Positions 1 through 64,000 of a DNA stretch of 64,000 nt are shown piece by piece (positions within the stretch are counted from its first letter, which is position 1; every line of letters starts with the position of its first letter). The translations under genes were made by a program, and so were the position numbers. This DNA comes from Mycoplasmatota bacterium (GTDB lineage: Bacteria > Bacillota_I > Bacilli_A > Izemoplasmatales > Hujiaoplasmataceae): assembly GCA_018622675.1 (NCBI GenBank), contig CP076020.1, positions 310,001 to 374,000 of the forward strand. Reading direction: 5' to 3'. The notes below the pieces were generated by a model. It did no database searches and was not told the origin of the DNA. It worked only from the letters and a program-made list of their open reading frames with translations.

Positions 1-2
1 TA

Positions 3-404
3 AGTTTATTTGTCGTGAAAAAGTATTTGAAGAAAAGTCATTACATATATCTTTGGGCATTTAACTTAACCTTAATGATGGTCATTGGAATACTCTTGTT
101 TGCTTATATGCCTTATGCATATTTCGCACTATTTGGATTCATATTTTTTTCTGTCGCAAGAGAAGGAACTTATCCATTACTCAATACTATTCTTTTAAAA
201 AATAGTCCAAGCAATATTAAGGCTACAGTTTTATCGAGCTTTGGACAACTAGATGCCATTGGTCAATTATTATCGGGTGGACTTATGGTTCTAATGAGTC
301 TTTGGTTGAATATTAAAGGTGTTTATCTTGTTACAGCCTTATTATTAATGATACCAATATTAGGTTTTATAAATTTAAGAAATATAGCTATAAAAGATTC
401 ATAA
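3..404 (+). CDS. MFS-type transporter, C-terminal part (cut by window edge)
   Basis: The reading frame is open to the left edge of the window, so only the C-terminal 133 or so residues are seen. They form four hydrophobic segments with short polar loops, the loop 'LLKNSPSNIKATVLSS' and a glycine-rich helix 'GQLDAIGQLLSGG'. This loop/helix pattern is typical of the second half of major facilitator superfamily drug or sugar carriers, which act in the cytoplasmic membrane. The substrate cannot be told. The GTG at 15 is an internal codon, not a start. The stop is directly followed by the leader of the ABC exporter genes. The MFS assignment is from composition and topology only. Confidence 0.6.
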   Translation, partial: SLFVVKKYLKKSHYIYLWAFNLTLMMVIGILLFAYMPYAYFALFGFIFFSVAREGTYPLLNTILLKNSPSNIKATVLSSFGQLDAIGQLLSGGLMVLMSLWLNIKGVYLVTALLLMIPILGFINLRNIAIKDS

Positions 405-428
405 ATGTATGAAAACAGGAGGCTTATT

Positions 429-1307
429 ATGATTGAAACAAAAGAACTCACAAAATATTATGGTAAAAATGCACGAGGTATTATAGATGTGAACCTAGAT
501 ATTAGAGAAGGTGAAATTTTTGGTTTTATTGGTCCGAATGGGGCGGGTAAATCAACGACAGTAAGGACACTGTTAAACTTGATTTTTCCAAGCAGTGGCC
601 AAGGAAAAATATTAGACTATGATATTGTTAAAGATACTGTAGAAATTAAAAAGAATGTTGGTTATGTGCCTTCAGAAGTCCATTACTACAATGATATGGT
701 GGTTGAGGATTTTTTGAAATATTCAACTGATTTTTACACAAGTGATTATTTGGAGAAAATGCATGAACTAGCAAAAAAACTTGAATTAGATCTTTCAAGA
801 AAAGTCGGTGATCTTTCATTTGGTAATAAGAAAAAAGTCGCCATTGTGCTTGCTTTAGTTTTTCAACCAAAAATATTAATATTTGATGAACCCACATCGG
901 GGCTTGACCCTTTAATTCAGTCTGTCTTTTTTGATTTATTAGAAAAAGAAAAACAAAGAGGGGCTACCATTTTCTTTTCTTCACATGTCCTAAGTGATGT
1001 ACAAAAGATATGTGATCGCGTTGGCATTATTAAAGAAGGTAAACTAATTAAAGTTGAAAATATTGAAGACATTATGAAGACAAAAGCAAAAAATGTAAGG
1101 ATTCAATCAAGTGATTTTAATTTGTCTGAAGATGAACACGTTGTTAATTTAAAGAAAATAAAGAATAGTTATCACTTTACATATAAAGGTAATATTCAGG
1201 ATTTATTAAATAAAATTAGAACTTATCAATTAGAGGATATTTCTATTACCGAGCCTAGTCTAGAAGAAATATTTATGCACTACTATAATAAGGAGGATAA
1301 ATCATGA
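429..1307 (+). CDS. ABC-2 type transporter ATP-binding protein
   Basis: This is a 292-residue ATPase subunit of a two-component exporter. The Walker A motif GPNGAGKST lies near residue 36, the signature is LSFGNKKKV (a variant of LSGGQ) and Walker B is ILIFDEPTSGLDP, followed by an H-loop (FSSHVLS). The C-terminal 80 residues are the variable extension usual in drug or bacteriocin ABC-2 ATPases. I place the start at ATG 429 because AGGAGG sits 6 nt upstream; the longer frame from 405 would bury that site. The stop overlaps the permease start by 4 nt, so the two are translationally coupled. The substrate is unknown. Confidence 0.92.
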   Translation: MIETKELTKYYGKNARGIIDVNLDIREGEIFGFIGPNGAGKSTTVRTLLNLIFPSSGQGKILDYDIVKDTVEIKKNVGYVPSEVHYYNDMVVEDFLKYSTDFYTSDYLEKMHELAKKLELDLSRKVGDLSFGNKKKVAIVLALVFQPKILIFDEPTSGLDPLIQSVFFDLLEKEKQRGATIFFSSHVLSDVQKICDRVGIIKEGKLIKVENIEDIMKTKAKNVRIQSSDFNLSEDEHVVNLKKIKNSYHFTYKGNIQDLLNKIRTYQLEDISITEPSLEEIFMHYYNKEDKS

Positions 1308-2107
1308 GACATTTCATCAAAGCAGAATTTAAAAGACAATTAAACTCTTTGATTTTGTGGACAGCTATTATATGTGGTTTATCAATATTAATGTTAAGTA
1401 TGTATCCAGCTTTTAAAGACTCTTTTTCTGAATTAGAAGCCATGCTAGATGCTTTTCCACCTTCAATGTTAGAAGTTTTTGGCTTAGGTGATGGCGGACT
1501 TGATATGTCTACACCTTATGGGTGGTATGGTATGGAAGGGTATTTATTTGTGGTCTTAATTGGTGGTTCTTATGCAAGTATTCTAGGATCAACAATATTG
1601 TCTAGAGAAGAAGATGATCAAACAATAGAATTCTTATTATCAAAACCTATTTCGAGAAATCAAATACTTATGGGGAAATCTATTGTTGTAATGACAAACT
1701 TATTCATGTTGAATATAGTACTATTTTTAACATTACTCGTTGCTTTTTTATTGATTGGGGAGTTTATCTTTATGACCACTCTATTACTAGTTGTAGGCCC
1801 CTTGTTGTTACAGTTAGTCTTTGCGTCAATCTCCATGGCTATTAGTGTTTTTGTAACGAAATCACGACAAGTCATGAGTATATCTTTGGGCTTAGTCATT
1901 GGTTTGTTTTTCTTAGATATTATTTCAGAATTAACAGATAACTTTGCATTTTTAAAATACTTAACACCTTATGAATATGTCAATGCAGTATCTATTGTTA
2001 ACCATCAAACAATAGAGTTTGTATACTTACTCATTTCAATATTGATGATTTTCATCAGTGGTCTTGTGACATGGTTTTTCTATAATCGAAAAGATTTTAC
2101 TTTTTAA
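1304..2107 (+). CDS. ABC-2 type transporter permease
   Basis: This 267-residue protein has six predicted membrane spans: one near residues 18-36, one around 79-98 and four in the second half. It carries the conserved ABC-2 permease segment 'LSREEDDQTIEFLLSKPISR' before the third span, which contacts the ATPase. It begins within the stop of the ATPase gene (ATGA overlap), so both form one exporter in the cytoplasmic membrane. Closest in type to NosY/BcrB-like permeases. Nothing nearby identifies the exported molecule. Confidence 0.9.
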   Translation: MRHFIKAEFKRQLNSLILWTAIICGLSILMLSMYPAFKDSFSELEAMLDAFPPSMLEVFGLGDGGLDMSTPYGWYGMEGYLFVVLIGGSYASILGSTILSREEDDQTIEFLLSKPISRNQILMGKSIVVMTNLFMLNIVLFLTLLVAFLLIGEFIFMTTLLLVVGPLLLQLVFASISMAISVFVTKSRQVMSISLGLVIGLFFLDIISELTDNFAFLKYLTPYEYVNAVSIVNHQTIEFVYLLISILMIFISGLVTWFFYNRKDFTF

Positions 2108-2118
2108 ATAAAGATGCT

Positions 2119-2208
2119 TATAAAGAATTTTTTCTTCTAATATAAGGATGAAAACGTTTTGTTTTCATTTTTAACTCACTATGAAGAGAAAATTCTTTAT
2201 ATTTTTTT
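2119..2208 (+). terminator. nested terminator hairpins after the ABC operon
   Basis: An inner hairpin pairs ATGAAAAC (2148-2155) with GTTTTCAT (2161-2168) and is followed by T residues. It is enclosed by an outer 19-bp stem (2119-2137 with 2183-2201, one mismatch) followed by a T8 run. Either can end transcription of the exporter operon before typA. Confidence 0.75.
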
Positions 2209-2214
2209 AAAATG

Positions 2215-2223
2215 TGGTATAGT
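2215..2223 (+). promoter_or_regulatory. extended -10 promoter of typA
   Basis: TG-G-TATAGT, an extended -10 box, lies about 34 nt before the typA start and just after the terminator. No good -35 is visible, which is normal for extended -10 promoters. Confidence 0.55.
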
Positions 2224-2256
2224 GTTATGTACGCTTTTTTTTGGAGGAATTATTTT

Positions 2257-4068
2257 ATGAGAAAACAATCAATAATTAATGTCGCTGTTGTAGCCCATGT
2301 AGATGCGGGTAAATCAACTTTAGTTGATGCACTTTTACAACAAAGTGGTGTGTTTCATGATAATGAAGTTTTAGTTGAACAGGTCATGGATAGTAATGAT
2401 TTAGAAAGAGAACGAGGGATTACCATCTACTCGAAAAACTGTGCCATTGAACACAATGGAACTAAGATAAATATCGTAGATACACCTGGGCATGCTGATT
2501 TTTCAAGTGAAGTTGAAAGAATCATTAAAACGGTAGATACAGTTATTTTATTGGTTGATTCTAGTGAAGGACCTATGCCTCAAACAAGAGTCGTTTTAGA
2601 AAAAGCTTTAGAACGTGGGTTAAGACCTATTGTTTTTATAAATAAAATTGATAAATCTGATCAACGATCTACTGAAGTTGTTGATGAATGCTTTGATCTA
2701 TTTGTTGATCTTGGCGCAAATGATTTACAATTAGATTTTCCTATTATATATGGTGAGGCTAGAAAAGGTATTGCTATCAATCATTTAGAAGACGATGGAA
2801 AAGATTTAGAACCATTGTTTGATCTTTTATTAGAACATGTAGATGTTTATCCAGATAATTCAGATGAACCTTTGCAATTACAAATTTCTAGTTTAGGTTA
2901 TGATGATTACTTAGGCAGACTTGGTATAGGTAGAATCACTCGAGGAACTTTAGAGACAAAAACCAATTATGTATTGATTAAAAGAGATGGTTCAGAAGAA
3001 AAAGTAAAAGTTAACCATATTTATGTCAATGAAGGTTTAACTAAGGTTGAAAAAGACCAAGCTTATGCTGGTGACATTGTCACATTTGCTGGTATATCTC
3101 ATATTTCCATTGGGGAAGTGATTTGTGATGAACTTCACATAGAAGCTATGGAAATGATTGATATAGAAAAACCAACATTGTCAATGAATTTTTTAGTCAA
3201 TGATGGGCCTTTTGTAGGAAGAAGCGGACATTTAGTAACAACTAGACAAATTAGAGATCGCCTCATTAAAGAATTAGAAACCAATATAGGTTTAGAAGTA
3301 GAAGAAATTGATAATGGTTATAAGGTCAATGGTCGTGGAGAACTTCACTTATCTATATTACTAGAAAATATGCGTAGAGAAGGTTTTGAACTATGTGTAA
3401 GTAAACCTGAAGTACTCTATCATTATGATGACAATGGTAAGAAATTAGAACCTTTTGAAAAAGTTATTATTTCTGCACCAGATATTTATATAGGCTCAGT
3501 TATCAGTGCACTTAATCAAAAAAAAGGTACCATGATTTCTATGGATACTGAAAATAACTATACTAGATTAGAATATTCTGTACCAACAAGAGGACTTATA
3601 GGTTATAGAAGCGAATTTATTAACTCAACAAGAGGCATGGGTGTAATGGAAAAATCATTTTCTGGATACCTTCCATATGCAGGCCATATAGAGCAGAAAA
3701 GAAATGGTGTTTTTATCGCTAAAGATGCTGGAAAAACAATGGCATATAGTTTATTTAACTTGTCTGAGAGAGGTCGCATGATGGTCGAACCAGCAACAGA
3801 TGTTTATGCTGGAATGATTGTAGGTTTAAACTCAAGAGATAATGATTTAGTTGTCAATCCGTGTAAAAATAAAAACTTAACAAATGTAAGATCAAGTTCT
3901 TCTGATGAAGCAGTTAAATTATTAGATCCTTTAAAACTTACTTTAGAAGAATCATTAGAGTTTATCGCAAATGATGAGTTGGTAGAAATTACACCAGATG
4001 CTATCAGATTAAGAAAAAAAGTACTAAATGAAATAGAGAGAAAACGTTATAATAAACAATTTTATTAA
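2257..4068 (+). CDS. typA: ribosome-associated GTPase TypA/BipA
   Basis: This 603-residue translational GTPase of the EF-G superfamily binds the ribosome and assists 50S assembly and stress adaptation. Visible are G1 AHVDAGKST (13-21), switch region ERERGITI, G3 DTPGHADF (75-82) with the catalytic His79, and G4 NKID. The C-terminal half has the BipA signatures RGLIGYRSEF and VYAGMIVGLNSRDNDLVVN. I start at ATG 2257, 9 nt after GGAGG, rather than upstream. The G1 motif is unusual: BipA normally has AHVDHGKT, whereas Ala17 and Ser20 here resemble EF-G and TetM proteins; the C-terminus still makes it BipA. Monocistronic, with its own promoter and terminator. Confidence 0.95.
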   Translation: MRKQSIINVAVVAHVDAGKSTLVDALLQQSGVFHDNEVLVEQVMDSNDLERERGITIYSKNCAIEHNGTKINIVDTPGHADFSSEVERIIKTVDTVILLVDSSEGPMPQTRVVLEKALERGLRPIVFINKIDKSDQRSTEVVDECFDLFVDLGANDLQLDFPIIYGEARKGIAINHLEDDGKDLEPLFDLLLEHVDVYPDNSDEPLQLQISSLGYDDYLGRLGIGRITRGTLETKTNYVLIKRDGSEEKVKVNHIYVNEGLTKVEKDQAYAGDIVTFAGISHISIGEVICDELHIEAMEMIDIEKPTLSMNFLVNDGPFVGRSGHLVTTRQIRDRLIKELETNIGLEVEEIDNGYKVNGRGELHLSILLENMRREGFELCVSKPEVLYHYDDNGKKLEPFEKVIISAPDIYIGSVISALNQKKGTMISMDTENNYTRLEYSVPTRGLIGYRSEFINSTRGMGVMEKSFSGYLPYAGHIEQKRNGVFIAKDAGKTMAYSLFNLSERGRMMVEPATDVYAGMIVGLNSRDNDLVVNPCKNKNLTNVRSSSSDEAVKLLDPLKLTLEESLEFIANDELVEITPDAIRLRKKVLNEIERKRYNKQFY

Positions 4069-4079
4069 TAAAACATAGA

Positions 4080-4117
4080 AAGAATTAAAAATACTAGATT
4101 TTTTAATTCTTTTTTTT
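4080..4117 (+). terminator. terminator of typA
   Basis: AAGAATTAAAAA pairs with TTTTTTAATTCTT across a short loop and runs into an uninterrupted T tract. This ends typA transcription. Confidence 0.7.
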
Positions 4118-4394
4118 ATATTTATGTAGCATTTATATTCAACATATGATATATATTAATTGAAGGGATGTTTTGAAGTCACTCTGATTTATGTAGTTAT
4201 TATAGTTTTATAGATTTATGTGTTATTGTCATAAAAAGATTTTATGTATTAATCAAAATTATGTACCATTGTTTTATAGATTTATCATAGCTTTATAAGT
4301 GAGAAGACATTTTTAAATGAAAGATTTTTATATTTTTGTATTTAAAAACCTGTACTTCGAGTGGACTGAGGTCCATCCCTTCACCATAAAAACT
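4118..4394. other. non-coding AT-rich stretch
   Basis: No reading frame with a plausible start lies here. The 14-mer TTTTATAGATTTAT recurs near 4205 and 4272 in low-complexity sequence. A GC-richer patch at about 4350-4386 (ending TCCCTTCACCAT) looks superficially like a tRNA 3' end but has no matching acceptor or T arm. I see no function. Confidence 0.4.
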
Positions 4395-4423
4395 AACACT
4401 TTCCCTTAAGGAAGGTGTTTTTT
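4395..4423 (+). terminator. stand-alone terminator hairpin
   Basis: AACACTTTCC (4395-4404) pairs with GGAAGGTGTT (4410-4419, one G-U) over loop CTTAA, and is followed by T6. It lies 275 bp after the typA terminator, so it may end a small untranslated transcript from 4118-4394 or be a backup terminator. Confidence 0.6.
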
Positions 4424-4436
4424 CTTAAGAAAATCG

Positions 4437-4445
4437 TGGTATAAT
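4437..4445 (+). promoter_or_regulatory. extended -10 promoter of the 4552 gene
   Basis: TG-G-TATAAT is a strong extended -10 box about 107 nt upstream of the start codon. It leaves a long leader that holds the inverted repeat at 4492-4533. Confidence 0.6.
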
Positions 4446-4491
4446 ATATATGAAAATAAAGCATATAGACATGCGAACTTAAGCTTAAGGT

Positions 4492-4533
4492 ATCCATCAT
4501 ATGATGATGAAGTAACTAAAAAAAATGATGGAT
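4492..4533 (+). promoter_or_regulatory. leader inverted repeat before the 4552 gene
   Basis: ATCCATCAT (4492-4500) and ATGATGGAT (4525-4533) are perfect 9-bp complements around a 24-nt loop. They fall in the transcribed leader 19 nt before the start codon. They could form an RNA stem that influences translation, or a DNA operator. No T tract follows, so it is not a terminator. Confidence 0.45.
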
Positions 4534-4551
4534 AGATAGTGGGGTATATAG

Positions 4552-5445
4552 ATGGAAAAGATGATCACTTGGATTAAAAAAAATGCCAGACCTTTAGAAA
4601 AGAAATTATATTTATTCTATTTTGAAGATGGTTCAAAAGAAGATGTTATTAAAGAACTCAGTGTATTTCAGAATAAAGACGGTGGTTTTGGTCATGGACT
4701 AGAACCTGATTTTTCAAATCCCAATAGCAATCCTATTGATTCGTGGAAAGCCGCTAGAATACTTGATGGATTAGAGCTTGATAAGAATCATTCGATGATT
4801 CAATCGCTTGTTGAATATTTTATCAATACAAAGGATAAAGATCATTGGAAATACTATTTTACTGTACCTTCAAACAATGATTATCCTCATGCACCATGGT
4901 GGCATTATAAAGAAGAAACTAAAATAGTCAATTATAACCCAACAGCTTCAATATTAGGGTTCTTATATAAGTATATAGAAGAAAATCACCCACAATATAA
5001 AGCTATCGAACAAGCTCTAGACCAATCCATTAATTATTTAATGAGCCACGACGTCACAGACATGCATGAACTAACTTGCTTTAATGAATTATATGAATAT
5101 ATTTGTGAAGGCATTGATTGTTCGAATATAAGAAGAAGGCTTATGCAATTAAATCATAAAGCCATCGAAAAAGATAGCGGAAAGTGGTTTAGTACCTATT
5201 GTGCTAGACCAACACAAGTTTTTGTATCTATGCATAGTCCAGGTGCCAAAGAGGCTATGGGATTAATTCATCAAGAATTCACTTTGTCATTAGACCATAG
5301 AAATCAAGAGGGCGTATTTGATATAAGTTGGGATTGGGGAAATTATCCTAAGGATTTTGACAAAGCTAAAAAAGAATGGATGGGTATCCTTGCTCTGAAA
5401 ACTTTACGGGTTGCACAAGAGTATAGATATGCAGTAGAAGAATAA
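4552..5445 (+). CDS. conserved protein, predicted alpha/alpha-toroid (terpenoid-cyclase-like) fold
   Basis: This is a 297-residue soluble protein with no signal peptide. The motif FQNKDGGFGHGLEPD (about residues 39-53) resembles the QW/prenyltransferase repeat 'QxxDGGFG' of alpha/alpha-toroid proteins such as squalene cyclases and prenyltransferase beta subunits, but the catalytic DxDD or zinc residues of those enzymes are not evident. No reaction can be assigned. The start is uncertain because only GTGGGG, about 8 nt upstream, serves as a ribosome site. The XRE regulator follows after 17 nt and is probably co-transcribed. Confidence 0.65.
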   Translation: MEKMITWIKKNARPLEKKLYLFYFEDGSKEDVIKELSVFQNKDGGFGHGLEPDFSNPNSNPIDSWKAARILDGLELDKNHSMIQSLVEYFINTKDKDHWKYYFTVPSNNDYPHAPWWHYKEETKIVNYNPTASILGFLYKYIEENHPQYKAIEQALDQSINYLMSHDVTDMHELTCFNELYEYICEGIDCSNIRRRLMQLNHKAIEKDSGKWFSTYCARPTQVFVSMHSPGAKEAMGLIHQEFTLSLDHRNQEGVFDISWDWGNYPKDFDKAKKEWMGILALKTLRVAQEYRYAVEE

Positions 5446-5462
5446 ATATACAGGAGTTAATA

Positions 5463-6401
5463 ATGGCTGATATTGGAAAAAGAATTAAATACTTAAGAAA
5501 AACCAAGGACATGAGTCAAAAGGAGTTAGCCAAGAGCTTACATGTAGCTGTTTCTACAATTAGTAATTGGGAAAGAGGAAGAAACAATGTTAGTTCAGAT
5601 TTTATTAATGATATTGCAGTGGCTTTAGATGTTAAAGTCAGTGATTTATTAGATCAAGAAGAAAAAACAAACAACCCTTCTTTTCCAGTGGCTATGTCTT
5701 CTAAACCTTACTTAGATTATGAATATTCATTCAATTATCTTTATTGGGGTCTCTTGCTTGTTACAGTTATTTTGACTTTTATATCTCCTATATTTAAAGG
5801 ACGCATTCAAGATTTATCAATCTTATCATGGATTATTTTTGCTTTATTAAGTCTGGGTTCATTAATTAAAAATTATAAAAAGAATATTAGCACAAAATAT
5901 TATGAAGATGGACAAACTTTATATTATGAACACAAGTATTATTCCAAGGAAGATATCCAAGATAAAAAATTCCTTAGAAATACTGTGTTAATGCTATTTT
6001 TAATTGCTAATTCTGTTTTCATATTTTCTGCAGCTATCATTCTTTCATATACAGATGATTTATTTACTTATATATTTTATCCAGCATTATTTGTGATTAT
6101 GAATCTCTTATTAGTTTATTCCTTTGTCATTCATACCAGTGAATTACATAAGGGTAAGACAATATCATATCAATCGATCAACTTAAACTTTTTCTTAGGA
6201 AGAGTCAAGATAATGTTGATATTGTATATTTTTACTTATTTTTATCACTATGCCATCATATATACTTTAGATATTATGCCTTATAAGGGTTTTGCAGAAA
6301 TAGTCTTTCATATATTTTTTGCTTTTGGCATCATGATGTTTGTTTCTATGTATCAAGAAGAAAAATACTACTATTCTTTTATGAAAATAAAGGTGAAATA
6401 A
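5463..6401 (+). CDS. XRE-family regulator with membrane-spanning C-terminus
   Basis: Residues 5-58 are a classical helix-turn-helix_3 domain (KRIKYLRKTKDMSQKELAK, then VAVSTISNWERGRN). Residue 95 onward holds roughly six hydrophobic segments, so this 312-residue protein is a membrane-anchored DNA-binding protein. Such fusions sense envelope conditions or membrane partners while binding DNA from the membrane; the signal here is unknown. AGGAG lies 8 nt before ATG 5463. The gene follows the toroid protein by 17 nt and is closed by a terminator at 6426. Confidence 0.85.
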   Translation: MADIGKRIKYLRKTKDMSQKELAKSLHVAVSTISNWERGRNNVSSDFINDIAVALDVKVSDLLDQEEKTNNPSFPVAMSSKPYLDYEYSFNYLYWGLLLVTVILTFISPIFKGRIQDLSILSWIIFALLSLGSLIKNYKKNISTKYYEDGQTLYYEHKYYSKEDIQDKKFLRNTVLMLFLIANSVFIFSAAIILSYTDDLFTYIFYPALFVIMNLLLVYSFVIHTSELHKGKTISYQSINLNFFLGRVKIMLILYIFTYFYHYAIIYTLDIMPYKGFAEIVFHIFFAFGIMMFVSMYQEEKYYYSFMKIKVK

Positions 6402-6425
6402 TTACACATATTGTCAATTAATTAC

Positions 6426-6451
6426 AGCGAGTTTATGACTTGCTTTTTTTT
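6426..6451 (+). terminator. terminator after the XRE gene
   Basis: AGCGAGT (6426-6432) pairs with ACTTGCT (6438-6444, one G-U) over TTATG and continues into T8. Confidence 0.65.
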
Positions 6452-6493
6452 ATGGGTTTTTATGCTATTGTTGAAATGTAAGCAGGTGGAAAT

Positions 6494-6805
6494 ATGTGGA
6501 ATGAGTTGTTTAATACAATATTTGGTATAAGACCATACGCTTCAGTATTTATATTCGATGTAATAACACCATACGCTTTATCACTGATCTATTTTTATAA
6601 AATCATCATAAAATATTTAACATTTATAAGAAGAAGATCGTTTGTGACTAAGATGATCATGCAGCATGTATATTCTTATTTAATCATCTTTTTATTTAAC
6701 TTTATCTTTAGGCAAATAGAAGAATTATTCTTAGCGATGATCATAGGGGTAGGATTATTATACTTACTTTACTTTAATTATTTAATTCATAGGAGGAAAC
6801 AATGA
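6494..6805 (+). CDS. small membrane protein, unknown function
   Basis: This 103-residue protein has three likely membrane helices (about residues 17-37, 59-73 and 77-95) and Arg/Lys-rich loops such as IRRRS and the tail HRRKQ, which suggest a cytoplasmic C-terminus. AGCAGGTGG precedes the ATG by 5 nt. Its stop overlaps the next gene by 4 nt (ATGA). It opens a three-gene cassette with the 6802 and 7304 genes, bounded by terminators on both sides. I do not recognise the family. Confidence 0.65.
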   Translation: MWNELFNTIFGIRPYASVFIFDVITPYALSLIYFYKIIIKYLTFIRRRSFVTKMIMQHVYSYLIIFLFNFIFRQIEELFLAMIIGVGLLYLLYFNYLIHRRKQ

Positions 6806-7302
6806 AATACGAAGACATTCAAAAACTCAATTTTATTTTGGAAGACGATGATCAAACAAAGGAGGGGTTTACAAATCAACTATCAAAAAAAGAACTTGAC
6901 CAATACCTAAAGTCATCTAGGAAAAATACCAGTAAAGAAAAGATGGCAGAACATGTTTTTCACTTATGGGAAAAAGACCATGAACATAAGTCGAGTTATG
7001 AAAAAATGATGGTAAAAAATAGCATAATCAATCAACTAAAAAATGGGGATAAGCATTATGTTTTAATGGTTTGGTGGTTTGTGGATAATGGGAAACCGTT
7101 TTTTATAGATATCAAACATGAAACTTCTATAAACGAAATAACTAACACTGAACTACAAACTATATTGGAAACAAAACAATGCGAGTATACGATTTTAAAG
7201 AAAAATTTATCAGAATTAAAAGCAGAAGTTCTAAAAAAACAAATCATTTATTATTATCATGTAAAAGGTTTGGCCTTAATGAATCATAAGGAGTTGATTT
7301 AA
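6802..7302 (+). CDS. unknown protein of the NERD cassette
   Basis: A 166-residue, charged, soluble protein lacking signal peptide or membrane segment. The N-terminal half is rich in Lys, Glu and Asp with likely helices; the middle holds a beta-like stretch (HYVLMVWWFVDNGKPFFIDI). AGGAGG in the end of the membrane protein gene sits 6 nt before the start, and the next gene begins 1 nt after its stop, so it is translationally coupled on both sides. No known domain recognised. Confidence 0.65.
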   Translation: MKYEDIQKLNFILEDDDQTKEGFTNQLSKKELDQYLKSSRKNTSKEKMAEHVFHLWEKDHEHKSSYEKMMVKNSIINQLKNGDKHYVLMVWWFVDNGKPFFIDIKHETSINEITNTELQTILETKQCEYTILKKNLSELKAEVLKKQIIYYYHVKGLALMNHKELI

Positions 7303-7303
7303 T

Positions 7304-8011
7304 ATGTGGTTTTTATTCAGTATATTTTTAATAACAATCATTGTTTTGTCATTATTGAAATCTCCTATTGTAAAGGGTATGGTAGGGGAATATAGGGTAA
7401 AAAAAATCCTTAAGAAAGCAGGCCTTAGTTTTGGTGGTTGCGATTTAAATGATATCATGCTAGAAGATAATCGTTCTTCATCTCAAATAGATCATATATT
7501 ACTAACACAAAAGGCTTTGTATGTTATAGAAACCAAAAATTATCATGGACATATTTATGGTAATGAATCATCACAGAAATGGACGATGACAGTTAAACAC
7601 GTCAATAAGCAAAGGAGTAAAAAGGGTAAACTGTATAGGAAAACACATATTTCAAAACATCAATTTTATAACCCAATCAAACAAAATCAAACACATATAA
7701 GAAAGATTGTGAACTTAACAAATTTTGATCAAGATCTACCCATTGTCAATATCGTTGTTTTTGGAAATAAAGCTGTTTTAAAAGATGTTACTCATTCTAA
7801 GCAAAATTATGTGATTAATGAAATAGAATTATTAAAAACCATCAATACCATAGAAAGGAGTATCCTTAAGGAAATTGATATAGTAAAACAAATTGACATC
7901 ATAGATAAACTAGTATTTTTAAATATAACTTTGAAGAGAGAAAGAAGACAACATATAAAGAGGATTAAAACGAAATATCAAATTGATTTTGATATAAGTG
8001 ATAAGATATAA
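7304..8011 (+). CDS. NERD-domain (nuclease-related) membrane-tethered protein
   Basis: This 235-residue protein starts with one membrane helix (residues 1-20). The NERD domain follows: GMVGEYRVKKIL (about 26-37), then SQIDHILL with Asp63, then VIETKNYHGHIYG with Glu76-x-Lys78. Asp63 and the ExK pair give the PD-(D/E)xK nuclease pattern, so the active site looks intact. NERD proteins are thought to be DNA-processing nucleases; the substrate is not established. It is the last gene of a three-gene cassette and its stop lies inside a terminator hairpin. Confidence 0.85.
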   Translation: MWFLFSIFLITIIVLSLLKSPIVKGMVGEYRVKKILKKAGLSFGGCDLNDIMLEDNRSSSQIDHILLTQKALYVIETKNYHGHIYGNESSQKWTMTVKHVNKQRSKKGKLYRKTHISKHQFYNPIKQNQTHIRKIVNLTNFDQDLPIVNIVVFGNKAVLKDVTHSKQNYVINEIELLKTINTIERSILKEIDIVKQIDIIDKLVFLNITLKRERRQHIKRIKTKYQIDFDISDKI

Positions 8012-8026
8012 GCTTATCACTTTTTT
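7997..8026 (+). terminator. terminator of the NERD cassette
   Basis: AGTGATAAG (7997-8005) and CTTATCACT (8013-8021) form a perfect 9-bp stem with a 7-nt loop and a T6 run. The stop codon of the NERD gene lies in the loop. Confidence 0.8.
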
Positions 8027-8041
8027 ATATACCTTTACATC

Positions 8042-8070
8042 TTGTAAGTGCAAACCATCAGCGTTATAAT
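8042..8070 (+). promoter_or_regulatory. promoter of the maoC-bcd-etfBA operon
   Basis: TTGTAA (8042-8047), a 17-bp spacer and TATAAT (8065-8070) form a good vegetative-type promoter 38 nt before the maoC start. Confidence 0.7.
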
Positions 8071-8107
8071 GTGGGTGAATAAATATTCATATATAGAAGG
8101 AGTTTTT

Positions 8108-8536
8108 ATGAAAAGTATCGGAATTAAAGATATTAAACTGGGTCAGAGAGCTTCTGTAAAAGAAAAGATTACAGAAGAAATGGTCATGGCATATGCTAAT
8201 GTTACGGGTGATTATAATCCACAACATATCGATGAAAACTACGGAAAAAAGAGCATCTTTAAGGAAAGAATTGCTCATGGTATGTTATCGGTGGGTTTTA
8301 TTTCTAGACTCTTAGGAACTGAATTACCTGGTATGGGAAGTATTTATATGTCACAAGAAGTTAAGTTTCTTGCGCCAGTTAAATTTGGTGATGTAATTGA
8401 AACTATCGTCGAAGTTGTGGACATAATCGATGAAAAAAAAGTTAAGTTAAGAACTTATTGTCTAAACCAAGACAATCAAATAGTGATTGACGGGTTTGCT
8501 ATGATCAAACCCCCAAAATATAGTCAAGGAGATTAA
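8108..8536 (+). CDS. MaoC-family (R)-specific enoyl-CoA hydratase
   Basis: A 142-residue single hot-dog-fold hydratase. The hydratase-2 motif is present: YANVTGDYNPQHIDENY with the catalytic Asp and His of the D-x4-H pair, then GIAHGM-type segment RIAHGMLSVGFISRLLG. These enzymes interconvert trans-2-enoyl-CoA and (R)-3-hydroxyacyl-CoA in the cytoplasm. I start at ATG 8108, 5 nt after AGAAGGAG; the longer frame would overlap the promoter. It leads the acyl-CoA dehydrogenase/Etf operon (1-3 nt from bcd), so it probably feeds crotonyl-CoA-like enoyl-CoA to it. Confidence 0.88.
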   Translation: MKSIGIKDIKLGQRASVKEKITEEMVMAYANVTGDYNPQHIDENYGKKSIFKERIAHGMLSVGFISRLLGTELPGMGSIYMSQEVKFLAPVKFGDVIETIVEVVDIIDEKKVKLRTYCLNQDNQIVIDGFAMIKPPKYSQGD

Positions 8537-8538
8537 TG

Positions 8539-9678
8539 ATGGAACTCGGATTTGATAAGGAACATATTTTATTAAGACAAATGTTAAAAGAATTTACTGA
8601 AAATGAAGTGAAAGATCTTGCTAGTGAAATTGATGAAGAAGAACGTTTTCCTCTTGAAACTGTTAAAAAAATGCAAGAAGCTGGGATCATGGGTATACCT
8701 TTCCCAGAAAAATACGGCGGTGAAGGCGGAGATTATATTGGCTATGTGAGCGCGGTTGAAGAATTATCAAAAGCATGTGCAACGACTGGTGTTGTTCTTT
8801 CTGCACATACTTCATTATGTGCAGGGCCGATATATGAATATGGTACAGAAGAACAAAAAGAAAAATATCTCATACCTTTGGCTAAAGGGCACAAGTTAGG
8901 GGCTTTTGCTTTAACTGAACCTAATGCAGGAACAGATGCTTCTAAACAAGAAACAATTGCTATTGAAGATGGTGATGATTATATTATTAATGGGTCAAAA
9001 ATATTTATTACCAATGCTGGATATGCTGATACATATGTGGTGATGGCTATGACAGATCCTTCACTTGGTACAAGAGGGATTACAGCATTTATCTTAGAAA
9101 AAGATATGACCGGATTTACTATAGGAAAAAAAGAGAAAAAAATGGGGATAAGAGGTTCTGCAACCTGTGAACTTATTTTTGATGATGTTAGGGTTCCTAA
9201 AGCTAATATACTGGGAAAAGTCGGTTATGGATTTAAGATTGCTATGAAAACACTTGATGCAGGGCGCATCGGAATAGCTGCTCAAGCATGTGGTATAGCA
9301 GAAGGGGCTCTAGAAGAAACAGTGGCTTATGTAAAAGAAAGAAAACAGTTCAATAGACCTATTGCAAAGTTTCAAAATACTCAATTTGTTCTAGCAGACT
9401 TAGCCACAAAAATTGATGCTGCACGTATGTTAATGTATAGGGCAGCTTATAATAAAGACCATAAATTATCATTTACTAAAGAGGCAGCCATGGCAAAATT
9501 ATATGCATCTGAAGTAGCTGTAGAGGTAACTAATAAAGCCATACAACTTCATGGTGGTTATGGATATTCTCGAGAATATCCAGTAGAAAGAATGATGAGA
9601 GATGCAAAAATTACAGAAATATATGAAGGAACTTCAGAGGTACAAAAAATGGTTATTTCTTCATATCTATTGAAATAG
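8539..9678 (+). CDS. bcd: acyl-CoA dehydrogenase, butyryl-CoA dehydrogenase type
   Basis: This 379-residue flavoenzyme has the family signatures ALTEPNAGTDASK, GIRGSATCELIFDDVRVP and QLHGGYGYSREYPVERMMRD. The catalytic glutamate lies in IYEGTSEVQ near the C-terminus, the position used by short-chain enzymes. With EtfB and EtfA directly downstream it probably forms a Bcd-EtfAB complex that reduces crotonyl-CoA with NADH, possibly bifurcating electrons to ferredoxin. Two adjacent ATGs (8536, 8539) are possible; 8539 is 7 nt from AAGGAG and preferred. Chain length specificity is inferred, not shown. Confidence 0.93.
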   Translation: MELGFDKEHILLRQMLKEFTENEVKDLASEIDEEERFPLETVKKMQEAGIMGIPFPEKYGGEGGDYIGYVSAVEELSKACATTGVVLSAHTSLCAGPIYEYGTEEQKEKYLIPLAKGHKLGAFALTEPNAGTDASKQETIAIEDGDDYIINGSKIFITNAGYADTYVVMAMTDPSLGTRGITAFILEKDMTGFTIGKKEKKMGIRGSATCELIFDDVRVPKANILGKVGYGFKIAMKTLDAGRIGIAAQACGIAEGALEETVAYVKERKQFNRPIAKFQNTQFVLADLATKIDAARMLMYRAAYNKDHKLSFTKEAAMAKLYASEVAVEVTNKAIQLHGGYGYSREYPVERMMRDAKITEIYEGTSEVQKMVISSYLLK

Positions 9679-9687
9679 GAGGAACTT

Positions 9688-10470
9688 ATGAAAATAGTCG
9701 TATGTGTAAAACAAGTACCTAATACTGCTGATGTACGAATTGACCAAACAACTGGTACCATGATTCGTGAAGGTGTTGAATCTATTATTAATCCAGATGA
9801 TTTAGGTGGTTTAGAAGCTGCTTTAAGAATAAAAGACCAACATAAAGCTGAAGTGATTGCTTTATCTATGGGGCCTTTACAAGCAGATGGTGCTCTAAGA
9901 GAATGTTTAGCCATGGGGGCAGATCGAGCTATTTTGGTATCAGATAGAGCTTTTGCAGGCGCAGATACATGGGCAACGAGTTATGTACTAGCCAAGGCTA
10001 TAGAGAAGATAGATCCTGATTTAATCATAGCTGGTAGACAAGCCATTGATGGTGATACAGCACAAGTAGGACCTCAAATCGCAGAACATCTTCACTTACC
10101 AAGTGTTGCCTATGTCAATCAAATTAAATATGATAAGCAACATTTCATAGTAAAAAGAATGTTTGAAGATGGATATCAAAAAGTAAAAGTTAAAACACCA
10201 TGTTTGATAACTGTTCTTAAAGAAATAAATCAACCAAGATATATGAGAGTTCAAAGGATTTATAATGCTTTTAGAGAAGGCCTGGTTGAAGTTTGGGATA
10301 ACAGTAATTTAAAGATAGAACAAGAAAATCTAGGCTTAAAAGGATCACCAACCAGAGTGAAAAAATCTTATACAAAAGGTGTTAAAACTGCAGGAAAAGT
10401 ATTTGATGTGAATCCTAAAGAAGCAGTCCAAATCATTGTTGATAAATTAAAAGAAAGCTATATATTGTGA
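9688..10470 (+). CDS. etfB: electron transfer flavoprotein beta subunit
   Basis: This 260-residue protein has the EtfB opening KIVVCVKQVPNTADVRID and the signature DRAFAGADTWATS, followed by IAGRQAIDGDTAQVGPQIAE. The latter two segments closely match EtfB proteins of clostridial and Acidaminococcus-type Bcd-Etf complexes that bifurcate electrons, so binding of the second (bifurcating) FAD is plausible. It pairs with EtfA and Bcd in the cytoplasm. AGGAGG is 5 nt before the ATG. Spacing to bcd is 9 nt and to etfA 7 nt. Confidence 0.94.
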   Translation: MKIVVCVKQVPNTADVRIDQTTGTMIREGVESIINPDDLGGLEAALRIKDQHKAEVIALSMGPLQADGALRECLAMGADRAILVSDRAFAGADTWATSYVLAKAIEKIDPDLIIAGRQAIDGDTAQVGPQIAEHLHLPSVAYVNQIKYDKQHFIVKRMFEDGYQKVKVKTPCLITVLKEINQPRYMRVQRIYNAFREGLVEVWDNSNLKIEQENLGLKGSPTRVKKSYTKGVKTAGKVFDVNPKEAVQIIVDKLKESYIL

Positions 10471-10477
10471 GGTTGTT

Positions 10478-11473
10478 ATGAAAAATTATAAAGGAGTATT
10501 AGTCTATATAGAACAAAGAAATCAAGTCATCCATAATGTTGGAATAGAGTTATTGGGAGAAGGTAAAAAATTAGCTGAAAAATTAGGTGTGCCATTAATG
10601 GCGTGTGTTATTGGTTATCAAATGGATGATGTTGTTCATAAAATCCAAGCATATGGACCAGACTTAATTTATAAAGTTGATGATTTATTTTTAAAGACCT
10701 ATGTAAATGAACCTTATACTAAAGCTTTATCAACTGTAATCAATAAGGTTAAGCCAGAAATTGTTTTAATAGGGGCAACTTCACTAGGAAGAGATTTAGC
10801 TCCAAGGGTGTCTTCAAGATTACATACAGGACTGACAGCTGATTGTACACAACTAGATATCGATGATGACCGTCAGTTGTTAATGACTAGACCTGCTTTT
10901 GGTGGGAATTTAATGGCAACGATCATTTGCCCAAATCATAGACCACAAATGTCGTCTGTAAGACCAGGGGTCATGATTAAACCAGAAAAGAATAACAATA
11001 GTCATTCGACGGTGATAGAGGTTAATGTTTTATTAGATGAAAAAGATATGAATGTAGAAGTATTAGAAGAGGTCAAAGAAGAACATGCTAAAATTAATAT
11101 TGAAGAAGCCAATGTTTTAATATCAGCAGGTAGAGGAATTGGTTCAAAAGAAAACATGAAATATATAGAGACACTAGCAAACTTACTTACTGGGGAAGTA
11201 TCCGGAACCAGAGCGGTTGTTGAAAATGGTTGGTTAGATAAAGAAAGACAAGTTGGTCAAACTGGTAAAACGGTAAGACCGGACTTATATTTCGCTTGTG
11301 GTATATCTGGTGCTATACAACATGTAAGTGGAATGGAAGACTCTAACCTAGTCATTGCAATCAATAAAAACCCTTCAGCGGCTATTTTTGAAGTCTCTGA
11401 TATTGGCATTGTTGGTGATGGATCAAAAGTAATACCTGCCTTAATCAAAGAATTAGAAAACATTAGAAAATAG
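10478..11473 (+). CDS. etfA: electron transfer flavoprotein alpha subunit
   Basis: The 331-residue EtfA carries the C-terminal FAD-binding domain: VISAGRGIGSKEN, GTRAVVENGW, QVGQTGKTVRPDLYFACGIS, and the terminal INKNPSAAIFEVSDIGIVGD. The N-terminal 190 residues are the Etf alpha/beta domain that packs on EtfB. It is the last gene of the maoC-bcd-etfBA unit and a strong hairpin follows. No crotonase, thiolase or 3-hydroxybutyryl-CoA dehydrogenase is in the window, so the rest of the acyl-CoA pathway must lie elsewhere. Confidence 0.95.
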   Translation: MKNYKGVLVYIEQRNQVIHNVGIELLGEGKKLAEKLGVPLMACVIGYQMDDVVHKIQAYGPDLIYKVDDLFLKTYVNEPYTKALSTVINKVKPEIVLIGATSLGRDLAPRVSSRLHTGLTADCTQLDIDDDRQLLMTRPAFGGNLMATIICPNHRPQMSSVRPGVMIKPEKNNNSHSTVIEVNVLLDEKDMNVEVLEEVKEEHAKINIEEANVLISAGRGIGSKENMKYIETLANLLTGEVSGTRAVVENGWLDKERQVGQTGKTVRPDLYFACGISGAIQHVSGMEDSNLVIAINKNPSAAIFEVSDIGIVGDGSKVIPALIKELENIRK

Positions 11474-11494
11474 TAATAGAAATCAATATATTTT

Positions 11495-11524
11495 AAGAGA
11501 GTCTCTAAGAATGAGACTCTCTTT
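11495..11524. terminator. hairpin between convergent etfA and flavoprotein genes
   Basis: AAGAGAGTCTC (11495-11505) and GAGACTCTCTT (11513-11523) form a perfect 11-bp stem with a 7-nt loop. The T tract is short on the plus strand and on the minus strand is replaced by AAAATATATTG, so it probably serves mainly the etf operon. Confidence 0.7.
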
Positions 11525-11534
11525 AGTTTATCAT

Positions 11535-12761
11535 CTATTTTAATTTCATTTTTTTTACAATATCATTTGCAGCTGAATAAGCGGTTGATAATGCCATTGT
11601 AATATTAAAACCACCAATGGGTCCAAAAATATCAATCGCTTCACCAACAAAATACAAGTTTTTCACTTGATTGGTCTGGAAAGAATTTGGATTGATTGAT
11701 TTAGTATCAACCCCACCAGCATTGACATAAGCTCTTTTAATATCCTCAACATGACTAATATTAACCTTAAAATCACAAATGTATTCAACTAATATTTGAA
11801 TATCTTTTTTTGTAAGAGTATTAAAAGCCTTTTCCTGATAATTACTTTTATCCACAATATAGCTTGCTAATTTATTTGGTATGATAGAAGATAAAATATT
11901 TTTAACGTATTTTGTTTCATTCTTATGTTTGTCAAAGAAGGCTAGGATTTCTGATTGATTCATTTTTGTCAAGGGAAAGGATATTTGTCTTTTACCTTGT
12001 TTCAAGACATTGTATATTCTGTGAGATGCTTTATATATTAAGGGTCCAGACAAACCAAAGTGCGTGAAAATTAAGTCATCTTTAAAAGGTGTTTTTTTAC
12101 CATTAATATAAAGAATGCTATCTTTAATTTGAGTGCCTTTGAGGCTTTGATAGGGTATTTGATCTATATAACCGTATATGGATGTTTCTGCAGGGGTAAA
12201 AGACTTGGTGGCGATACCAAATTTACTTGCAAAAGCATTTCCATCTCCATTACTACCAGTTTCAGGAAAACTTTTAGAACCTGTCGCTACAACAATGTGC
12301 TCAGATTGATAAGCATATTTGTTTGTCTTAATTGTAAATAATGATTTGTCTTTTTCAATAGATATAACATTTTCTTTCAGATGGATACAATTTTCGGGTA
12401 TAGAGTCTAATAATGCATCTAAGACTGATTGTGATTTATTCGTTTCTGGGAAATACTTGATAGGCTCTTCTAACTTTAATTTTACACCTTTAGAAAGAAA
12501 AAAATCAATAATATCCAATGGACCAAATTTGGTTAAAGAAGGGTATAAAAACTTTTTATGTTTAAAGTCTAGTTCATCTATAAAGTTTTGAACTGATAAC
12601 GTATTGGTCACGTTGGCTCGCCCGCCTCCAGTGATTAGCAATTTTTTCCCAACTTTATCATTTTTTTCTAATAATATATATTTGATTTGATTTTCATTGA
12701 ATACATTTGCGGCCATTAAACCTGCAGGTCCGCCACCTATAATAATTGCTTGATAAATCAT
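11535..12761 (-). CDS. HI0933/YhiN-family NAD(P)/FAD-dependent oxidoreductase
   Basis: This 408-residue flavoprotein begins with the dinucleotide motif IIIGGGPAGLMAANVF and the family motif KVGKKLLITGGGRANVTN. The C-terminal motif GVDTKSINPN and VGEAIDIFGPIGGFNITMA complete the HI0933-like signature (an 'aminoacetone oxidase' family in databases). The true substrate in bacteria is not settled. It is convergent with etfA and divergent from the LysR gene; the intergenic region holds a TAAC-N4-GTTA palindrome that could control either gene. Confidence 0.9.
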   Translation of the reverse strand: MIYQAIIIGGGPAGLMAANVFNENQIKYILLEKNDKVGKKLLITGGGRANVTNTLSVQNFIDELDFKHKKFLYPSLTKFGPLDIIDFFLSKGVKLKLEEPIKYFPETNKSQSVLDALLDSIPENCIHLKENVISIEKDKSLFTIKTNKYAYQSEHIVVATGSKSFPETGSNGDGNAFASKFGIATKSFTPAETSIYGYIDQIPYQSLKGTQIKDSILYINGKKTPFKDDLIFTHFGLSGPLIYKASHRIYNVLKQGKRQISFPLTKMNQSEILAFFDKHKNETKYVKNILSSIIPNKLASYIVDKSNYQEKAFNTLTKKDIQILVEYICDFKVNISHVEDIKRAYVNAGGVDTKSINPNSFQTNQVKNLYFVGEAIDIFGPIGGFNITMALSTAYSAANDIVKKMKLK

Positions 12762-12816
12762 ATTTTTACCTACTTTTTTGTTTTGATTATATTATAACAT
12801 ATTTCATATTTTATCA

Positions 12817-12845
12817 TTTAAATATAACAGTCGTTATGTTATAAT
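12817..12845 (+). promoter_or_regulatory. lysR promoter with internal TAAC-N4-GTTA operator
   Basis: TTTAAA (12817-12822) and TATAAT (12840-12845) are spaced by 17 bp. Inside the spacer is ATAAC-AGTC-GTTAT (12824-12837), the same architecture as the palindromes before hydCBA, the crp/fnr gene and the 61-kb exporter. Binding there would block RNA polymerase. Confidence 0.6.
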
Positions 12846-12860
12846 GCTAGTGGTGATAAA

Positions 12861-13790
12861 ATGAATATATTACATTTGCGATACGCATGTGAGATTGAAA
12901 AAACTAAATCCATATCTAAAGCTGCTGAAAATCTTTTTATGTCACAGCCTAATCTTTCAAGAGCAATAAAAGATTTAGAGAGTTCTTTAAATATACAAAT
13001 TTTCGAAAGAACTTCTAAAGGCATGAACCTCACTGTTAAAGGAGAAGAGTTTTTATATTATGCAAAAAAAATATTATCAGAAGTAGATGAAATAGAAAAT
13101 CTATATTTAAACGAAGAGCATTCAAAGTTGAAATTTTCTATTTCAGTACCAAGAGCTTCTTATATTTCTCATGCTTTTGCTGAATTTGCAAAGAAACTTG
13201 AGAACTGTAAACAATGTGAAGTGTTCTATAAAGAAACCAATTCTTTAAAGGCAATTCGCAATATACTCAATTCGCACTACAATTTAGGAATTATTCGCTA
13301 TCAATCAACCTTTGAAAATTACTTTAAAGCACTTTTAAAAGAAAAGGGCTTAAAATATGAATTAATTTCTGAATTTTCCTATCATATATTTATGTCAAAA
13401 AATCATCCTTTGGCTCAAAAAGAAGAAATAAAAATGAAAGACATTGAAGCCTTCACCGAAATTGCTCATGCAGATCCATATGTGCCTTCTTTATCATCAG
13501 TGGATGTTAAAAAAGAAGAATTACCAGATAATGTCAAAAAAAGAATATACGTCTATGAAAGAGCCAGTCAATTTAATTTGTTAGAAAAATTACCCAATAC
13601 ATATATGTGGGGATCACCTGTACCCAAACAATTGTTAGATAAATATGATTTAGTTCAAAAAAAATATGATGAAAATGCAAAGGTATATAAAGATATTTTG
13701 ATTTACCATAAAGACTATCATTTAACCAGTTTAGACCATGAGTTTTTGAATGAAATTGTTAAATCAAAAAGACAAATATTAGATGAATAA
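12861..13790 (+). CDS. LysR-family transcriptional regulator
   Basis: A 309-residue LysR-type regulator. The N-terminal winged helix-turn-helix is clear: KSISKAAENLFMSQPNLSRA (about residues 16-35), then LESSLNIQIFERTSKGMNLT. Residues 90-300 are the periplasmic-binding-protein-like effector domain. The effector is unknown. It is divergent from the HI0933-family flavoprotein, the usual arrangement for a LysR regulator and its target, so that flavoprotein is the first candidate. There is no strong Shine-Dalgarno motif (GTGGTG, 7 nt upstream). Confidence 0.92.
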   Translation: MNILHLRYACEIEKTKSISKAAENLFMSQPNLSRAIKDLESSLNIQIFERTSKGMNLTVKGEEFLYYAKKILSEVDEIENLYLNEEHSKLKFSISVPRASYISHAFAEFAKKLENCKQCEVFYKETNSLKAIRNILNSHYNLGIIRYQSTFENYFKALLKEKGLKYELISEFSYHIFMSKNHPLAQKEEIKMKDIEAFTEIAHADPYVPSLSSVDVKKEELPDNVKKRIYVYERASQFNLLEKLPNTYMWGSPVPKQLLDKYDLVQKKYDENAKVYKDILIYHKDYHLTSLDHEFLNEIVKSKRQILDE

Positions 13791-13815
13791 CCAACTTAAT
13801 GAGTTGGTTATTTTT
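13788..13815 (+). terminator. terminator of the lysR gene
   Basis: TAACCAACT (13788-13796, including the stop codon) pairs perfectly with AGTTGGTTA (13802-13810) over a 5-nt loop and is followed by T5. Confidence 0.8.
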
Positions 13816-13830
13816 ATTTAGATAAGTATA

Positions 13831-13866
13831 TATCGATATAGTTATACCGATATCAATAATTGATAT
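13831..13866 (+). promoter_or_regulatory. two overlapping palindromes upstream of rex
   Basis: TATCGATATA-GT-TATACCGATA (13831-13852, one mismatch) abuts ATATCAAT-A-ATTGATAT (13850-13866, perfect). Both sit 51-86 bp before the rex start. Rex genes are often autoregulated, but neither matches the TTGT...ACAA polarity of known Rex boxes. TTGATA at 13860 could be a -35, though no -10 is found at the right distance. Confidence 0.45.
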
Positions 13867-13916
13867 TACATATTTTACTTTAGCTTTGTTAAGATGTATT
13901 GGGGGTGATGATCCAT

Positions 13917-14513
13917 ATGTTACAAAATTATGTTTCAGAAGCATTTTTAGAAAGAATACCACTGTATTTAAATGAATTAGAAAAATATAAAAATGATTAT
14001 ATTTCCTCTACGACTTTAGCCAATATATTAAATTTAGGTGAAGTATTAGTGAGAAAAGATTTGGCAAAAATTAGTCAAGGTGGTAAGCCGAAAATTGGCT
14101 ATCATGTGATGGATTTGATGAATGATATCAAAGATTATATGGGCTATAACAATAAATCCAAAGCAATTATTGTAGGTATGGGACGACTTGGAAACGCGCT
14201 TTATCATTACTCGGGGTTTAATAAGTACAATATCCATATATTAGAAGCTTTTGATATATTAGATGATTACAAGAATATCAATGAAATTAAAGATTTTTGT
14301 TCAGAACAAGATATTGATGTAGGCATCATTACTGTACCAAAGGATCAAGCGCAAAATGTATGTAACTTATTGCTTAGTCAAGGTATTAAGGCAATTTGGA
14401 ATTTTGCGCCTATCAGATTAAATGTACCTGAGGATGTTATTGTCCAAAACGAGAATTTAGCTGATTCTCTAAGTATATTAATAAAACATAAGAATGATGT
14501 GGTGAGAAAATGA
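13917..14513 (+). CDS. rex: redox-sensing transcriptional repressor Rex
   Basis: A 198-residue Rex. The winged helix region contains VSEAFLERIPLYLNEL and the recognition segment VLVRKDLAKIS with the conserved RKDL, then GGKPKIGYHV. The Rossmann domain opens with IIVGMGRLGNAL, which binds NADH/NAD+; a high NADH ratio releases Rex from DNA. I place the start at ATG 13917, 7 nt after GGGGGTGAT, rather than the upstream TTG or ATG. It is the first gene of a six-gene operon, overlapping the next by 4 nt, which ties NADH sensing to the two hydrogenases encoded there. Confidence 0.9.
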   Translation: MLQNYVSEAFLERIPLYLNELEKYKNDYISSTTLANILNLGEVLVRKDLAKISQGGKPKIGYHVMDLMNDIKDYMGYNNKSKAIIVGMGRLGNALYHYSGFNKYNIHILEAFDILDDYKNINEIKDFCSEQDIDVGIITVPKDQAQNVCNLLLSQGIKAIWNFAPIRLNVPEDVIVQNENLADSLSILIKHKNDVVRK

Positions 14514-15265
14514 TTGAATATGAAAAAGTCATAGGTGTTAGAACAGATAAAACAATATATAAACATGATCAATTGGTGATAAAAAAGTTTAATAGTCATT
14601 ATAAAAAATCCCAGGTCATTAACGAGGCCTTAAATCTTTCGAGAGTTGAAGAAACTTCATTGAATATACCTAAACTTAAATCAGTGCATGAAAGAGGAGA
14701 TTCTTGGTTAATCGAACTAGAGTTTATTAAAGGTAAATCACTTCACAGATTAATGGAAGAAAATGAGCATCAGTTTAGTAACTATTTAAATGATTTTGTT
14801 AATTTGCAAATTAAAGTCCATGAAACTAAAGCACCTATATTAATGAATATGAATGATAAACTGAGTCTTAAAATTGAACAATCCAATTTAAAAGCGACGG
14901 AGAGAATAGCTTTAAGGCAAGCATTAAATAAACAACCAAGAAATTTATCTTTATGTCATGGTGATTTTTTTCCTGCCAATATTATTATTTCAAATGACAA
15001 GAAAGCATATATTATAGACTGGGCTCATGCAAGTATAGGGTCTAAATATGCTGATGTATGTAATACTTATCTTGATTTATGGATTGAGTTTAGTTATAAG
15101 GTAGCTGAAGACTACTTAAGTCTCTATTTAGATAAAACAGAAAGTCTTGAAGAAGATGTCAAGTCTTGGCTTCCAATAGTAGCGGCAGCAAGATCAAATA
15201 AAGGTATTAAAGAAGAAAAAGCATTTTTATTATCTTTAGTAAAGGAAGGAATGGGGAATATATAA
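14510..15265 (+). CDS. APH-fold phosphotransferase in the hydrogenase operon
   Basis: This 251-residue protein is a member of the aminoglycoside phosphotransferase/choline kinase-like superfamily. The catalytic loop LCHGDFFPANIII (HGD-x4-N) and the metal-binding IIDWAHA (DFG-equivalent) are intact; an N-lobe lysine appears in DQLVIKKF. ATP-dependent phosphorylation of a small molecule or protein is expected. Its position between rex and a sensory hydrogenase/phosphatase pair makes a signalling role more likely than antibiotic resistance. It overlaps rex by 4 nt and the next gene by 1 nt. Confidence 0.82.
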   Translation: MIEYEKVIGVRTDKTIYKHDQLVIKKFNSHYKKSQVINEALNLSRVEETSLNIPKLKSVHERGDSWLIELEFIKGKSLHRLMEENEHQFSNYLNDFVNLQIKVHETKAPILMNMNDKLSLKIEQSNLKATERIALRQALNKQPRNLSLCHGDFFPANIIISNDKKAYIIDWAHASIGSKYADVCNTYLDLWIEFSYKVAEDYLSLYLDKTESLEEDVKSWLPIVAAARSNKGIKEEKAFLLSLVKEGMGNI

Positions 15266-15516
15266 TGATCATTAAAGTATGTATAGGAAGTTCTTGCCAT
15301 TTAAAAGGATCAAGAGAGGTAGTAGAAAAATTTCAAGATTTGATTCAAGAAAATAAATTAGAAGATGAAATTAAATTAGTTGGTAAGTTTTGTATGGGAC
15401 AATGTCAAAAAGGAGTCAATGTCACAATAGATGATTTAACTATATCAGTTGATAGGGATGAAATTGAAGAAGTGTTTAATCAATATGTTAAGGGTAAATT
15501 AAAGCCTAATGAATAA
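15265..15516 (+). CDS. thioredoxin-like [2Fe-2S] ferredoxin
   Basis: An 83-residue protein matching the thioredoxin-like 2Fe-2S ferredoxin fold of NuoE C-termini. Four cysteines are placed as expected: CIGSSC near the N-terminus and CMGQC about 30 residues later. It probably carries one [2Fe-2S] cluster and shuttles electrons to or from the hydrogenases of the operon. It overlaps the phosphotransferase by 1 nt and the next gene by 8 nt, so all are translated as a unit. Confidence 0.85.
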   Translation: MIIKVCIGSSCHLKGSREVVEKFQDLIQENKLEDEIKLVGKFCMGQCQKGVNVTIDDLTISVDRDEIEEVFNQYVKGKLKPNE

Positions 15517-17185
15517 TTTTATATCACTGAATAAAAATTCCTGTAAAAACTGTTATAAGTGTATAAGAAATTGTCCAGTAAAATCAATTAAATTTAGTGC
15601 GAATCAAGCCAATGTAGTTATAGATGAATGTATACTTTGTGGACACTGCTATGTTGTTTGTCCTCAAAATGCCAAAGAAGTTGTGAGCGATATTGAAAAA
15701 GCAAAGGTGATATTACAGCAAAATGATAAAGTGATTGCTAGTTTAGCACCTTCGTTTATTGCAAACTATGATGGTGCTGATATAAACTCTTTGAAAGAAG
15801 CTCTAAAAAAACTAGGATTCTATGATGTTGAAGAAACGGCTATAGGTGCACAAATAGTAAAGGAAAAGTATGAAGATTATATTGAACAGATGAATCCTAA
15901 TATATTTATAACATCAGCTTGTCATTCTGTGAACTTGTTAATTCAAAAATACTATCCAGAACTAATTCATTTTCTTGCGCCAATCATATCACCTATGCAA
16001 GCACATGCATTAGATATAAAAAAGAGAAATAAAGATGCAAAAGTTATTTTTATAGGCCCTTGTATAGCAAAAAAAGACGAAGCTGACCACTATCAAGGTA
16101 TTGTTGATTGTGTTTTAACATATGAAGAGTTAAGTCGACTACTATCTGAAAATGATGTTCAAATTGATATAAAAGAAGACAAAGAGAGTGGTTACCTTTC
16201 AAGGTTTTTTCCAACAGCAGGAGGAATTATTAAAAGTCTAAAAAAAAGAAATGAGTCATATGATTATATTGCCATCGACGGAGCTGAACAATGTATAGAT
16301 ACTTTAGAAGATATTAAGAGAGTCGAATTAAGTCATTGCTTTATTGAAATGTCTATTTGTAAGGGAAGTTGTATTGGCGGGCCAATCATGGAAAAACACC
16401 ATAAAACGCCATTAAAAGATTATTTGCGTGTCATTCATTATGGAGGCGAAAAAGATTATCCTTTCAAGGATAATGAAGAAATTCTTATAAATAAGGACTT
16501 TAAAGTCATTATGAAAGATGAAGATAATCCAACAGATGACGAAATACAAGCAATAATGAATCAAATGGGCAAACATCACCCTAAAGATGAGTTAAATTGT
16601 GGTTCTTGTGGTTATAACACATGTAGAGAAAAAGCAATTGCTGTGATTAAAGGGAAAGCTGACTTATCCATGTGCTTGCCGTTCTTAAAAGAAAGAGCTG
16701 AAAGTTTTTATCATAATATTTTAAATCATACACCTTCAGGAATCATTGTGTTAAACAAAGAATTAGAAATTCAACAGTTAAATAATACGGCAAAGAATAT
16801 ATTTAATATTAGAAGAAGAAATGACATTTTAGGAGAAAAGATAAATATTTTAATCGATGATAAACCTATATATAAAGTGATGGAGTCTAATCGCAAGTAT
16901 CAAAATAATCAATTATATTTAGCAGAGTATAAAAAACATGTTAAACAAACCATCATTTATGATAAAAACTTCCGTATATTTATGGTGCTAATTGATGATA
17001 TAAGTGATGAAATTAATCATAGAAATGATAAAAAGATAATGAACCAAAAAACAGTTGAAATAACAGATCAGGTTGTAGAAAAACAAATGCGTATAGTCCA
17101 AGAAATCGCATCATTATTAGGAGAAACTGCCGCCGAAACCAAAATAGTACTATCAAAGTTGAAGGAGCAAATACTGAATGAATGA
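15509..17185 (+). CDS. sensory-type [FeFe]-hydrogenase with C-terminal PAS domain (HydS-like)
   Basis: A 558-residue protein. Two [4Fe-4S] motifs open it (CKNCYKCIRNC; CILCGHCYVVC). The H-cluster domain follows: TSACHS (135-140), GPCIAKKDEA with Cys185, and MSICKGSCIGG with Cys284 and Cys288. A further four-Cys cluster (CGSCGYNTC...C, near 365-390) and a PAS domain (about 405-500) complete it, with a coiled tail. The proton-transfer Cys of catalytic hydrogenases (TSCCP) is Ala137, as in group C/D sensory enzymes, so it probably senses H2 or redox state and signals to the phosphatase next door. It has an 8-nt overlap with each neighbour. Confidence 0.9.
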   Translation: MNNFISLNKNSCKNCYKCIRNCPVKSIKFSANQANVVIDECILCGHCYVVCPQNAKEVVSDIEKAKVILQQNDKVIASLAPSFIANYDGADINSLKEALKKLGFYDVEETAIGAQIVKEKYEDYIEQMNPNIFITSACHSVNLLIQKYYPELIHFLAPIISPMQAHALDIKKRNKDAKVIFIGPCIAKKDEADHYQGIVDCVLTYEELSRLLSENDVQIDIKEDKESGYLSRFFPTAGGIIKSLKKRNESYDYIAIDGAEQCIDTLEDIKRVELSHCFIEMSICKGSCIGGPIMEKHHKTPLKDYLRVIHYGGEKDYPFKDNEEILINKDFKVIMKDEDNPTDDEIQAIMNQMGKHHPKDELNCGSCGYNTCREKAIAVIKGKADLSMCLPFLKERAESFYHNILNHTPSGIIVLNKELEIQQLNNTAKNIFNIRRRNDILGEKINILIDDKPIYKVMESNRKYQNNQLYLAEYKKHVKQTIIYDKNFRIFMVLIDDISDEINHRNDKKIMNQKTVEITDQVVEKQMRIVQEIASLLGETAAETKIVLSKLKEQILNE

Positions 17186-18347
17186 TTTGTTTGTAGAAAT
17201 TGATTATGCTAGTATCAACAAGTATAAAGAAACATTATGTGGAGACCATATAGAACTTATAAATGATGAAAATAACCAAATTTTAGTTTTAGCAGATGGT
17301 TTAGGAAGTGGCGTAAAAGCCAATATTTTATCAACACTAACATCAAAAATTATTTCAACAATGATTGCTAATGGTATGTCTCTTTCAGATTGTATAGAAA
17401 CAATTGCCAATACATTACCTGTATGTAAGGTTAGAGAAATTGCTTATTCTACTTTTTCAGTCTTAAGATTTATTCATTCCAATGAAGTGGAAATCATTCA
17501 ATTTGATAATCCTTTCATTATTTTAATCAGAGAAGGAGAACTTTATGAATTTCATAAGACAGAAATGCAAATTTCAGGTAAAAAAATATTCTATTCTCAT
17601 ATAAAAATTAAGGAGAATGACTTATTTATTTCTATGAGTGATGGTTGTGTTCATGCTGGGGTTGGAAAAGAAAGGAATTTTGGTTGGAGAAGAGAAGAAA
17701 TTATAGACTATATGAAAGCTTTTTACCATTCCGAATTAACGTCGAAAACCTTGGTGAAAATTTTATTAGACCAATGCATGAAATTATATGATGATAAACC
17801 AGGCGATGACACAACTGTAGCTGTAGCTAGAGTCATTAAAAGAGAGCCTACTCATGTAATGATTGGACCACCAAAAAATCCATCAGATTTAAAAAGAATG
17901 ATGTCGATCTTTTTTTCAAAAGAAGGTAAAAAAATAGTCTGTGGTGGGACTACATCTGAATTGGTTGCTCATTATCTTAAAAAAGACTTAAAACCTTCTT
18001 TAAAATATATTGACCAAGATATTCCTCCGACTGCTGAAATAGAAGGTATTGACTTAGTCACAGAAGGTGTGATTACCATCAATAAAGTTTTAGATTATAC
18101 AAGAGATTATCTAAATCATAATGTCAAACATAAATCGTGGGGCTATAAAAAAGATGGTGCTTCATTATTGACAAGAAAATTAATTGAAGAATCAACGGAT
18201 ATTCATTTTTATGTAGGGCAAGCCATTAATCCAGCCCACCAAAATCCTGATTTGCCTATAAATTTTAATATTAAAATGCAGTTAGTTAATCGCCTTACTG
18301 AAGCACTTAAGCAAATAGGCAAAATTGTAAAAATAAATTATTATTAG
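17178..18347 (+). CDS. SpoIIE/PP2C-type protein phosphatase
   Basis: This 389-residue protein contains a PP2C-like phosphatase domain in residues 1-215: LADGLGSGVKA with the metal-binding Asp, FISMSDGCVHAG, and GDDTTVAVARV. The last 170 residues form a domain I do not recognise (IVCGGTTSELVAHYL ... ITINKVLDYTRDYL) that accompanies this phosphatase in hydrogenase operons. The likely substrate is a Ser/Thr-phosphorylated protein. It overlaps the sensory hydrogenase by 8 nt, so the PAS/H-cluster protein is its natural upstream input. Unlike anti-sigma systems, no kinase of the SpoIIAB type is seen; the APH-fold protein may take that part. Confidence 0.88.
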   Translation: MNDLFVEIDYASINKYKETLCGDHIELINDENNQILVLADGLGSGVKANILSTLTSKIISTMIANGMSLSDCIETIANTLPVCKVREIAYSTFSVLRFIHSNEVEIIQFDNPFIILIREGELYEFHKTEMQISGKKIFYSHIKIKENDLFISMSDGCVHAGVGKERNFGWRREEIIDYMKAFYHSELTSKTLVKILLDQCMKLYDDKPGDDTTVAVARVIKREPTHVMIGPPKNPSDLKRMMSIFFSKEGKKIVCGGTTSELVAHYLKKDLKPSLKYIDQDIPPTAEIEGIDLVTEGVITINKVLDYTRDYLNHNVKHKSWGYKKDGASLLTRKLIEESTDIHFYVGQAINPAHQNPDLPINFNIKMQLVNRLTEALKQIGKIVKINYY

Positions 18348-18356
18348 GAGTTATCA

Positions 18357-19778
18357 ATGAGAAAATTTGAAACACAAGTGCAATTAATTAAACATAAGGT
18401 ATTAAAAGAAGTTGCTATTCAAACTTGGGGAGATACATTATTTGAAAACCTATTGGATATACCAAAAATCATTAATCCTACGAAAAAACCTATTTCAAGG
18501 TGTTGCGTTTATAAAGAACACGCTATACTAAGTGAAAGAGTTAAACTAGCGATAGGTGGTGACTTATCAAACAAAAACATGATTGAGGTTATTGATATAG
18601 CTTGTGATGAATGCCCTGTTGGTGGCTATGAAGTCACCAATGGGTGTCGAGGGTGTTTAGCACATAAGTGTATTTCAGTTTGTCCTAGAAATGCCATTAC
18701 ACTTGATCATAATAATAAAGCAATCATAGATAAAGATAAATGTATTGAGTGTGGCTTGTGTGCAAAAGTATGCCCTTATAATGCAATTAAAAACAACCAG
18801 CGACCATGTATAAAAGCTTGTAAGGTGGATGCTATAAAAATGGACGAGGATCGTTTAGCTGTTATTGATAATAATAAATGTATACAATGTGGAGCTTGTG
18901 TTAACCAATGTCCCTTTGGGGCTATGATGGACAAATCCTTTATCATTAACGTCATTGATATCATTAAAAAGAAATCAAAGCAAAAGAAAGTCTATGCAAT
19001 GGTGGCGCCTTCTATAGCAAGTCAATATAAAAAAATACCTGTAGAAAAGGTCTTTGGAGCATTAATTAAATTAGGGTTTGATCAAGTAGTTGAAGCCGCT
19101 TTAGGTGCAGACCAAGTTGCTCAGTTGGAAACAGAAGAACTGGTTGAAAAAGGCTTTTTAACAAGTTCATGTTGTCCTGCATTTGTTAACTACATAGAGA
19201 AACATATTCCTGAATTAAAAGAAAATATATCACATAACTTATCACCCATGGCCCTATTAGGGAAGACAATAAAGACTAAAGAAAAGGATGCTTTAGTCGT
19301 CTTTATTGGACCATGTATAGCAAAAAAAAGTGAGGCGATAAAGCCTAGTGTTAAAAAGTATATCGATGCAGTGATAACTTTTGAGGAGTTAGATGCCTTA
19401 TTTGATAGTAAAAATATACAAGTTGAAAGATGTGATGCGATAAATATAGAAGACGCTAGCTATTATGGTAGAGTATTTGCAAGAAGTGGAGGATTAATAG
19501 AAGCTATTAAAGGTGTCATTGATGAAAAAAAATATCATGACTTCGACTTTTCACCAGTCACATGCAATGGCATTGAAGAATGTAAAAAAGCCTTACTTAA
19601 ACATAAGAATAATCTTCCAATAGGAAACTTCATAGAAGGAATGGCGTGTCTTAGTGGATGTATTGGGGGGCCAGGATCTCTAAGTCATCATCCTGCAGAC
19701 ACAATAGCCATAGATAATTTTGGTAAAAAATCATCCAAGTTAACAATCGATGATTCTATCAAATATTTTCAAATATAA
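18357..19778 (+). CDS. monomeric [FeFe]-hydrogenase, group B-like
   Basis: A 473-residue iron hydrogenase. The N-terminal 190 residues have an unusual Cys-rich segment (CCVYKEH; CDECPVGGYEV; CRGCLAHKC) and ferredoxin-type clusters (CIECGLCAKVC, CIQCGACVNQC). The H-cluster motifs are complete: TSSCCPAF (269-276, both cysteines), GPCIAKKSEA with Cys320, and GMACLSGCIGG with Cys431 and Cys435. The proton-relay Cys272 is retained, so it should be catalytic, probably with ferredoxin. It follows the phosphatase by 9 nt with GGAG upstream, and ends the rex operon. The H-cluster maturases HydE, HydF and HydG are not in the window. Confidence 0.9.
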   Translation: MRKFETQVQLIKHKVLKEVAIQTWGDTLFENLLDIPKIINPTKKPISRCCVYKEHAILSERVKLAIGGDLSNKNMIEVIDIACDECPVGGYEVTNGCRGCLAHKCISVCPRNAITLDHNNKAIIDKDKCIECGLCAKVCPYNAIKNNQRPCIKACKVDAIKMDEDRLAVIDNNKCIQCGACVNQCPFGAMMDKSFIINVIDIIKKKSKQKKVYAMVAPSIASQYKKIPVEKVFGALIKLGFDQVVEAALGADQVAQLETEELVEKGFLTSSCCPAFVNYIEKHIPELKENISHNLSPMALLGKTIKTKEKDALVVFIGPCIAKKSEAIKPSVKKYIDAVITFEELDALFDSKNIQVERCDAINIEDASYYGRVFARSGGLIEAIKGVIDEKKYHDFDFSPVTCNGIEECKKALLKHKNNLPIGNFIEGMACLSGCIGGPGSLSHHPADTIAIDNFGKKSSKLTIDDSIKYFQI

Positions 19779-19783
19779 ACATA

Positions 19784-19811
19784 GAAGAGACACTCATTCG
19801 AGTGTCTCTTC
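19784..19811. terminator. hairpin ending the rex-hydrogenase operon
   Basis: GAAGAGACACTC (19784-19795) and GAGTGTCTCTTC (19800-19811) form a perfect 12-bp stem with a 4-nt loop. It overlaps the 3' end of the convergent small gene and can serve both strands. Confidence 0.75.
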
Positions 19812-20036
19812 ATCTATAAATTCAATACCTTCTTTTTCAAAAGCTTCTTTAGCTATTTGATAATCTATTTTTTTAAATTCACAACCTTTTTTTAAGGTCA
19901 TAAACCTACCAGCGGTTTGAAGCATCCCAGGTTTGACTATATCAGCAAAACCTAGACTTTCCATGATTTTTGTTGTATTTTTACATTCCTTAGATAATTT
20001 ATAAATACTAGTTGAACTTGGTAATCGCTTCATCAT
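19794..20036 (-). CDS. DUF1858-like small protein
   Basis: An 80-residue protein. The segment SIYKLSKECKNTTKIMESLGF...PGMLQTAGRFMTLKKGCEF matches the helical DUF1858-type domain found at the start of DUF438 and ScdA/hybrid-cluster-associated redox proteins, with a characteristic 'GFxDI..PGML.TxGRFMT' pattern. The function is not known; the domain is common in anaerobes beside redox proteins. TAAGAGGAGG-like sequence lies just upstream of its start on the minus strand. It converges on the hydrogenase operon. Confidence 0.75.
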   Translation of the reverse strand: MMKRLPSSTSIYKLSKECKNTTKIMESLGFADIVKPGMLQTAGRFMTLKKGCEFKKIDYQIAKEAFEKEGIEFIDEETLE

Positions 20037-20148
20037 ACCTCCTCTTAATCATATTATAATCTACATTATTTTTAATAGCAAATGATTAGAATGGATTAAA
20101 AATACATGAATATTCTTCATATTTATATTGGTGAATATATATTTATAC

Positions 20149-20177
20149 TTGTTAAGTATTGCTTTTTTCTATATAAT
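20149..20177 (+). promoter_or_regulatory. promoter of the 20201 permease gene
   Basis: TTGTTA (20149-20154), a 17-bp spacer and TATAAT (20172-20177) lie 24 nt before the start codon. Confidence 0.65.
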
Positions 20178-20200
20178 AAAGATTAATAGCGGGGTTTACT

Positions 20201-21154
20201 ATGGTTAAATACATGATTAAACGATTAATATTCGCTTTTATTAGTATTGTCTTAGTGATTGGACTAATATATATACTATTAGACGTGGGGATGGCTCAGT
20301 TTTGGGCAAGACGACCGATATTAGAAGATTTAGAAATGGCTTGGTATCGTCTTATTTTTTATGCTGAAAGAATTTGGACTGATTTTGATTTCGGTGTATC
20401 CATGCGAGGTGAAGATGTTTGGGGTCTTGTTTGGCCAAAGTTTAAGTTATCAATGATGTATAATCTAATTGCTCTTATTATATTTGTACCAACAGGAGTG
20501 TTCTTGGGAATACAAGCTGCTTTACATAAAAACAAACTCATTGATGTTCTTGTTTCTATTTTCGCAATGGTCTTTAATTCCATACCGTCTTTTGTCTTAA
20601 TATTTTTTCTAGTCATGTATGTTGGTTATGCCTGGAATTTATTACCGCCAATTGCACCTTTTTATAGTGCGCCTTTAGGAAAACAGTTATTAGGCTTGAT
20701 CATACCTGTATTCGCTTTAGCTGCTTGGCCAACCGGTAAGTTTGCACAGATTACAAAGGGTGAAATCATTGAAATAATGAATTCTGAACATTTTTTATTA
20801 TTGAGAACTAAGGGATTAACAAAAAAACAAGCTATTTACAGACATGGATTGAGAGAATCACTGGTAACTATTGTTCCTGAAATTATACCAACTTTTATTG
20901 TTATGGTTGGATTTAGTTTTGTTGTAGAAACGACTTATAATATTTTTGGAGTTTCAAAACTGCTATTAAATTCAATGATTCATATTGGTGAACTAGCAAG
21001 TGAGTTAGTGATTGATATCCCTGTAGTCGTAGCCATAAGCCTACTCTTATATTCAACAATTATGATTGGCGCTTTATTCACCGATATTTTACTTGGTTTT
21101 ATTGATCCGAGAATCCATATTGCTGGGATAAAAAAGAAAGGTGATGATAATTAA
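20201..21154 (+). CDS. OppB/DppB-type ABC transporter permease (orphan)
   Basis: This 317-residue permease has six membrane helices and the binding-protein-dependent transport loop (MNSEHFLLLRTKGLTKKQ, the EAA-like motif, about residues 195-212). The N-terminal helix with KRLIFAFISIVLVI is typical of the OppB family, which imports peptides or nickel. No second permease, ATPase or binding protein is adjacent, so it is an orphan half-channel or its partners are elsewhere. It overlaps or abuts the kinase-like gene. The Shine-Dalgarno (CGGGG) is weak. Confidence 0.85.
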   Translation: MVKYMIKRLIFAFISIVLVIGLIYILLDVGMAQFWARRPILEDLEMAWYRLIFYAERIWTDFDFGVSMRGEDVWGLVWPKFKLSMMYNLIALIIFVPTGVFLGIQAALHKNKLIDVLVSIFAMVFNSIPSFVLIFFLVMYVGYAWNLLPPIAPFYSAPLGKQLLGLIIPVFALAAWPTGKFAQITKGEIIEIMNSEHFLLLRTKGLTKKQAIYRHGLRESLVTIVPEIIPTFIVMVGFSFVVETTYNIFGVSKLLLNSMIHIGELASELVIDIPVVVAISLLLYSTIMIGALFTDILLGFIDPRIHIAGIKKKGDDN

Positions 21155-21155
21155 T

Positions 21156-21815
21156 ATGGAAATAGATCATGCAATACTCAAACATTATTTAAGAAATGTA
21201 TATTTTATTAACGGTACTTCATATGCAGGTAAATCTACAATATGCAAAATGATTTCAGACAGATTAGGTTTGATTCACTGCGGTGAGAATTATAATCATA
21301 GTGAGTTTTTAAAATTAGCTGATAGCAATAAATATCCAAATATCAATTATTTCAAAACGATGAAAAATTGGGAAGAGTTTGTTAGCAGGACGCCAAAGGA
21401 ATATTCTGATTGGCTTGTTCATACTGCTAGAGAATTAGTTCCATTTGAATTGATTGAATTAATATCTTTATCTAGAAACCAAAAAGTCATTGTTGATACT
21501 AATTTACCTGTCGATGTTTTGAAGAAAATCGCCGATGATGATCATGTTGCTATTTTATTAGCCGATGAAGATTTAGCTGTTAATGAATTTTTTAATAGAA
21601 GTGATCCAGAGAAAAAATTTATATTAGAAAAAATAAATAAAACAAAAAATCCTGAAGAAACGCTGAATAATTATAGAGAATCCATTCGTAAAGCAAATAA
21701 TCAAGAAGTTATTGCTGAATATGAAAAAAGTGGTTTTAAGTGTTTTTGGAGGACCAAGGATTCTTTATTAGAGGATAGATATAAAGAAGTCATTAGACAT
21801 TTTAAATTAATTTAA
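21156..21815 (+). CDS. P-loop kinase-like protein
   Basis: A 219-residue cytoplasmic protein. The Walker A motif GTSYAGKST is at residues 20-28 of this start. A possible Walker B is KVIVDTNLP, and RSDPEKKF may belong to a LID-like region. The layout resembles adenylate/shikimate-kinase-like nucleotide kinases, but the substrate is unknown. The start is placed at ATG 21156, one base after the permease stop, with AAGGTG upstream; GTG 21141 or ATG 21144 are alternatives. Co-transcribed with the permease. Confidence 0.7.
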   Translation: MEIDHAILKHYLRNVYFINGTSYAGKSTICKMISDRLGLIHCGENYNHSEFLKLADSNKYPNINYFKTMKNWEEFVSRTPKEYSDWLVHTARELVPFELIELISLSRNQKVIVDTNLPVDVLKKIADDDHVAILLADEDLAVNEFFNRSDPEKKFILEKINKTKNPEETLNNYRESIRKANNQEVIAEYEKSGFKCFWRTKDSLLEDRYKEVIRHFKLI

Positions 21816-21817
21816 AA

Positions 21818-21846
21818 AAATGGAACTCAAAAATTGAGTTCCATTT
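21818..21846. terminator. bidirectional terminator between 21815 and sdaA
   Basis: AAATGGAACTCAA (21818-21830) and TTGAGTTCCATTT (21834-21846) form a 13-bp perfect stem. A-rich sequence on the left gives the minus strand a T tract, so it can end both convergent genes. Confidence 0.8.
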
Positions 21847-23029
21847 ATAATTTTGGTTTATACTTCTTAGCCAATCCTCCTTGACTAGTTTCTCTATAAG
21901 AATCTAGTAAATCATTACCAGTTTCTTTCATTGTTTCTATAATGGTATCAAAAGAAATTAAACTAGTGCTAGTGAGTAGTTGAGCTAATTCTCCAGCATT
22001 AATTGCTCTATGGGCTGCGACAGCATTTCGCTCAATACAAGGTATTTGAACATAACCATCAATAGGGTCACATGTCAAACCTAAGTGGTGTTCTAAGGCT
22101 ATTTCAGCAGCATATTCTATCACAGATAAATCTCCGGATTCTAATTGACTATAAGCAGCCGCAGCCATTGAGCAAGCAGTGCCTACTTCAGCTTGGCATC
22201 CGGCTTCAGCACCGCTGATTGAACCGTTGTGTTTTACAACATTGCCAATGACTCCTGCGGTAGCTATTGCATTAATAATCATTGTATCATTATATTTGTA
22301 AACATCTTTTAAATAATAAAGAACACTTGGTAATACACCACTTGCACCACAAGTAGGAGCAGTAACCACTAATCCACCACTTGCATTTACTTCGCTCACA
22401 GCGTAAGCATAGGCGCTAACTAATCTTAACTCAATAGAAACTTTATTTTTTTGTGAATAAAGTAAGGACTTAGCTTTACGTTTGACTTTTAATTTACCGG
22501 GTAAATAGCCTTCAGTATGTAATCCGAGATTAATAGATTCTTGCATAACCTTCCATACATCTTGAAGGTAAGCTTTAATTGAATCATCTTCAAAACGATA
22601 AACATATTCATAAAGGGTAATGTTTTCTTCAATACAATAGTTTTCAATCTCTTCAAAACTTTTATGAGGATATACATCTTTTTCTTTAGGAAAATGATCA
22701 CCTTTTCTTTGGATGGCTCCCCCTCCTACAGAATAATAGCGTTCTTTACCAATTAAATTCTTAGATTTAAAAATGTATACATCCATGGTATTTGGGTGCT
22801 CAATGTTAAAGTCTTTTGAAAATTCTATTTCAACATTTCCGAGTATTTTTTTTATAATTTGATCGGTTAAATGTCCTTTGCCTGTTAAACTTAAAGATCC
22901 ATATAAAATGACTTTATAATGATCACCTTGATAACGTTTTAATATGTCATAGCAGACTCTTTCAGGTCCGATGGTATGAGAACTAGATGGACCATGTCCT
23001 ATATTATATAATGACTTAATTGATTTCAT
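21845..23029 (-). CDS. sdaA: L-serine ammonia-lyase (iron-sulfur dependent), single chain
   Basis: This 394-residue enzyme converts L-serine to pyruvate and ammonia. The beta domain begins with LYNIGHGPSSSHTIGPERVC. The alpha part shows TAPTCGASGVLPSVLYYL, then the cluster cysteines in GAEAGCQAEVG, LTCDPIDGYVQ and IPCIERNAVAA, which ligate the oxygen-sensitive [4Fe-4S] cluster. Both parts are fused in one chain as in E. coli SdaA, though about 60 residues shorter. Pyruvate production fits a fermentative anaerobe. The promoter was not identified. Confidence 0.94.
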   Translation of the reverse strand: MKSIKSLYNIGHGPSSSHTIGPERVCYDILKRYQGDHYKVILYGSLSLTGKGHLTDQIIKKILGNVEIEFSKDFNIEHPNTMDVYIFKSKNLIGKERYYSVGGGAIQRKGDHFPKEKDVYPHKSFEEIENYCIEENITLYEYVYRFEDDSIKAYLQDVWKVMQESINLGLHTEGYLPGKLKVKRKAKSLLYSQKNKVSIELRLVSAYAYAVSEVNASGGLVVTAPTCGASGVLPSVLYYLKDVYKYNDTMIINAIATAGVIGNVVKHNGSISGAEAGCQAEVGTACSMAAAAYSQLESGDLSVIEYAAEIALEHHLGLTCDPIDGYVQIPCIERNAVAAHRAINAGELAQLLTSTSLISFDTIIETMKETGNDLLDSYRETSQGGLAKKYKPKL

Positions 23030-23116
23030 CGATATAACCTCTTTACTTAATGATGATTAAATTATATCATATAATTAATAACTTATTTATACAATCATCA
23101 ATAAGAGGGTAAGAGA

Positions 23117-23800
23117 ATGAAGATTAATCAATTAAATGAAAGGCTGATTTCTTTTTGGAACGATCAATTTGCTCGTTTAGAAGAAAAAGAAATGAAAAAA
23201 GAAGATTTTTTGGAAAAAACTTCTTTTCATGACCATACGATTTATCTAGGAGATCATTGTGAAAAGATTTTAGATTTTGGATGTGGAACTGGATATGCTT
23301 TATTTTACGCTTCTATGTTTGGAAAAAAAATAAAACAAGGCATAGGAGTTGATACATCAAATTCAGCGATTACATACGCTAATAAAACAAAGGTTAAATT
23401 TAAATTAGATCACATTATTTTTAAAAAAGGTGATCATAAGACAATAAAAGATTTTGGGAATAATCATTTTGATGGCATTATTTGTTCTAACGTTTTGGAT
23501 GTCGTACCCTATCAAACATCACTTGAAATGATTGAAACTTTTAATTATTTATTAAAACCTGGAGGATTGTTATTAATTAAAGTAAACTTTTATTTAACGG
23601 ATGAGTTCATTGAGAAATTAAAGATGAAAGAAATTGCGGAAAATACATATGCATTAAATGGCGTACTAAGAGCAATGAATTTATCCGCAAAAGAGTGGAT
23701 AAATAGATTTGATAATTACACAGTTTTATTAACTGATGAATATCAAAGAGTGGATCATGGTCCCAAAGATAGAATACTCATATTGAAAAAAATGAAGTAG
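23117..23800 (+). CDS. class I SAM-dependent methyltransferase
   Basis: A 227-residue methyltransferase with motif I ILDFGCGTGYALFYA (about residues 50-64), the acidic post-I residue GIGVDTSNSA, and motif IV IICSNVLDVVPY. The fold is of the methyltransferase_11/25 kind. The substrate cannot be told. AGAGGGTAAGAG lies just before the ATG. It stands alone between sdaA (divergent) and the hyd operon. Confidence 0.88.
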   Translation: MKINQLNERLISFWNDQFARLEEKEMKKEDFLEKTSFHDHTIYLGDHCEKILDFGCGTGYALFYASMFGKKIKQGIGVDTSNSAITYANKTKVKFKLDHIIFKKGDHKTIKDFGNNHFDGIICSNVLDVVPYQTSLEMIETFNYLLKPGGLLLIKVNFYLTDEFIEKLKMKEIAENTYALNGVLRAMNLSAKEWINRFDNYTVLLTDEYQRVDHGPKDRILILKKMK

Positions 23801-23829
23801 AAGGAAAGCGTCGTTATCCTTCTATTTTT
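23798..23829 (+). terminator. terminator of the methyltransferase gene
   Basis: TAGAAGGA (23798-23805, with the stop codon) pairs with TCCTTCTA (23817-23824) and is followed by T5. Confidence 0.7.
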
Positions 23830-23844
23830 ATTTAGAAACCTAAC

Positions 23845-23858
23845 ATAACATTTGTTAT
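23845..23858 (+). promoter_or_regulatory. upstream TAAC-N4-GTTA operator of hydCBA
   Basis: ATAACA-TT-TGTTAT, a 14-bp palindrome identical to the copy at 23954-23967, lies 109 bp upstream of it. A further half site TGTTAT follows at about 23863. The core TAACATTTGTTA equals that of the Listeria PrfA box, a Crp/Fnr-family target. Confidence 0.7.
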
Positions 23859-23940
23859 TTTTTGTTATCTTTTAATAATTATTAAAACGTCTATATTTAG
23901 GTGTTTATTATCTATATGTGAAAATAATTAAAATTGTGTA

Positions 23941-23970
23941 TTTACAAATAAACATAACATTTGTTATAAT
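23941..23970 (+). promoter_or_regulatory. hydCBA promoter with operator overlapping the -10
   Basis: TTTACA (23941-23946) and TATAAT (23965-23970) are 18 bp apart. ATAACA-TT-TGTTAT (23954-23967) fills the spacer and runs into the -10, a repression-type geometry. The regulator is probably of the Crp/Fnr family (see the gene at 29844). Confidence 0.7.
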
Positions 23971-23997
23971 GACTGCGGATAAAGATTGGAGGGACGT

Positions 23998-24513
23998 ATG
24001 AGAAATAAAATTTTGGATATGACTACATTGGATAAGAACTTAATAAAGTCTTTAGATGCTTATATAGATTCAATAGAAGGTGATAAAAAAGAACACTTAA
24101 TTCATGTGCTACATAAGGCACAAGAGTTGTTTGGTTATTTACCTCAAAATTTACAATTATATGTAGCTAGAGCTTTGGATTTATCAAGCGCTAGAGTCAA
24201 TGGAGTTGTTACTTTTTATTCTTTTTTTAATGAAAAACCGGTTGGAAAATATACCATTAGTGTATGCATGGGCACTGCTTGTTTTGTTAAGGGTGCAGAT
24301 AAGGTACTTGATAGAGTCATTGAGGTAACTGGTGCCAATAAAAATGAGATGAGTGAAGATGGTCTTTTTACCATCAAAGATGTAAGGTGTATAGGTGCTT
24401 GTGGTTTAGCGCCGGTAATGACAATCAACGATAAAGTATATGGTAAAGTAAAACCAAATGATGTTGATGAAATCATACGTCACTATAGGAGTAGAGAAGA
24501 TGAGAGTAAGTAG
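23998..24513 (+). CDS. hydC: electron-bifurcating hydrogenase subunit HydC (NuoE-like)
   Basis: A 171-residue NuoE-type subunit carrying one [2Fe-2S] cluster through CMGTAC and CIGAC, preceded by the helical domain with HVLHKAQELFGYLP. In HydABC complexes it passes electrons between the flavin of HydB and the other clusters. ATG 23998 follows GGAGGG by 4 nt. Its end overlaps the start of hydB by 14 nt, so production is coupled. First gene of the hydCBA operon. Confidence 0.93.
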   Translation: MRNKILDMTTLDKNLIKSLDAYIDSIEGDKKEHLIHVLHKAQELFGYLPQNLQLYVARALDLSSARVNGVVTFYSFFNEKPVGKYTISVCMGTACFVKGADKVLDRVIEVTGANKNEMSEDGLFTIKDVRCIGACGLAPVMTINDKVYGKVKPNDVDEIIRHYRSREDESK

Positions 24514-26323
24514 TGTAAATGACTTATTGTTATGGAAAGATAAATGTCCTAAGAAAATAGACTATAAAATTAACGTGTTAGTCTGTAATGGTACAAGCTG
24601 TATGTCTAGTGATAGTGAAATGATTATTAAAATGATGGAAAAAGAACTTGATAACCATCATTTAGACTTTGAAATACGTGTCATTAAAACAGGTTGTTTT
24701 GGTTTTTGTGGGCAGGGACCAATTATTAAAATAGAGCCTGACGATGTGACTTATGTACAGGTTAAAGTTGAAGATGTTCAAGAAATTGTTGAGAGTCACT
24801 TAATGAATCAAACAGTTGTTTCTAGACTACTTTACCAAGAACCCAATCAAGAAGATTCAGTGCATCAAAGTTCTGGGATGAAATTCTATCAAAAACAAAT
24901 GAGAATTGCCTTAAGAAATTGTGGTGAAATAGATCCTGAAGATATTGAGCAATATATCGTTAATGATGGCTATATGGCTATTGCTAAAGTTCTTGAGAAC
25001 AATACACCAGAGGAAGTCATTCAAATTATAAAAAAATCAGCTTTAAGAGGTCGAGGTGGTGGTGGATTTCCGACTGGATTAAAATGGGAACTCACTAGAA
25101 AAGTAAAATCAGATGAGAAATACATTATTTGTAACGCTGATGAAGGTGATCCTGGTGCCTTTATGGATCGGTCAATATTAGAAGGTGATCCACATTCAAT
25201 TCTAGAAGCTATGATGATTGCTGGTTATGCCATTGGCGCAGAAAATGGACTTATATATATCCGTGCTGAGTATGGTGTGGCTACAAACAGATTAAGAAAA
25301 GCCATTAAAGATGCTAAAAATGTTGGTTTATTAGGAAAAAATATTTTAGGAAGTGATTTCAATTTTGATATAGAAATTAAACTTGGTGCTGGAGCCTTTG
25401 TTTGTGGAGAAGAGACAGCTTTAATACGATCAATGGAAGGCTTTCGGGGAGAACCAGATAAAAAACCACCTTTTCCTAGTGAACAAGGTTTTAGGGACAA
25501 GCCTTCTTCAGTAAATAATGTTGAAACATTTGCTAACATACCCGCCATTATTTTAAATGGGCCAGAATGGTTTAGTGAAATCGGAACTAAACATTCTAAA
25601 GGAACTAAAGTTTTTGCTTTAGCTGGTCAAATTAGAAACAACGGTTTAGTAGAAGTTCCAATGGGAACCACGTTTAAAGAAATCATTTATGAAATTGGTG
25701 GCGGACATCCTGAAGGTAAAGAAATCAAAGCAATTCAAATTGGAGGACCAAGCGGTGGTGTTATCACAAAAGAATATTTTGATACACAAATAGACTATGA
25801 TTCACTTTTAAGTATGGGTGCCATGATGGGTAGTGGTGGTATGATCATTATGGATGAAGATAGCGATATGGTACAAATTGCTAAATTTTACCTTGATTTT
25901 ACCCAAGATGAATCCTGTGGTAAGTGTACACCATGCCGTATAGGAACAAAAAGAATGTATGAAATCTTAGAGAGATTAGTCAATATGGAAGGAAGTCCTG
26001 AGGATTTAGAGAAACTAAGAGTCCTTGGAGAAAATATTAAAAACACTTCACTTTGTGGTCTAGGTCAAACTGCACCAAATCCAGTTTTATCAACGATGAA
26101 ATATTTTAGAGAAGAATACGAAGCATACGCATATCGTACTAAGAAAACGAAATATTCGATAGATCCTAAACTTTGTGTGGGCTGCACTAAGTGTGCAAGA
26201 AATTGTCCTGTTGAATGCATTGAAGGGAATGTAAGAGAAGTGCATTATATCGATGAAACAAAATGTATTGCATGTGGTGCTTGTTATGAAGCGTGCCCTG
26301 TAAATGCAGTGCTTAAACCGTAG
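24500..26323 (+). CDS. hydB: electron-bifurcating hydrogenase subunit HydB (NuoF-like)
   Basis: A 607-residue NuoF-type subunit. Domains in order: thioredoxin-like 2Fe-2S (CNGTSC, CFGFC), the FMN/NADH domain with RGRGGGGFPTGLKWE and the GEETALIRSMEG helix, a [4Fe-4S] motif ESCGKCTPC, and two C-terminal ferredoxin clusters (CVGCTKCARNC, CIACGACYEAC). It oxidises or forms NADH and, with HydA, couples it to ferredoxin and H2. The start at 24500 is 8 nt after AGGAG. The next gene follows after 9 nt. Confidence 0.94.
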   Translation: MRVSSVNDLLLWKDKCPKKIDYKINVLVCNGTSCMSSDSEMIIKMMEKELDNHHLDFEIRVIKTGCFGFCGQGPIIKIEPDDVTYVQVKVEDVQEIVESHLMNQTVVSRLLYQEPNQEDSVHQSSGMKFYQKQMRIALRNCGEIDPEDIEQYIVNDGYMAIAKVLENNTPEEVIQIIKKSALRGRGGGGFPTGLKWELTRKVKSDEKYIICNADEGDPGAFMDRSILEGDPHSILEAMMIAGYAIGAENGLIYIRAEYGVATNRLRKAIKDAKNVGLLGKNILGSDFNFDIEIKLGAGAFVCGEETALIRSMEGFRGEPDKKPPFPSEQGFRDKPSSVNNVETFANIPAIILNGPEWFSEIGTKHSKGTKVFALAGQIRNNGLVEVPMGTTFKEIIYEIGGGHPEGKEIKAIQIGGPSGGVITKEYFDTQIDYDSLLSMGAMMGSGGMIIMDEDSDMVQIAKFYLDFTQDESCGKCTPCRIGTKRMYEILERLVNMEGSPEDLEKLRVLGENIKNTSLCGLGQTAPNPVLSTMKYFREEYEAYAYRTKKTKYSIDPKLCVGCTKCARNCPVECIEGNVREVHYIDETKCIACGACYEACPVNAVLKP

Positions 26324-26332
26324 GAGGCTAAA

Positions 26333-28087
26333 ATGAAATTAATAGATAAAATGATTCAGTTAAAAATTAATAATATTCCTGTTACGGTTGAAAAAGGAAC
26401 AACAATCTTAGATGCTGCCAACAAAATTGGTGTTCATATACCTACCCTTTGCCATCTTAACCTAAAAGATTTTGGCGTAGTTAATAAGAGCGCAAATTGT
26501 AGGGTTTGTGTTGTAGAAGATGAAGACACCGGAAGGCTAGTTCCTTCATGTGCACATGAAGTACATGATGGGATGAAAATACAAACAGATTCATTGAAGG
26601 CTGTGATGGGTAGAAGAACTAATCTTGAATTATTACTATCCAATCATCCAAATGATTGTTTAACATGTGTAAAAAATCTAGATTGTGAATTACAATCCCT
26701 AGCCTATGAAATGAATATTAAAGAAATTCACTATCCCGGAGAAAAGATGTCTCACCCAATAGATGTTACTTCTTTTGGAATAACTAAAGATACGAATAAA
26801 TGTATTATGTGTCGTCGCTGTGTTACTATGTGTGATGATATTCAAACTGTTGGAGTATTAGGTCCTTTAAAAAGAGGATTTGACTCTGTTGTAGCAACAG
26901 CTTTTCATTTAGATTTAAATCAAACAAGTTGTACCTATTGCGGCCAGTGTGTGTCTGTATGTCCGACTGGCGCTCTAGCAGAAACCAACAACTCTCCTGA
27001 GGTTTGGCGCGCCTTGAACAATCCTAATAAACACGTAATTGTTCAAGTCGCTCCCGCTGTTAGAGCTGCTATAGGTGAAGAATTCGGATACCAACCAGGT
27101 CATATTTTAACTGGTAAAGTAGTATCTGGATTAAGAAGACTTGGCTTTGATCAAATATTTGATACAAATTTTGGAGCAGATTTAACCATTATTGAAGAAG
27201 CAACTGAACTTGTTGATAGAATTCAAAATAATAAAACATTACCCATGTTAACCTCATGTTGTCCAGCTTGGGTTCAGTTTATTGAACATCAATTTCCTGA
27301 GTTACTTGATGTACCTTCTTCATGTAAATCCCCCCATGAAATGGTGGGTATATTAACAAAAACATATTACGCAGAACAAAATAATATTGATCCTAAAGAT
27401 ATTGTTATGGTATCGATTATGCCTTGTACAGCGAAAAAAGCTGAAGCTGCCAGAGAAGAACTTAATAAAGATGGCATTAGTGATGTAGACTATGTTGTGA
27501 CAACCAGAGAACTTTCAAGGATGTTTAAAGAAGCAGCAATAGATTTCAATAAACTTCCAGATGAAGAATTTGATCAATTATTAGGAGAGTCTACGGGAGC
27601 AGCAGCTATTTTCGGAACGACTGGTGGTGTTATAGAAGCAGCCACAAGAACAGCATACGAAATGATTACAGGTAAAGAATTAAAAGAAGTAAACTTTAAA
27701 CAATTAAGAGGCTTAGAAGGTATAAGAGAAGCGAAAGTTCAAATTGGTGATTTAGAATTAAATATTGGAATCGCTCATGGCTTAGGAAATGCTAGAAAAA
27801 TATTAGAAGATATTAGAGACGGATTGAGTCATTTTCATGCCATAGAGATTATGGCTTGTCCAGGAGGCTGTATTGGCGGTGGAGGACAACCTTATCATCA
27901 TGGTCAGACGGATGTTTTATTAAAGAGACAACAAGCTCTTTATGATTTAGATGCAGGGATGCCGAAAAGAAAATCACATGAAAATGAAATGGTCTTAAAA
28001 TTATATGAAGAATTCTTAGAAAAACCTGGTTCTCATAAGGCTCATGATTTGTTACACACATCATATTCTGCTAAACAACGGATTTAA
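26333..28087 (+). CDS. hydA: electron-bifurcating [FeFe]-hydrogenase catalytic subunit HydA
   Basis: A 584-residue group A3-type catalytic subunit. The N-terminus holds a plant-type [2Fe-2S] (CRVC etc.), the His-ligated cluster HPNDCLTCVKNLDC, then CIMCRRCVTMC and CTYCGQCVSVC. H-cluster motifs are canonical: TSCCPAW (307-313), MPCTAKKAEA (Cys365) and IMACPGGCIGGGG (Cys509, Cys513). It makes or uses H2, paired with NADH and reduced ferredoxin through HydB and HydC. AGGAGG is 5 nt before the ATG. This is the window's main hydrogenase, distinct from the two at 15.5-19.8 kb. Confidence 0.95.
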   Translation: MKLIDKMIQLKINNIPVTVEKGTTILDAANKIGVHIPTLCHLNLKDFGVVNKSANCRVCVVEDEDTGRLVPSCAHEVHDGMKIQTDSLKAVMGRRTNLELLLSNHPNDCLTCVKNLDCELQSLAYEMNIKEIHYPGEKMSHPIDVTSFGITKDTNKCIMCRRCVTMCDDIQTVGVLGPLKRGFDSVVATAFHLDLNQTSCTYCGQCVSVCPTGALAETNNSPEVWRALNNPNKHVIVQVAPAVRAAIGEEFGYQPGHILTGKVVSGLRRLGFDQIFDTNFGADLTIIEEATELVDRIQNNKTLPMLTSCCPAWVQFIEHQFPELLDVPSSCKSPHEMVGILTKTYYAEQNNIDPKDIVMVSIMPCTAKKAEAAREELNKDGISDVDYVVTTRELSRMFKEAAIDFNKLPDEEFDQLLGESTGAAAIFGTTGGVIEAATRTAYEMITGKELKEVNFKQLRGLEGIREAKVQIGDLELNIGIAHGLGNARKILEDIRDGLSHFHAIEIMACPGGCIGGGGQPYHHGQTDVLLKRQQALYDLDAGMPKRKSHENEMVLKLYEEFLEKPGSHKAHDLLHTSYSAKQRI

Positions 28088-28095
28088 CAAATGAA

Positions 28096-28137
28096 AAAAG
28101 CTTATGATTGTATGTCATAAGCTTTTCTTATTTTTTT
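28096..28137 (+). terminator. terminator of hydCBA
   Basis: AAAAGCTTATGA (28096-28107) and TCATAAGCTTTT (28115-28126) form a 12-bp stem with a 7-nt loop, then CTTA and T7. The stem covers the last codons of the convergent permease gene. Confidence 0.85.
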
Positions 28138-28839
28138 CAAAATGACTTCAAATAAGGCAACGATAATGATAATGATGATTGTCCAAGCAAATACTCTTTC
28201 GTATTGTATGGAAATAGTGCCGTTATATAATTCTCTACCAATACCCATTTGTGTTTGTGTAATAAACTCAGCCATTACAATAACTTTAAAACCTAGACCT
28301 ATAGATTGAAATAATGAAGTTCTAATATAGGGTAAAGATAAGGGCAATTGTATTTTGAAGAAGATAATCCGTTTTGGATGGTTTTCCAATGCAATATTAT
28401 TTTTAAGAGCCTGCGGTATATTATGAACCCCATGTTTACTTGCTTCATATATGATGGGAAAAATCATTAAAAATGTGATGATGTATAAAGAAAATGATCT
28501 TCCAAGTAAAATCATTAAGATAATGATGATTGATGCAATCGGAAGGGTTCTTAAAGAAATAATTAAGGGATGTAAAAATTCATCCAATGCCTTAAGATTG
28601 CCGGCCAAAAGACCGAGAAAAATACCAAGGAATGCGGATATTATAAAGGCAACAATCAGTCTAAAGAGAGTATATACAATAATAGAGTAAGTTTTTACTT
28701 GCGTTAATAAATCTATGAAAGATTTGATGACTGTTAGTGGGTTTGGAAAGATATATTGATTATCAATGACAAGGGCGTATAGAGTCCATATGATAATGAT
28801 AATCATTATGGATAGACTTCCCAATAAGTATTTTCTCAT
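28102..28839 (-). CDS. ABC transporter permease, SsuC/TauC type
   Basis: A 245-residue permease with six membrane helices and the cytoplasmic EAA loop near residues 165-185 (HPKRIIFFKIQLPLSLPYI). The family imports sulfonates, taurine, nitrate, thiamine precursors or similar compounds. It begins within the stop of the binding-protein gene (ATGA), so they are coupled. The ATPase subunit is missing from this locus and must come from elsewhere. It is the last gene of the unit and converges on hydA. Confidence 0.88.
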   Translation of the reverse strand: MRKYLLGSLSIMIIIIIWTLYALVIDNQYIFPNPLTVIKSFIDLLTQVKTYSIIVYTLFRLIVAFIISAFLGIFLGLLAGNLKALDEFLHPLIISLRTLPIASIIIILMILLGRSFSLYIITFLMIFPIIYEASKHGVHNIPQALKNNIALENHPKRIIFFKIQLPLSLPYIRTSLFQSIGLGFKVIVMAEFITQTQMGIGRELYNGTISIQYERVFAWTIIIIIIVALFEVILKKIRKAYDIQS

Positions 28840-29759
28840 GATAGAGGATAATACCAATCATTATCTGGCATACTATTTCCGATTAGTTCGGGTTTATATT
28901 GATATATCATTTCAAGAAAACTCTCAATAGCATCTTTAGAATAATCAATAGATTGAAAATGAATCTGACTCTTTGGTATAGAAATTTCTAAAATTGACTT
29001 TTCAAATGGATAGTTTAAGCTTTCACAATAACTAGCCACTTGTGTTGGATTTTGGTTAGCGAATTCAGAAGATAAGTTTATTTGAGTTAAGTAATCTTCA
29101 ACAATTGTTAATGGTAAATCCTTATGAACGAAAACGCCTGCTTGAGGAAATAAGTCTTCATCAGTATATTCTTTCCATACATCAGCTAAATCCAATACAT
29201 ATAAATCTTCAATTGAGTTTCTTGCGGAAGATGTGACAGGTTCTGAAACAATGGCCATGCTATCATCAGATTGCATAAAAGTCATTAGGCTTTCTTGTGC
29301 GGAAGAACTTGTGTATTGGATATTAGCATCCTTTTCTAGAGTGATATTTTCAAATAAGTAATCGATAATCATTTGAGGCACAGCACCTTCACCAAAAGCA
29401 ATGATATCTTTCCCAGAGAGATCGTGAATATCATTAATCAGTGTTTTTGAAATGATTTGTAAATTAGACCAGGTTAATACACCTAATAATTGATATGGAA
29501 TGTCTTTTTGATAAAGATTTGCACCAAGATTAACCGGAGCAATGATAATATCATGCGATTGGGATGTGAATGCTGCAACAAGCGGTTGAGGTCCATGAAC
29601 TCTTTCAATATTAAATTGATGATCGTCATGGTTATATTCCATATAACTTTGTGCAATGCTAGGGACACCATTAGGAACAATAACACTTATTTCCTCCTTA
29701 GATTGGCATCCAATCAACGTGCTTAATAATATACAAATGATGACTAGTATTTTTTTCAT
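28836..29759 (-). CDS. ABC transporter substrate-binding lipoprotein, SsuA/THI5-like
   Basis: A 307-residue solute-binding protein with a lipoprotein signal (MKKILVIICILLSTLIGC, lipobox LIGC) that anchors it on the outer face of the membrane. The body has the NMT1/SsuA pattern (VPNGVPSIAQSYMEYN; HDIIIAPVNLGANLYQ; LSGKDIIAFGEGAVPQ). Ligand unknown; candidates are sulfonates or pyrimidine-type thiamine precursors. Its start is preceded by AGGAGGT-like sequence on the minus strand. It is divergent from the crp/fnr gene with a palindromic operator between them. Confidence 0.87.
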   Translation of the reverse strand: MKKILVIICILLSTLIGCQSKEEISVIVPNGVPSIAQSYMEYNHDDHQFNIERVHGPQPLVAAFTSQSHDIIIAPVNLGANLYQKDIPYQLLGVLTWSNLQIISKTLINDIHDLSGKDIIAFGEGAVPQMIIDYLFENITLEKDANIQYTSSSAQESLMTFMQSDDSMAIVSEPVTSSARNSIEDLYVLDLADVWKEYTDEDLFPQAGVFVHKDLPLTIVEDYLTQINLSSEFANQNPTQVASYCESLNYPFEKSILEISIPKSQIHFQSIDYSKDAIESFLEMIYQYKPELIGNSMPDNDWYYPLS

Positions 29760-29813
29760 AAGTTACCTCCAATTATCTACACCAATATGATAACGAAAAA
29801 TACAAAAAAAATA

Positions 29814-29829
29814 TGTAACCTAAGTTACA
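29814..29829. promoter_or_regulatory. palindromic operator TGTAAC-CTAA-GTTACA
   Basis: A perfect 6+6 palindrome between the divergent substrate-binding-protein and crp/fnr genes, ending 14 bp before the crp/fnr start codon. It has the TAAC-N4-GTTA core of four other sites in the window and matches the GTAAC-N4-GTTAC motif described for Crp/Fnr-family (HcpR-type) regulators. Autoregulation and control of the ABC pair are likely. Confidence 0.7.
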
Positions 29830-29843
29830 AAGAGGTGAAATAA

Positions 29844-30437
29844 ATGATTTTTAATGATGCAAAAATTATGTCTTATTTTTCTGTTAAGTGTTTATATAAA
29901 AAAGGCATGCTTGTATATCAAGAAAATGATAAATGTGATAGGATAGGATACATAAAAAAAGGGCAATTACAAATGAAACATTATACATGTAGTGGTGAAG
30001 AAAGAGCGATGGCTATTCTAAATGATCATGATATTTTTGGTGATTTTCTCATTAATAGTAACCACCCATATTATCCAGGGAATCTTCTTGCGACTGAAGA
30101 TAGTGAAATTCATTATTTAGATAGGAAATCAATGAATGAATTGATTAAAAACAATGATCTTTTTAGACAATATTATCTATCGCAATTAAGTGAAAAAGCA
30201 TTGAAATTTAATTTTCATAATAAGGTCTTAATGCAATGTACTTTAAGAGATAAAATCATAATGTGGTTAGATCAAGAATCTATTGAGAGACAGTCAAATA
30301 AAATACCTATATATTCAAAAGAAGCCTTGGCAAATTTTTTAAATGTCGCAAGACCTTCTTTATCAAGAGAATTATCTGAAATGAAAAACCAAGGATTAAT
30401 TAATTATAATCGAAAATATATTCAAATATTATATTAA
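29844..30437 (+). CDS. Crp/Fnr-family transcriptional regulator
   Basis: A 197-residue regulator. Residues 10-115 are the cNMP-binding beta roll (YKKGMLVYQENDKCDRIGYI, KKGQLQMKHY, FGDF). The C-terminal winged helix has SKEALANFLNVARPSLSREL with the recognition helix RPSLSRELSEM, the type seen in clostridial Crp/Fnr regulators. The Fnr cysteine cluster is absent, so an oxygen-labile cluster is not evident; the ligand is unknown. AGAGGTGA precedes the ATG. Its own upstream palindrome and matching sites before hydCBA, lysR and the 61-kb exporter suggest it governs them. Confidence 0.92.
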   Translation: MIFNDAKIMSYFSVKCLYKKGMLVYQENDKCDRIGYIKKGQLQMKHYTCSGEERAMAILNDHDIFGDFLINSNHPYYPGNLLATEDSEIHYLDRKSMNELIKNNDLFRQYYLSQLSEKALKFNFHNKVLMQCTLRDKIIMWLDQESIERQSNKIPIYSKEALANFLNVARPSLSRELSEMKNQGLINYNRKYIQILY

Positions 30438-30467
30438 AAGAAACCATGTTTATTCATGGTTTCTTTT
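30436..30467. terminator. bidirectional terminator between crp/fnr and the permease gene
   Basis: AAAAGAAACCATG (30436-30448) and CATGGTTTCTTTT (30455-30467) form a perfect 13-bp stem. A and T ends suit termination in both directions. The right arm overlaps the 3' end of the convergent permease gene. Confidence 0.8.
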
Positions 30468-31781
30468 ATGATTGTTATCGTTTTTAGATTTGTTTTGTTG
30501 ATAAAAAAATATTTTTTGCATTGTTAATAATCCTATAATAATTAAAATAGATACTAGTACAACCAACCAGTCAGTAGTTATTTTTAAGTAAATAAAAGCA
30601 CCAAGGATAATGATATCTAGGACTATAGCGGTCCAAATAATAGTTTTCTTACTATCAATTTCATTTTTTAATTTACTAACTAATCCAAAGTGTATCACTA
30701 TATCCATGGTAAGGTATAGAATTGCTCCTAAAGAGGCTATTCTAGTTAAATCAAATAAAATTGTTAGTATAATGGCTAAACCAACAGTATAAAACAGTGT
30801 TTGTTGTTGAGTCCTTATTTTATCATTGATATTCTTATGAGGGATCATCTGCATATCAGCTAGCATTGCAATTAATCTTGAAACAGCAAAGACGCTAGCA
30901 ATAATGGCTGTGATGGTTGCAATTATAGCAAGAATAACGGTAAACCATAACCCAAGATTTCCAAAGGCTGGTTTGGCGGCTTCTGCCAATGCATAATCTT
31001 TATGGGCAATGATTTCTGAAACACTTAAGTTGCCTGATACCGCAAATGAAATAACTAAATATACAATTAAACTTATAACTATAGATATCATAATAGCCCT
31101 TCCGACATTGACCTTAGGCTTTTTAATTTCGGAACCATTATTGGTGATGGTTGTAAAACCTTTGAAAGCTAGAATTGATAAAGCGAGTGCAGCTATATAA
31201 TGCATAATTGAAGGGTCAGGTGCTGCATTGCTTGTTCCTGATAAATCAAAAATAAATTTACTAACGTATAGACCACCAAAAGAAAAAATAAGTAATCCAA
31301 GAATTTTTACAAATGACATGATTGAAGTGAATGTCTGTATAAAGAAATTTCCTGATAAATTCACAATAAGTGAAAACACAAGTAAACTAACACCCAATAT
31401 AGGAATGATCCATGAGTTTGTGGGTCCGTTAAATAACTGCATTGTATAGGTGCCAAAAGTTCTAGCAACCAGACTTTGGTTGATAACCATTGACAGAATC
31501 ATCATTAATGCAGCTGATGAAGCTATAACACCCTTCCCATAGGATTTGACAAGGTATTTTCCAATACCTCCAGCACTAGGATAATGTTGGCTAAATTTAA
31601 TGTATGAATATGAGCTTATTGCGGTGACAATACTACCAATGATAAAAACAAAAGGGAAAAGCGAGCCTGATAATTCAGTAATCTGACCTATAAGAGCAAA
31701 AATACCAGCACTAATCATCACACCAGTGCCCAATCCAATGGCTCCAATTAAGGAAATGCTATCTTCTTTATATTCTTTCAT
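30450..31781 (-). CDS. APC-family amino acid/polyamine permease
   Basis: A 443-residue integral membrane protein with about 12 helices. The N-terminal motif SLIGAIGLGTGVMISAGIFA (first helix with the unwound G-S/A-G segment) and AGGIGKYL near residue 72 are typical of APC superfamily amino-acid transporters. The C-terminal tail is short, Lys/Asn/His-rich and cytoplasmic. Substrate unknown. GGAGG precedes the start on the minus strand. Confidence 0.9.
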   Translation of the reverse strand: MKEYKEDSISLIGAIGLGTGVMISAGIFALIGQITELSGSLFPFVFIIGSIVTAISSYSYIKFSQHYPSAGGIGKYLVKSYGKGVIASSAALMMILSMVINQSLVARTFGTYTMQLFNGPTNSWIIPILGVSLLVFSLIVNLSGNFFIQTFTSIMSFVKILGLLIFSFGGLYVSKFIFDLSGTSNAAPDPSIMHYIAALALSILAFKGFTTITNNGSEIKKPKVNVGRAIMISIVISLIVYLVISFAVSGNLSVSEIIAHKDYALAEAAKPAFGNLGLWFTVILAIIATITAIIASVFAVSRLIAMLADMQMIPHKNINDKIRTQQQTLFYTVGLAIILTILFDLTRIASLGAILYLTMDIVIHFGLVSKLKNEIDSKKTIIWTAIVLDIIILGAFIYLKITTDWLVVLVSILIIIGLLTMQKIFFYQQNKSKNDNNHKRNHE

Positions 31782-31904
31782 TATATATCCTCCATTTATA
31801 ATATTATAGCATTGAAGAAAATTAAAATAAAATCATTGCTTTTTTCATGGGGTTTCATGAATCCAAAAATTAAAAAATAATTGGTTTATTTTAAGTGAAA
31901 CTGG

Positions 31905-31913
31905 TGGTATAAT
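31905..31913 (+). promoter_or_regulatory. extended -10 promoter of hpt
   Basis: TG-G-TATAAT lies 27 nt before the hpt start; a weak -35 (TTTATT) is 17 bp upstream. Confidence 0.6.
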
Positions 31914-31939
31914 GAAAAAATGTAAAGGGAGGTATGACC

Positions 31940-32491
31940 ATGTTAGAAAAAGATATTGAAAGAATTTTGGTTGATCATAAGAAAATAGTAGAAGTTTCAA
32001 AAAAATTAGGTAATCAGATTACCAATGATTATCATGATAAAAAACCATTGATTATAGGTTTATTGAATGGATGTTTGCCTTTCTTAGCAGAACTTATGAA
32101 ACATATTGATTTATACTGTGAATACGAAGTAATGAGTGTTAAAAGTTATCATGGGGGAACTAAGTCAGTGGGGAATGTAAAGATTGTAAAGGATTTAGAT
32201 GTTTCTGTTGAGGGGCGGCATGTAATAATAGCTGAAGATATCGTTGATACTGGTCGTACGATTAATGTTGTTAAAGATCTTCTAACTTATAGAGGTGCTG
32301 CTTCTGTTGAAGTCGCAACCTTATTAGATAAACCAGAAGGTAGAATTGAAGCATTTGTACCAAAATACATAGGTGTTACTATTCCAAAAGTCTTTGTGGT
32401 TGGATTTGGATTAGATTATGATGATTACTATCGAAATCTACCATATGTTGGTGTTTTAAAGGAATCAGTATATAAAAATGATATTTCATGA
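31940..32491 (+). CDS. hpt: hypoxanthine (guanine) phosphoribosyltransferase
   Basis: A 183-residue purine salvage enzyme that joins hypoxanthine or guanine to PRPP. The PRPP-binding loop is VIIAEDIVDTGRTI (two acidic residues then DTGRT), and the flexible loop region is MSVKSYHGGT. The C-terminal VGFGLDYDDYYRNLPYVG is a hallmark of Hpt. The start is ATG 31940, 7 nt after GGGAGG; ATG 31934 is too close. The gene is single, with its own promoter; pyrG follows under a separate promoter. Confidence 0.95.
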   Translation: MLEKDIERILVDHKKIVEVSKKLGNQITNDYHDKKPLIIGLLNGCLPFLAELMKHIDLYCEYEVMSVKSYHGGTKSVGNVKIVKDLDVSVEGRHVIIAEDIVDTGRTINVVKDLLTYRGAASVEVATLLDKPEGRIEAFVPKYIGVTIPKVFVVGFGLDYDDYYRNLPYVGVLKESVYKNDIS

Positions 32492-32520
32492 TTGAAACTT
32501 AAAACAATTTTTGATATAAT
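32492..32520 (+). promoter_or_regulatory. pyrG promoter
   Basis: TTGAAA (32492-32497), a 17-bp spacer and TATAAT (32515-32520) begin just after the hpt stop. The predicted transcript starts near 32527 and must cross the terminator at 32538 before pyrG. Confidence 0.75.
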
Positions 32521-32525
32521 TTTAA

Positions 32526-34184
<1,659 letters not shown>

Positions 34185-34188
34185 AGAT

Positions 34189-34213
34189 AAAAGCAACAAT
34201 TTTTGTTGCTTTT
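34189..34213 (+). terminator. terminator of pyrG
   Basis: AAAAGCAACAA (34189-34199) pairs perfectly with TTGTTGCTTTT (34203-34213), giving a stem with a T-rich end. Confidence 0.75.
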
Positions 34214-34258
34214 AATTTACTTTCATTTAAATTTGTGTATAATAGTATATAGACATTT

Positions 34259-34333
34259 GGAACTATAGCTCAGCGGGAGAGCACTTGCTTGACGTGCAAG
34301 GGGTCGTGGGTTCAAGTCCCTCTAGTTCCACCA
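34259..34333 (+). tRNA. tRNA-Val (anticodon GAC)
   Basis: A full cloverleaf can be drawn: acceptor GGAACTA/TAGTTCC, D arm with AGCTCAGCGGGAGAGC, anticodon arm CTTGC-TTGACGT-GCAAG (anticodon GAC), T arm with GGGTTCAAGTCCC, discriminator A and encoded CCA. The anticodon loop matches valine tRNA(GAC). TATAAT at 34238 serves as promoter. From 34279 the sequence is repeated at 39551, which makes it an integration site. Confidence 0.95.
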
Positions 34334-34334
34334 T
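34279..34334 (+). repeat. attL-like copy (3' part of tRNA-Val)
   Basis: Identical for 56 bp to 39551-39606. This copy completes the functional tRNA gene. Confidence 0.85.
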
Positions 34335-34350
34335 TTTGTCTAAATTTAGG

Positions 34351-34379
34351 AATGATACCTTTTGGTATTATTTCTATTT
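34351..34379 (+). terminator. terminator after tRNA-Val
   Basis: AATGATACC (34351-34359) pairs with GGTATTATT (34364-34372, one G-U) over TTTT, and a T-rich run follows. It is inside the island and so came with the element. Confidence 0.65.
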
Positions 34380-34519
34380 TTTTATTTAGAAATAAGATTT
34401 TTTGCAATTACTTATGATATACTAAGTTTGAAATCAACAAAAAACAACTACTTGCTTTTTATTATACTTAAAATGTTGTATTAACGTATTTATAACTTAA
34501 AAATAATGGAGGATTCACA

Positions 34520-35071
34520 ATGAAAAAGTTATTTTTTATATTTTTAGTATTTTTTACTGCTGTAACTTTAGTTGGTTGTGGTGAAGCTGAATTGACAACT
34601 ACAGATGAGAAGGAAACAATAAATGAAGGTAATCCAAATCTTTACGCTGATGATTTGGATCAAAATTTAATTAATGATGTCTTATGGAGCTCAAATATAG
34701 ATTTTGATTCTTATGAGGGAGATTTGATAATAACTATAGTAGTCAATTACGAAGTCACTGACGAAATGATTCGTCAACATAAAGACTACCAAGAACCTCT
34801 AACACATGAATTAAGAAGTGATATTCTAAAAGATATATACACTGAATATAATACAAATTTTATCAATGAAAATAATCTTCAAAAGTTTGATATTCATCCA
34901 AGTATGTACACACCATTCATATGGGTTAAGATTTCAAGTATAGATACAGAGTATGTAGAGACAGTGATGAATGAACTTACTTCAATTGAAGGTATGTTTG
35001 TATTTGAAATAGAAAAAGATTTATTATTTTCAACACAACCAGTTCAGGATGACTATCCAACAATAGATTAA
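34520..35071 (+). CDS. island lipoprotein, unknown function
   Basis: A 183-residue protein with a lipoprotein signal peptide (MKKLFFIFLVFFTAVTLVGC, lipobox LVGC), so it is anchored outside the membrane. The mature part is acidic, with an alpha/beta pattern (IIVNYEVTDEMIRQH; YTEYNTNFINENN; VFEIEKDLL), and no family is recognised. GGAGG is 6 nt before the ATG; an extended -10 (TG-A-TATACT, 34415-34423) lies about 97 nt upstream. As island cargo beside a secreted protein and an exporter it could be an immunity or accessory protein; this is a guess. Confidence 0.7.
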   Translation: MKKLFFIFLVFFTAVTLVGCGEAELTTTDEKETINEGNPNLYADDLDQNLINDVLWSSNIDFDSYEGDLIITIVVNYEVTDEMIRQHKDYQEPLTHELRSDILKDIYTEYNTNFINENNLQKFDIHPSMYTPFIWVKISSIDTEYVETVMNELTSIEGMFVFEIEKDLLFSTQPVQDDYPTID

Positions 35072-35117
35072 TTGTGGATAGCAAGTTAATTTCTATTAGA
35101 AGTATTTATATTTTTGC

Positions 35118-35318
35118 ATGAAACGACTGAAAATACATTATTCAAACGAATTATATATAAAGCAACCGGTAATGATGTCAAGAGAAAATGCAATTAACTT
35201 ATCATTACTTGATGATACCCTTATAAAGGATTTAAATTGTAATGATAAATTTTATTCAACTTTGGAATTTTCTTTAAAGTATGACGTATACGCCGTTGTT
35301 ATACAAGTCGTTATGTGA
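35118..35318 (+). other. doubtful small reading frame
   Basis: A 66-codon frame (MKRLKIHYSNEL...) with no ribosome site; its first 15 bases (ATGAAACGACTGAAA) resemble a non-coding stretch after the gene ending at 41067 (ATAAAACGACTGAAA). It may be a remnant or non-coding. I would not call it a gene without comparative evidence. Confidence 0.2.
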
Positions 35319-35353
35319 TAGTATGCTGGTATAAAAAGGAAGGAGGTTGAATT

Positions 35354-35806
35354 ATGAAAAAATTATTTAGTGTTGGGTTATTAGTGCTTGTTAGTTTTGT
35401 AGCTTTAACTTCTCAAAGTGTTTTTGCAGCTGTCGAATCTCCATATATTGATATGATAAATACTGAAACTATTTCCGATGGTGAAACGTGGTTGGTAGAG
35501 GGCTATTATAGTTATAACGGAAATATTGATCAAACTGATATCAATATGGTATTAGACCATAATTTTGTAAAAGTGAAAATCAATTACAAGAGTAATAATG
35601 TAGAAATTGACTACATACTAGAAGTATATCATTCCGGGAATTGGCAAGAAGTTAAACGCGTATCTTCTAAGGCGGACTCTGGTGGAATAGTTGATATCTT
35701 TACTCCGATTTATGCAGGATACACATACAGGCTGAAAGTAGAAAATCCAGACCAATGGTTTGGAAGAAGTACTGTATTAGATATTAAATGGTGGGCAATT
35801 TCTTAA
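35354..35806 (+). CDS. small secreted protein of the island
   Basis: This 150-residue protein has a Sec signal peptide (MKKLFSVGLLVLVSFVALTS, cleavage likely after SVFA) and a mature region of about 125 residues that is rich in beta-prone segments (DIDYILEVYHSGNWQEVKRV region; YRLKVENPDQWFG). No cysteines are present in the mature part. Family not recognised. AAGGAGG lies 6 nt before the ATG. It directly precedes a MacB-like exporter, so it may be its cargo or partner, as in bacteriocin loci, but no bacteriocin motif is seen. Confidence 0.7.
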   Translation: MKKLFSVGLLVLVSFVALTSQSVFAAVESPYIDMINTETISDGETWLVEGYYSYNGNIDQTDINMVLDHNFVKVKINYKSNNVEIDYILEVYHSGNWQEVKRVSSKADSGGIVDIFTPIYAGYTYRLKVENPDQWFGRSTVLDIKWWAIS

Positions 35807-35848
35807 AATTATTATAGCCACTCGTACTTGAGTGGTTATAATAATTTT
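35805..35848 (+). terminator. 19-bp hairpin between secreted protein and exporter
   Basis: AAAATTATTATAGCCACTC (35805-35823) pairs with 35830-35848 over GTACTT with a single G-U. It overlaps the stop codon of the secreted protein. The right arm ends in TTTT but no longer T tract follows, so it may be a partial terminator or a processing stem lowering exporter expression. Confidence 0.65.
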
Positions 35849-35897
35849 AAGAGCAGATAATATTTTTGACAAAATTTATACTGAAAGAAGGCGCTCT

Positions 35898-38255
35898 ATG
35901 ATTAAAGTATCAAACTTATCAAAAACTTATAAAACAAATAATGACCAAGTTGAAGTTTTAAAGGATGTAAGTGTTAACTTGCCTGAAACTGGGTTTGTTT
36001 GTCTATTGGGGAAATCTGGAAGTGGTAAAACAACTTTTCTAAATATTCTAGGTGGTATTGATCATTTTGACAAAGGGAGTATAGTGTTTGAGGGTATTGA
36101 ATATAATAGCATCAATAGTACTGATTTTGATAAAGTACGGTCTGAAATGATATCTTTTGTTTTTCAAGACGAAAATCTTCTTCAAGATTCCAACATACTT
36201 GATAATTTACTTTTTGTACAAAAAGTAAAATCGGTTAAGATGATAAAAGATAAACTTAGTAGTTTTGGCCTTCTAGATAAAATCGATAAATTCCCTTACG
36301 AGTTATCAGGTGGAGAAAAACAAAGAATAGCAATTATAAGGTGCCTACTTAAAAACTCAAAATTATTGCTAGTAGATGAACCTACCGGAAATTTAGATGA
36401 AGAAAATTCTAAACTGGTTTTAGATATTTTAAAGGAAGTTTCAAAAGAAAAACTTGTTCTTATGATTACTCATGATAAGGAATATGCTGAAGAGTACAGT
36501 GATCAAACGTATGAGATTATAGACAAGAAAATTATTTCAAAGCAAAAATATAGTTTTAACGAATCGAGCACACCTACAAGTTTAAAAGATATTGATATAT
36601 TAAGCGTTTCCAAAAGAGACTTATTAAAGATCAGTCTTAAATCATTATTTAATAAACCATTTAAACTTGTTCAATATGTTTTCTTATTTGCAATCACTTT
36701 GTTTTTGCTTGGATTAGGATATTCAACCTTATTTATAAATGAGTACTCAGTTGCCAGCAATACATTTATTGATGAGGGAATGGATTTTGTATATATTAAA
36801 ACAAAATCTGATGAATATTTTACGCTTGATGATTTTGAGAAGTGTGAAGATGAAGTGAATTGTGAGATTATTTATAGCGACTTAAATCAATATTATAAAT
36901 CAAATGCCGGTGAGCCCTTTTTTGCATTGAATTACACCCCATATCTAGGTTCCGCTAGTTTTGAATATGGTAGTAAAGCATTGTTGTTTGGACAATATCC
37001 AAGAGGTAAAAATCAAGTGATTATATCTGATTATCAAGCAAAAAGCTTTATTGAAAGAGGCTTGCTCATAGGAACTGATATAGATAAAGTTATTGGACAG
37101 AATTTACCATCAACAAGCATTGAAGTTGTGGGAGTTTATGAAACTGATTATAATAGATATTCTGACATATTAAATTCTGAAATTTATTATCAGAATAGGG
37201 GTGACATTAATGAGGGTTTAAAGAGTGAATTAGCATATAAAATAAAGAACTTTTATTCGATTATATATGTGAGTGCTGGATTTGATTATTCCTTATTGGG
37301 ACTGCAAACGAATGGTGTGATAGAAAACTCAATCCTTAATTTGGAGATGAAAATATTGCCAATATCATCTAATGAGGTAACAGATTATAGCCAGCTTGTT
37401 GAAGATGAAAATGATATTTATATAAGTAAGTTTCTTTTATATGAAATCTTAAGTGAGAGTGACCCTAATATCAATAATTACCAACAGTTTTTAATAATAT
37501 GGAACAATAATGAGGAAAGTATCACTGAGAGTATTGTTGGTACGACTTACACGATTAGTTTTTTGGCAGGTTCACAAAAATATTTAGATAATTCGTATTC
37601 ACTCACGCATCATACAGAGGAATTCATAATCAAAGGGATTATGGATGATGATGATGGTGTCAAAAGTGTGTATTTGTCATCAAAAGATTATAATGAAGGT
37701 TTTACAGAATCCTTTTCGTTAATACTACCAATAGATACTAATTCTTTAAATAATGAATCCAACTTAAAATATATCAGAAACAATGGATATTATTATGATT
37801 CATTAAGTAGCGATAGCATTATTAAGTATATTGAATCTGATGGAGAAGTTCTATCGATGATAGCATTTGCAGTAAGTGCCTTGTTTATAGTGTTTACTCT
37901 TGTTTTATATAATAGTTTAATCTCCAGAGATGTTTTGGCAAAAAAGAAGCTTATTGGATTATTAAGAAGTATGGGTTTTAGAACCTCTAATATTTTTGGT
38001 GTGTATATTTTTGAAGTTGTTATAATAACTTCAATTTCGTTTTTGATTTCATTGGCTTTACTGCCAATAGGAATCAGATTACTTAATATTTTAGTATCAA
38101 CAGGTAACACAGATTTGAATATAATTACTTTCGATTTTAGAATGTTAGGAATTTTATTGTTATCATCTTTTATTTTCTCTTTCATATCTTTGTTGTTGCC
38201 GTACAAACAAATGACATCTATTTCTATTAGGGAGAGCATTAAGGTAGAAGAGTAG
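35898..38255 (+). CDS. MacB-like ABC transporter, ATPase-permease fusion
   Basis: A 785-residue fusion. The N-terminal ATPase (1-225) has Walker A GKSGSGKTT, Q-loop FVFQDEN, signature LSGGEKQRIA and Walker B LLLVDEPTGNLDEE. The C-terminal FtsX/MacB permease has one helix near 255-280, a large extracellular domain of about 330 residues, and three helices at the end. Such proteins export peptides or act as mechanotransmitters for bacteriocin resistance. ATG 35898 follows AGAAGG. It is the main intact gene of the island and probably works with the lipoprotein and secreted protein. Confidence 0.9.
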   Translation: MIKVSNLSKTYKTNNDQVEVLKDVSVNLPETGFVCLLGKSGSGKTTFLNILGGIDHFDKGSIVFEGIEYNSINSTDFDKVRSEMISFVFQDENLLQDSNILDNLLFVQKVKSVKMIKDKLSSFGLLDKIDKFPYELSGGEKQRIAIIRCLLKNSKLLLVDEPTGNLDEENSKLVLDILKEVSKEKLVLMITHDKEYAEEYSDQTYEIIDKKIISKQKYSFNESSTPTSLKDIDILSVSKRDLLKISLKSLFNKPFKLVQYVFLFAITLFLLGLGYSTLFINEYSVASNTFIDEGMDFVYIKTKSDEYFTLDDFEKCEDEVNCEIIYSDLNQYYKSNAGEPFFALNYTPYLGSASFEYGSKALLFGQYPRGKNQVIISDYQAKSFIERGLLIGTDIDKVIGQNLPSTSIEVVGVYETDYNRYSDILNSEIYYQNRGDINEGLKSELAYKIKNFYSIIYVSAGFDYSLLGLQTNGVIENSILNLEMKILPISSNEVTDYSQLVEDENDIYISKFLLYEILSESDPNINNYQQFLIIWNNNEESITESIVGTTYTISFLAGSQKYLDNSYSLTHHTEEFIIKGIMDDDDGVKSVYLSSKDYNEGFTESFSLILPIDTNSLNNESNLKYIRNNGYYYDSLSSDSIIKYIESDGEVLSMIAFAVSALFIVFTLVLYNSLISRDVLAKKKLIGLLRSMGFRTSNIFGVYIFEVVIITSISFLISLALLPIGIRLLNILVSTGNTDLNIITFDFRMLGILLLSSFIFSFISLLLPYKQMTSISIRESIKVEE

Positions 38256-38993
38256 AAATAGTTTTAATAAAGTTTTTGACACCAATTTCTGTGAAGATCC
38301 GATGATAAGTATAAAAAATATGAGATGATACTCGTTTACTTTAATAAGTCAATTTGCCGTCTATGAAAAGAACAGCATATATAAGTACAATTTATAAAAA
38401 AGTGATACTCTAACATATTTTACAACAATTTCAACTTTACCGTCTATGCTGAAATTAAAAATATGGATGTCAAGATGAATATAGGTTTACCATGTAGGCT
38501 GTGCAAAGTCTGTGGCCGAAACTAAAATTATAATGTTTCTTTAGTAAATTTAGAAAGCCTATGTTATTGCAATAATTTATTAATAAATCAATATCATATT
38601 CTTTTTATATTTCATATTCTTTATCAGACTTAAATACAGATGAATATAAATTCCTTTCATCGAAATCACCACCAACCATATATTAAAGCGATCTACCTCC
38701 ACATAATTTTAATTATGACTTTCAAATGTAAAAATATTTTCGCCTGCGATGAAAATATTTATTAGATAAAACATTGAAGATTGTTAAATTGCTTTTTTGA
38801 AGTCCGAAATAAGTTTTCGAAGACTTGATTAAGGGAAAAATTGAAATTGTTATTTTTTTTCATATGTTTCAATCATTTTTAAACATCAGTTTAATCAATT
38901 TATTTAAAAAAGCAACATACAATATTTAAGGTTAAAACTCCGTAATGAATACATCAAAATCGGGTAAAACTCCGAAATAAAGACACAGGTTAA
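38256..38993. other. decayed non-coding stretch of the island
   Basis: No intact gene. A 39-codon open fragment (38406-38525) ends with a Cys-rich tail PCRLCKVCGRN, probably a gene remnant. AAATATTTTC/GAAAATATTT at 38732-38760 is a hairpin. TTGCTTTTTT (about 38790) and AAAAAAGCAA (about 38905) are inverted repeats about 115 bp apart. Two diverged copies of GGKTAAAACTCCG start near 38931 and 38961. Confidence 0.5.
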
Positions 38994-39347
38994 TTATGCC
39001 AAATTGCTTTATCTCGTTTAGGGTCTATAAATAATCTCATTAACGATTTATATAAAGCAACTTTAGATATTATTCTAAGCGAAAATCAACCAACATATAA
39101 ATTCATTGAGGATCTATATACGCAAAGAATAGTTAATGGTAGAATCGTTGATATGGATGTGGAAGCAATTAAAGATTTATTTGCAGAATCGTAATCATTT
39201 CCTATTGTATATAATATTGGAAGATATTATGTTTATGATTCAAGTAAAGTCAAAACTATATATATAGAACAAGGTTTTGATGACGAATTAGTTTATATAA
39301 TAGAAGACACTCATGAAGGTGGTGTTGAACTATTATATACTTATTAA
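38994..39347 (+). pseudogene. gene remnant with in-frame stop
   Basis: One frame stays open from 38994 to 39347 apart from a TAA at 39192-39194. The first part reads ...LSRLGSINNLINDLY...GRIVDMDVEAIKDLFAES, the second FPIVYNIGRYYVYDSSKV...EGGVELLYTY. Neither part has a start codon with a ribosome site. The pieces look like the C-terminus of one protein broken by a nonsense mutation and 5' deletion. Family not recognised. A hairpin at 39384 would have been its terminator. Confidence 0.5.
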
Positions 39348-39383
39348 AAATATATGAGAAAAACATATGCCTTAACAATTATG

Positions 39384-39413
39384 AAGAGGAGCAAAAAAAA
39401 TGCTCCTCTTTGG
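39384..39413 (+). terminator. terminator after the island remnant
   Basis: AAGAGGAGCA (39384-39393) pairs with TGCTCCTCTT (39401-39410) over A7, with only a short T run. Confidence 0.6.
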
Positions 39414-39467
39414 TTTGAAATAAAGAAAAATCTAATAATTTAAGCCAAAATAAACTCGTATTTTTAC

Positions 39468-39500
39468 AAGGGTCAAATAAGGGTCAAAATAAGGGTCAAA
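39468..39500 (+). repeat. three tandem AAGGGTCAAA iterons next to attR
   Basis: AAGGGTCAAA occurs at 39468, 39479 and 39491 (11- and 12-bp steps), 50 bp before the duplicated tRNA end. Short direct repeats flanking a tRNA att core are typical arm-binding sites of tyrosine integrases. Confidence 0.65.
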
Positions 39501-39550
39501 CTGTATTTTTGATTACATAAACGTCTATATTTAGGGGTTTTTAAAGGTTG

Positions 39551-39606
39551 GAGCACTTGCTTGACGTGCAAGGGGTCGTGGGTTCAAGTCCCTCTAGTTC
39601 CACCAT
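39551..39606 (+). repeat. attR-like copy (3' fragment of tRNA-Val)
   Basis: Identical for 56 bp to 34279-34334. It lacks the acceptor 5' strand and most of the D arm, so it cannot be a tRNA gene; it is the displaced original 3' end. Confidence 0.85.
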
Positions 39607-39619
39607 AATTAAATGAAGT

Positions 39620-39680
39620 GGCTTCCAAAGGTTGGAGATATGGTATAATAATCATACTTTGATAAAAGGGAGCCTTTTTT
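39620..39680 (+). ncRNA. structured element, copy 1 (three-helix RNA with T tract)
   Basis: GGCTTCC (39620-39626) pairs with GGGAGCC (39668-39674) before T6, enclosing a TCCAA/TTGGA hairpin and a second AT-rich hairpin. It is homologous to 41250-41310 (shared CTTCCAAA, GTTGGARATATGGT and AAAAGG(G)AGC ends). It also holds TG-G-TATAAT, an extended -10. It may be a terminator, attenuator or small RNA. Confidence 0.5.
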
Positions 39681-39894
39681 CTTTTACTGGGTGCTTTCAC
39701 CCAATATATCATACTTAATTTTTTATCCCCAACCAGATAAATATAGGAGGATTTTGAGTGTATATTGTTTATAGATGACTCCATTTCAACTTGGTAGATT
39801 AAATAATGTATTTAACGAAGATGTATTGCAGATAAATCAATAAAATGATAAAATATAGTTAGAAAGTAAGAAAGTAAGAAAAGGAGTTGATTTG

Positions 39895-40194
39895 ATGATA
39901 ATTGATTTAAGAAAAAAATCACAAGTTACTATACCTAAAGAAATCGTAACTGAATTGAATCTTCAAGAAGGGGATCATCTTGATATCTCAGTTAAGGATG
40001 GTGTAATTATAATTGAACCTGTAGCTATTTATTCGAAATCATACATTCAAAAATTAGAAGATACAGTTATGAGAATCAATGAAGAACCTTCTAAGGATAA
40101 TGTTGGCCCGTTTAACTCAGTTGAAGAAGCAATTAATTATTTAGAAGAAATAGAAGAAAACAATGATGACTTAGATGATGAGAAAAAGATATGA
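39895..40194 (+). CDS. AbrB/MazE-type antitoxin
   Basis: A 99-residue protein. Residues 1-45 are a SpoVT/AbrB swapped-hairpin DNA-binding domain (IDLRKKSQVTIPKEIVTELNLQEGD...ISVKDGVIII). The C-terminal acidic tail (EEAINYLEEIEENNDDLDDE) would bind and neutralise a toxin. The start is ATG 39895, 8 nt after GGAG. The toxin gene overlaps by 4 nt but is frameshifted. A toxin-antitoxin pair at the edge of a mobile island is common. Confidence 0.85.
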   Translation: MIIDLRKKSQVTIPKEIVTELNLQEGDHLDISVKDGVIIIEPVAIYSKSYIQKLEDTVMRINEEPSKDNVGPFNSVEEAINYLEEIEENNDDLDDEKKI

Positions 40195-40458
40195 AATATG
40201 AAATTCTATTCTCTAGTAGATTTAAAAAGTCCTTTTCTAAGTTAGTAGACTACGAAAAGAAAATGTTCTATAGAAAGTTATCTATATTTATTGAAAATCA
40301 TAAACATCCAAGTCTTAGAACAAAAAAAGAATAAGGACAGTGAGATTTTGTTTGAGTCTAGTATAAATATGTCTATACGTATAATATGGACATATAAAGA
40401 TGAAAACTTAATATTATTATTAGATATAGTTCATCACGATATATTAAAAAGATTTTGA
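40191..40458 (+). pseudogene. RelE/ParE-type toxin, frameshifted
   Basis: The frame opens ATG at 40191 inside the antitoxin stop (MKYEILFSSRFKKSFSKL) and stops at 40332 after 47 codons. Skipping one base at the end of an A7 tract (40322-40328) resumes a typical toxin C-terminus in the +1 frame: DSEILFESSINMSIRIIW...ILLLDIVHHDILKRF, to 40458. The combined product of about 89 residues matches RelE/YafQ-like mRNA interferases or ParE-like toxins. A one-base indel or an assembly error would explain it. Confidence 0.75.
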
Positions 40459-40518
40459 TAATCGTAAATTAGATATTGAAAAAAAATAACCAGATAATTG
40501 AAAGGATGTATTACTTAT

Positions 40519-41067
40519 ATGATAAAAATGAAAAATATAATTTCCTTTGTGATACTCATAGCATTTTATTTATTTCTTGGTTATTTGTTTTTGGATAGTC
40601 CACTAGCTATTCTTTCAGTGGGTATTGGAGGAATATTATTCTTGTTTCTTTCATCAAGTGCGCCGATTTTACTGTTGGTTTCTGATGAAATAAGAGAAGA
40701 CAATTACTCAAAAGATAATGTGATGCTAAGTGTCAATATTACACATATTTTACTAGTGATTTCTTTAATTTCTTTTGTGAGTATTTATGATAATTTTTTT
40801 GGAGATATATCTCCAGTTTTGGGATATATAATCATGAGTGTGTCTTTACTAATAAACATACTTTGTTTATTAAAAGATATGAAAAAAAGTTGGGTTTGGA
40901 TAGCGCTGAGTTTACATATTTTAATGTTTATAATTTTTATGTTTTGGCAATTCGTAGGACTCATTCTTATTTTACTTGCTCTTATTTATATGATTGTTCA
41001 TAATGTGTTTGTAGTCAGCTATGGGATTTTAAGATATGGCAAATTACTATCTACTAGAAGAATCTAA
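40519..41067 (+). CDS. membrane protein, unknown function
   Basis: A 182-residue, very hydrophobic protein with five or six membrane helices and only short loops (EIREDNYSKDN; KDMKKSW). No family recognised. The start is uncertain: ATG 40519 is about 12 nt after AAAGGA, ATG 40528 is an alternative. It sits downstream of the broken toxin and ends in a terminator. Confidence 0.6.
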   Translation: MIKMKNIISFVILIAFYLFLGYLFLDSPLAILSVGIGGILFLFLSSSAPILLLVSDEIREDNYSKDNVMLSVNITHILLVISLISFVSIYDNFFGDISPVLGYIIMSVSLLINILCLLKDMKKSWVWIALSLHILMFIIFMFWQFVGLILILLALIYMIVHNVFVVSYGILRYGKLLSTRRI

Positions 41068-41092
41068 ATTTTTACATAAAACGACTGAAATT

Positions 41093-41127
41093 CCATGTAT
41101 AGAGTTATTATATGCGTGGTTTTTTTA
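41093..41127 (+). terminator. terminator of the 40519 gene
   Basis: CCATGTATA (41093-41101) pairs with TATGCGTGG (41111-41119, two G-U pairs) and T7 follows. Confidence 0.7.
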
Positions 41128-41249
41128 AATTAGGTTTTTATGTGATAGATAGTACTAAATAATGTTATGAATCAAAAAAAATGTATTTTTTACAAGTATT
41201 TATATTTGCTTTATAAAAACTTGTAATTTCATTATCTCTTTTGTGCTGG

Positions 41250-41310
41250 AGTCTTCCAAAAAGTTGGAAATATGGTCTGAAAACCATAAACTCTGAAAAG
41301 GAGCTTTTTT
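41250..41310 (+). ncRNA. structured element, copy 2
   Basis: Homologous to 39620-39680. AGTCTTC (one bulged T) pairs with GGAGCT at 41300-41305; TTCCAA/TTGGAA (41254-41268) and TATGGT/ACCATA (41271-41287) form inner hairpins, and T6 follows. The outer pair changes from G-C in copy 1 to A-T here, which supports a real stem. The rest of the 41128-41401 gap holds no gene. Confidence 0.5.
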
Positions 41311-41401
41311 ATATAAAAATTTTTTTAATTTTCATGGAGGTCATTGTATTATTATATGTCTTAATGTAATATGTAATCATATTATAATAAGGTGGTACAA
41401 A

Positions 41402-42196
41402 ATGAAAAAAAGATTTTTATTTATGACTATATTTTTTGTTTTATTTTTTTTGCTAGGATGCAGTGCGGAGCAAGATGGACAATTTGAAAGTGGTGCGCCC
41501 GATAATGATTCAGAAAACATCACTTTAGTTGAAGACCTACCTGATAGAAAAATCATTTACTCAGTTGATTTATCGATCTATACAAAAGACCTTGAACAAA
41601 GTATTGAGACGCTTAGAGCCAATGTAAACAACGATGAATGGTTCGATTATGAAAATATTAAGGATAGACAAGCGACATTTCAAATCAGGATTAAATCAGA
41701 GCGATTAGATGATTTTGTTGAAAGTATTGATGATTCATTTGAAGTCAATTTTTATAGTAAAACAGGCCAGGATATTTCACTTCAATATCTTGATACAAGC
41801 AATAGGATTGCTGCGTTACAAGCACAATATGACCGTCTCATTGATCTTTATGAAGATGCTTCATTAAACGAAATGATAACAATCAATACACGTTTAGGGG
41901 AGATAGAGACAGAATTATTAGAACTTGAGGGCACATTAAATACTTTTGATAGTTTGGTGGATTATAGTGAAGTAGAAGTCACTATTTACCAAACCACCGC
42001 ATCAAAACAAAGTCCATTTTTTAATCGTTTATTAAGATCATTTTTAAATGGTGTAAACGCAGTTATTGCTTTTTTTGATTTTGTATTGATCGCCTTAGCT
42101 GCAGTATTGCCTTTCATGATTATATTAATACCTTCAGGACTTGGGATTTACTTTATAGTCAAAAAACGAAATAATAAAAACGAACCTAAATCTTAA
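41402..42196 (+). CDS. DUF4349-domain lipoprotein
   Basis: A 264-residue protein with a lipobox (FFLLGC), an extracellular DUF4349 domain (RKIIYSVDLSIYTKDLEQSI ... LQYLDTSNRIAALQAQYDRL, partly coiled coil) and one membrane helix near residues 225-252 (FDFVLIALAAVLPFMIILI) with a basic cytoplasmic tail. DUF4349 proteins are anchored surface proteins of unknown role. The ribosome site is AAGGTGG, 7 nt upstream. Confidence 0.9.
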   Translation: MKKRFLFMTIFFVLFFLLGCSAEQDGQFESGAPDNDSENITLVEDLPDRKIIYSVDLSIYTKDLEQSIETLRANVNNDEWFDYENIKDRQATFQIRIKSERLDDFVESIDDSFEVNFYSKTGQDISLQYLDTSNRIAALQAQYDRLIDLYEDASLNEMITINTRLGEIETELLELEGTLNTFDSLVDYSEVEVTIYQTTASKQSPFFNRLLRSFLNGVNAVIAFFDFVLIALAAVLPFMIILIPSGLGIYFIVKKRNNKNEPKS

Positions 42197-42222
42197 CAGA
42201 TTACATATTTTACTTGATATCT

Positions 42223-42254
42223 AAAAGTCTATGCTTAGTCATGGGCTTTTTATT
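42223..42254 (+). terminator. terminator of the DUF4349 gene
   Basis: AAAAGTCTATG (42223-42233) pairs with CATGGGCTTTT (42240-42250, three G-U pairs) and more T residues follow. Confidence 0.65.
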
Positions 42255-42324
42255 TGATTGATGGATGATTTAGTCAATTGTCTTTTGTTATTTGTAATTT
42301 TTGATTTTACATGAAAAACTCTTA

Positions 42325-42333
42325 TGATATAAT
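42325..42333 (+). promoter_or_regulatory. extended -10 promoter of the EamA gene
   Basis: TG-A-TATAAT, 27 nt before ATG 42361; TTTACA about 16 bp upstream may be the -35. Confidence 0.55.
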
Positions 42334-42360
42334 GACATTATACTTTATAAGGAGATTACT

Positions 42361-43272
42361 ATGTTTAAAGGAAAAAGTGTTATTTATATTGCAGTTGTTT
42401 ATGCATTATTAGCTGCCTTCTTCTATGGGTTTAGTGCACCTTTATCTAAACTCTTATTGGATCATATTTCACCATATTTAATGTCATCATTATTATATTT
42501 TGGTGCAGGTATTGGCATGCTAATTGTTATTTTATTAAGCAAAAAGCAAAGAGAAGACCATATATTAAAAGGTTTTAAAAGACCTGATATTAAGTATATT
42601 ATTTTAATGGTGTTACTGGATATAGTTGCGCCCATTTTATTAATGATTGGTTTAACAATGACAACTGCTTCAACAGCGTCTTTGTTAAACAATTTTGAAA
42701 TTGTTTTTACAGGACTAATTGCCATGGTATTCTTTAAAGAGGTTATTGGTAAAAAAATGTGGATATCAATTGTTTTAATCTTGATGGCCGGTATATTATT
42801 GAGTTTTGAAGACTATACAGGCTTTCATATTTCAATTGGGGCTTTATTTGTTATAGCCGCTAGTTTGAGTTGGGGACTTGAAAATAATTGTACAAGAATG
42901 TTATCGAAAGGCAATCCTTTGCATGTTGTTGTGATTAAAGGCTTTGGTTCAGGATTAGGCTCTTTGATTATTGCCTTAAGTGTCAACCAATATCAAGCCA
43001 TTTGGTATTATATGTTATTGGCACTTATTTTAGGTTTTTTCTCTTATGGTTTAAGTCTTTATTTCTATATCAGTGCCCAAAGACATTTAGGAGCAGCTAG
43101 AACCAGTGCTTATTATGCGATTGCACCATTTGCTGGAGCTTTGTTCTCATTTTTGATTTTAAATGAAACACCGACACTTGTTTTCTTTATTGCCTTTACA
43201 GTCATGGCCATTGGAACTTACTTAGCCATTAAGGAGAATAATGCTCAAGAGGAAATATTCCAAGAATTTTAA
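42361..43272 (+). CDS. DMT-superfamily (EamA) transporter
   Basis: A 303-residue protein with ten membrane helices in two EamA repeats. The first has ALLAAFFYGFSAPLSKLLLD and MTTASTASLLNNFEIVFT, the second FVIAASLSWGLENNCTRMLS and AARTSAYYAIAPFAGALFS, both typical of drug/metabolite efflux carriers. Substrate unknown. AAGGAG is 8 nt before the ATG. The next gene follows after about 50 nt. Confidence 0.92.
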   Translation: MFKGKSVIYIAVVYALLAAFFYGFSAPLSKLLLDHISPYLMSSLLYFGAGIGMLIVILLSKKQREDHILKGFKRPDIKYIILMVLLDIVAPILLMIGLTMTTASTASLLNNFEIVFTGLIAMVFFKEVIGKKMWISIVLILMAGILLSFEDYTGFHISIGALFVIAASLSWGLENNCTRMLSKGNPLHVVVIKGFGSGLGSLIIALSVNQYQAIWYYMLLALILGFFSYGLSLYFYISAQRHLGAARTSAYYAIAPFAGALFSFLILNETPTLVFFIAFTVMAIGTYLAIKENNAQEEIFQEF

Positions 43273-43322
43273 GGGTATTTGTATAAAAGAAAAAAACTTG
43301 GTATGATGATGACGGTGATAAA

Positions 43323-44285
43323 ATGAAAAATACAATTAAAAAAACACTTAGAAATTTTAAAAGTCCATATGTCTTATCATGGTTTATTTTATCTCTAACC
43401 ATATTGTATGTCTTTATTACAGTCTTATTTGAATTTTCTGACTGGATGATTCTTGCATATGGTCTTTTAATTATTCCTTTGTTTTTTAGTTTGTCACAAT
43501 TATATAGAGAAGAAAGAAGTAAGAAATTACTTTATAAATTAGATTATTACGATGGTATTTTAGCCGCTGTTGGGGTTCTTTTAACTTATTTAATAGCACA
43601 TCAACTTGATTTAAGTGCAGTGATTGCTTCTAGTTTTATAGGCTTACTCGGATTTTTCTTATTAAAAAAATATTCAGTGGCTATATACTGTGGGTCCTTT
43701 GCCGGAATGGTATCTTCTTTCTTATTTGGATATATTGAAGTCGCAAGCATTGCTTTAATCTGTGGAATATTATTTATGATTTTAAAACCGATCTTTAATG
43801 GCGTGGGTGGGAAATTAGGGACCACAGCTTTTATGTCTACCATTTTAATGGCAAGTATTTTCCAAAGAGATTTTTTGATAGTGGTTAATGATTTGAATAT
43901 CTTTAGGTTAATTCTTGTAAGTTTACTTGGAACCATTATTCCTTTTTATGTTCAACATAAATTTAAACAATCACCCGTTTTTGCTTCTGCATTGCCAAGT
44001 TTAATCTTTGCCCTAATTATGATTTACCTGGTAGAAGATTATTTGACATGTACAGTGGTATTCTTTTCTGCCTCTTTCATTGCCATGTCTTCGAAGAAGA
44101 GGCTGCCTAATATTTATTATTTAGTGATTGCGGCTTTAATTCATGCCTTTTTATTTCATGTTTACTTTGAACATTATAATGGCTTAGGTGGTAAATTAGG
44201 TTTAATGGCTTTAACATCGGTGATTGTCACTATTGGAATAAAATACTTAGTGAATATAATCATGAATCAAAGGAAATCAATATAA
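43323..44285 (+). CDS. polytopic membrane protein with duplicated GGKLG motif
   Basis: A 320-residue protein with about ten membrane helices. The motif IFNGVGGKLGTTAF (about residues 158-171) recurs near the C-terminus as HYNGLGGKLGLMAL, each after a helix-rich segment, so the protein has two homologous halves. Its family is not recognised; a channel or carrier built from an inverted or direct repeat is plausible. No conventional ribosome site (GACGGTGATAAA before ATG). It may be co-transcribed with the EamA gene. Confidence 0.75.
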   Translation: MKNTIKKTLRNFKSPYVLSWFILSLTILYVFITVLFEFSDWMILAYGLLIIPLFFSLSQLYREERSKKLLYKLDYYDGILAAVGVLLTYLIAHQLDLSAVIASSFIGLLGFFLLKKYSVAIYCGSFAGMVSSFLFGYIEVASIALICGILFMILKPIFNGVGGKLGTTAFMSTILMASIFQRDFLIVVNDLNIFRLILVSLLGTIIPFYVQHKFKQSPVFASALPSLIFALIMIYLVEDYLTCTVVFFSASFIAMSSKKRLPNIYYLVIAALIHAFLFHVYFEHYNGLGGKLGLMALTSVIVTIGIKYLVNIIMNQRKSI

Positions 44286-44374
44286 TTAGTTGATTTCAAT
44301 TCTTTTAGGTGATAGATAGCATCTATGATTCAGATTAATTAATTTGTAAATTACATATATCTATCATCATCAAT

Positions 44375-44402
44375 GACCTTGAAAAATCCAGGGTCTTTTT
44401 TT
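44375..44402 (+). terminator. terminator after the 43323 gene
   Basis: GACCTTG (44375-44381) pairs with CAGGGTC (44389-44395, one G-U) and T7 follows. Confidence 0.7.
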
Positions 44403-44413
44403 AAGCATAACAT

Positions 44414-44442
44414 TTGAAATACCATACCCCTTAGGGTATAAT
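44414..44442 (+). promoter_or_regulatory. promoter and CsoR-type operator of the thiol-redox operon
   Basis: TTGAAA (44414-44419), 17 bp, TATAAT (44437-44442). The spacer carries ATACCC-CTTA-GGGTAT (44424-44439), a GC-centred palindrome of the kind bound by CsoR/CstR-family repressors, overlapping the -10. The downstream gene encodes that type of regulator, so autorepression is expected. Confidence 0.8.
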
Positions 44443-44474
44443 GTTCATAGAACTTGATTGAGAGGGGTATCATA

Positions 44475-44726
44475 ATGAAATGTGATGATGCATTGAAAAA
44501 TAGATTAAAAAGAGCTCATGGACAAATGAAAGGCGTTATCAATATGATGGATAACGACATTGCTTGTATGGATTTATTAACTCAACTAAAAGCTATTAGA
44601 TCAAGTGTTGATAAAACAATAGGGATATTAACAACACAAAATCTTATTCAAACAATTGAAGATAAATTTAATGTTAAAATCGAGAACATTAATGAAGCAG
44701 TTGATTTAGTTGTTAAAGGAAAGTAA
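44475..44726 (+). CDS. CsoR/CstR-family (DUF156) regulator
   Basis: An 83-residue all-helical repressor with RLKRAHGQMKGVINMM and CMDLLTQLKAIRSSVDK. Copper CsoR uses Cys-x(n)-His-xxx-Cys; here Cys31 is kept but the His and second Cys positions read as Gln55/Asn56 and Thr60. Cys3 and His15 are the only other candidates. It therefore may not be a classical copper sensor; a thiol-stress role fits the neighbouring disulfide reductase genes. The start is ATG 44475, 9 nt after GAGGGG. The operator lies in the promoter. Confidence 0.85.
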   Translation: MKCDDALKNRLKRAHGQMKGVINMMDNDIACMDLLTQLKAIRSSVDKTIGILTTQNLIQTIEDKFNVKIENINEAVDLVVKGK

Positions 44727-44735
44727 GGTGTTATA

Positions 44736-45713
44736 ATGTTTAATTTTAGTGTTGAAAAACAAACACAGTCATCAGAATTTGATAACATTAAGAAATGGGA
44801 CTTTCTTGTGGTCGGTGGTGGACCTGCTGGATTAAATGCAGCTTTGTACGCTAAAAGAAAAGGATTAAAAGTTGGAATCATCGTTAATGAAATTGGTGGA
44901 CAACTTAATAATACAACTTGGGTTGATAATTATTTAGGTTTTAATATGATCGAGGGTGAGAACTTATCACATACATTTTTAGACCATGTAAAACAACTTG
45001 AGGTACCAATTTTAAAGGGTGTTTATGTGCAAAATATCGACTATCTTAAACCAGATTTTAGTGTATCTGTTTCTAATGGTAAAGAATACATGACTAAGAC
45101 TTTATTAGTGGCAACAGGTGGAGAACCGAGAAAATTAGGTGTTTCCGGAGAAAAAGAATTTATTAACAAAGGCGTTACATATTGCGCAACCTGTGATGCA
45201 CCATTCTTTAAAGAGAAACATGTGGTTGTTGCTGGTGGGGGAAACTCTGCTGTAGAAGGTGTCATAGATTTAGTTCCATGGGCTAGTAAAATTACTTTGG
45301 TTCATCGAAGTCAATTTAGAGCGGATAAAATCTTGTTAGACAAACTTAATGACATTGAAAAACTCGATATTCATCTAGAAACTCAAATTCTAGCTGTTGT
45401 TGGTAATGAACGAATGACAGGTATTGAAGTTCTCGATAAGCATACTAATAAAACGAAATTAATAGAAGCTGACGGATTATTAGTAGAAATTGGAACAGTC
45501 CCTAATTCAGGACTTGTAAAAGATATGGTTATGACAAATGAACGTGGAGAAGTTAAAGTGGATTTGAATCAAATGACTTCTATTCCAGGTTTATATGCAG
45601 CAGGAGATATTACTGAGCAACCATTTAAACAAATTATTATTTCAGCTGCTGAAGGCGCAAAAGCTGCTTTAGCGGTTAATCAATATTTAAATCAAAATTA
45701 TAAAGGAGAGTAA
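44736..45713 (+). CDS. thioredoxin-reductase-like FAD-dependent oxidoreductase
   Basis: A 325-residue flavoprotein with FAD motif VVGGGPAGLNAALYA (about 26-40), redox-active disulfide YCATCD (Cys150, Cys153), NAD(P) motif VVVAGGGNSAVEG and the C-terminal LYAAGDITEQPFKQIII. The N-terminal 18 residues precede the usual start. It follows the CsoR-family gene by 9 nt and precedes a two-domain thioredoxin-fold protein by 1 nt, its probable substrate. Electrons from NAD(P)H would reduce that dithiol protein. Confidence 0.93.
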   Translation: MFNFSVEKQTQSSEFDNIKKWDFLVVGGGPAGLNAALYAKRKGLKVGIIVNEIGGQLNNTTWVDNYLGFNMIEGENLSHTFLDHVKQLEVPILKGVYVQNIDYLKPDFSVSVSNGKEYMTKTLLVATGGEPRKLGVSGEKEFINKGVTYCATCDAPFFKEKHVVVAGGGNSAVEGVIDLVPWASKITLVHRSQFRADKILLDKLNDIEKLDIHLETQILAVVGNERMTGIEVLDKHTNKTKLIEADGLLVEIGTVPNSGLVKDMVMTNERGEVKVDLNQMTSIPGLYAAGDITEQPFKQIIISAAEGAKAALAVNQYLNQNYKGE

Positions 45714-45714
45714 A

Positions 45715-46359
45715 ATGGCAAATTTATTAAATGAAGAAGTAAGCAAACAAATTAAAGAAGCATTGGCACCCATGCAAAATGAAATCACAATGGTTTTATT
45801 TACAAAAGAAGGTGGGTGCAACACATGTGAAGAAACAGAACAATTATTAAGTGAAATTAAAGAACTTAATGATAAAATTCTAGTTGAAGTAAAAGATTTT
45901 GACAAGGATAAAGAGGATGTAAAAAAATATAAGATTACTGATGTACCTACTTTTGTGATGTTAGATGATAAAAAACAATATAAGGGTGTTAGATTCCAAG
46001 GTATACCAGCAGGGCATGAGATTAATTCATTCCTTTCTGCAATCGTCTTTATGTCTGGACTTGATTTAGGTTTAGATTCAAAAGTTTTAGACCGTTTAGC
46101 AAAAATTGATAAACCAGTAGATATTAAAGTTTTTGTTACACTTAGTTGCCCTCATTGTCCTGGTGCTGTAGCTACGGCTCATTCACTAGCTATGTTAAAC
46201 GAAAACATTGAAGCGTCAATGATTGAAGCACAAACATTCCAAGAATTATCAGTAAAACATAAAGTTTCTGGTGTTCCAAAAATAGTGATAAATGATGAAT
46301 ATGAGTTAGTTGGTAATCATCCAATTGATGCATTCTTAACGGAATTAGAAAAAATATAA
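45715..46359 (+). CDS. protein disulfide oxidoreductase (PDO-like, two thioredoxin folds)
   Basis: A 214-residue cytoplasmic protein with two thioredoxin/glutaredoxin units. The N-half has GGCNTCEE (Cys35, Cys38), the C-half has SCPHCPG (Cys145, Cys148), each followed by a cis-proline loop (ITDVPTFVM; VSGVPKIVI). This is the archaeal/Thermotoga PDO or AhpF-N-terminal architecture. It is probably reduced by the preceding TrxB-like protein. AAAGGAGAG precedes the ATG. Last gene of the operon. Confidence 0.92.
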   Translation: MANLLNEEVSKQIKEALAPMQNEITMVLFTKEGGCNTCEETEQLLSEIKELNDKILVEVKDFDKDKEDVKKYKITDVPTFVMLDDKKQYKGVRFQGIPAGHEINSFLSAIVFMSGLDLGLDSKVLDRLAKIDKPVDIKVFVTLSCPHCPGAVATAHSLAMLNENIEASMIEAQTFQELSVKHKVSGVPKIVINDEYELVGNHPIDAFLTELEKI

Positions 46360-46371
46360 TGAAAAATAAAG

Positions 46372-46399
46372 CATATTGGGAAACCAATATGTTTTTTTT
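46372..46399 (+). terminator. terminator of the thiol-redox operon
   Basis: CATATTGG (46372-46379), loop GAAA, CCAATATG (46384-46391) and T8. Confidence 0.85.
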
Positions 46400-46404
46400 A
46401 GAAA

Positions 46405-46418
46405 GCATTTTCAAATGC
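46405..46418 (+). promoter_or_regulatory. palindrome upstream of ldh
   Basis: GCATTT-TC-AAATGC is a 14-bp palindrome 71 bp before the ldh start; TG-C-TATGAT at 46446-46454 is an extended -10. Candidate operator; the regulator is unknown. Confidence 0.4.
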
Positions 46419-46489
46419 CTATTATTTCTTTTGAAAATAAATTTGTGCTATGATGTGGTTGTAGTAAATAATATTAAAGGAGTGGTATC

Positions 46490-47434
46490 ATGACAAAAAG
46501 TAAAGTTGTGATTATAGGGACTGGATTTGTTGGTATGAGTTACGCTTATGCCTTACTTAATCAAGGAACAATAGAAGAATTAGTGCTTATTGATTTAAAT
46601 AAAGATAAAGCAGAAGGGGAAGCCATGGATTTAAATCATGGTTTAGCTTTTGCACCAAGAAAAATGAGTATCAAAGCAGGAGATTATAGTGATTGTAAAG
46701 ATGCAGGATTAGTTGTTATCACTGCTGGAGTTAACCAAAAACCAGGGGAAACAAGAATAGACTTATTAAATAGAAATGCAAAAATCATTCAGAATGTAAC
46801 TAAAAATATTATGTTATCTGGTTTTGATGGGATCATTTTAGTCGCTTCAAACCCTGTTGATGTATTAACTTATGTTGCTTGGAAAGAATCTGGTTTACCA
46901 ACAAGTAAGGTTCTAGGAAGTGGGACTTCGCTAGATACAGCTAGATTAAGATATGAAATATCTAAATATATACATATTGATTCAAGGAATATTCATGCTT
47001 ATATTTTAGGTGAACATGGAGACAGTGAGTTTGTATGTTGGTCTAAAGCTTATGTAGGTGCTAAGCCGATGATGGATGTCATTGAAAGTATGGAACAAAT
47101 TGAATTTAAAGATTTAGATCTTATCTATCATAAAGTTAGAGATGCGGCGCAAGAAATAATCAAAAGAAAAAATGCAACGTATTATGGTGTGGGTATGGCT
47201 TTAGTAAGAATTACTTCAGCTATCTTTAATAACGAAAACAGAATCATGCCAATATCTGTATACAACGATGGTGTTTACGATATAGAAAAAGATTTATATA
47301 TTGGCTTACCAGCGGTTTTAAATAGAGATGGTGTCCATCACGTTGTTAATTTAAAATTATCTAATGAAGAACAAGAAAAATTAAAATCTTCTTCTGAATT
47401 ATTGAAGAAAAGCCTCGAACAAATGGATATTTAA
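46490..47434 (+). CDS. ldh: L-lactate dehydrogenase
   Basis: A 314-residue enzyme that reduces pyruvate to L-lactate with NADH. The Rossmann motif is VVIIGTGFVGMSYAYAL, the specificity loop is GVNQKPGETRIDLL (Gln at the lactate position, catalytic Arg), and the active-site His lies in ILGEHGDSEF. The Gln rather than Arg separates it from malate dehydrogenase. AAAGGAG is 8 nt before the ATG. It is single, with a terminator at each side. Like the hyd genes it recycles NADH. Confidence 0.95.
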   Translation: MTKSKVVIIGTGFVGMSYAYALLNQGTIEELVLIDLNKDKAEGEAMDLNHGLAFAPRKMSIKAGDYSDCKDAGLVVITAGVNQKPGETRIDLLNRNAKIIQNVTKNIMLSGFDGIILVASNPVDVLTYVAWKESGLPTSKVLGSGTSLDTARLRYEISKYIHIDSRNIHAYILGEHGDSEFVCWSKAYVGAKPMMDVIESMEQIEFKDLDLIYHKVRDAAQEIIKRKNATYYGVGMALVRITSAIFNNENRIMPISVYNDGVYDIEKDLYIGLPAVLNRDGVHHVVNLKLSNEEQEKLKSSSELLKKSLEQMDI

Positions 47435-47437
47435 ACA

Positions 47438-47467
47438 AAAGCCAGCTAATGATGCTGGCTTTTTGTA
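47438..47467 (+). terminator. terminator of ldh
   Basis: AAAGCCAGC (47438-47446) pairs perfectly with GCTGGCTTT (47454-47462), 7-nt loop, T run. Confidence 0.85.
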
Positions 47468-47534
47468 TATTAGATTGAATAGTTTGTATATATTTGATAA
47501 TATATGAGTGAGTAGCAATCAAAGAGGTGAAAAA

Positions 47535-47942
47535 ATGAAGATAATCAATAAAACTTTAGATATCAAATCTACTAAAGAAGAAGAAATGATTGATATCACA
47601 ATGATGGTAAGAGATCTTTTAAGAGAATCTCAGATTAAGGATGGAACTATAAATTTATTTGTCTCTCATACAACAGCAGCTGTTACTATTAATGAAAATA
47701 CTGATCCGAATGTAAAGAAAGACATGTTGTTTAGTTTAAGACAAACATTTCCTATTGAAAAAGAATTCTTGCACTTTGAAGGTAATTCTCACGCACATAT
47801 AAAATCCAGTGTTATTGGGAATGATCAAATCGTTTTAATTAGTCATGGGGATTTACTATTAGGAAGATGGCAAGCCATATATTTTTGCGAGTTTGATGGA
47901 CCAAGAAATCGACAACTCAATCTACAAATTATAGGTGAATAA
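47535..47942 (+). CDS. YjbQ family (UPF0047) protein
   Basis: A 135-residue protein of the UPF0047/YjbQ family, with SHTTAAVTINENTDPNVKKD, HAHIKSSVIGNDQIV and the C-terminal GRWQAIYFCEFDGPRNR. The family forms trimers with a His-rich site and shows weak thiamine-phosphate synthase activity; its main role is unsettled. ATG 47535 follows AGAGGTG. The stop is 2 nt before the next start, so it is co-translated with the acetyltransferase. Confidence 0.92.
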   Translation: MKIINKTLDIKSTKEEEMIDITMMVRDLLRESQIKDGTINLFVSHTTAAVTINENTDPNVKKDMLFSLRQTFPIEKEFLHFEGNSHAHIKSSVIGNDQIVLISHGDLLLGRWQAIYFCEFDGPRNRQLNLQIIGE

Positions 47943-47943
47943 A

Positions 47944-48369
47944 ATGGCTATTAGTTATAAAGATTATAATATCTTATCAAAAGACCAAGTATATGAACTT
48001 TATGAAGACGCTGGTTGGACAAGTTATACAAAAGATATAAAGAAAGTATTATTTGGCATACAGAATTCTCATTTTGTATATACTGCATGGGATGGAGATT
48101 TATTGATTGGACTTGTTAGAGTGATCAGTGATAACTACACCATCGCCTATATCCAAGATTTATTGATTAAAAGTAAATATCAAGGGCAAGGTATTGGAAA
48201 ACATTTGCTTGAGGAAATCAAGAAGAAATATAAGCATGTAAGACAACTTGTCTTATTAATAGACAAAGATGGACCCTTAGCTTTTTATGAATCACAAGGA
48301 TTTTCTGAAGCGTCAAAAAATGACTGTCTTTCATATGTTTTTATCAATCAAGTAGACACTAAGAACTAA
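47944..48369 (+). CDS. GNAT-family N-acetyltransferase
   Basis: A 141-residue acetyltransferase. The acetyl-CoA loop is SKYQGQGIGKHLLEEI (motif A, Q/RxxGxG/A) and the strand before it AYIQDLLI; the terminal ALAFYESQGF-type segment reads GPLAFYESQGFSEAS. The substrate is unknown. AGGTGA at the end of the yjbQ gene is its ribosome site. It overlaps no other gene. Confidence 0.9.
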   Translation: MAISYKDYNILSKDQVYELYEDAGWTSYTKDIKKVLFGIQNSHFVYTAWDGDLLIGLVRVISDNYTIAYIQDLLIKSKYQGQGIGKHLLEEIKKKYKHVRQLVLLIDKDGPLAFYESQGFSEASKNDCLSYVFINQVDTKN

Positions 48370-48389
48370 GTTTTTAGTGTTCTTTTTTT
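48356..48389 (+). terminator. terminator of yjbQ-GNAT
   Basis: ACACTAAGAA (48356-48365) pairs with TTTTTAGTGT (48371-48380) over CTAAG, then T7. The stem includes the last codons of the gene. Confidence 0.75.
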
Positions 48390-48528
48390 GAAAAATAAAT
48401 ATAAGGTATATAATATAGATATATAAATATCTAATAAAGGTATTATTAATTTTATTTATTAGAAACCCCTTGTTTCTTTCTCTTAATTTTGCTAATATGA
48501 AGTCAATTTTTGTTATAGGAGAACAGAT

Positions 48529-49071
48529 ATGAAAAAAACGGAAGGAGTACTACTTGATCATTTTAATCGATATCCAAAAATGCAGATTGAAGATTTTGTT
48601 AAACTAATTTACCAAAATAGTTTTGGCCCAAAGCATATGGATTCAAACCCTAGCTTAAAAACTGTAGAAGATTACATTCATGAAGAACTCAAGAGTTTTA
48701 CAAACTATTCTGGGACACATCAGGTTGAAAGCATTGGCAATGATTATTATCGTGTATCTCTCTCGGTAATCAAAAGTCAATTAATGACCATTCAAGATCT
48801 TGCTAAAGCATTTTATCAATCAATGATTGAATCACCTATTGCTGATGATGATTCAATTAACACTTTCACTTCACAATTGAAAGTGTTATGTGATATCATA
48901 TCGAAAGATAAAATCGGATTCGAGAAAAAAAACTGTGAACAATGGATTGAAGAATATTTGGATTATGGTATTCGATCAATTCGACATAGCGAGGAATATA
49001 GAGAAAACTATTTTCCACATTATAGAATCGTTCATAAGTCAGTGTTAAAAGATTATTTAGATATCATTTAA
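48529..49071 (+). CDS. conserved hypothetical protein
   Basis: A 180-residue soluble protein with no signal or membrane segment. Features: a helical N-terminus, the segment VKLIYQNSFGPKHMDSN, YYRVSLSVIKSQ, and an acidic-aromatic C-terminal stretch HSEEYRENYFPHYRIVHKS. It looks like a family shared by low-GC Gram-positives but I cannot name it or a function. ATAGGAG is 9 nt before the ATG. It has its own promoter (TATAAT near 48409) and a terminator at 49113. Confidence 0.7.
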   Translation: MKKTEGVLLDHFNRYPKMQIEDFVKLIYQNSFGPKHMDSNPSLKTVEDYIHEELKSFTNYSGTHQVESIGNDYYRVSLSVIKSQLMTIQDLAKAFYQSMIESPIADDDSINTFTSQLKVLCDIISKDKIGFEKKNCEQWIEEYLDYGIRSIRHSEEYRENYFPHYRIVHKSVLKDYLDII

Positions 49072-49112
49072 ATAATCTGGATAATTTCTTAAAATTTAAA
49101 TATTTAAAAAAG

Positions 49113-49136
49113 ACCATTCTCAAATGGTTTTTTTTA
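49113..49136 (+). terminator. terminator of the 48529 gene
   Basis: ACCATT (49113-49118) pairs with AATGGT (49123-49128) over CTCA, flanked by A and T runs that lengthen the stem, with T8. Confidence 0.7.
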
Positions 49137-49170
49137 ATGATTAATGTATAATATAATTAGGGGGAAGGGA

Positions 49171-49518
49171 ATGAAAAAATTAATAAAAATAAGTCAATTT
49201 GTAACATTGTTAGTATCGTTTTTCTTTGTAGTTATGGCTATTGATTCACTATTTGGGAATCATATTTTGTTTGATAAGATATTAGCTTTTTTAATTTCAG
49301 TTTTGCCTGCAATTTCAATTATATTAATTTATGTTTTTTTTAGAAACTATTATAAGTTAAGTGGATTGTTATATATAGGTTTGTCAATTGTATACTTTTT
49401 CTTTTTTAGACCATATAGTGATTTTTCACAGGGATGGCCTGTATTAATTATAGTTATTATACCCTTGTTAGGCGTTGGTTTGATTCATTTATTTTTCTAT
49501 AAAAAAATAAAAAAATAA
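49171..49518 (+). CDS. small membrane protein
   Basis: A 115-residue protein with four membrane helices and a short basic tail (YKKIKK). No family recognised. GGGGAAGGGA precedes the ATG. It stands alone between terminator-bounded genes. Confidence 0.65.
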   Translation: MKKLIKISQFVTLLVSFFFVVMAIDSLFGNHILFDKILAFLISVLPAISIILIYVFFRNYYKLSGLLYIGLSIVYFFFFRPYSDFSQGWPVLIIVIIPLLGVGLIHLFFYKKIKK

Positions 49519-49544
49519 TATTTTAAAATTCCTTAAATTAATCC

Positions 49545-49573
49545 TTGACATTTCTATATTTATTTGTTATTTT
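49545..49573 (+). promoter_or_regulatory. consensus -35 promoter of a candidate small RNA
   Basis: TTGACA (49545-49550), 17 bp, TATTTT (49568-49573). No protein start follows within 200 bp, but two hairpins do. Confidence 0.5.
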
Positions 49574-49579
49574 ATATAG

Positions 49580-49683
49580 GTTGGATTTTTTCTGGTAAAA
49601 AAAATCTGCCAAATTAATAACATAATTTTTCAATTTTCCTTTAAAAACAAGAGACTCATTTATATGGGTCTCTTGTTTTATTA
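49580..49683 (+). ncRNA. candidate small RNA
   Basis: Downstream of the promoter at 49545, GATTTTTT (49584-49591) pairs with AAAAAATC (49599-49606), with TTG/CAA extending the base, and a terminator hairpin AACAAGAGACTC/GGGTCTCTTGTT (49646-49657 with 49666-49677) ends in TTTTA. About 100 nt, no open reading frame. Alternatively the second hairpin is only a terminator of the 49171 gene. Confidence 0.45.
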
Positions 49684-49750
49684 ATATTTAATTTTTACCT
49701 TTATTAAATGGACTTATATTGTATAATGATAATAGAAGTATTCTTGTAAA

Positions 49751-49783
49751 AGGAGGATCTAATATTAAGTATTAGAATATATT
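49751..49783 (+). promoter_or_regulatory. SD separated from the start by a hairpin
   Basis: AGGAGG (49751-49756) is 27 nt from the ATG at 49784, too far for normal use. CTAATA (49759-49764) and TATTAG (49770-49775) form a perfect hairpin between them; folding brings the SD to about 10 nt from the ATG. A tiny ATT-AAG-TAT-TAG frame also lies there. Confidence 0.5.
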
Positions 49784-51145
49784 ATGGCAAAATTAACAGA
49801 TATTATCATTGTAAATTCACATACATTAAAACTAAATTCAGATGCTAAAAAAGGCGACGAAATTGATCTTTTACTCTTAGATCATGTTGATACATCTATT
49901 TTATCTAAAAAAATAGAAGAAAAGAAAGATGAAGAATATAATAAACGTTTACTAGCTTTAGAAAAAGAGTTTAAACTAGAGAAAGAAAACGAGATTCAAA
50001 GGGCTCTTGAAGAGACTAAAGAAGTGATTACAGAATTAAAATTAAAATTGAAAAGTCAGGAAGAGTCTATTAAAAATCAATTAAATTCTAAATTCAATCT
50101 TGAAAAAGAAAAACTGAATTATCAAATTAAAGAATTAAATCAAGAAAAAGATAATTTACTTGCTAATAAAGAAAATGAAATTGATTTAGCCATAGCTCAC
50201 AAAGAAAATGAAATCAAGGATGATATCAATGGCTATAAACAAAAGATAGATCAACTAGAACGTGAAAAGACTTATATATTAAATAGTAAAGAACTTGAAG
50301 TTAAAAGCGCTATTAACGAAAGAGAAAAGGAACTTAATCTCCACATAAAGAAATTAGAAAATAAAGTATCTAAATTAACCTTAGAAAAATCAATGATGAA
50401 TATTAAAAAAATGGGTGAAGAACTTGAAAATTGGGTTGATCAAGAGTATCAAAATCATGCCTTAAATGGTTTTGATGCATGTACATGGGAAAAGGACAAT
50501 GAATCTATTAAAGGTCATGGCGAATCAAGAGGGACTAAAGCGGATTATATTTTTAGAGTATATGCAACAGAAGATAAAAAAGAAAATGAAATCATTACTT
50601 CAGTAGCATGTGAAATTAAAAGTGAAGATCCAACTTCTGCATATAAAAAGAAAAATGCTGATCATTATGAAAAACTTCACAAGGATAGAATTAAAAAGAA
50701 TTGTGAATATGCATTGCTGATTAGTGAACTAGAATGGGACTCTGTTAACGATGCACCGATAAGGAAAATTCCTGAATACGATAAAATGTATATGGTCAGA
50801 CCACAATATTTTATAGTTTTTTTGAGTATTGTTACTTCATTAGCTAATGCTCATAAAAAATTAATTACAGAATATAATTTTGAACAAGCCAAATTCAAAG
50901 ATTCTGAAGATATTTTAAAGGAATTTGATTCTATGAAAGATGAAATCCTTGATCGAAGCCTAAAATATATCGAAGATAAAATCAATGATATTAACGAGAG
51001 TGCTGAAGAAATTCAAAAACAAGCCGGTAAAATTATTGAATCATCAAGAGTGGTATTGGAATCACATTTAAGGACTGTTAAAAATAAGATTGAACAATTT
51101 AGTATTAAAAAAATTTCTAAACAAATTAAAGACCTAGATTCATAA
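49784..51145 (+). CDS. DUF2130-domain coiled-coil protein
   Basis: A 453-residue protein. Residues 40-205 are a long charged coiled coil (many KELEK-like heptads). Residues 210-370 are the DUF2130 domain: GEELENWVDQEY, GESRGTKADYIFRVY, CEIKSEDPTSAYKKKNADHY and LLISELEWD. DUF2130 is predicted to have a restriction-endonuclease-like fold (the ExK in CEIKSED would be its catalytic part). The cellular role is not established; links to DNA repair or phage defence are suggested in the literature only broadly. The SD is 27 nt upstream with a hairpin between. Confidence 0.85.
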   Translation: MAKLTDIIIVNSHTLKLNSDAKKGDEIDLLLLDHVDTSILSKKIEEKKDEEYNKRLLALEKEFKLEKENEIQRALEETKEVITELKLKLKSQEESIKNQLNSKFNLEKEKLNYQIKELNQEKDNLLANKENEIDLAIAHKENEIKDDINGYKQKIDQLEREKTYILNSKELEVKSAINEREKELNLHIKKLENKVSKLTLEKSMMNIKKMGEELENWVDQEYQNHALNGFDACTWEKDNESIKGHGESRGTKADYIFRVYATEDKKENEIITSVACEIKSEDPTSAYKKKNADHYEKLHKDRIKKNCEYALLISELEWDSVNDAPIRKIPEYDKMYMVRPQYFIVFLSIVTSLANAHKKLITEYNFEQAKFKDSEDILKEFDSMKDEILDRSLKYIEDKINDINESAEEIQKQAGKIIESSRVVLESHLRTVKNKIEQFSIKKISKQIKDLDS

Positions 51146-51157
51146 ATCTTATCACTT

Positions 51158-51187
51158 AAAATACAAACTAGCTTAGTTTGTATTTTT
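51158..51187 (+). terminator. terminator of the DUF2130 gene
   Basis: AAAATACAAACTA (51158-51170) pairs perfectly with TAGTTTGTATTTT (51174-51186) over a 3-nt loop; T residues follow. Confidence 0.8.
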
Positions 51188-51293
51188 GTTCTTTGATCTT
51201 TTTTTTCAGTATTTTGTATTGGTAAATTGAAATCAAGGGTGTATGTAGTATAATATTAAGTAACAATCTAAAAAGGATATTAGAGGTTTAAAT

Positions 51294-53777
51294 ATGAACT
51301 TAGCTAAAAGAGTTCCGCGCATCATTTTATACATTTTTATAATCTTATTTTTTGTTGTGATAGGCTTCACATTTTTATTCTTGTCACACTTGTTTACTCA
51401 AAAGCAAACTGAAATACTTACTTTAAAAAGAGAGTTAGCAGTAGGTGTTATTGAAAATGAGTTTACAGAAGTAAGTTCTATTTTAGAAACAGTTTCTGTT
51501 TCTATTTTGAATGATGAAGATATACAAAAAATTGAAACTATATTAAATGATATAGATGATAAGAATGAAACTATTACTCAAATGTATTTTGGTGAACCTG
51601 ACGGTTCTTATATAATTACAACAGATTTTGATGAGCCAGATGGTTTTGATATAAGAGAAAGGCCATGGTATGTAAGCGCTGAAGGAAGAGAAGGCATAGT
51701 ATATACTGATGCCTATATCGACAGTGTTATTAGTTCAACTATTATGACTATTGCATTACCTATTTATAATAGTGACCAAAATTTAATAGGTATTTTAGGC
51801 GCAGATATTAAAGTAAGCACAATCACCTCTTTTGTTAACTCCTTTGTAGAGAAAGATAAGGGATACGCTTTTGTTCTTGATAGTTCTGGTAATGTTTTAG
51901 CATATTCTAATTTGAATGAAGAACTTACACAATTAACAAATTATAGTGAATATGAAATACCCTATGACTCATTTGAATTGCGTGAAGGTATTACAAAAGA
52001 TATATCAACAATAGAACAAAAAGGTAAGATTGCATATGGAACAATCAATGGGTCTGATCTGCTTTTTGGTGTCTTTATGACTAGAGCGGAATTGAATCAA
52101 AGTACAAGAACTTTAATTATCGTATCATTATCAGTATTTGCTTTGATATTAGCAATCATTACAGTTTTTGTTATTGTTTATAATAACTATGTTAATAGAC
52201 CGCTAAAATCACTGATTAGTGATATTAATCATATCGATATTTCGAAAAGCCCAAATTACCGTATGGATGTTTCTGAACAAGCTGGTTTCAAAGATGCAAG
52301 AATTGCTTTGAATGAATTAATTGAAATCTCAGTTGGATATCAAGTGAAACTCAATGATTCTTTAGAAGAATTATCTTTGGAAAATCAAAAATTTGTTCAT
52401 TTACTATCTTCGTCATCGGACATTGTTTTTATGATAGATACCGATAGTCGATATTTAAATATTTACGGAGATACAGAATCTGTCCTAGGCCTGACTAAAG
52501 ATGAAATCATAGGCAAAACTCACAGACAAGTCTTTGGTGAAAAATATTCAGATGAAAGAGAAAAAGAATATAAGAAAGCCTTACAGGGAGAAAAAGTTAT
52601 TTACTCTTGGGAAAGCATAATGAATGGATCAACGTATTATTTCGAAAACGTGTTAAATCCAATTTATAATCACGAAAATGAGATTATAGGTGCCGTTGGC
52701 GTAGCGAGAGATATAACTGAACAAGAAAATAGATATAATCAACTGGTTTATATTTCAACACATGATTATTTAACCAAACTGGAAAATAGGAAAGTGTATG
52801 ATGAACGTCTAAAAGAACTTGATGATCATAATGAATATCCTTTTGCAGTGTTAAACTTAGATTTTAACGGATTGAAGTTAATCAATGATGCTTATGGACA
52901 TGAGTTTGGTGACTTAGCTTTAAAAAAGACAGCGGATATTCTTTCGAAAAATGCTAGGGACTTTGATACAGTATGCAGGGTAAGTGGTGATGAATTTTCA
53001 GTGATTATGCCACAAGCATCAAGAAAAGAAATTGAAAATTATAAACGTAAAATTAAGAATGAGTTTAAAAATACAAAAGTAGTGAATATACCATTAAGTG
53101 TTGCCATAGGTTCATATATTAAAAAAGATTCTACAACCAGCCTTGATGAAGCAAGAAAATTAGCTGAAAACAATATGTATAAACAAAAAATTCTTGATCG
53201 AAAAAGTGTTAAAAACAAAGCGATATCTGCAATTTTAAAAACATTAACAGATAAGTATGCATATGAAAAAGGACATTCAGAAGGAGTCATGAATATTTCT
53301 GTTGATATTGGAAAAGCATTAAATTTAGATGATGAATCTCTTAAAGCTTTAGGTACGGCGGCTATGTTCCATGATATAGGTAAAATTTCTATTCCTGATG
53401 AAATTCTTAATAAGCCAAGTAAACTAACAAAAGAAGAATACGAGGTTATTAAAACCCATACAACAACAGGATATGATATATTAAATACAGCTGATGAATA
53501 TTCAGAGTTAGCTATCCATGCTTCAAGCCATCATGAAAGATATGATGGTAAAGGATATCCTAATGGATTAAAAGCAGACCAAATTCCATTGTTTTCAAGA
53601 ATCATTGCGGTTGCGGATGCTTATGAAGCAATGACTTCAGATAGACCTTATAGGAAAAGAATGCCTAAATCAAAAGCAGTATCAGAAATCATTAAGTACT
53701 CTGGTACTCAATTTGATCCACTTATCGCAAAAATTTTCGTTGAAGAAGTGTCTGTAAATTATGATGAAGAAACTTAG
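51294..53777 (+). CDS. Cache-PAS-GGDEF-HD-GYP signalling protein
   Basis: An 827-residue membrane receptor. In order: helix at 10-32, extracellular dCACHE domain (about 35-275, with RERPWYVSAEGREGIVYTDA), helix at 280-300, PAS (about 365-475), GGDEF (480-640) and HD-GYP (660-815). The GGDEF signature is RVSGDEF (SGDEF), usually still active or able to bind GTP. The HD-GYP half has FHDIGK, HHERYDGKGYPNG and AVADAYEAMTS intact, so c-di-GMP hydrolysis is expected. It probably adjusts c-di-GMP in reply to an external ligand. Single gene. Confidence 0.93.
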   Translation: MNLAKRVPRIILYIFIILFFVVIGFTFLFLSHLFTQKQTEILTLKRELAVGVIENEFTEVSSILETVSVSILNDEDIQKIETILNDIDDKNETITQMYFGEPDGSYIITTDFDEPDGFDIRERPWYVSAEGREGIVYTDAYIDSVISSTIMTIALPIYNSDQNLIGILGADIKVSTITSFVNSFVEKDKGYAFVLDSSGNVLAYSNLNEELTQLTNYSEYEIPYDSFELREGITKDISTIEQKGKIAYGTINGSDLLFGVFMTRAELNQSTRTLIIVSLSVFALILAIITVFVIVYNNYVNRPLKSLISDINHIDISKSPNYRMDVSEQAGFKDARIALNELIEISVGYQVKLNDSLEELSLENQKFVHLLSSSSDIVFMIDTDSRYLNIYGDTESVLGLTKDEIIGKTHRQVFGEKYSDEREKEYKKALQGEKVIYSWESIMNGSTYYFENVLNPIYNHENEIIGAVGVARDITEQENRYNQLVYISTHDYLTKLENRKVYDERLKELDDHNEYPFAVLNLDFNGLKLINDAYGHEFGDLALKKTADILSKNARDFDTVCRVSGDEFSVIMPQASRKEIENYKRKIKNEFKNTKVVNIPLSVAIGSYIKKDSTTSLDEARKLAENNMYKQKILDRKSVKNKAISAILKTLTDKYAYEKGHSEGVMNISVDIGKALNLDDESLKALGTAAMFHDIGKISIPDEILNKPSKLTKEEYEVIKTHTTTGYDILNTADEYSELAIHASSHHERYDGKGYPNGLKADQIPLFSRIIAVADAYEAMTSDRPYRKRMPKSKAVSEIIKYSGTQFDPLIAKIFVEEVSVNYDEET

Positions 53778-53793
53778 AAATAAGTTTCTTTTT
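53768..53793 (+). terminator. terminator of the GGDEF/HD-GYP gene
   Basis: AGAAACTT (53768-53775) pairs with AAGTTTCT (53782-53789); T5. The stem includes the stop codon. Confidence 0.65.
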
Positions 53794-53807
53794 GATAGGA
53801 GAAGGAT

Positions 53808-54299
53808 ATGAAAGAAACTTTAGTCAATCATCAATTTGGGCCAATATATGATAAGTTGTCAAAAATACTAATATTAGGGAGTTTTCCATCAGTCAAATCA
53901 AGAGAAAATGACTTTTATTATATGCATCCTAATAATCGATTTTGGAAGTTATTATCAATGATTTATGAAGATGAAGGATTTTTAGATGAAGATATTCAAA
54001 AGAAGAAACACTTATTAAAAAAGTATCACATTGCCTTATATGATGTGATAGAAAAGTGCAGCATTCATGGTTCTAGTGACTCAACCATTAAAAATATCAA
54101 AGTTTCAGATATTGAAAATATTCTAAATAATTCCTCTATCAAAAAAATATTTTTAAATGGTAGAAAAGCTGAAAGCATATTTCACACATATTATCCTAAC
54201 TTAAAGTACCAAGCCAGTTATCTACCATCCACATCACCAGCAAATGCAAGATTCTCATTAGATGATCTTTACATACGTTGGAAAGACATATATAAGTAA
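53808..54299 (+). CDS. DNA-deoxyinosine glycosylase, UDG superfamily family 6
   Basis: A 163-residue base-excision repair glycosylase. Motif I is ILGSFPSVKSRENDFYYMHP with NRFW, and the C-terminal motif II-like segment is LPSTSPANARFS. This pattern matches the hypoxanthine-DNA glycosylase (HDG) family, which removes deaminated adenine. AGGAG precedes the ATG by 8 nt. It is followed 64 nt later by mutY, so two DNA-repair glycosylases are together. Confidence 0.85.
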   Translation: MKETLVNHQFGPIYDKLSKILILGSFPSVKSRENDFYYMHPNNRFWKLLSMIYEDEGFLDEDIQKKKHLLKKYHIALYDVIEKCSIHGSSDSTIKNIKVSDIENILNNSSIKKIFLNGRKAESIFHTYYPNLKYQASYLPSTSPANARFSLDDLYIRWKDIYK

Positions 54300-54363
54300 C
54301 TATTAAGATAGTATATAAAAAAAACAAATCTTTAATGAAAGACTTGAAGAGGTTAAGTAGATA

Positions 54364-55353
54364 ATGATAGATACAAATCAACTAGAAAAATGGTATAAAA
54401 ATAATAAAAGAGAATTACCCTTTAGAAAAACCAGTAACCCATATTATATTTGGGTGTCTGAGATCATGTTACAACAAACACAAGTAGAAACAGTGATACC
54501 ATATTTTAATCATTTTATAAAAGTATATCCTACAGTAAATTCATTAGCAAATACTAATGAAGATACATTGTTATCTCATGTACAGGGTTTAGGTTACTAT
54601 AGAAGGTTTAAAAACATGTTAAAAGCAGCTAAAACTATTTGTAATGATTTTAATGGGGGATTTCCAACTTCTTACAAGGACCTTATTCATCTATCAGGTA
54701 TTGGGGAATATACCGCTGGTGCAATAATGTCTATAGCTTATCATAAACCATTCGCAGCGACAGACGGAAATGTTATACGCGTGATTTCAAGAGTGTACAA
54801 TATAAATGAAGACATGAGGTTAGAAAAAAACAAGAAACTTGTTAAGAAAATTAATCAAGATTTAATAGAAGATTCTAACCCAAGTGTTTTCACACAAGCA
54901 TTGATGGAACTAGGAGCACTAATCTGTAGGCCAAAGAATCCAAAATGTGAAATATGTCCACTATTAGAAAACTGTATAGCTTATTCATTGAACTTGCAAA
55001 ACACTCTACCTAAACTATCTAGAAAAAAAGATAAAAAAGTGATGCATTATCATGTTTTTATCATTGAAGAAGATGATTGTATTTATTTAAGAAAAAGAAC
55101 AGAAAAATTGTTAGGTGGAATGTATGAGTTCCCACAATATGATTTAGGCCATGAGTTAGAATTCACTTATAATATAGTTGAAGAAATAGGAAACTTTAAA
55201 CACATCTTTACACACCTTATATGGGAGATGAAAGTGACTAAAATAGATTTAAAATCAAAATCTTTAGAGGACTGGGTCAAAGTAGATAAACAAGATTTGG
55301 AAAATTATCCCATGGCAAAAGCACATAGAAAATTCGTCAAGCATTTAGGCTGA
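54364..55353 (+). CDS. mutY: A/G-specific adenine glycosylase MutY
   Basis: A 329-residue repair enzyme that removes adenine opposite 8-oxoguanine. The catalytic Glu lies in EIMLQQTQVETV, the helix-hairpin-helix is HLSGIGEYTAGAIMSIAY with the catalytic Asp in AATDGNVIRV. The [4Fe-4S] loop is CRPKNPKCEICPLLENC (Cx6Cx2Cx5C). The C-terminal 110 residues are the NUDIX-like 8-oxoG recognition domain. No strong SD (AGAGGTTAAGTAG, 12 nt upstream). The stop lies within the terminator stem. Confidence 0.95.
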   Translation: MIDTNQLEKWYKNNKRELPFRKTSNPYYIWVSEIMLQQTQVETVIPYFNHFIKVYPTVNSLANTNEDTLLSHVQGLGYYRRFKNMLKAAKTICNDFNGGFPTSYKDLIHLSGIGEYTAGAIMSIAYHKPFAATDGNVIRVISRVYNINEDMRLEKNKKLVKKINQDLIEDSNPSVFTQALMELGALICRPKNPKCEICPLLENCIAYSLNLQNTLPKLSRKKDKKVMHYHVFIIEEDDCIYLRKRTEKLLGGMYEFPQYDLGHELEFTYNIVEEIGNFKHIFTHLIWEMKVTKIDLKSKSLEDWVKVDKQDLENYPMAKAHRKFVKHLG

Positions 55354-55364
55354 CGATTTTTTTT
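55334..55364 (+). terminator. terminator of mutY
   Basis: TCGTCA (55334-55339) pairs with TGACGA (55351-55356) and T8 follows. Confidence 0.7.
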
Positions 55365-55396
55365 AGGGGAATATTATAAAGATATATGAATTAAAA

Positions 55397-55418
55397 AGAG
55401 TAAGACTTCTCTTACTCT
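55397..55418 (-). terminator. terminator of the DUF2254 gene
   Basis: AGAGTAAGA (55397-55405) pairs with TCTTACTCT (55410-55418); the A5 run at 55392-55396 gives T residues on the minus strand. Confidence 0.7.
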
Positions 55419-56719
55419 AATAGTGATTTATATTCGGAGTATTTATTACAACGAACAGATAAGTCTCTTAATGGAACATGTATTTCTCTAAAGTCAAATT
55501 CATCTAAATCTTTAATTCTTTTATCTTTTAAAATATATTCAGCAAATTTCCATAGAGATGATTTCATATCATAATTACTTTCACTAGAAATTCTAGCAAA
55601 TGCTTTCAACATACTTGAAATAATAGTTAAGTCTTCTTTACCATATAAATATATTTGATAAAAGTGATCATATAGTAAGTCATCATAATTTAAAGTTTTA
55701 ATGGTTAATCGTTCTTTTCCTTCATCATCATGGTAATGTAAACTGTAATATGAATCTGATAATTTCATAAAAACAAATCCCAATTGATCAATACATGTAA
55801 CAGCAGTAAAAGGATCGTTTGTTCCAGGGGATAAAGCTCTAACAGCGATTTCAACTAATTTCATGGTTTTTTCTTGATATTCACTAAAACTACCTGACTC
55901 ATTTCTAATGACAAAACATTCATCAATCATTTCTTCATCGAAATCAAATGATTCACTTTCAGTATTATATTTAAATAGAATATCATCTTCATAAATATGT
56001 TCGTTTAAGGGAATATTAACAGCAATAGATAGGTTATTTTCCATTAAATAAGTTAGTAATTTTTTTTTGTTAATTTCAATTAGATAGCCAGTATGGGCTG
56101 TTTTATACTCCAAATTGAATTCTTTATCTGCGTCCTCTTCGTTTCTTTCTAATTGTATATATGGATCATCTTTGATAGTTGATTGTCTATCTTCAATCAC
56201 TTCAACAGCTTCTTTAACCATTTTATCAATATAAACATTAACTTGGACAGACTTAGAGACGTAATGGATATAGTAGGCGAATAAAACAATACTAATGACC
56301 ATTAAAATTAAACTAAATAAAGTCATACTAGAATACATTAAAGCATTATTGTTTTCAGATATGACCAAGGTGATTAAAGCATAGGCACTGACACCGATAA
56401 AGTAACCCAATATATTGAGAGGAACTTTTCTTTGTAAAAAATCCTTTAAAGTTCTTGGAGAAAATTGTCCACTGTAAAGAGTTAAGACAACCATAATGGT
56501 TGAAAAAGTAATGGTTACCATCGTAATAATACCGGCAATCATCATAATTAAAAAATCTTCTAAAAAGTCTTGCGAGAAAGCCAAATTTAAGTTGTATTGA
56601 CTACCTTGTATGGCTTTATCAGTATAAAAAAGACCAATTGATAGTAAAGAAAAAATAATAATATAAAACAAGAATTTTAAGTAGTATTTACTATTAATAA
56701 AATTAATTATTTTTTTCAT
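55412..56719 (-). CDS. DUF2254 membrane protein
   Basis: A 435-residue protein with four N-terminal membrane helices (about 13-31, 52-82, 98-118, 126-150) and a cytoplasmic region of about 280 residues. The segment TITFSTIMVVLTLYSGQFSPRTLKDFL (seen as shorter motifs TFSTIMVVLTLYSGQFSPR) and the downstream VRALSPGTNDPFTA are the family signatures. DUF2254 proteins are of unknown function, perhaps channels. It converges on mutY. The SD on the minus strand is AAGGTGG. Confidence 0.88.
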   Translation of the reverse strand: MKKIINFINSKYYLKFLFYIIIFSLLSIGLFYTDKAIQGSQYNLNLAFSQDFLEDFLIMMIAGIITMVTITFSTIMVVLTLYSGQFSPRTLKDFLQRKVPLNILGYFIGVSAYALITLVISENNNALMYSSMTLFSLILMVISIVLFAYYIHYVSKSVQVNVYIDKMVKEAVEVIEDRQSTIKDDPYIQLERNEEDADKEFNLEYKTAHTGYLIEINKKKLLTYLMENNLSIAVNIPLNEHIYEDDILFKYNTESESFDFDEEMIDECFVIRNESGSFSEYQEKTMKLVEIAVRALSPGTNDPFTAVTCIDQLGFVFMKLSDSYYSLHYHDDEGKERLTIKTLNYDDLLYDHFYQIYLYGKEDLTIISSMLKAFARISSESNYDMKSSLWKFAEYILKDKRIKDLDEFDFREIHVPLRDLSVRCNKYSEYKSLLE

Positions 56720-56840
56720 TTTCCACCTTCTTTATACATATTATTTTATCATAATTTTATGAATTATGTTAATGTGTCAATGTTTTACTGATGTTTTTAT
56801 GATATACTGTAATCAAATTAAGGGGTAAGGAGAAACTATG

Positions 56841-57203
56841 ATGAAATATTGTGCTAATTGTGGGAATATCGTCGATAAAAATGATAAGCAATGTAATTTC
56901 TGTGGTGTTAAGCTAAGAGAAGAATCAGCTTATGAGAGTCAAACTTCCTATCAAAAGCAAGCCCAACTCAAATCAGAATACAAACCGGTTAGATATGGTA
57001 TTTCAACGGTATTAGCGTCGGCTTCATTACTTTTCTTCGCAAGCTTTCTGGTCATAGGTTGGGGTGGATTATTGTGTATCATCTTGGCAGTCATTGCATT
57101 TTTTATGTCTTTTAAAGAAAAGAGAAAAGATCATTTCTCAAAACTTGGTTTAATAATTAGTATCATGATGATGATGTTTTTTGTTATATTGTCTTTGTTT
57201 TAA
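56841..57203 (+). CDS. zinc-ribbon membrane protein
   Basis: A 120-residue protein. The N-terminal zinc ribbon is CANCGNIVDKNDKQCNFCG (CxxC...CxxC) and the C-terminal half holds two membrane helices (55-85 and 100-118). These small zinc-ribbon/TM proteins (DUF4190-like) are common and uncharacterised. ATG 56841 is 8 nt after AAGGAG; ATG 56838 is an alternative. Confidence 0.8.
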   Translation: MKYCANCGNIVDKNDKQCNFCGVKLREESAYESQTSYQKQAQLKSEYKPVRYGISTVLASASLLFFASFLVIGWGGLLCIILAVIAFFMSFKEKRKDHFSKLGLIISIMMMMFFVILSLF

Positions 57204-57248
57204 AAAAACTATCAAGCTTAAAATAGGTATTGATCATGAGCAAATAAA

Positions 57249-57276
57249 TTGGATTATTCAACGAAAGGGATATAAT
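57249..57276 (+). promoter_or_regulatory. promoter of the cupin gene
   Basis: TTGGAT (57249-57254), 16 bp, TATAAT (57271-57276), 33 nt before the cupin start. Confidence 0.6.
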
Positions 57277-57308
57277 ATAAGTATAGATAGAATAGAAAAG
57301 AGGTTTGT

Positions 57309-57656
57309 ATGGTAGTTAATAATATAAATAACTTAAAAGCAAAAAAAATAGAACATGAAAGTGCCCAAAATGCTTATATGAAAGTTTTGGTTTCAGAAAA
57401 AGAAGGTTGGGATGATTATGTGATGAGGGTTGTTGAAGTTGAAGAAGGTGGATTCACACCTAAACATAAGCATCCATGGCCACATATTAATTATGTGATT
57501 GAAGGCCAAGGGTCAATTATGATGAATGGTAAAGATTACCCAGTTCAATCGGGTTCTTATGCTTATGTGCCTAGTAACACAATGCATCAATATAAAAATA
57601 CAAGTGATAAAATATTTAAATTTATTTGTATTGTACCTAAAGAAGGACATCGTTAG
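57309..57656 (+). CDS. small cupin-domain protein
   Basis: A 115-residue single-domain cupin. Motif 1 is PKHKHPWPHINYVIEGQGS (His, His, His/Glu metal ligands), motif 2 is GSYAYVPSNTMHQYKN with a further His. Likely metal-binding, with no assignable reaction. AAGAGG is 6 nt before the ATG. It lies before the mhq-like genes but has its own promoter and terminator. The stop codon is within the terminator stem. Confidence 0.85.
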   Translation: MVVNNINNLKAKKIEHESAQNAYMKVLVSEKEGWDDYVMRVVEVEEGGFTPKHKHPWPHINYVIEGQGSIMMNGKDYPVQSGSYAYVPSNTMHQYKNTSDKIFKFICIVPKEGHR

Positions 57657-57680
57657 AGATTATTATCTCTAACTTTTTTT
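57652..57680 (+). terminator. terminator of the cupin gene
   Basis: GTTAGAGA (57652-57659) pairs with TCTCTAAC (57666-57673); T7. Confidence 0.8.
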
Positions 57681-57691
57681 AAGCATTTAAC

Positions 57692-57720
57692 TTGAATATA
57701 TTTCGAATTCGAAATATAAT
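57692..57720 (+). promoter_or_regulatory. mhq promoter with 22-bp MhqR-type palindrome
   Basis: TTGAAT (57692-57697), 17 bp, TATAAT (57715-57720). A perfect 22-bp palindrome centred on CGAATTCG covers 57697-57718, so it spans the spacer and -10. Its TCGAATTCGA core matches the operator of the B. subtilis quinone sensor MhqR (TATCTCGAATTCGAGATA), and a MarR gene is in the operon. Confidence 0.85.
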
Positions 57721-57739
57721 ATATGTACGGAGGTAACTT

Positions 57740-58726
57740 ATGAAAAAGTTAAATGGTATTCATCATATCACTGCTATGACAAGCAGTGCAGAAAATATAT
57801 ATAAATTTTTTACGGATATATTAGGTTTAAGATTAGTGAAAAAAACTGTCAACCAAGACGATATTTCGACTTATCATTTGTTCTTTGCTGATGATATTGG
57901 AAGCCCTGGTACTGATATGACTTTCTTTGATTTTCAAGGAATTCAAAAAGGTATAAAAGGATCTGATGAAATTGGTAGAATTGGATTAAGAGTAGCTAGT
58001 AATGAATCTATTGACTACTGGATTAAAAGGTTAAATCACTATCACATAGATATTGATGAAGTCAATGGTTTGTTTAATCGTAGAATGCTTTACTTTAATG
58101 ACTTTGATGGACAAGAATATGCTATTGTTTCAGATGAAGGTATAAACGGAGTAGAAGGTGGGATTCCTTGGAAAAAAGGACCAGTCCCTAACGAGTATGC
58201 TATTATAGGCTTAGGGCCAATATTTCTTAGAGTGAAAGACAAAGAAAGAATTCATCACGTGTTGACTGAGTTTTTAAAATTTGATTTAATAGAGAGTGTA
58301 GATAATTTCTCTCTTTATGAAGTAGGAAAAGGTGGCAATGGAGCTTCAATTATTATTGATCATCAAGCTCAATTGAGAAGCGCTTCTTTGGGTTATGGTT
58401 CAGTTCATCATATGGCTTTTAGGATAAATGATTTAGATCATTTAAACCAATGGATTGATCGCTTGAACACTATAGGAGCCAGGCACTCTGGTTTAGTTGA
58501 TAGATTTTATTTTAAATCATTATACACAAGACTTTATCCAAATATATTATTTGAATTTGCGACAGAAGGACCTGGTTTCATTGATGATGAAGAATCATAT
58601 GAAAACCTAGGAGAAAGTTTGGCTCTACCACCAAAATTAAGAAGTGAAAGAAAAGCTATCGAGGATTATGTAAGACATATAGATACACTACCAAAAGCCT
58701 ATGAAAAGGAGTATTTTAATGAATGA
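57740..58726 (+). CDS. mhqO: MhqO/VOC-family ring-cleaving dioxygenase
   Basis: A 328-residue protein of the vicinal-oxygen-chelate superfamily with two glyoxalase/dioxygenase repeats: GIHHITAMTSSAENIYKFF in the first, SVHHMAFRINDLDHLNQW in the second, and the terminal Glu in LFEFATEGPGF. His residues and this Glu are the metal ligands. MhqO-type enzymes open or detoxify hydroquinones. GGAGG precedes the ATG by 7 nt. The MarR gene overlaps it by 8 nt. Confidence 0.87.
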   Translation: MKKLNGIHHITAMTSSAENIYKFFTDILGLRLVKKTVNQDDISTYHLFFADDIGSPGTDMTFFDFQGIQKGIKGSDEIGRIGLRVASNESIDYWIKRLNHYHIDIDEVNGLFNRRMLYFNDFDGQEYAIVSDEGINGVEGGIPWKKGPVPNEYAIIGLGPIFLRVKDKERIHHVLTEFLKFDLIESVDNFSLYEVGKGGNGASIIIDHQAQLRSASLGYGSVHHMAFRINDLDHLNQWIDRLNTIGARHSGLVDRFYFKSLYTRLYPNILFEFATEGPGFIDDEESYENLGESLALPPKLRSERKAIEDYVRHIDTLPKAYEKEYFNE

Positions 58727-59147
58727 TCTTAAAGCAATCACAATCATGTTTAGAGCAACAAACTCATTAGGAAAAGCTATACAAAGAGATGTAAAAAGTT
58801 TTGGTTTGAATGTAACTGAATTTGGGATATTAGAGGCCCTTTTTCATCTTGGAGAAATGCCAATCAAAGCGCTTTTAGAAAAAGTTTTAATAACAAATTC
58901 AAGCATGAGTTATGTCATCAATCAATTGATTCAAAAAGAGTATATATATAAAACTCAATCTCCATCAGATAGAAGAAGTTATTTGCTTTCTCTAACTGAA
59001 AAAGGCAATGATCTTATGAATGATATATTTTATAAACACAAAAAGCATATGAGAAATATTATTTCTGTTCTTTCAGAGGGCGAAGAAGAACAATTTAAAA
59101 ATATGCTTAAAAAGATTGGAAAACGTGCCGATGAATATCGAGTATAA
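58719..59147 (+). CDS. mhqR: MarR-family repressor, MhqR-like
   Basis: A 142-residue winged-helix regulator with NVTEFGILEALFHLGEMPIK, ITNSSMSYVINQLIQKEYI and the wing SPSDRRSYLLSLTEKG. Placement between mhqO- and mhqD-like genes and an operator matching MhqR sites make it the likely quinone-responsive repressor of its own operon. AAAGGAG is 7 nt before ATG 58719. It overlaps mhqO by 8 nt and the hydrolase by 17 nt. Confidence 0.88.
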   Translation: MNDLKAITIMFRATNSLGKAIQRDVKSFGLNVTEFGILEALFHLGEMPIKALLEKVLITNSSMSYVINQLIQKEYIYKTQSPSDRRSYLLSLTEKGNDLMNDIFYKHKKHMRNIISVLSEGEEEQFKNMLKKIGKRADEYRV

Positions 59148-59733
59148 ATATGTAAATAAATCTAGTGAAAACACACTTGTCTTATTGCATGGGACAGGTG
59201 GAGATGAAAACGATTTGATGTTTTTAGGAGATAATATAGATCAATCAGCTAATCTTCTTGGTTTAAGAGGCCGCATCAATGAAAATGGTTTAAATCGCTT
59301 TTTTAAGAGAATAAGACCTGGTGTGTTTGATGAGCAAAACCTAATTGAAGAAACAAAGTATTTGCATAAGTTTCTTCAAGCCTTTGCAAAAGTCAATCAA
59401 TTAGACACTAAAAAGATGGTTTTATTAGGATATTCTAATGGTGCTAACATCATCGCATCAGTCATCTATCATTTTGGAAAATTTTATAGAGGACATATAC
59501 TTTTGCATGCTATGATACCTTTAAAAGATTTTGAAGTAGTTGAGCAAAAAGGTAATCAAGTATTTATTTCTGCAGGTAAGAATGATGCTATTGTACCTTT
59601 AGATGAAGCTAAAAAATTATCAACTGTTTTAATGGATAAGAATGCGAATGTTACATTAAAAATATATGCATTTGGACATAATTTAAGTGAAAAAGAAATA
59701 AGAGATGTAAAATCTTGGTATAAAAAATTATAA
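59131..59733 (+). CDS. mhqD: MhqD-like alpha/beta hydrolase (carboxylesterase)
   Basis: A 200-residue esterase of the phospholipase/carboxylesterase family. The oxyanion motif is LVLLHGTGGDENDL, the nucleophile elbow GYSNGA, the acid in AGKNDAIVPLDEA and the His in AFGHNLSEKEI. B. subtilis MhqD has the same pattern and genetic neighbours. ATG 59131 fits its homologues, but only a weak SD is seen, so translation may depend on coupling with mhqR. Confidence 0.86.
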   Translation: MNIEYKYVNKSSENTLVLLHGTGGDENDLMFLGDNIDQSANLLGLRGRINENGLNRFFKRIRPGVFDEQNLIEETKYLHKFLQAFAKVNQLDTKKMVLLGYSNGANIIASVIYHFGKFYRGHILLHAMIPLKDFEVVEQKGNQVFISAGKNDAIVPLDEAKKLSTVLMDKNANVTLKIYAFGHNLSEKEIRDVKSWYKKL

Positions 59734-59763
59734 GCAACCAGAATTGGTTGCTTATCTTTTATA
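59730..59763. terminator. bidirectional terminator between mhqD and the ABC exporter
   Basis: ATAAGCAACC (59730-59739) pairs with GGTTGCTTAT (59746-59755); CTTTTATAA follows on the plus strand, and A-rich sequence precedes it. Confidence 0.75.
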
Positions 59764-60637
59764 ATTTGCTTTTTGAAAGTTTTAAAATACTTAAAGCATA
59801 GAATATAATCATGAATATGCCCATAGATAATAGCATATGCCATTCTCGAAATTGAAAGTTTCCGATGGTAATTTGTAAACCAAAAGTTTCAGCATAATTC
59901 TCATAGACTCCAGCAGGAGCGTTTTTGAAGACATCGTTTACTGCACTATCCATGTATACACTTCTAATAATAGTCACAGCATGAGCTGTGGGAATGATAT
60001 TCATGAAAGTTTGTACTGATTTCCCTAAAACACCGATGGGTATATATATACCTCCTAGAAAACCTATAAAGGTGCCCACTATAGTTGAGAGTGTACCAAA
60101 AGCATTTCTTGTTTTAATAAATATTGATAAATAAAAGAAAAATGAACTAAAAGTCATAATAGAAAATATCAATAATAAAAGAACTTTAATAAAAGAAAAA
60201 ACACTTAGCAACTCACCGCCTTGTGAAACAACATATATTTGTCCGATAACAAGATTGATTAAAACAAGTACTAAAGCAATGACCCAAGAAGAAATGAGAT
60301 AAGATAAAGCTAATTTATTCCTTGATACTGGAGAGACATAAAAATCATCTAAGATATTGTCTGCTCTATCATCTATTAATCCGCCAATAGCCCCTAAAGG
60401 AACAGTGACGGTCGATACCATTAAAATCCCTGACATTATCCAGGAGCTAACCAGCCACCCTAAACTATCGATATCGCCTAATTCAGCTTGTAATGTATCA
60501 ACTTGCATTTTTCCTAAAAATAAAATATACAAAAGTAAGATAATAATGACTGATAAAAAGCTAAAAAAGACAGCGGCTCTATCTCTTAGGTATTTTTTTA
60601 AATTTCTTATCACTAAAGAATATAAGACATTATTCAT
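59759..60637 (-). CDS. ABC-2 type transporter permease
   Basis: A 292-residue membrane subunit with six helices. It has the ABC-2 loop LIDDRADNILDDFYVSPVSR (about 93-112) and the late motif GGIYIPIGVLGKSVQTFMNI that is typical of NodJ/DrrB-like exporters. It begins 8 nt inside the ATPase gene (ATGAATAA), so both are coupled. ATG 60637 is 6 nt after AGGTGA; a GTG at 60646 is an alternative. Substrate unknown, often drugs or lipids. Confidence 0.9.
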   Translation of the reverse strand: MNNVLYSLVIRNLKKYLRDRAAVFFSFLSVIIILLLYILFLGKMQVDTLQAELGDIDSLGWLVSSWIMSGILMVSTVTVPLGAIGGLIDDRADNILDDFYVSPVSRNKLALSYLISSWVIALVLVLINLVIGQIYVVSQGGELLSVFSFIKVLLLLIFSIMTFSSFFFYLSIFIKTRNAFGTLSTIVGTFIGFLGGIYIPIGVLGKSVQTFMNIIPTAHAVTIIRSVYMDSAVNDVFKNAPAGVYENYAETFGLQITIGNFQFREWHMLLSMGIFMIIFYALSILKLSKSKL

Positions 60638-61550
60638 ATTCTTCACCTAACTTTCGACCGGTAATATTGACAAAAACATCATCCATATCGCCTCTAATAA
60701 TTTCGAAATCTTTAATATGGTCTTTATACTGATTAACAAGGTCTATTCCCTCAAAACAGTTATCTAGTGTAATAACAGCTAATCCATTAACCACTTTAAA
60801 TTCAACAGCATCATTTTTCAAAACATTAAATAAATCATTCTTTGGAATCATTTTTAGTCGATCATTAGAATATTTTAATCTAAGTTCTTCCGAAGAACCG
60901 CTAGCAACGATTTTGCCTTGATCAATGATAACAACTCTGTTGGCATCTTTAACCTCTTCCATATAATGCGTTGTTAAAAAAATGGTCATATTTTTTTCGT
61001 CTCTCAATTTATTAATCAAATTCCATATTTCTTTTCTGCTTTTAGGATCTAAACCAGTAGTTGGTTCATCTAAAATAAGTAATGAAGGCCAATGTAAAAG
61101 TGCTCTTGCAATATCTGCTTTTCTTTTTTGTCCACCTGATAAAGTACTATATCGTTGGTTAAGAAAATCTTGTAAATGTATATATTCGTCAATTTCAAGC
61201 ATTCTCTCGTCAAACTTTTCTTTGTTATATCCGTAAAAAGAAGCCCTAGTTAACAGATTTTCTCGTACGGTTAATAAGTCATCTAACATATTGTTTTGGA
61301 ATACCACACCTATTTTTTCTCTGATTTTTCGATTATCTTTATCAAGTTTTAATCCAAAAATCTCAACTTCACCGTCATTTTTTTCCAATAAAGTTGAAAT
61401 GATCTTAATGGTGGTGGTTTTACCTGCCCCATTTGGACCTAAAAAAGCAAAAAATGTATCTCTTTCGACATTAAAAGATATATTCTTAACAGCTGTTAAC
61501 TCACCATAGGATTTAACAAGGTTATTAACCTTTATTGCAATCTCCCTCAT
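60630..61550 (-). CDS. ABC-2 type transporter ATP-binding protein (DrrA/NodI-like)
   Basis: A 306-residue ATPase with Walker A GPNGAGKTT, Q-loop FQNNMLDD, signature LSGGQKRKADIARAL, Walker B LLILDEPTTGLDP and H-loop TTHYMEE. The ~90-residue C-terminal extension is typical of DrrA-type ATPases. The start is ATG 61550, 9 nt after AAGGAGG. A TAAC-N4-GTTA operator lies 32 nt upstream of the start, linking it to the Crp/Fnr-like regulon. Confidence 0.93.
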   Translation of the reverse strand: MREIAIKVNNLVKSYGELTAVKNISFNVERDTFFAFLGPNGAGKTTTIKIISTLLEKNDGEVEIFGLKLDKDNRKIREKIGVVFQNNMLDDLLTVRENLLTRASFYGYNKEKFDERMLEIDEYIHLQDFLNQRYSTLSGGQKRKADIARALLHWPSLLILDEPTTGLDPKSRKEIWNLINKLRDEKNMTIFLTTHYMEEVKDANRVVIIDQGKIVASGSSEELRLKYSNDRLKMIPKNDLFNVLKNDAVEFKVVNGLAVITLDNCFEGIDLVNQYKDHIKDFEIIRGDMDDVFVNITGRKLGEEYE

Positions 61551-61581
61551 ATACTTATCCTCCTTATTTTTATATTTTAGC

Positions 61582-61595
61582 ATAACACTTGTTAT
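61582..61595 (-). promoter_or_regulatory. TAAC-N4-GTTA operator before the ABC exporter
   Basis: ATAACA-CT-TGTTAT, a perfect 6+6 palindrome, about 32 bp upstream of the ATPase start. Same design as the sites at 12824, 23845, 23954 and 29814. Confidence 0.65.
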
Positions 61596-61618
61596 ATATA
61601 AAATAATATTTTAATTTT

Positions 61619-61646
61619 TTGCATATTTATCGATTATATGTATAAT
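61619..61646 (+). promoter_or_regulatory. promoter of the MATE gene
   Basis: TTGCAT (61619-61624), 16 bp, TATAAT (61641-61646), 25 nt before the ATG. Divergent from the exporter genes. Confidence 0.65.
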
Positions 61647-61670
61647 TAATATATGGAACGGAGTGAATTT

Positions 61671-63077
61671 ATGGATCAAACCATTAATCAAAAGAATGAC
61701 AATATGTTAAAAAAAATGAACATAAAAAAATTATTGATTAAACTTGCTATTCCATCAACTTTAGCGATGATTGTGAATGCTTTGTATAATTTAGTCGATA
61801 CTTTTTTTGTGTCCTTAGGTGAAGGAACAGATGCTATAGGTGCTTTAACAATCGCATATCCTATTCAGTTGATTATTTTAGCTATAGGCCTAATGTTAGG
61901 TGTAGGTTCTTCATCTGTCTTTTCAAGGGCTTTTGGACGTCATGATTTAGATACGATGAAAAAAGCTGTGAATACGGCTATTATTTTAAATGTTATTTTA
62001 ACACTCTCGGTGAGTTTGATTACCTATATATTTTTAGAGGATTTGTTGTTGTTTTTTGGCGCGACTGAAGGTAATATTGATTATGCAAGAGACTATTTAT
62101 TAATTATTTTAATTGCCTTAATTCCTTTTTCTTTAGGCGTTATGATGAATAATTTAACTCGAGCAGAAGGTAGAGTTAAAATTGCCATGTGGTCTTTAGT
62201 GATTGGCGCAGGGTTTAATATTGTGCTTGACCCAATATTCATCTTTGAATGGGGATTTAACCTGGGTGTTCAAGGTGCAGCATACGCAACTGCGATTGCA
62301 AAAACAGCAGCCTTTATTTATATTTTCTTACAGGCTTTATCAAAGAAATCTTCTTTAGCCATAGATTTAAAACATATTTATCGAATTGATTTATCAGCCG
62401 CTAAGGAAATGATTGCTGTTGGTTTGCCATCTTTTGCTAGAGTTGCTATGGGAAGTGTATTAATTATAATTGTTAACAATTTGATTAAAGATTATTCCGC
62501 TAGTGTGACAATGGCAACTACTTATCAATCCATCTACGGGGTTATTAATCGCCTGATTAGATTTTCCTTAATGCCAGGTTTTGGCTTAGTACAAGGTATG
62601 GTACCTATTGTTGGATATAATTTTGGCGCAAAAAAATATGATAGAGTCTATGAAGTCATGTCCTTTGCTTCGAAATTGTTATTAGCATATTTTACCTTTG
62701 CATTGGTCATGATTATGTTTTTCTCTCCAGCACTTTTTTCTATTTTCACTAAGGGAGAGACGGAAAATGTTGATCAATTTATTAATTTAGGTTCATCAGC
62801 ATTTAGAATTGTTGCTATAGGCTTTTCTTTTGTAACATATCAAGTGATATTATCAAGTGGTTACCAAGCTATGGGTTATCCTATTAGAGCTTTCATAGTT
62901 GCTTTATCGAGAAGGTTTATCTTATTCATTCCTTTTGCATTTTTATTAACTTATATAATGGGAATTGATGGTATATGGTGGACTTTTGTGGTTGCTGATT
63001 TTGTGACTGGTGTCATATCATATATCGTTTATAAAATTGAAATGAAAGAACTGAAGACAAAAATAGTGGGTGTTTAA
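61671..63077 (+). CDS. MATE-family efflux transporter
   Basis: A 468-residue protein with 12 membrane helices in two lobes. The first lobe has LAIPSTLAMIVNALYNLVDT and the second AVGLPSFARVAMGSVLIIIV, matching the MATE/DinF family that exports drugs or metabolites with Na+ or H+. CGGAGTGA precedes ATG 61671 by 7 nt. The Old Yellow Enzyme gene begins 1 nt after its stop, so they are one operon. Confidence 0.93.
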   Translation: MDQTINQKNDNMLKKMNIKKLLIKLAIPSTLAMIVNALYNLVDTFFVSLGEGTDAIGALTIAYPIQLIILAIGLMLGVGSSSVFSRAFGRHDLDTMKKAVNTAIILNVILTLSVSLITYIFLEDLLLFFGATEGNIDYARDYLLIILIALIPFSLGVMMNNLTRAEGRVKIAMWSLVIGAGFNIVLDPIFIFEWGFNLGVQGAAYATAIAKTAAFIYIFLQALSKKSSLAIDLKHIYRIDLSAAKEMIAVGLPSFARVAMGSVLIIIVNNLIKDYSASVTMATTYQSIYGVINRLIRFSLMPGFGLVQGMVPIVGYNFGAKKYDRVYEVMSFASKLLLAYFTFALVMIMFFSPALFSIFTKGETENVDQFINLGSSAFRIVAIGFSFVTYQVILSSGYQAMGYPIRAFIVALSRRFILFIPFAFLLTYIMGIDGIWWTFVVADFVTGVISYIVYKIEMKELKTKIVGV

Positions 63078-63078
63078 T

Positions 63079-64000
63079 ATGAATCAAGTTTTTAGTGAAA
63101 AAAGAATTAAAAACCAAATGATTAAAAATAGATTTGTTTTACCACCATTGGTAACATTTAATTTTTCCGAAAATGGTTTTGTTAATGAAAGAAAATTAAA
63201 TCATTACAAACAAATAGCAAACAATGGTATAGGTATGATTGTGGTTGAAGCAACAGCTGTTCATCCAAATGGTCGTTTATCTGATGATCAATTAGGTATC
63301 TGGGATGATAAATTTATACCGGGATTAAGAAAATTAGCGGATGTTGTACACAAGGCGGATTGTAAAGTGCTTATACAAATTCATCATGCTGGAGCAAAAA
63401 CTAAAGTGACTGGATTAGAAGATATAGTCTCAGCTTCTGACTATAAAAATGCAAGAGCTTTATCTTTAAAAGAAATACAAGATATTATTTTAGATTTTAA
63501 AGCAGCTGCATTAAGAGCTGAGAAGGCTGGTTTTGATGGTGTTGAAGTTCATGGAGCACACGGATATTTACTGACCCAGTTTTTTTCACTTAAATCAAAT
63601 AAAAGAAATGATAACTACGGTGGATCATTTGAAAATAGAATAAGAATTGCTGAAGAAATATATAAGGAAATTAAAAGAGTGACTAGTAATGACTTTATCA
63701 TTGGCATCAGAATGGGGTGTAATGAAAACTCATTGAATGAATCTAAGAGATTTGCAAAAACATTTGAAAAAATTGGTTATGATTATTTAAGTGTTTCAAC
63801 AGGTTTAGATGCTAGTCAGATAGAAAAACCAACTCATTTTCCATACCATTGGATTGTCTATGGTGGTAGTGAAATAAAAAAAGCAGTAAACATACCTGTT
63901 ATTGGAGTATATAAAATCAAGGATAAAGAGCAAATAGAATATTTGATCAATGAAAATCTTCTTGATTTTGTAGCTGTTGGTAGAGGCCAATTGGCAGACT
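63079..64000 (+). CDS. Old Yellow Enzyme-family NADH:flavin oxidoreductase (5' part)
   Basis: The frame opens at ATG 63079 and is still open at the window end (307 residues seen). The FMN barrel is evident: RFVLPPLVTFNFSENG, IGMIVVEATAVHPNGR, VLIQIHHAGAKTK (His-x-Gly loop), GFDGVEVHGAHGYLLTQFFS and RNDNYGGSFENR, with VAVGRGQLAD at the end. It belongs to the BaiCD/2,4-dienoyl-CoA reductase branch or simple enoate reductases; the C-terminal part that would decide is off the window. Confidence 0.9.
   Translation, partial: MNQVFSEKRIKNQMIKNRFVLPPLVTFNFSENGFVNERKLNHYKQIANNGIGMIVVEATAVHPNGRLSDDQLGIWDDKFIPGLRKLADVVHKADCKVLIQIHHAGAKTKVTGLEDIVSASDYKNARALSLKEIQDIILDFKAAALRAEKAGFDGVEVHGAHGYLLTQFFSLKSNKRNDNYGGSFENRIRIAEEIYKEIKRVTSNDFIIGIRMGCNENSLNESKRFAKTFEKIGYDYLSVSTGLDASQIEKPTHFPYHWIVYGGSEIKKAVNIPVIGVYKIKDKEQIEYLINENLLDFVAVGRGQLAD

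What the first reader, a model, noticed from the sequence alone, without database searches (positions are those of the whole stretch)
6494..8011. Compact three-gene cassette ending in an intact NERD nuclease
A small membrane protein, an unknown charged protein and a membrane-tethered NERD protein with Asp63-x12-Glu-x-Lys overlap or abut (4-nt overlap, 1-nt gap) between two terminators. NERD proteins are seldom studied, and a fixed association with these two partners would be a candidate new system, possibly DNA uptake or defence.
Basis: inference. Interest (0 to 1): 0.6.

Follow-up and report, generated by a model that had tools for sequence, protein, structure and literature searches.

The report
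Membrane-tethered nuclease operon with modular partners
Three small adjacent genes end in an intact membrane-anchored nuclease-like (NERD) protein; the exact trio is not a fixed unit, but related bacteria keep versions of it just behind a membrane-embedded gene regulator, which suggests an uncharacterised nuclease module working at the cell membrane.

Summary
In detail: three tightly packed ORFs (3-TM protein, soluble 166-aa protein, membrane-tethered NERD) lie between two terminator-like hairpins, and the NERD is intact (E29, D63-x12-E76-x-K78). The proposed fixed three-gene association is refuted. The complete trio occurs only in the window among about 90 order, 340 class and 295 phylum genomes. 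The 3-TM protein lies between them in G057, G155 and the window. The middle gene is an add-on shared only with one same-genus genome; it is a catalytically degenerate GIY-YIG domain. Two linked NERDs (G057, G047) have lost catalytic residues. Relatives of the parts occur beside restriction-type genes: a 59%-identical NERD abuts an HNH/MazG/SLFN-helicase cluster, and a 3-TM homologue follows a type I HsdR. My best reading is a membrane-tethered NERD nuclease under a membrane-embedded XRE regulator, probably acting on incoming DNA (compare SNIPE), with an SmdA-like envelope role as the main rival. Nothing supports DNA uptake. Function is unproven; I rate it a new variant of a known kind.

The parts
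4552..5445 (+). 297-aa protein of unknown family, 17 nt upstream of the HTH6TM gene; 55% identical orthologue at the same place in G004
   Evidence: no Pfam family. Conserved neighbour within the genus only; not claimed as part of the core
5463..6401 (+). HTH6TM: XRE-type HTH (residues 3-70) plus six predicted TM helices (93-111, 117-135, 175-193, 204-222, 239-257, 276-294); the most constant upstream partner of these NERDs
   Evidence: HTH_3 E=9.4e-14; hydropathy; directly upstream of NERD or of the small genes before it in G004, G017, G057, G155, G386 and G047
6426..6444 (+). terminator-like hairpin between HTH6TM and the cassette
   Evidence: equivalent hairpin AGCGAATCCTTGATTCGCTTTTTTT in G004
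6494..6805 (+). 3-TM protein, 103 aa; homologues lie between HTH6TM and NERD in G057 and G155, and behind a type I HsdR/YgjP pair in G013; absent from G004
   Evidence: Window homologue weakly similar: best non-training hit in 5701 ORFs, E=0.006, above 3000 shuffles
6802..7302 (+). middle protein, 166 aa; C-terminal half is a degenerate GIY-YIG (LEM-3-like) domain lacking the Gly, Arg and Glu of the active site
   Evidence: sheet/helix order E86-93 E101-106 H116-124 E127-136 H138-154 in a low-confidence model
7304..8011 (+). NERD protein, 235 aa: N-terminal TM helix (1-19), then PD-(D/E)XK-type domain with E29, D63, E76, K78
   Evidence: AlphaFold2 mean pLDDT 94.3; best fold match Can2 nuclease
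7996..8022 (+). terminator-like hairpin at the end of the cassette, overlapping the NERD stop codon

Best explanation
The three genes form one transcription unit encoding an inner-membrane-associated nucleic-acid-processing module built around a NERD nuclease. Shown by sequence: the NERD carries an N-terminal membrane anchor, a basic cytoplasmic PD-(D/E)XK-type domain and a complete active-site set. The recurring companion is an upstream membrane-embedded XRE regulator (HTH6TM), often with a 3-TM protein. The middle protein is a GIY-YIG descendant that has lost catalysis and so can at most bind or position substrate. Inferred: HTH6TM senses a membrane event and controls the cassette; the 3-TM protein localises or gates the NERD; the tethered NERD cleaves DNA arriving at the membrane (phage or conjugating plasmid), with tethering protecting the nucleoid, as shown for SNIPE. 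The 0.4 confidence is for this functional reading; the architecture itself is about 0.85.
For: Intact NERD and conserved catalytic residues; confident fold with nuclease matches led by Can2. HTH6TM lies next to NERD in 7 loci of 3 families. In fetched loci XRE-TM genes precede NERD in 6 of about 61 cases and occur nowhere among about 620 other genes (Fisher p about 4e-7; loci not independent and collected around NERDs). Searching with the TM part of HTH6TM alone found a further HTH6TM-NERD pair, G047. The 3-TM protein follows HTH6TM and immediately precedes NERDs of two different subtypes (G057, G155). Restriction context of relatives: a 58.6%-identical NERD in G069 is 28 nt from an HNH gene in a MazG/SLFN-helicase-GIY-YIG cluster shared with G037, which also has Cas9; a 3-TM homologue follows HsdR-C and YgjP in G013. 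Patchy distribution (17 of 90 order genomes). Fast divergence of HTH6TM (39%) and middle protein (30%) against 61-90% for most flanking syntenic genes. Membrane-tethered nucleases cutting DNA at injection exist (SNIPE, PMC13190303).
Against: Two HTH6TM-linked NERDs (G057, G047) have lost active-site residues yet the genes persist, so nuclease activity is not always needed. The window locus is not a defence island: its neighbours are metabolic genes and the position is shared with G004, so it is not a recent mobile arrival. Three of eight HTH6TM genes in the order have no NERD beside them. No activity, expression or phage data exist.
Confidence: 0.4

Rival explanations
1. Envelope or cell-division scaffold: the membrane NERD works like staphylococcal SmdA, linking membrane, division or wall-synthesis proteins and possibly the nucleoid, with HTH6TM adjusting expression to envelope state. 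Catalysis is optional.
For: SmdA is a membrane-anchored NERD protein needed for normal morphology and division and lacks several conserved NERD residues (PMC9040797). HTH6TM-linked NERDs in G057 and G047 are catalytically degenerate. The partners are membrane proteins. The window locus sits stably among housekeeping genes.
Against: SmdA is monocistronic and conserved across its family, whereas here the NERD is patchy, present in 17 of 90 order genomes and absent from two of the four other genus members sampled. The window NERD keeps all catalytic residues.
Confidence: 0.3
2. No shared function: a NERD gene, a small membrane gene and a decayed GIY-YIG gene happen to lie in one operon, and the HTH6TM link reflects common descent of one locus.
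For: The complete trio is unique to the window. The middle gene is shared only with one same-genus genome and the 3-TM gene is missing there. The similarity of the window 3-TM protein to its relatives is weak. Closest NERD relatives in G049, G131, G124 and G147 stand without these partners.
Against: HTH6TM-NERD adjacency spans three families and two NERD subtypes, and the 3-TM gene sits in the same slot in G057 and G155. Overlapping or abutting reading frames are kept open although the middle gene diverges to 30% identity.
Confidence: 0.25
3. DNA uptake: a competence-linked nuclease that degrades one strand of incoming DNA.
For: Membrane anchoring and nuclease fold only.
Against: No competence gene lies beside the locus or its relatives in the neighbourhoods read, apart from a CoiA-like frame beside a NERD-less HTH6TM in G028. 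NERD is not a known uptake nuclease family.
Confidence: 0.03

Closest known systems
SNIPE, membrane-bound anti-phage nuclease (PMC13190303)
   Same: Single N-terminal TM anchor, basic DNA-contacting cytoplasmic part and a nuclease domain; a GIY-YIG relative takes part
   Different: SNIPE is one protein with DUF4041 and an active GIY-YIG. Here the nuclease is a NERD, no DUF4041 was detected, and the GIY-YIG-like protein is separate and catalytically dead
SmdA of Staphylococcus aureus (PMC9040797)
   Same: N-terminal TM helix followed by a NERD domain in the cytoplasm
   Different: SmdA is monocistronic and lacks conserved NERD residues; the window NERD is intact and in an operon behind a membrane regulator
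NERD-containing defence proteins: Mokosh type I and Nhi-like (table in PMC10952713), PglW of BREX/Pgl
   Same: NERD domain; weak PADLOC/NCBIfam similarity to PglW and to MAD6
   Different: Those proteins are long (e.g. PglW about 1400 positions); here a 235-aa stand-alone membrane NERD with no kinase, helicase or PLD partner
Transmembrane transcription regulators (PMC10269533)
   Same: DNA-binding domain joined to TM helices in one protein (HTH6TM)
   Different: XRE-type HTH with six TM helices and a NERD module downstream; I found no description of this pairing
GIY-YIG (LEM-3-like) homing-type nucleases of phages
   Same: Middle protein aligns through the G059 relative to this family
   Different: Active-site Gly, Arg and Glu are missing in the window and G004 proteins

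Membership tests
NERD (PF08378) | Match above the curated cut-off over the domain | tested here: met
   74.3 bits against a cut-off of 22.1, E=1.4e-20
NERD (PF08378) | PD-(D/E)XK-type catalytic residues present | tested here: met
   E29, D63, E76, K78 nearly invariant in 41 relatives and present in the window
NERD (PF08378) | Nuclease activity | not testable with these tools
   Needs purified protein; the SmdA paper states that NERD activity had not been studied experimentally before
   Complete trio only in the window; partial sets elsewhere
HTH6TM-NERD module | XRE-HTH with about 6 TM directly upstream of NERD or of the small genes before it | tested here: met
   Window, G004, G017, G057, G047, G155, G386; 3 of 8 HTH6TM genes in the order lack a NERD neighbour
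GIY-YIG (LEM-3-like) | Sequence similarity to the family | tested here: met
   Middle protein to G059 (E 3.5e-6); G059 to a GIY-YIG profile 63 bits; window 24.5 bits against 14.8 for the best of 2000 shuffles with a profile that includes G059. Without the G059 bridge only 11.8 against 10.3 bits
GIY-YIG (LEM-3-like) | Catalytic Tyr/Gly (YVGKG), Arg and Glu | tested here: not met
   FFIDIK in place of FYVGKG, no Arg, Glu replaced by Lys
SNIPE | DUF4041 in the same protein | tested here: not met
   No DUF4041 match in any of the three proteins
SNIPE | Active GIY-YIG nuclease | tested here: not met
   Catalytic residues missing
Mokosh / PglW-type systems | NERD fused or linked to helicase, kinase or PLD components | tested here: not met
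   Only weak PglW similarity (E 0.002) and no such neighbour in the window
SmdA | TM-anchored NERD | tested here: met
SmdA | Role in cell division and morphology | not testable with these tools
   Needs deletion and microscopy

The most novel reading that the evidence does not exclude
A previously undescribed membrane-embedded immune module: a six-TM XRE receptor detects membrane perturbation during phage or plasmid entry, a 3-TM adaptor passes the signal, and a tethered NERD nuclease, with a catalytically dead GIY-YIG DNA-binding subunit in this genus, cuts the entering DNA. This would be a NERD counterpart of SNIPE with a dedicated membrane sensor.
Probability: 0.15. Interest if true: 0.75.

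Novelty: new variant of a known kind. Interest (0 to 1): 0.42.

Why it matters
Stand-alone membrane NERD proteins are common but have almost no assigned function. A recurring link to a membrane-embedded regulator, with natural variants whose catalytic site has decayed, gives a direct way to ask whether NERD acts as a nuclease or as a membrane scaffold, and whether NERD modules guard the membrane against incoming DNA.

Tried and rejected
Fixed trio: rejected by genome searches. Recent mobile insertion: the cassette lies between the same flanking genes in G004 and no integrase or adjacent tRNA was seen. Phage or plasmid origin of the 3-TM and middle proteins: no relatives in viral contigs and no matches in plasmids, plus none in phages for the 3-TM protein. 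Structure of the middle protein: AlphaFold2 with 3 sequences reached only pLDDT 42 and Foldseek found nothing, so the GIY-YIG assignment rests on sequence. Direct PDB sequence search for the middle and NERD profiles: nothing significant. A possible operator TTGACAAnTTGTCAA after the HTH6TM gene in G047, with half sites in the window, G004 and G017, is not above chance by simple counting. G045 and G014 NERD loci: no HTH6TM partner seen.

Full report
OBSERVATION. Terminator-like hairpins lie at 6426-6444 and 7996-8022; the second contains the NERD stop codon. The number of hairpins is not above chance, but the first has an equivalent at the same place in G004. The last ORF is a NERD protein (PF08378, 74.3 bits) with D63, E76 and K78 as described. 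In 41 relatives E29, D63, E76 and K78 are nearly invariant. Hydropathy gives one TM segment in NERD (1-19), three in ORF 1 and none in ORF 2. The genome holds one copy of this NERD.

WHAT IS CONSERVED. Searches of 61 to 90 order genomes, about 340 class genomes and 295 phylum genomes with the three proteins or small profiles of them found the full trio only in the window. In the same-genus genome G004 the order is unknown protein - XRE/TM gene - terminator - middle gene - NERD, without the 3-TM gene. In G057 (another family) and G155 (a third family) it is XRE/TM gene - 3-TM gene - NERD, without the middle gene. In G017 and G386 it is XRE/TM gene - NERD. In G386 the HTH is barely detectable.

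IS THAT LINK MORE THAN CHANCE? In the fetched loci, XRE genes with at least four TM helices stood just upstream of NERD (or of the 3-TM/middle genes before it) in 5 loci plus the window, and nowhere else among roughly 620 further genes (Fisher p about 4e-7). This is an approximate figure: the loci were collected around NERDs and are not all independent. As a second test the TM part alone, without the HTH, was used as bait in the 90 order genomes. It found eight genes: the four known ones and four new ones. One of the four new ones, in G047, has a NERD gene directly downstream (PF08378, 26.2 bits, above the cut-off). The other three (G066, G064, G028) have none. The link is real but not obligatory.

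THE 3-TM PROTEIN. G057 and G155 proteins share 33% identity and the same slot before NERD, although their NERDs are of different subtypes. A further homologue in G013 (E=6e-9 by profile) lies after the C-terminal part of a type I HsdR and a YgjP peptidase. The window protein is the weakest member: it is the best non-training hit among 5701 ORFs (E=0.006) and scores above 3000 shuffles; its position supports the assignment. No Pfam, NCBIfam, PHROG or PADLOC family matches it credibly.

THE MIDDLE PROTEIN. No family matched directly. A relative in G059 (E=3.5e-6) keeps the motif FYVGKG..R....E...N. It matches a Cytobacillus plasmid protein, whose phage relatives are annotated homing endonucleases with LEM-3-like GIY-YIG and NUMOD3 similarity. 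A profile of these four scores G059 at 63 bits. With G059 included, the window protein scores 24.5 bits against 14.8 for the best of 2000 shuffles; without G059 the margin is small, 11.8 against 10.3. The window and G004 proteins have lost the glycine, arginine and glutamate of the active site. I conclude that it is a degenerate GIY-YIG domain, probably a binding subunit if it works at all. The AlphaFold2 model was poor (pLDDT 42), so this rests on sequence and on the bridge through G059.

THE NERD. AlphaFold2 with 41 sequences gave a confident model (mean pLDDT 94.3, pTM 0.86). Foldseek matches, modest in E-value, are led by Can2, with other restriction-endonuclease-fold proteins and nucleases such as Bax1 and Hjc in the list. 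Two NERDs linked to HTH6TM have decayed sites: G057 has TITA...LISLIP in place of QIDH...VIETKN, and G047 keeps the Asp but has VVDFLP. Both still score as NERD. Catalysis is therefore not needed everywhere, which weakens a simple nuclease story.

CONTEXT. The cassette lies between the same flanking genes in the window and G004: the MFS gene upstream (71% identity) and the ABC permease, serine dehydratase and hydrogenase genes downstream (61-90%, with one methyltransferase at 49%), while NERD is 60%, HTH6TM 39% and the middle protein 30% identical. It is an old, fast-evolving locus in the genus rather than a fresh insertion. Its window neighbours are metabolic. Relatives of its parts do occur beside restriction-type genes. 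A NERD 58.6% identical over 128 aa in G069 is 28 nt from an HNH gene with a Cas9-like HNH domain, in a cluster with a MazG-like gene and an SLFN helicase carrying GIY-YIG. G037 has the same HNH and helicase genes (63% and 56%) near a NERD of another subtype and a Cas9. Other close NERDs (G131, G124, G147, G049) stand among housekeeping genes or without these partners.

INTERPRETATION. Two functions fit. First, a membrane-tethered nuclease that attacks DNA entering the cell, comparable with SNIPE, whose TM anchor prevents host-DNA cleavage and whose GIY-YIG domain cuts phage DNA during injection (PMC13190303). Second, a membrane scaffold like SmdA, a TM-anchored NERD needed for division in S. 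aureus that lacks several NERD residues (PMC9040797). I favour the first (0.4) because the window NERD is intact and basic, the distribution is patchy and relatives sit with restriction genes. The second (0.3) is supported by the dead NERDs and the membrane partners. The link between HTH6TM and control of the cassette is inferred; a possible operator was seen but is not significant. DNA uptake has no support.

NOVELTY. NERD proteins, SmdA, NERD in defence systems (Mokosh type I, Nhi-like; PMC10952713) and transmembrane transcription regulators (PMC10269533) are known. In the literature searched I found no description of an XRE/6-TM - 3-TM - NERD module. It is a new variant of a known kind with unproven function.

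Noticed in passing
L077:90-3401 (G069) and L046:7366-12981 (G037): SLFN-g3 helicase with N-terminal GIY-YIG, MazG-like gene, Cas9-like HNH gene and NERD in one cluster; HNH 63% and helicase 56% identical between the genomes, but the NERDs are of different subtypes. Candidate restriction-type system.
   Followed up: partly
L128:705-3283 (G013): 3-TM homologue directly downstream of a type I HsdR C-terminal part and a YgjP metallopeptidase; possible membrane accessory of a type I restriction operon.
   Followed up: partly
L048:8341-9015 and L151:2176-3003: NERD proteins that have lost active-site residues but remain behind an HTH6TM gene.
   Followed up: partly
window 5463-6401 and 6802-7302 against L040:5608-6537 and 6632-7117: HTH6TM (39%) and middle protein (30%) diverge much faster than most flanking syntenic genes (61-90%).
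   Followed up: partly
window 4552-5445: 297-aa protein of no known family, 17 nt upstream of HTH6TM and conserved there in G004 (55%).
   Followed up: no
L155 about 5858-5875; window 6410-6418: Perfect inverted repeat TTGACAAGTTGTCAA after the HTH6TM gene in G047; half sites at the equivalent place in the window, G004 and G017. Possible XRE operator, not significant by count.
   Followed up: partly
L118:3669-5916 (G241); window 49784-51145: DUF2130 gene directly downstream of a NERD gene in G241; the window genome also has a DUF2130 gene, far from its NERD.
   Followed up: no
L140:4013-4411 (Cytobacillus plasmid) and L142:595-963 (Pontibacillus plasmid): Small GIY-YIG proteins annotated hypothetical; both carry YYVGKG..NRA and E motifs.
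   Followed up: no
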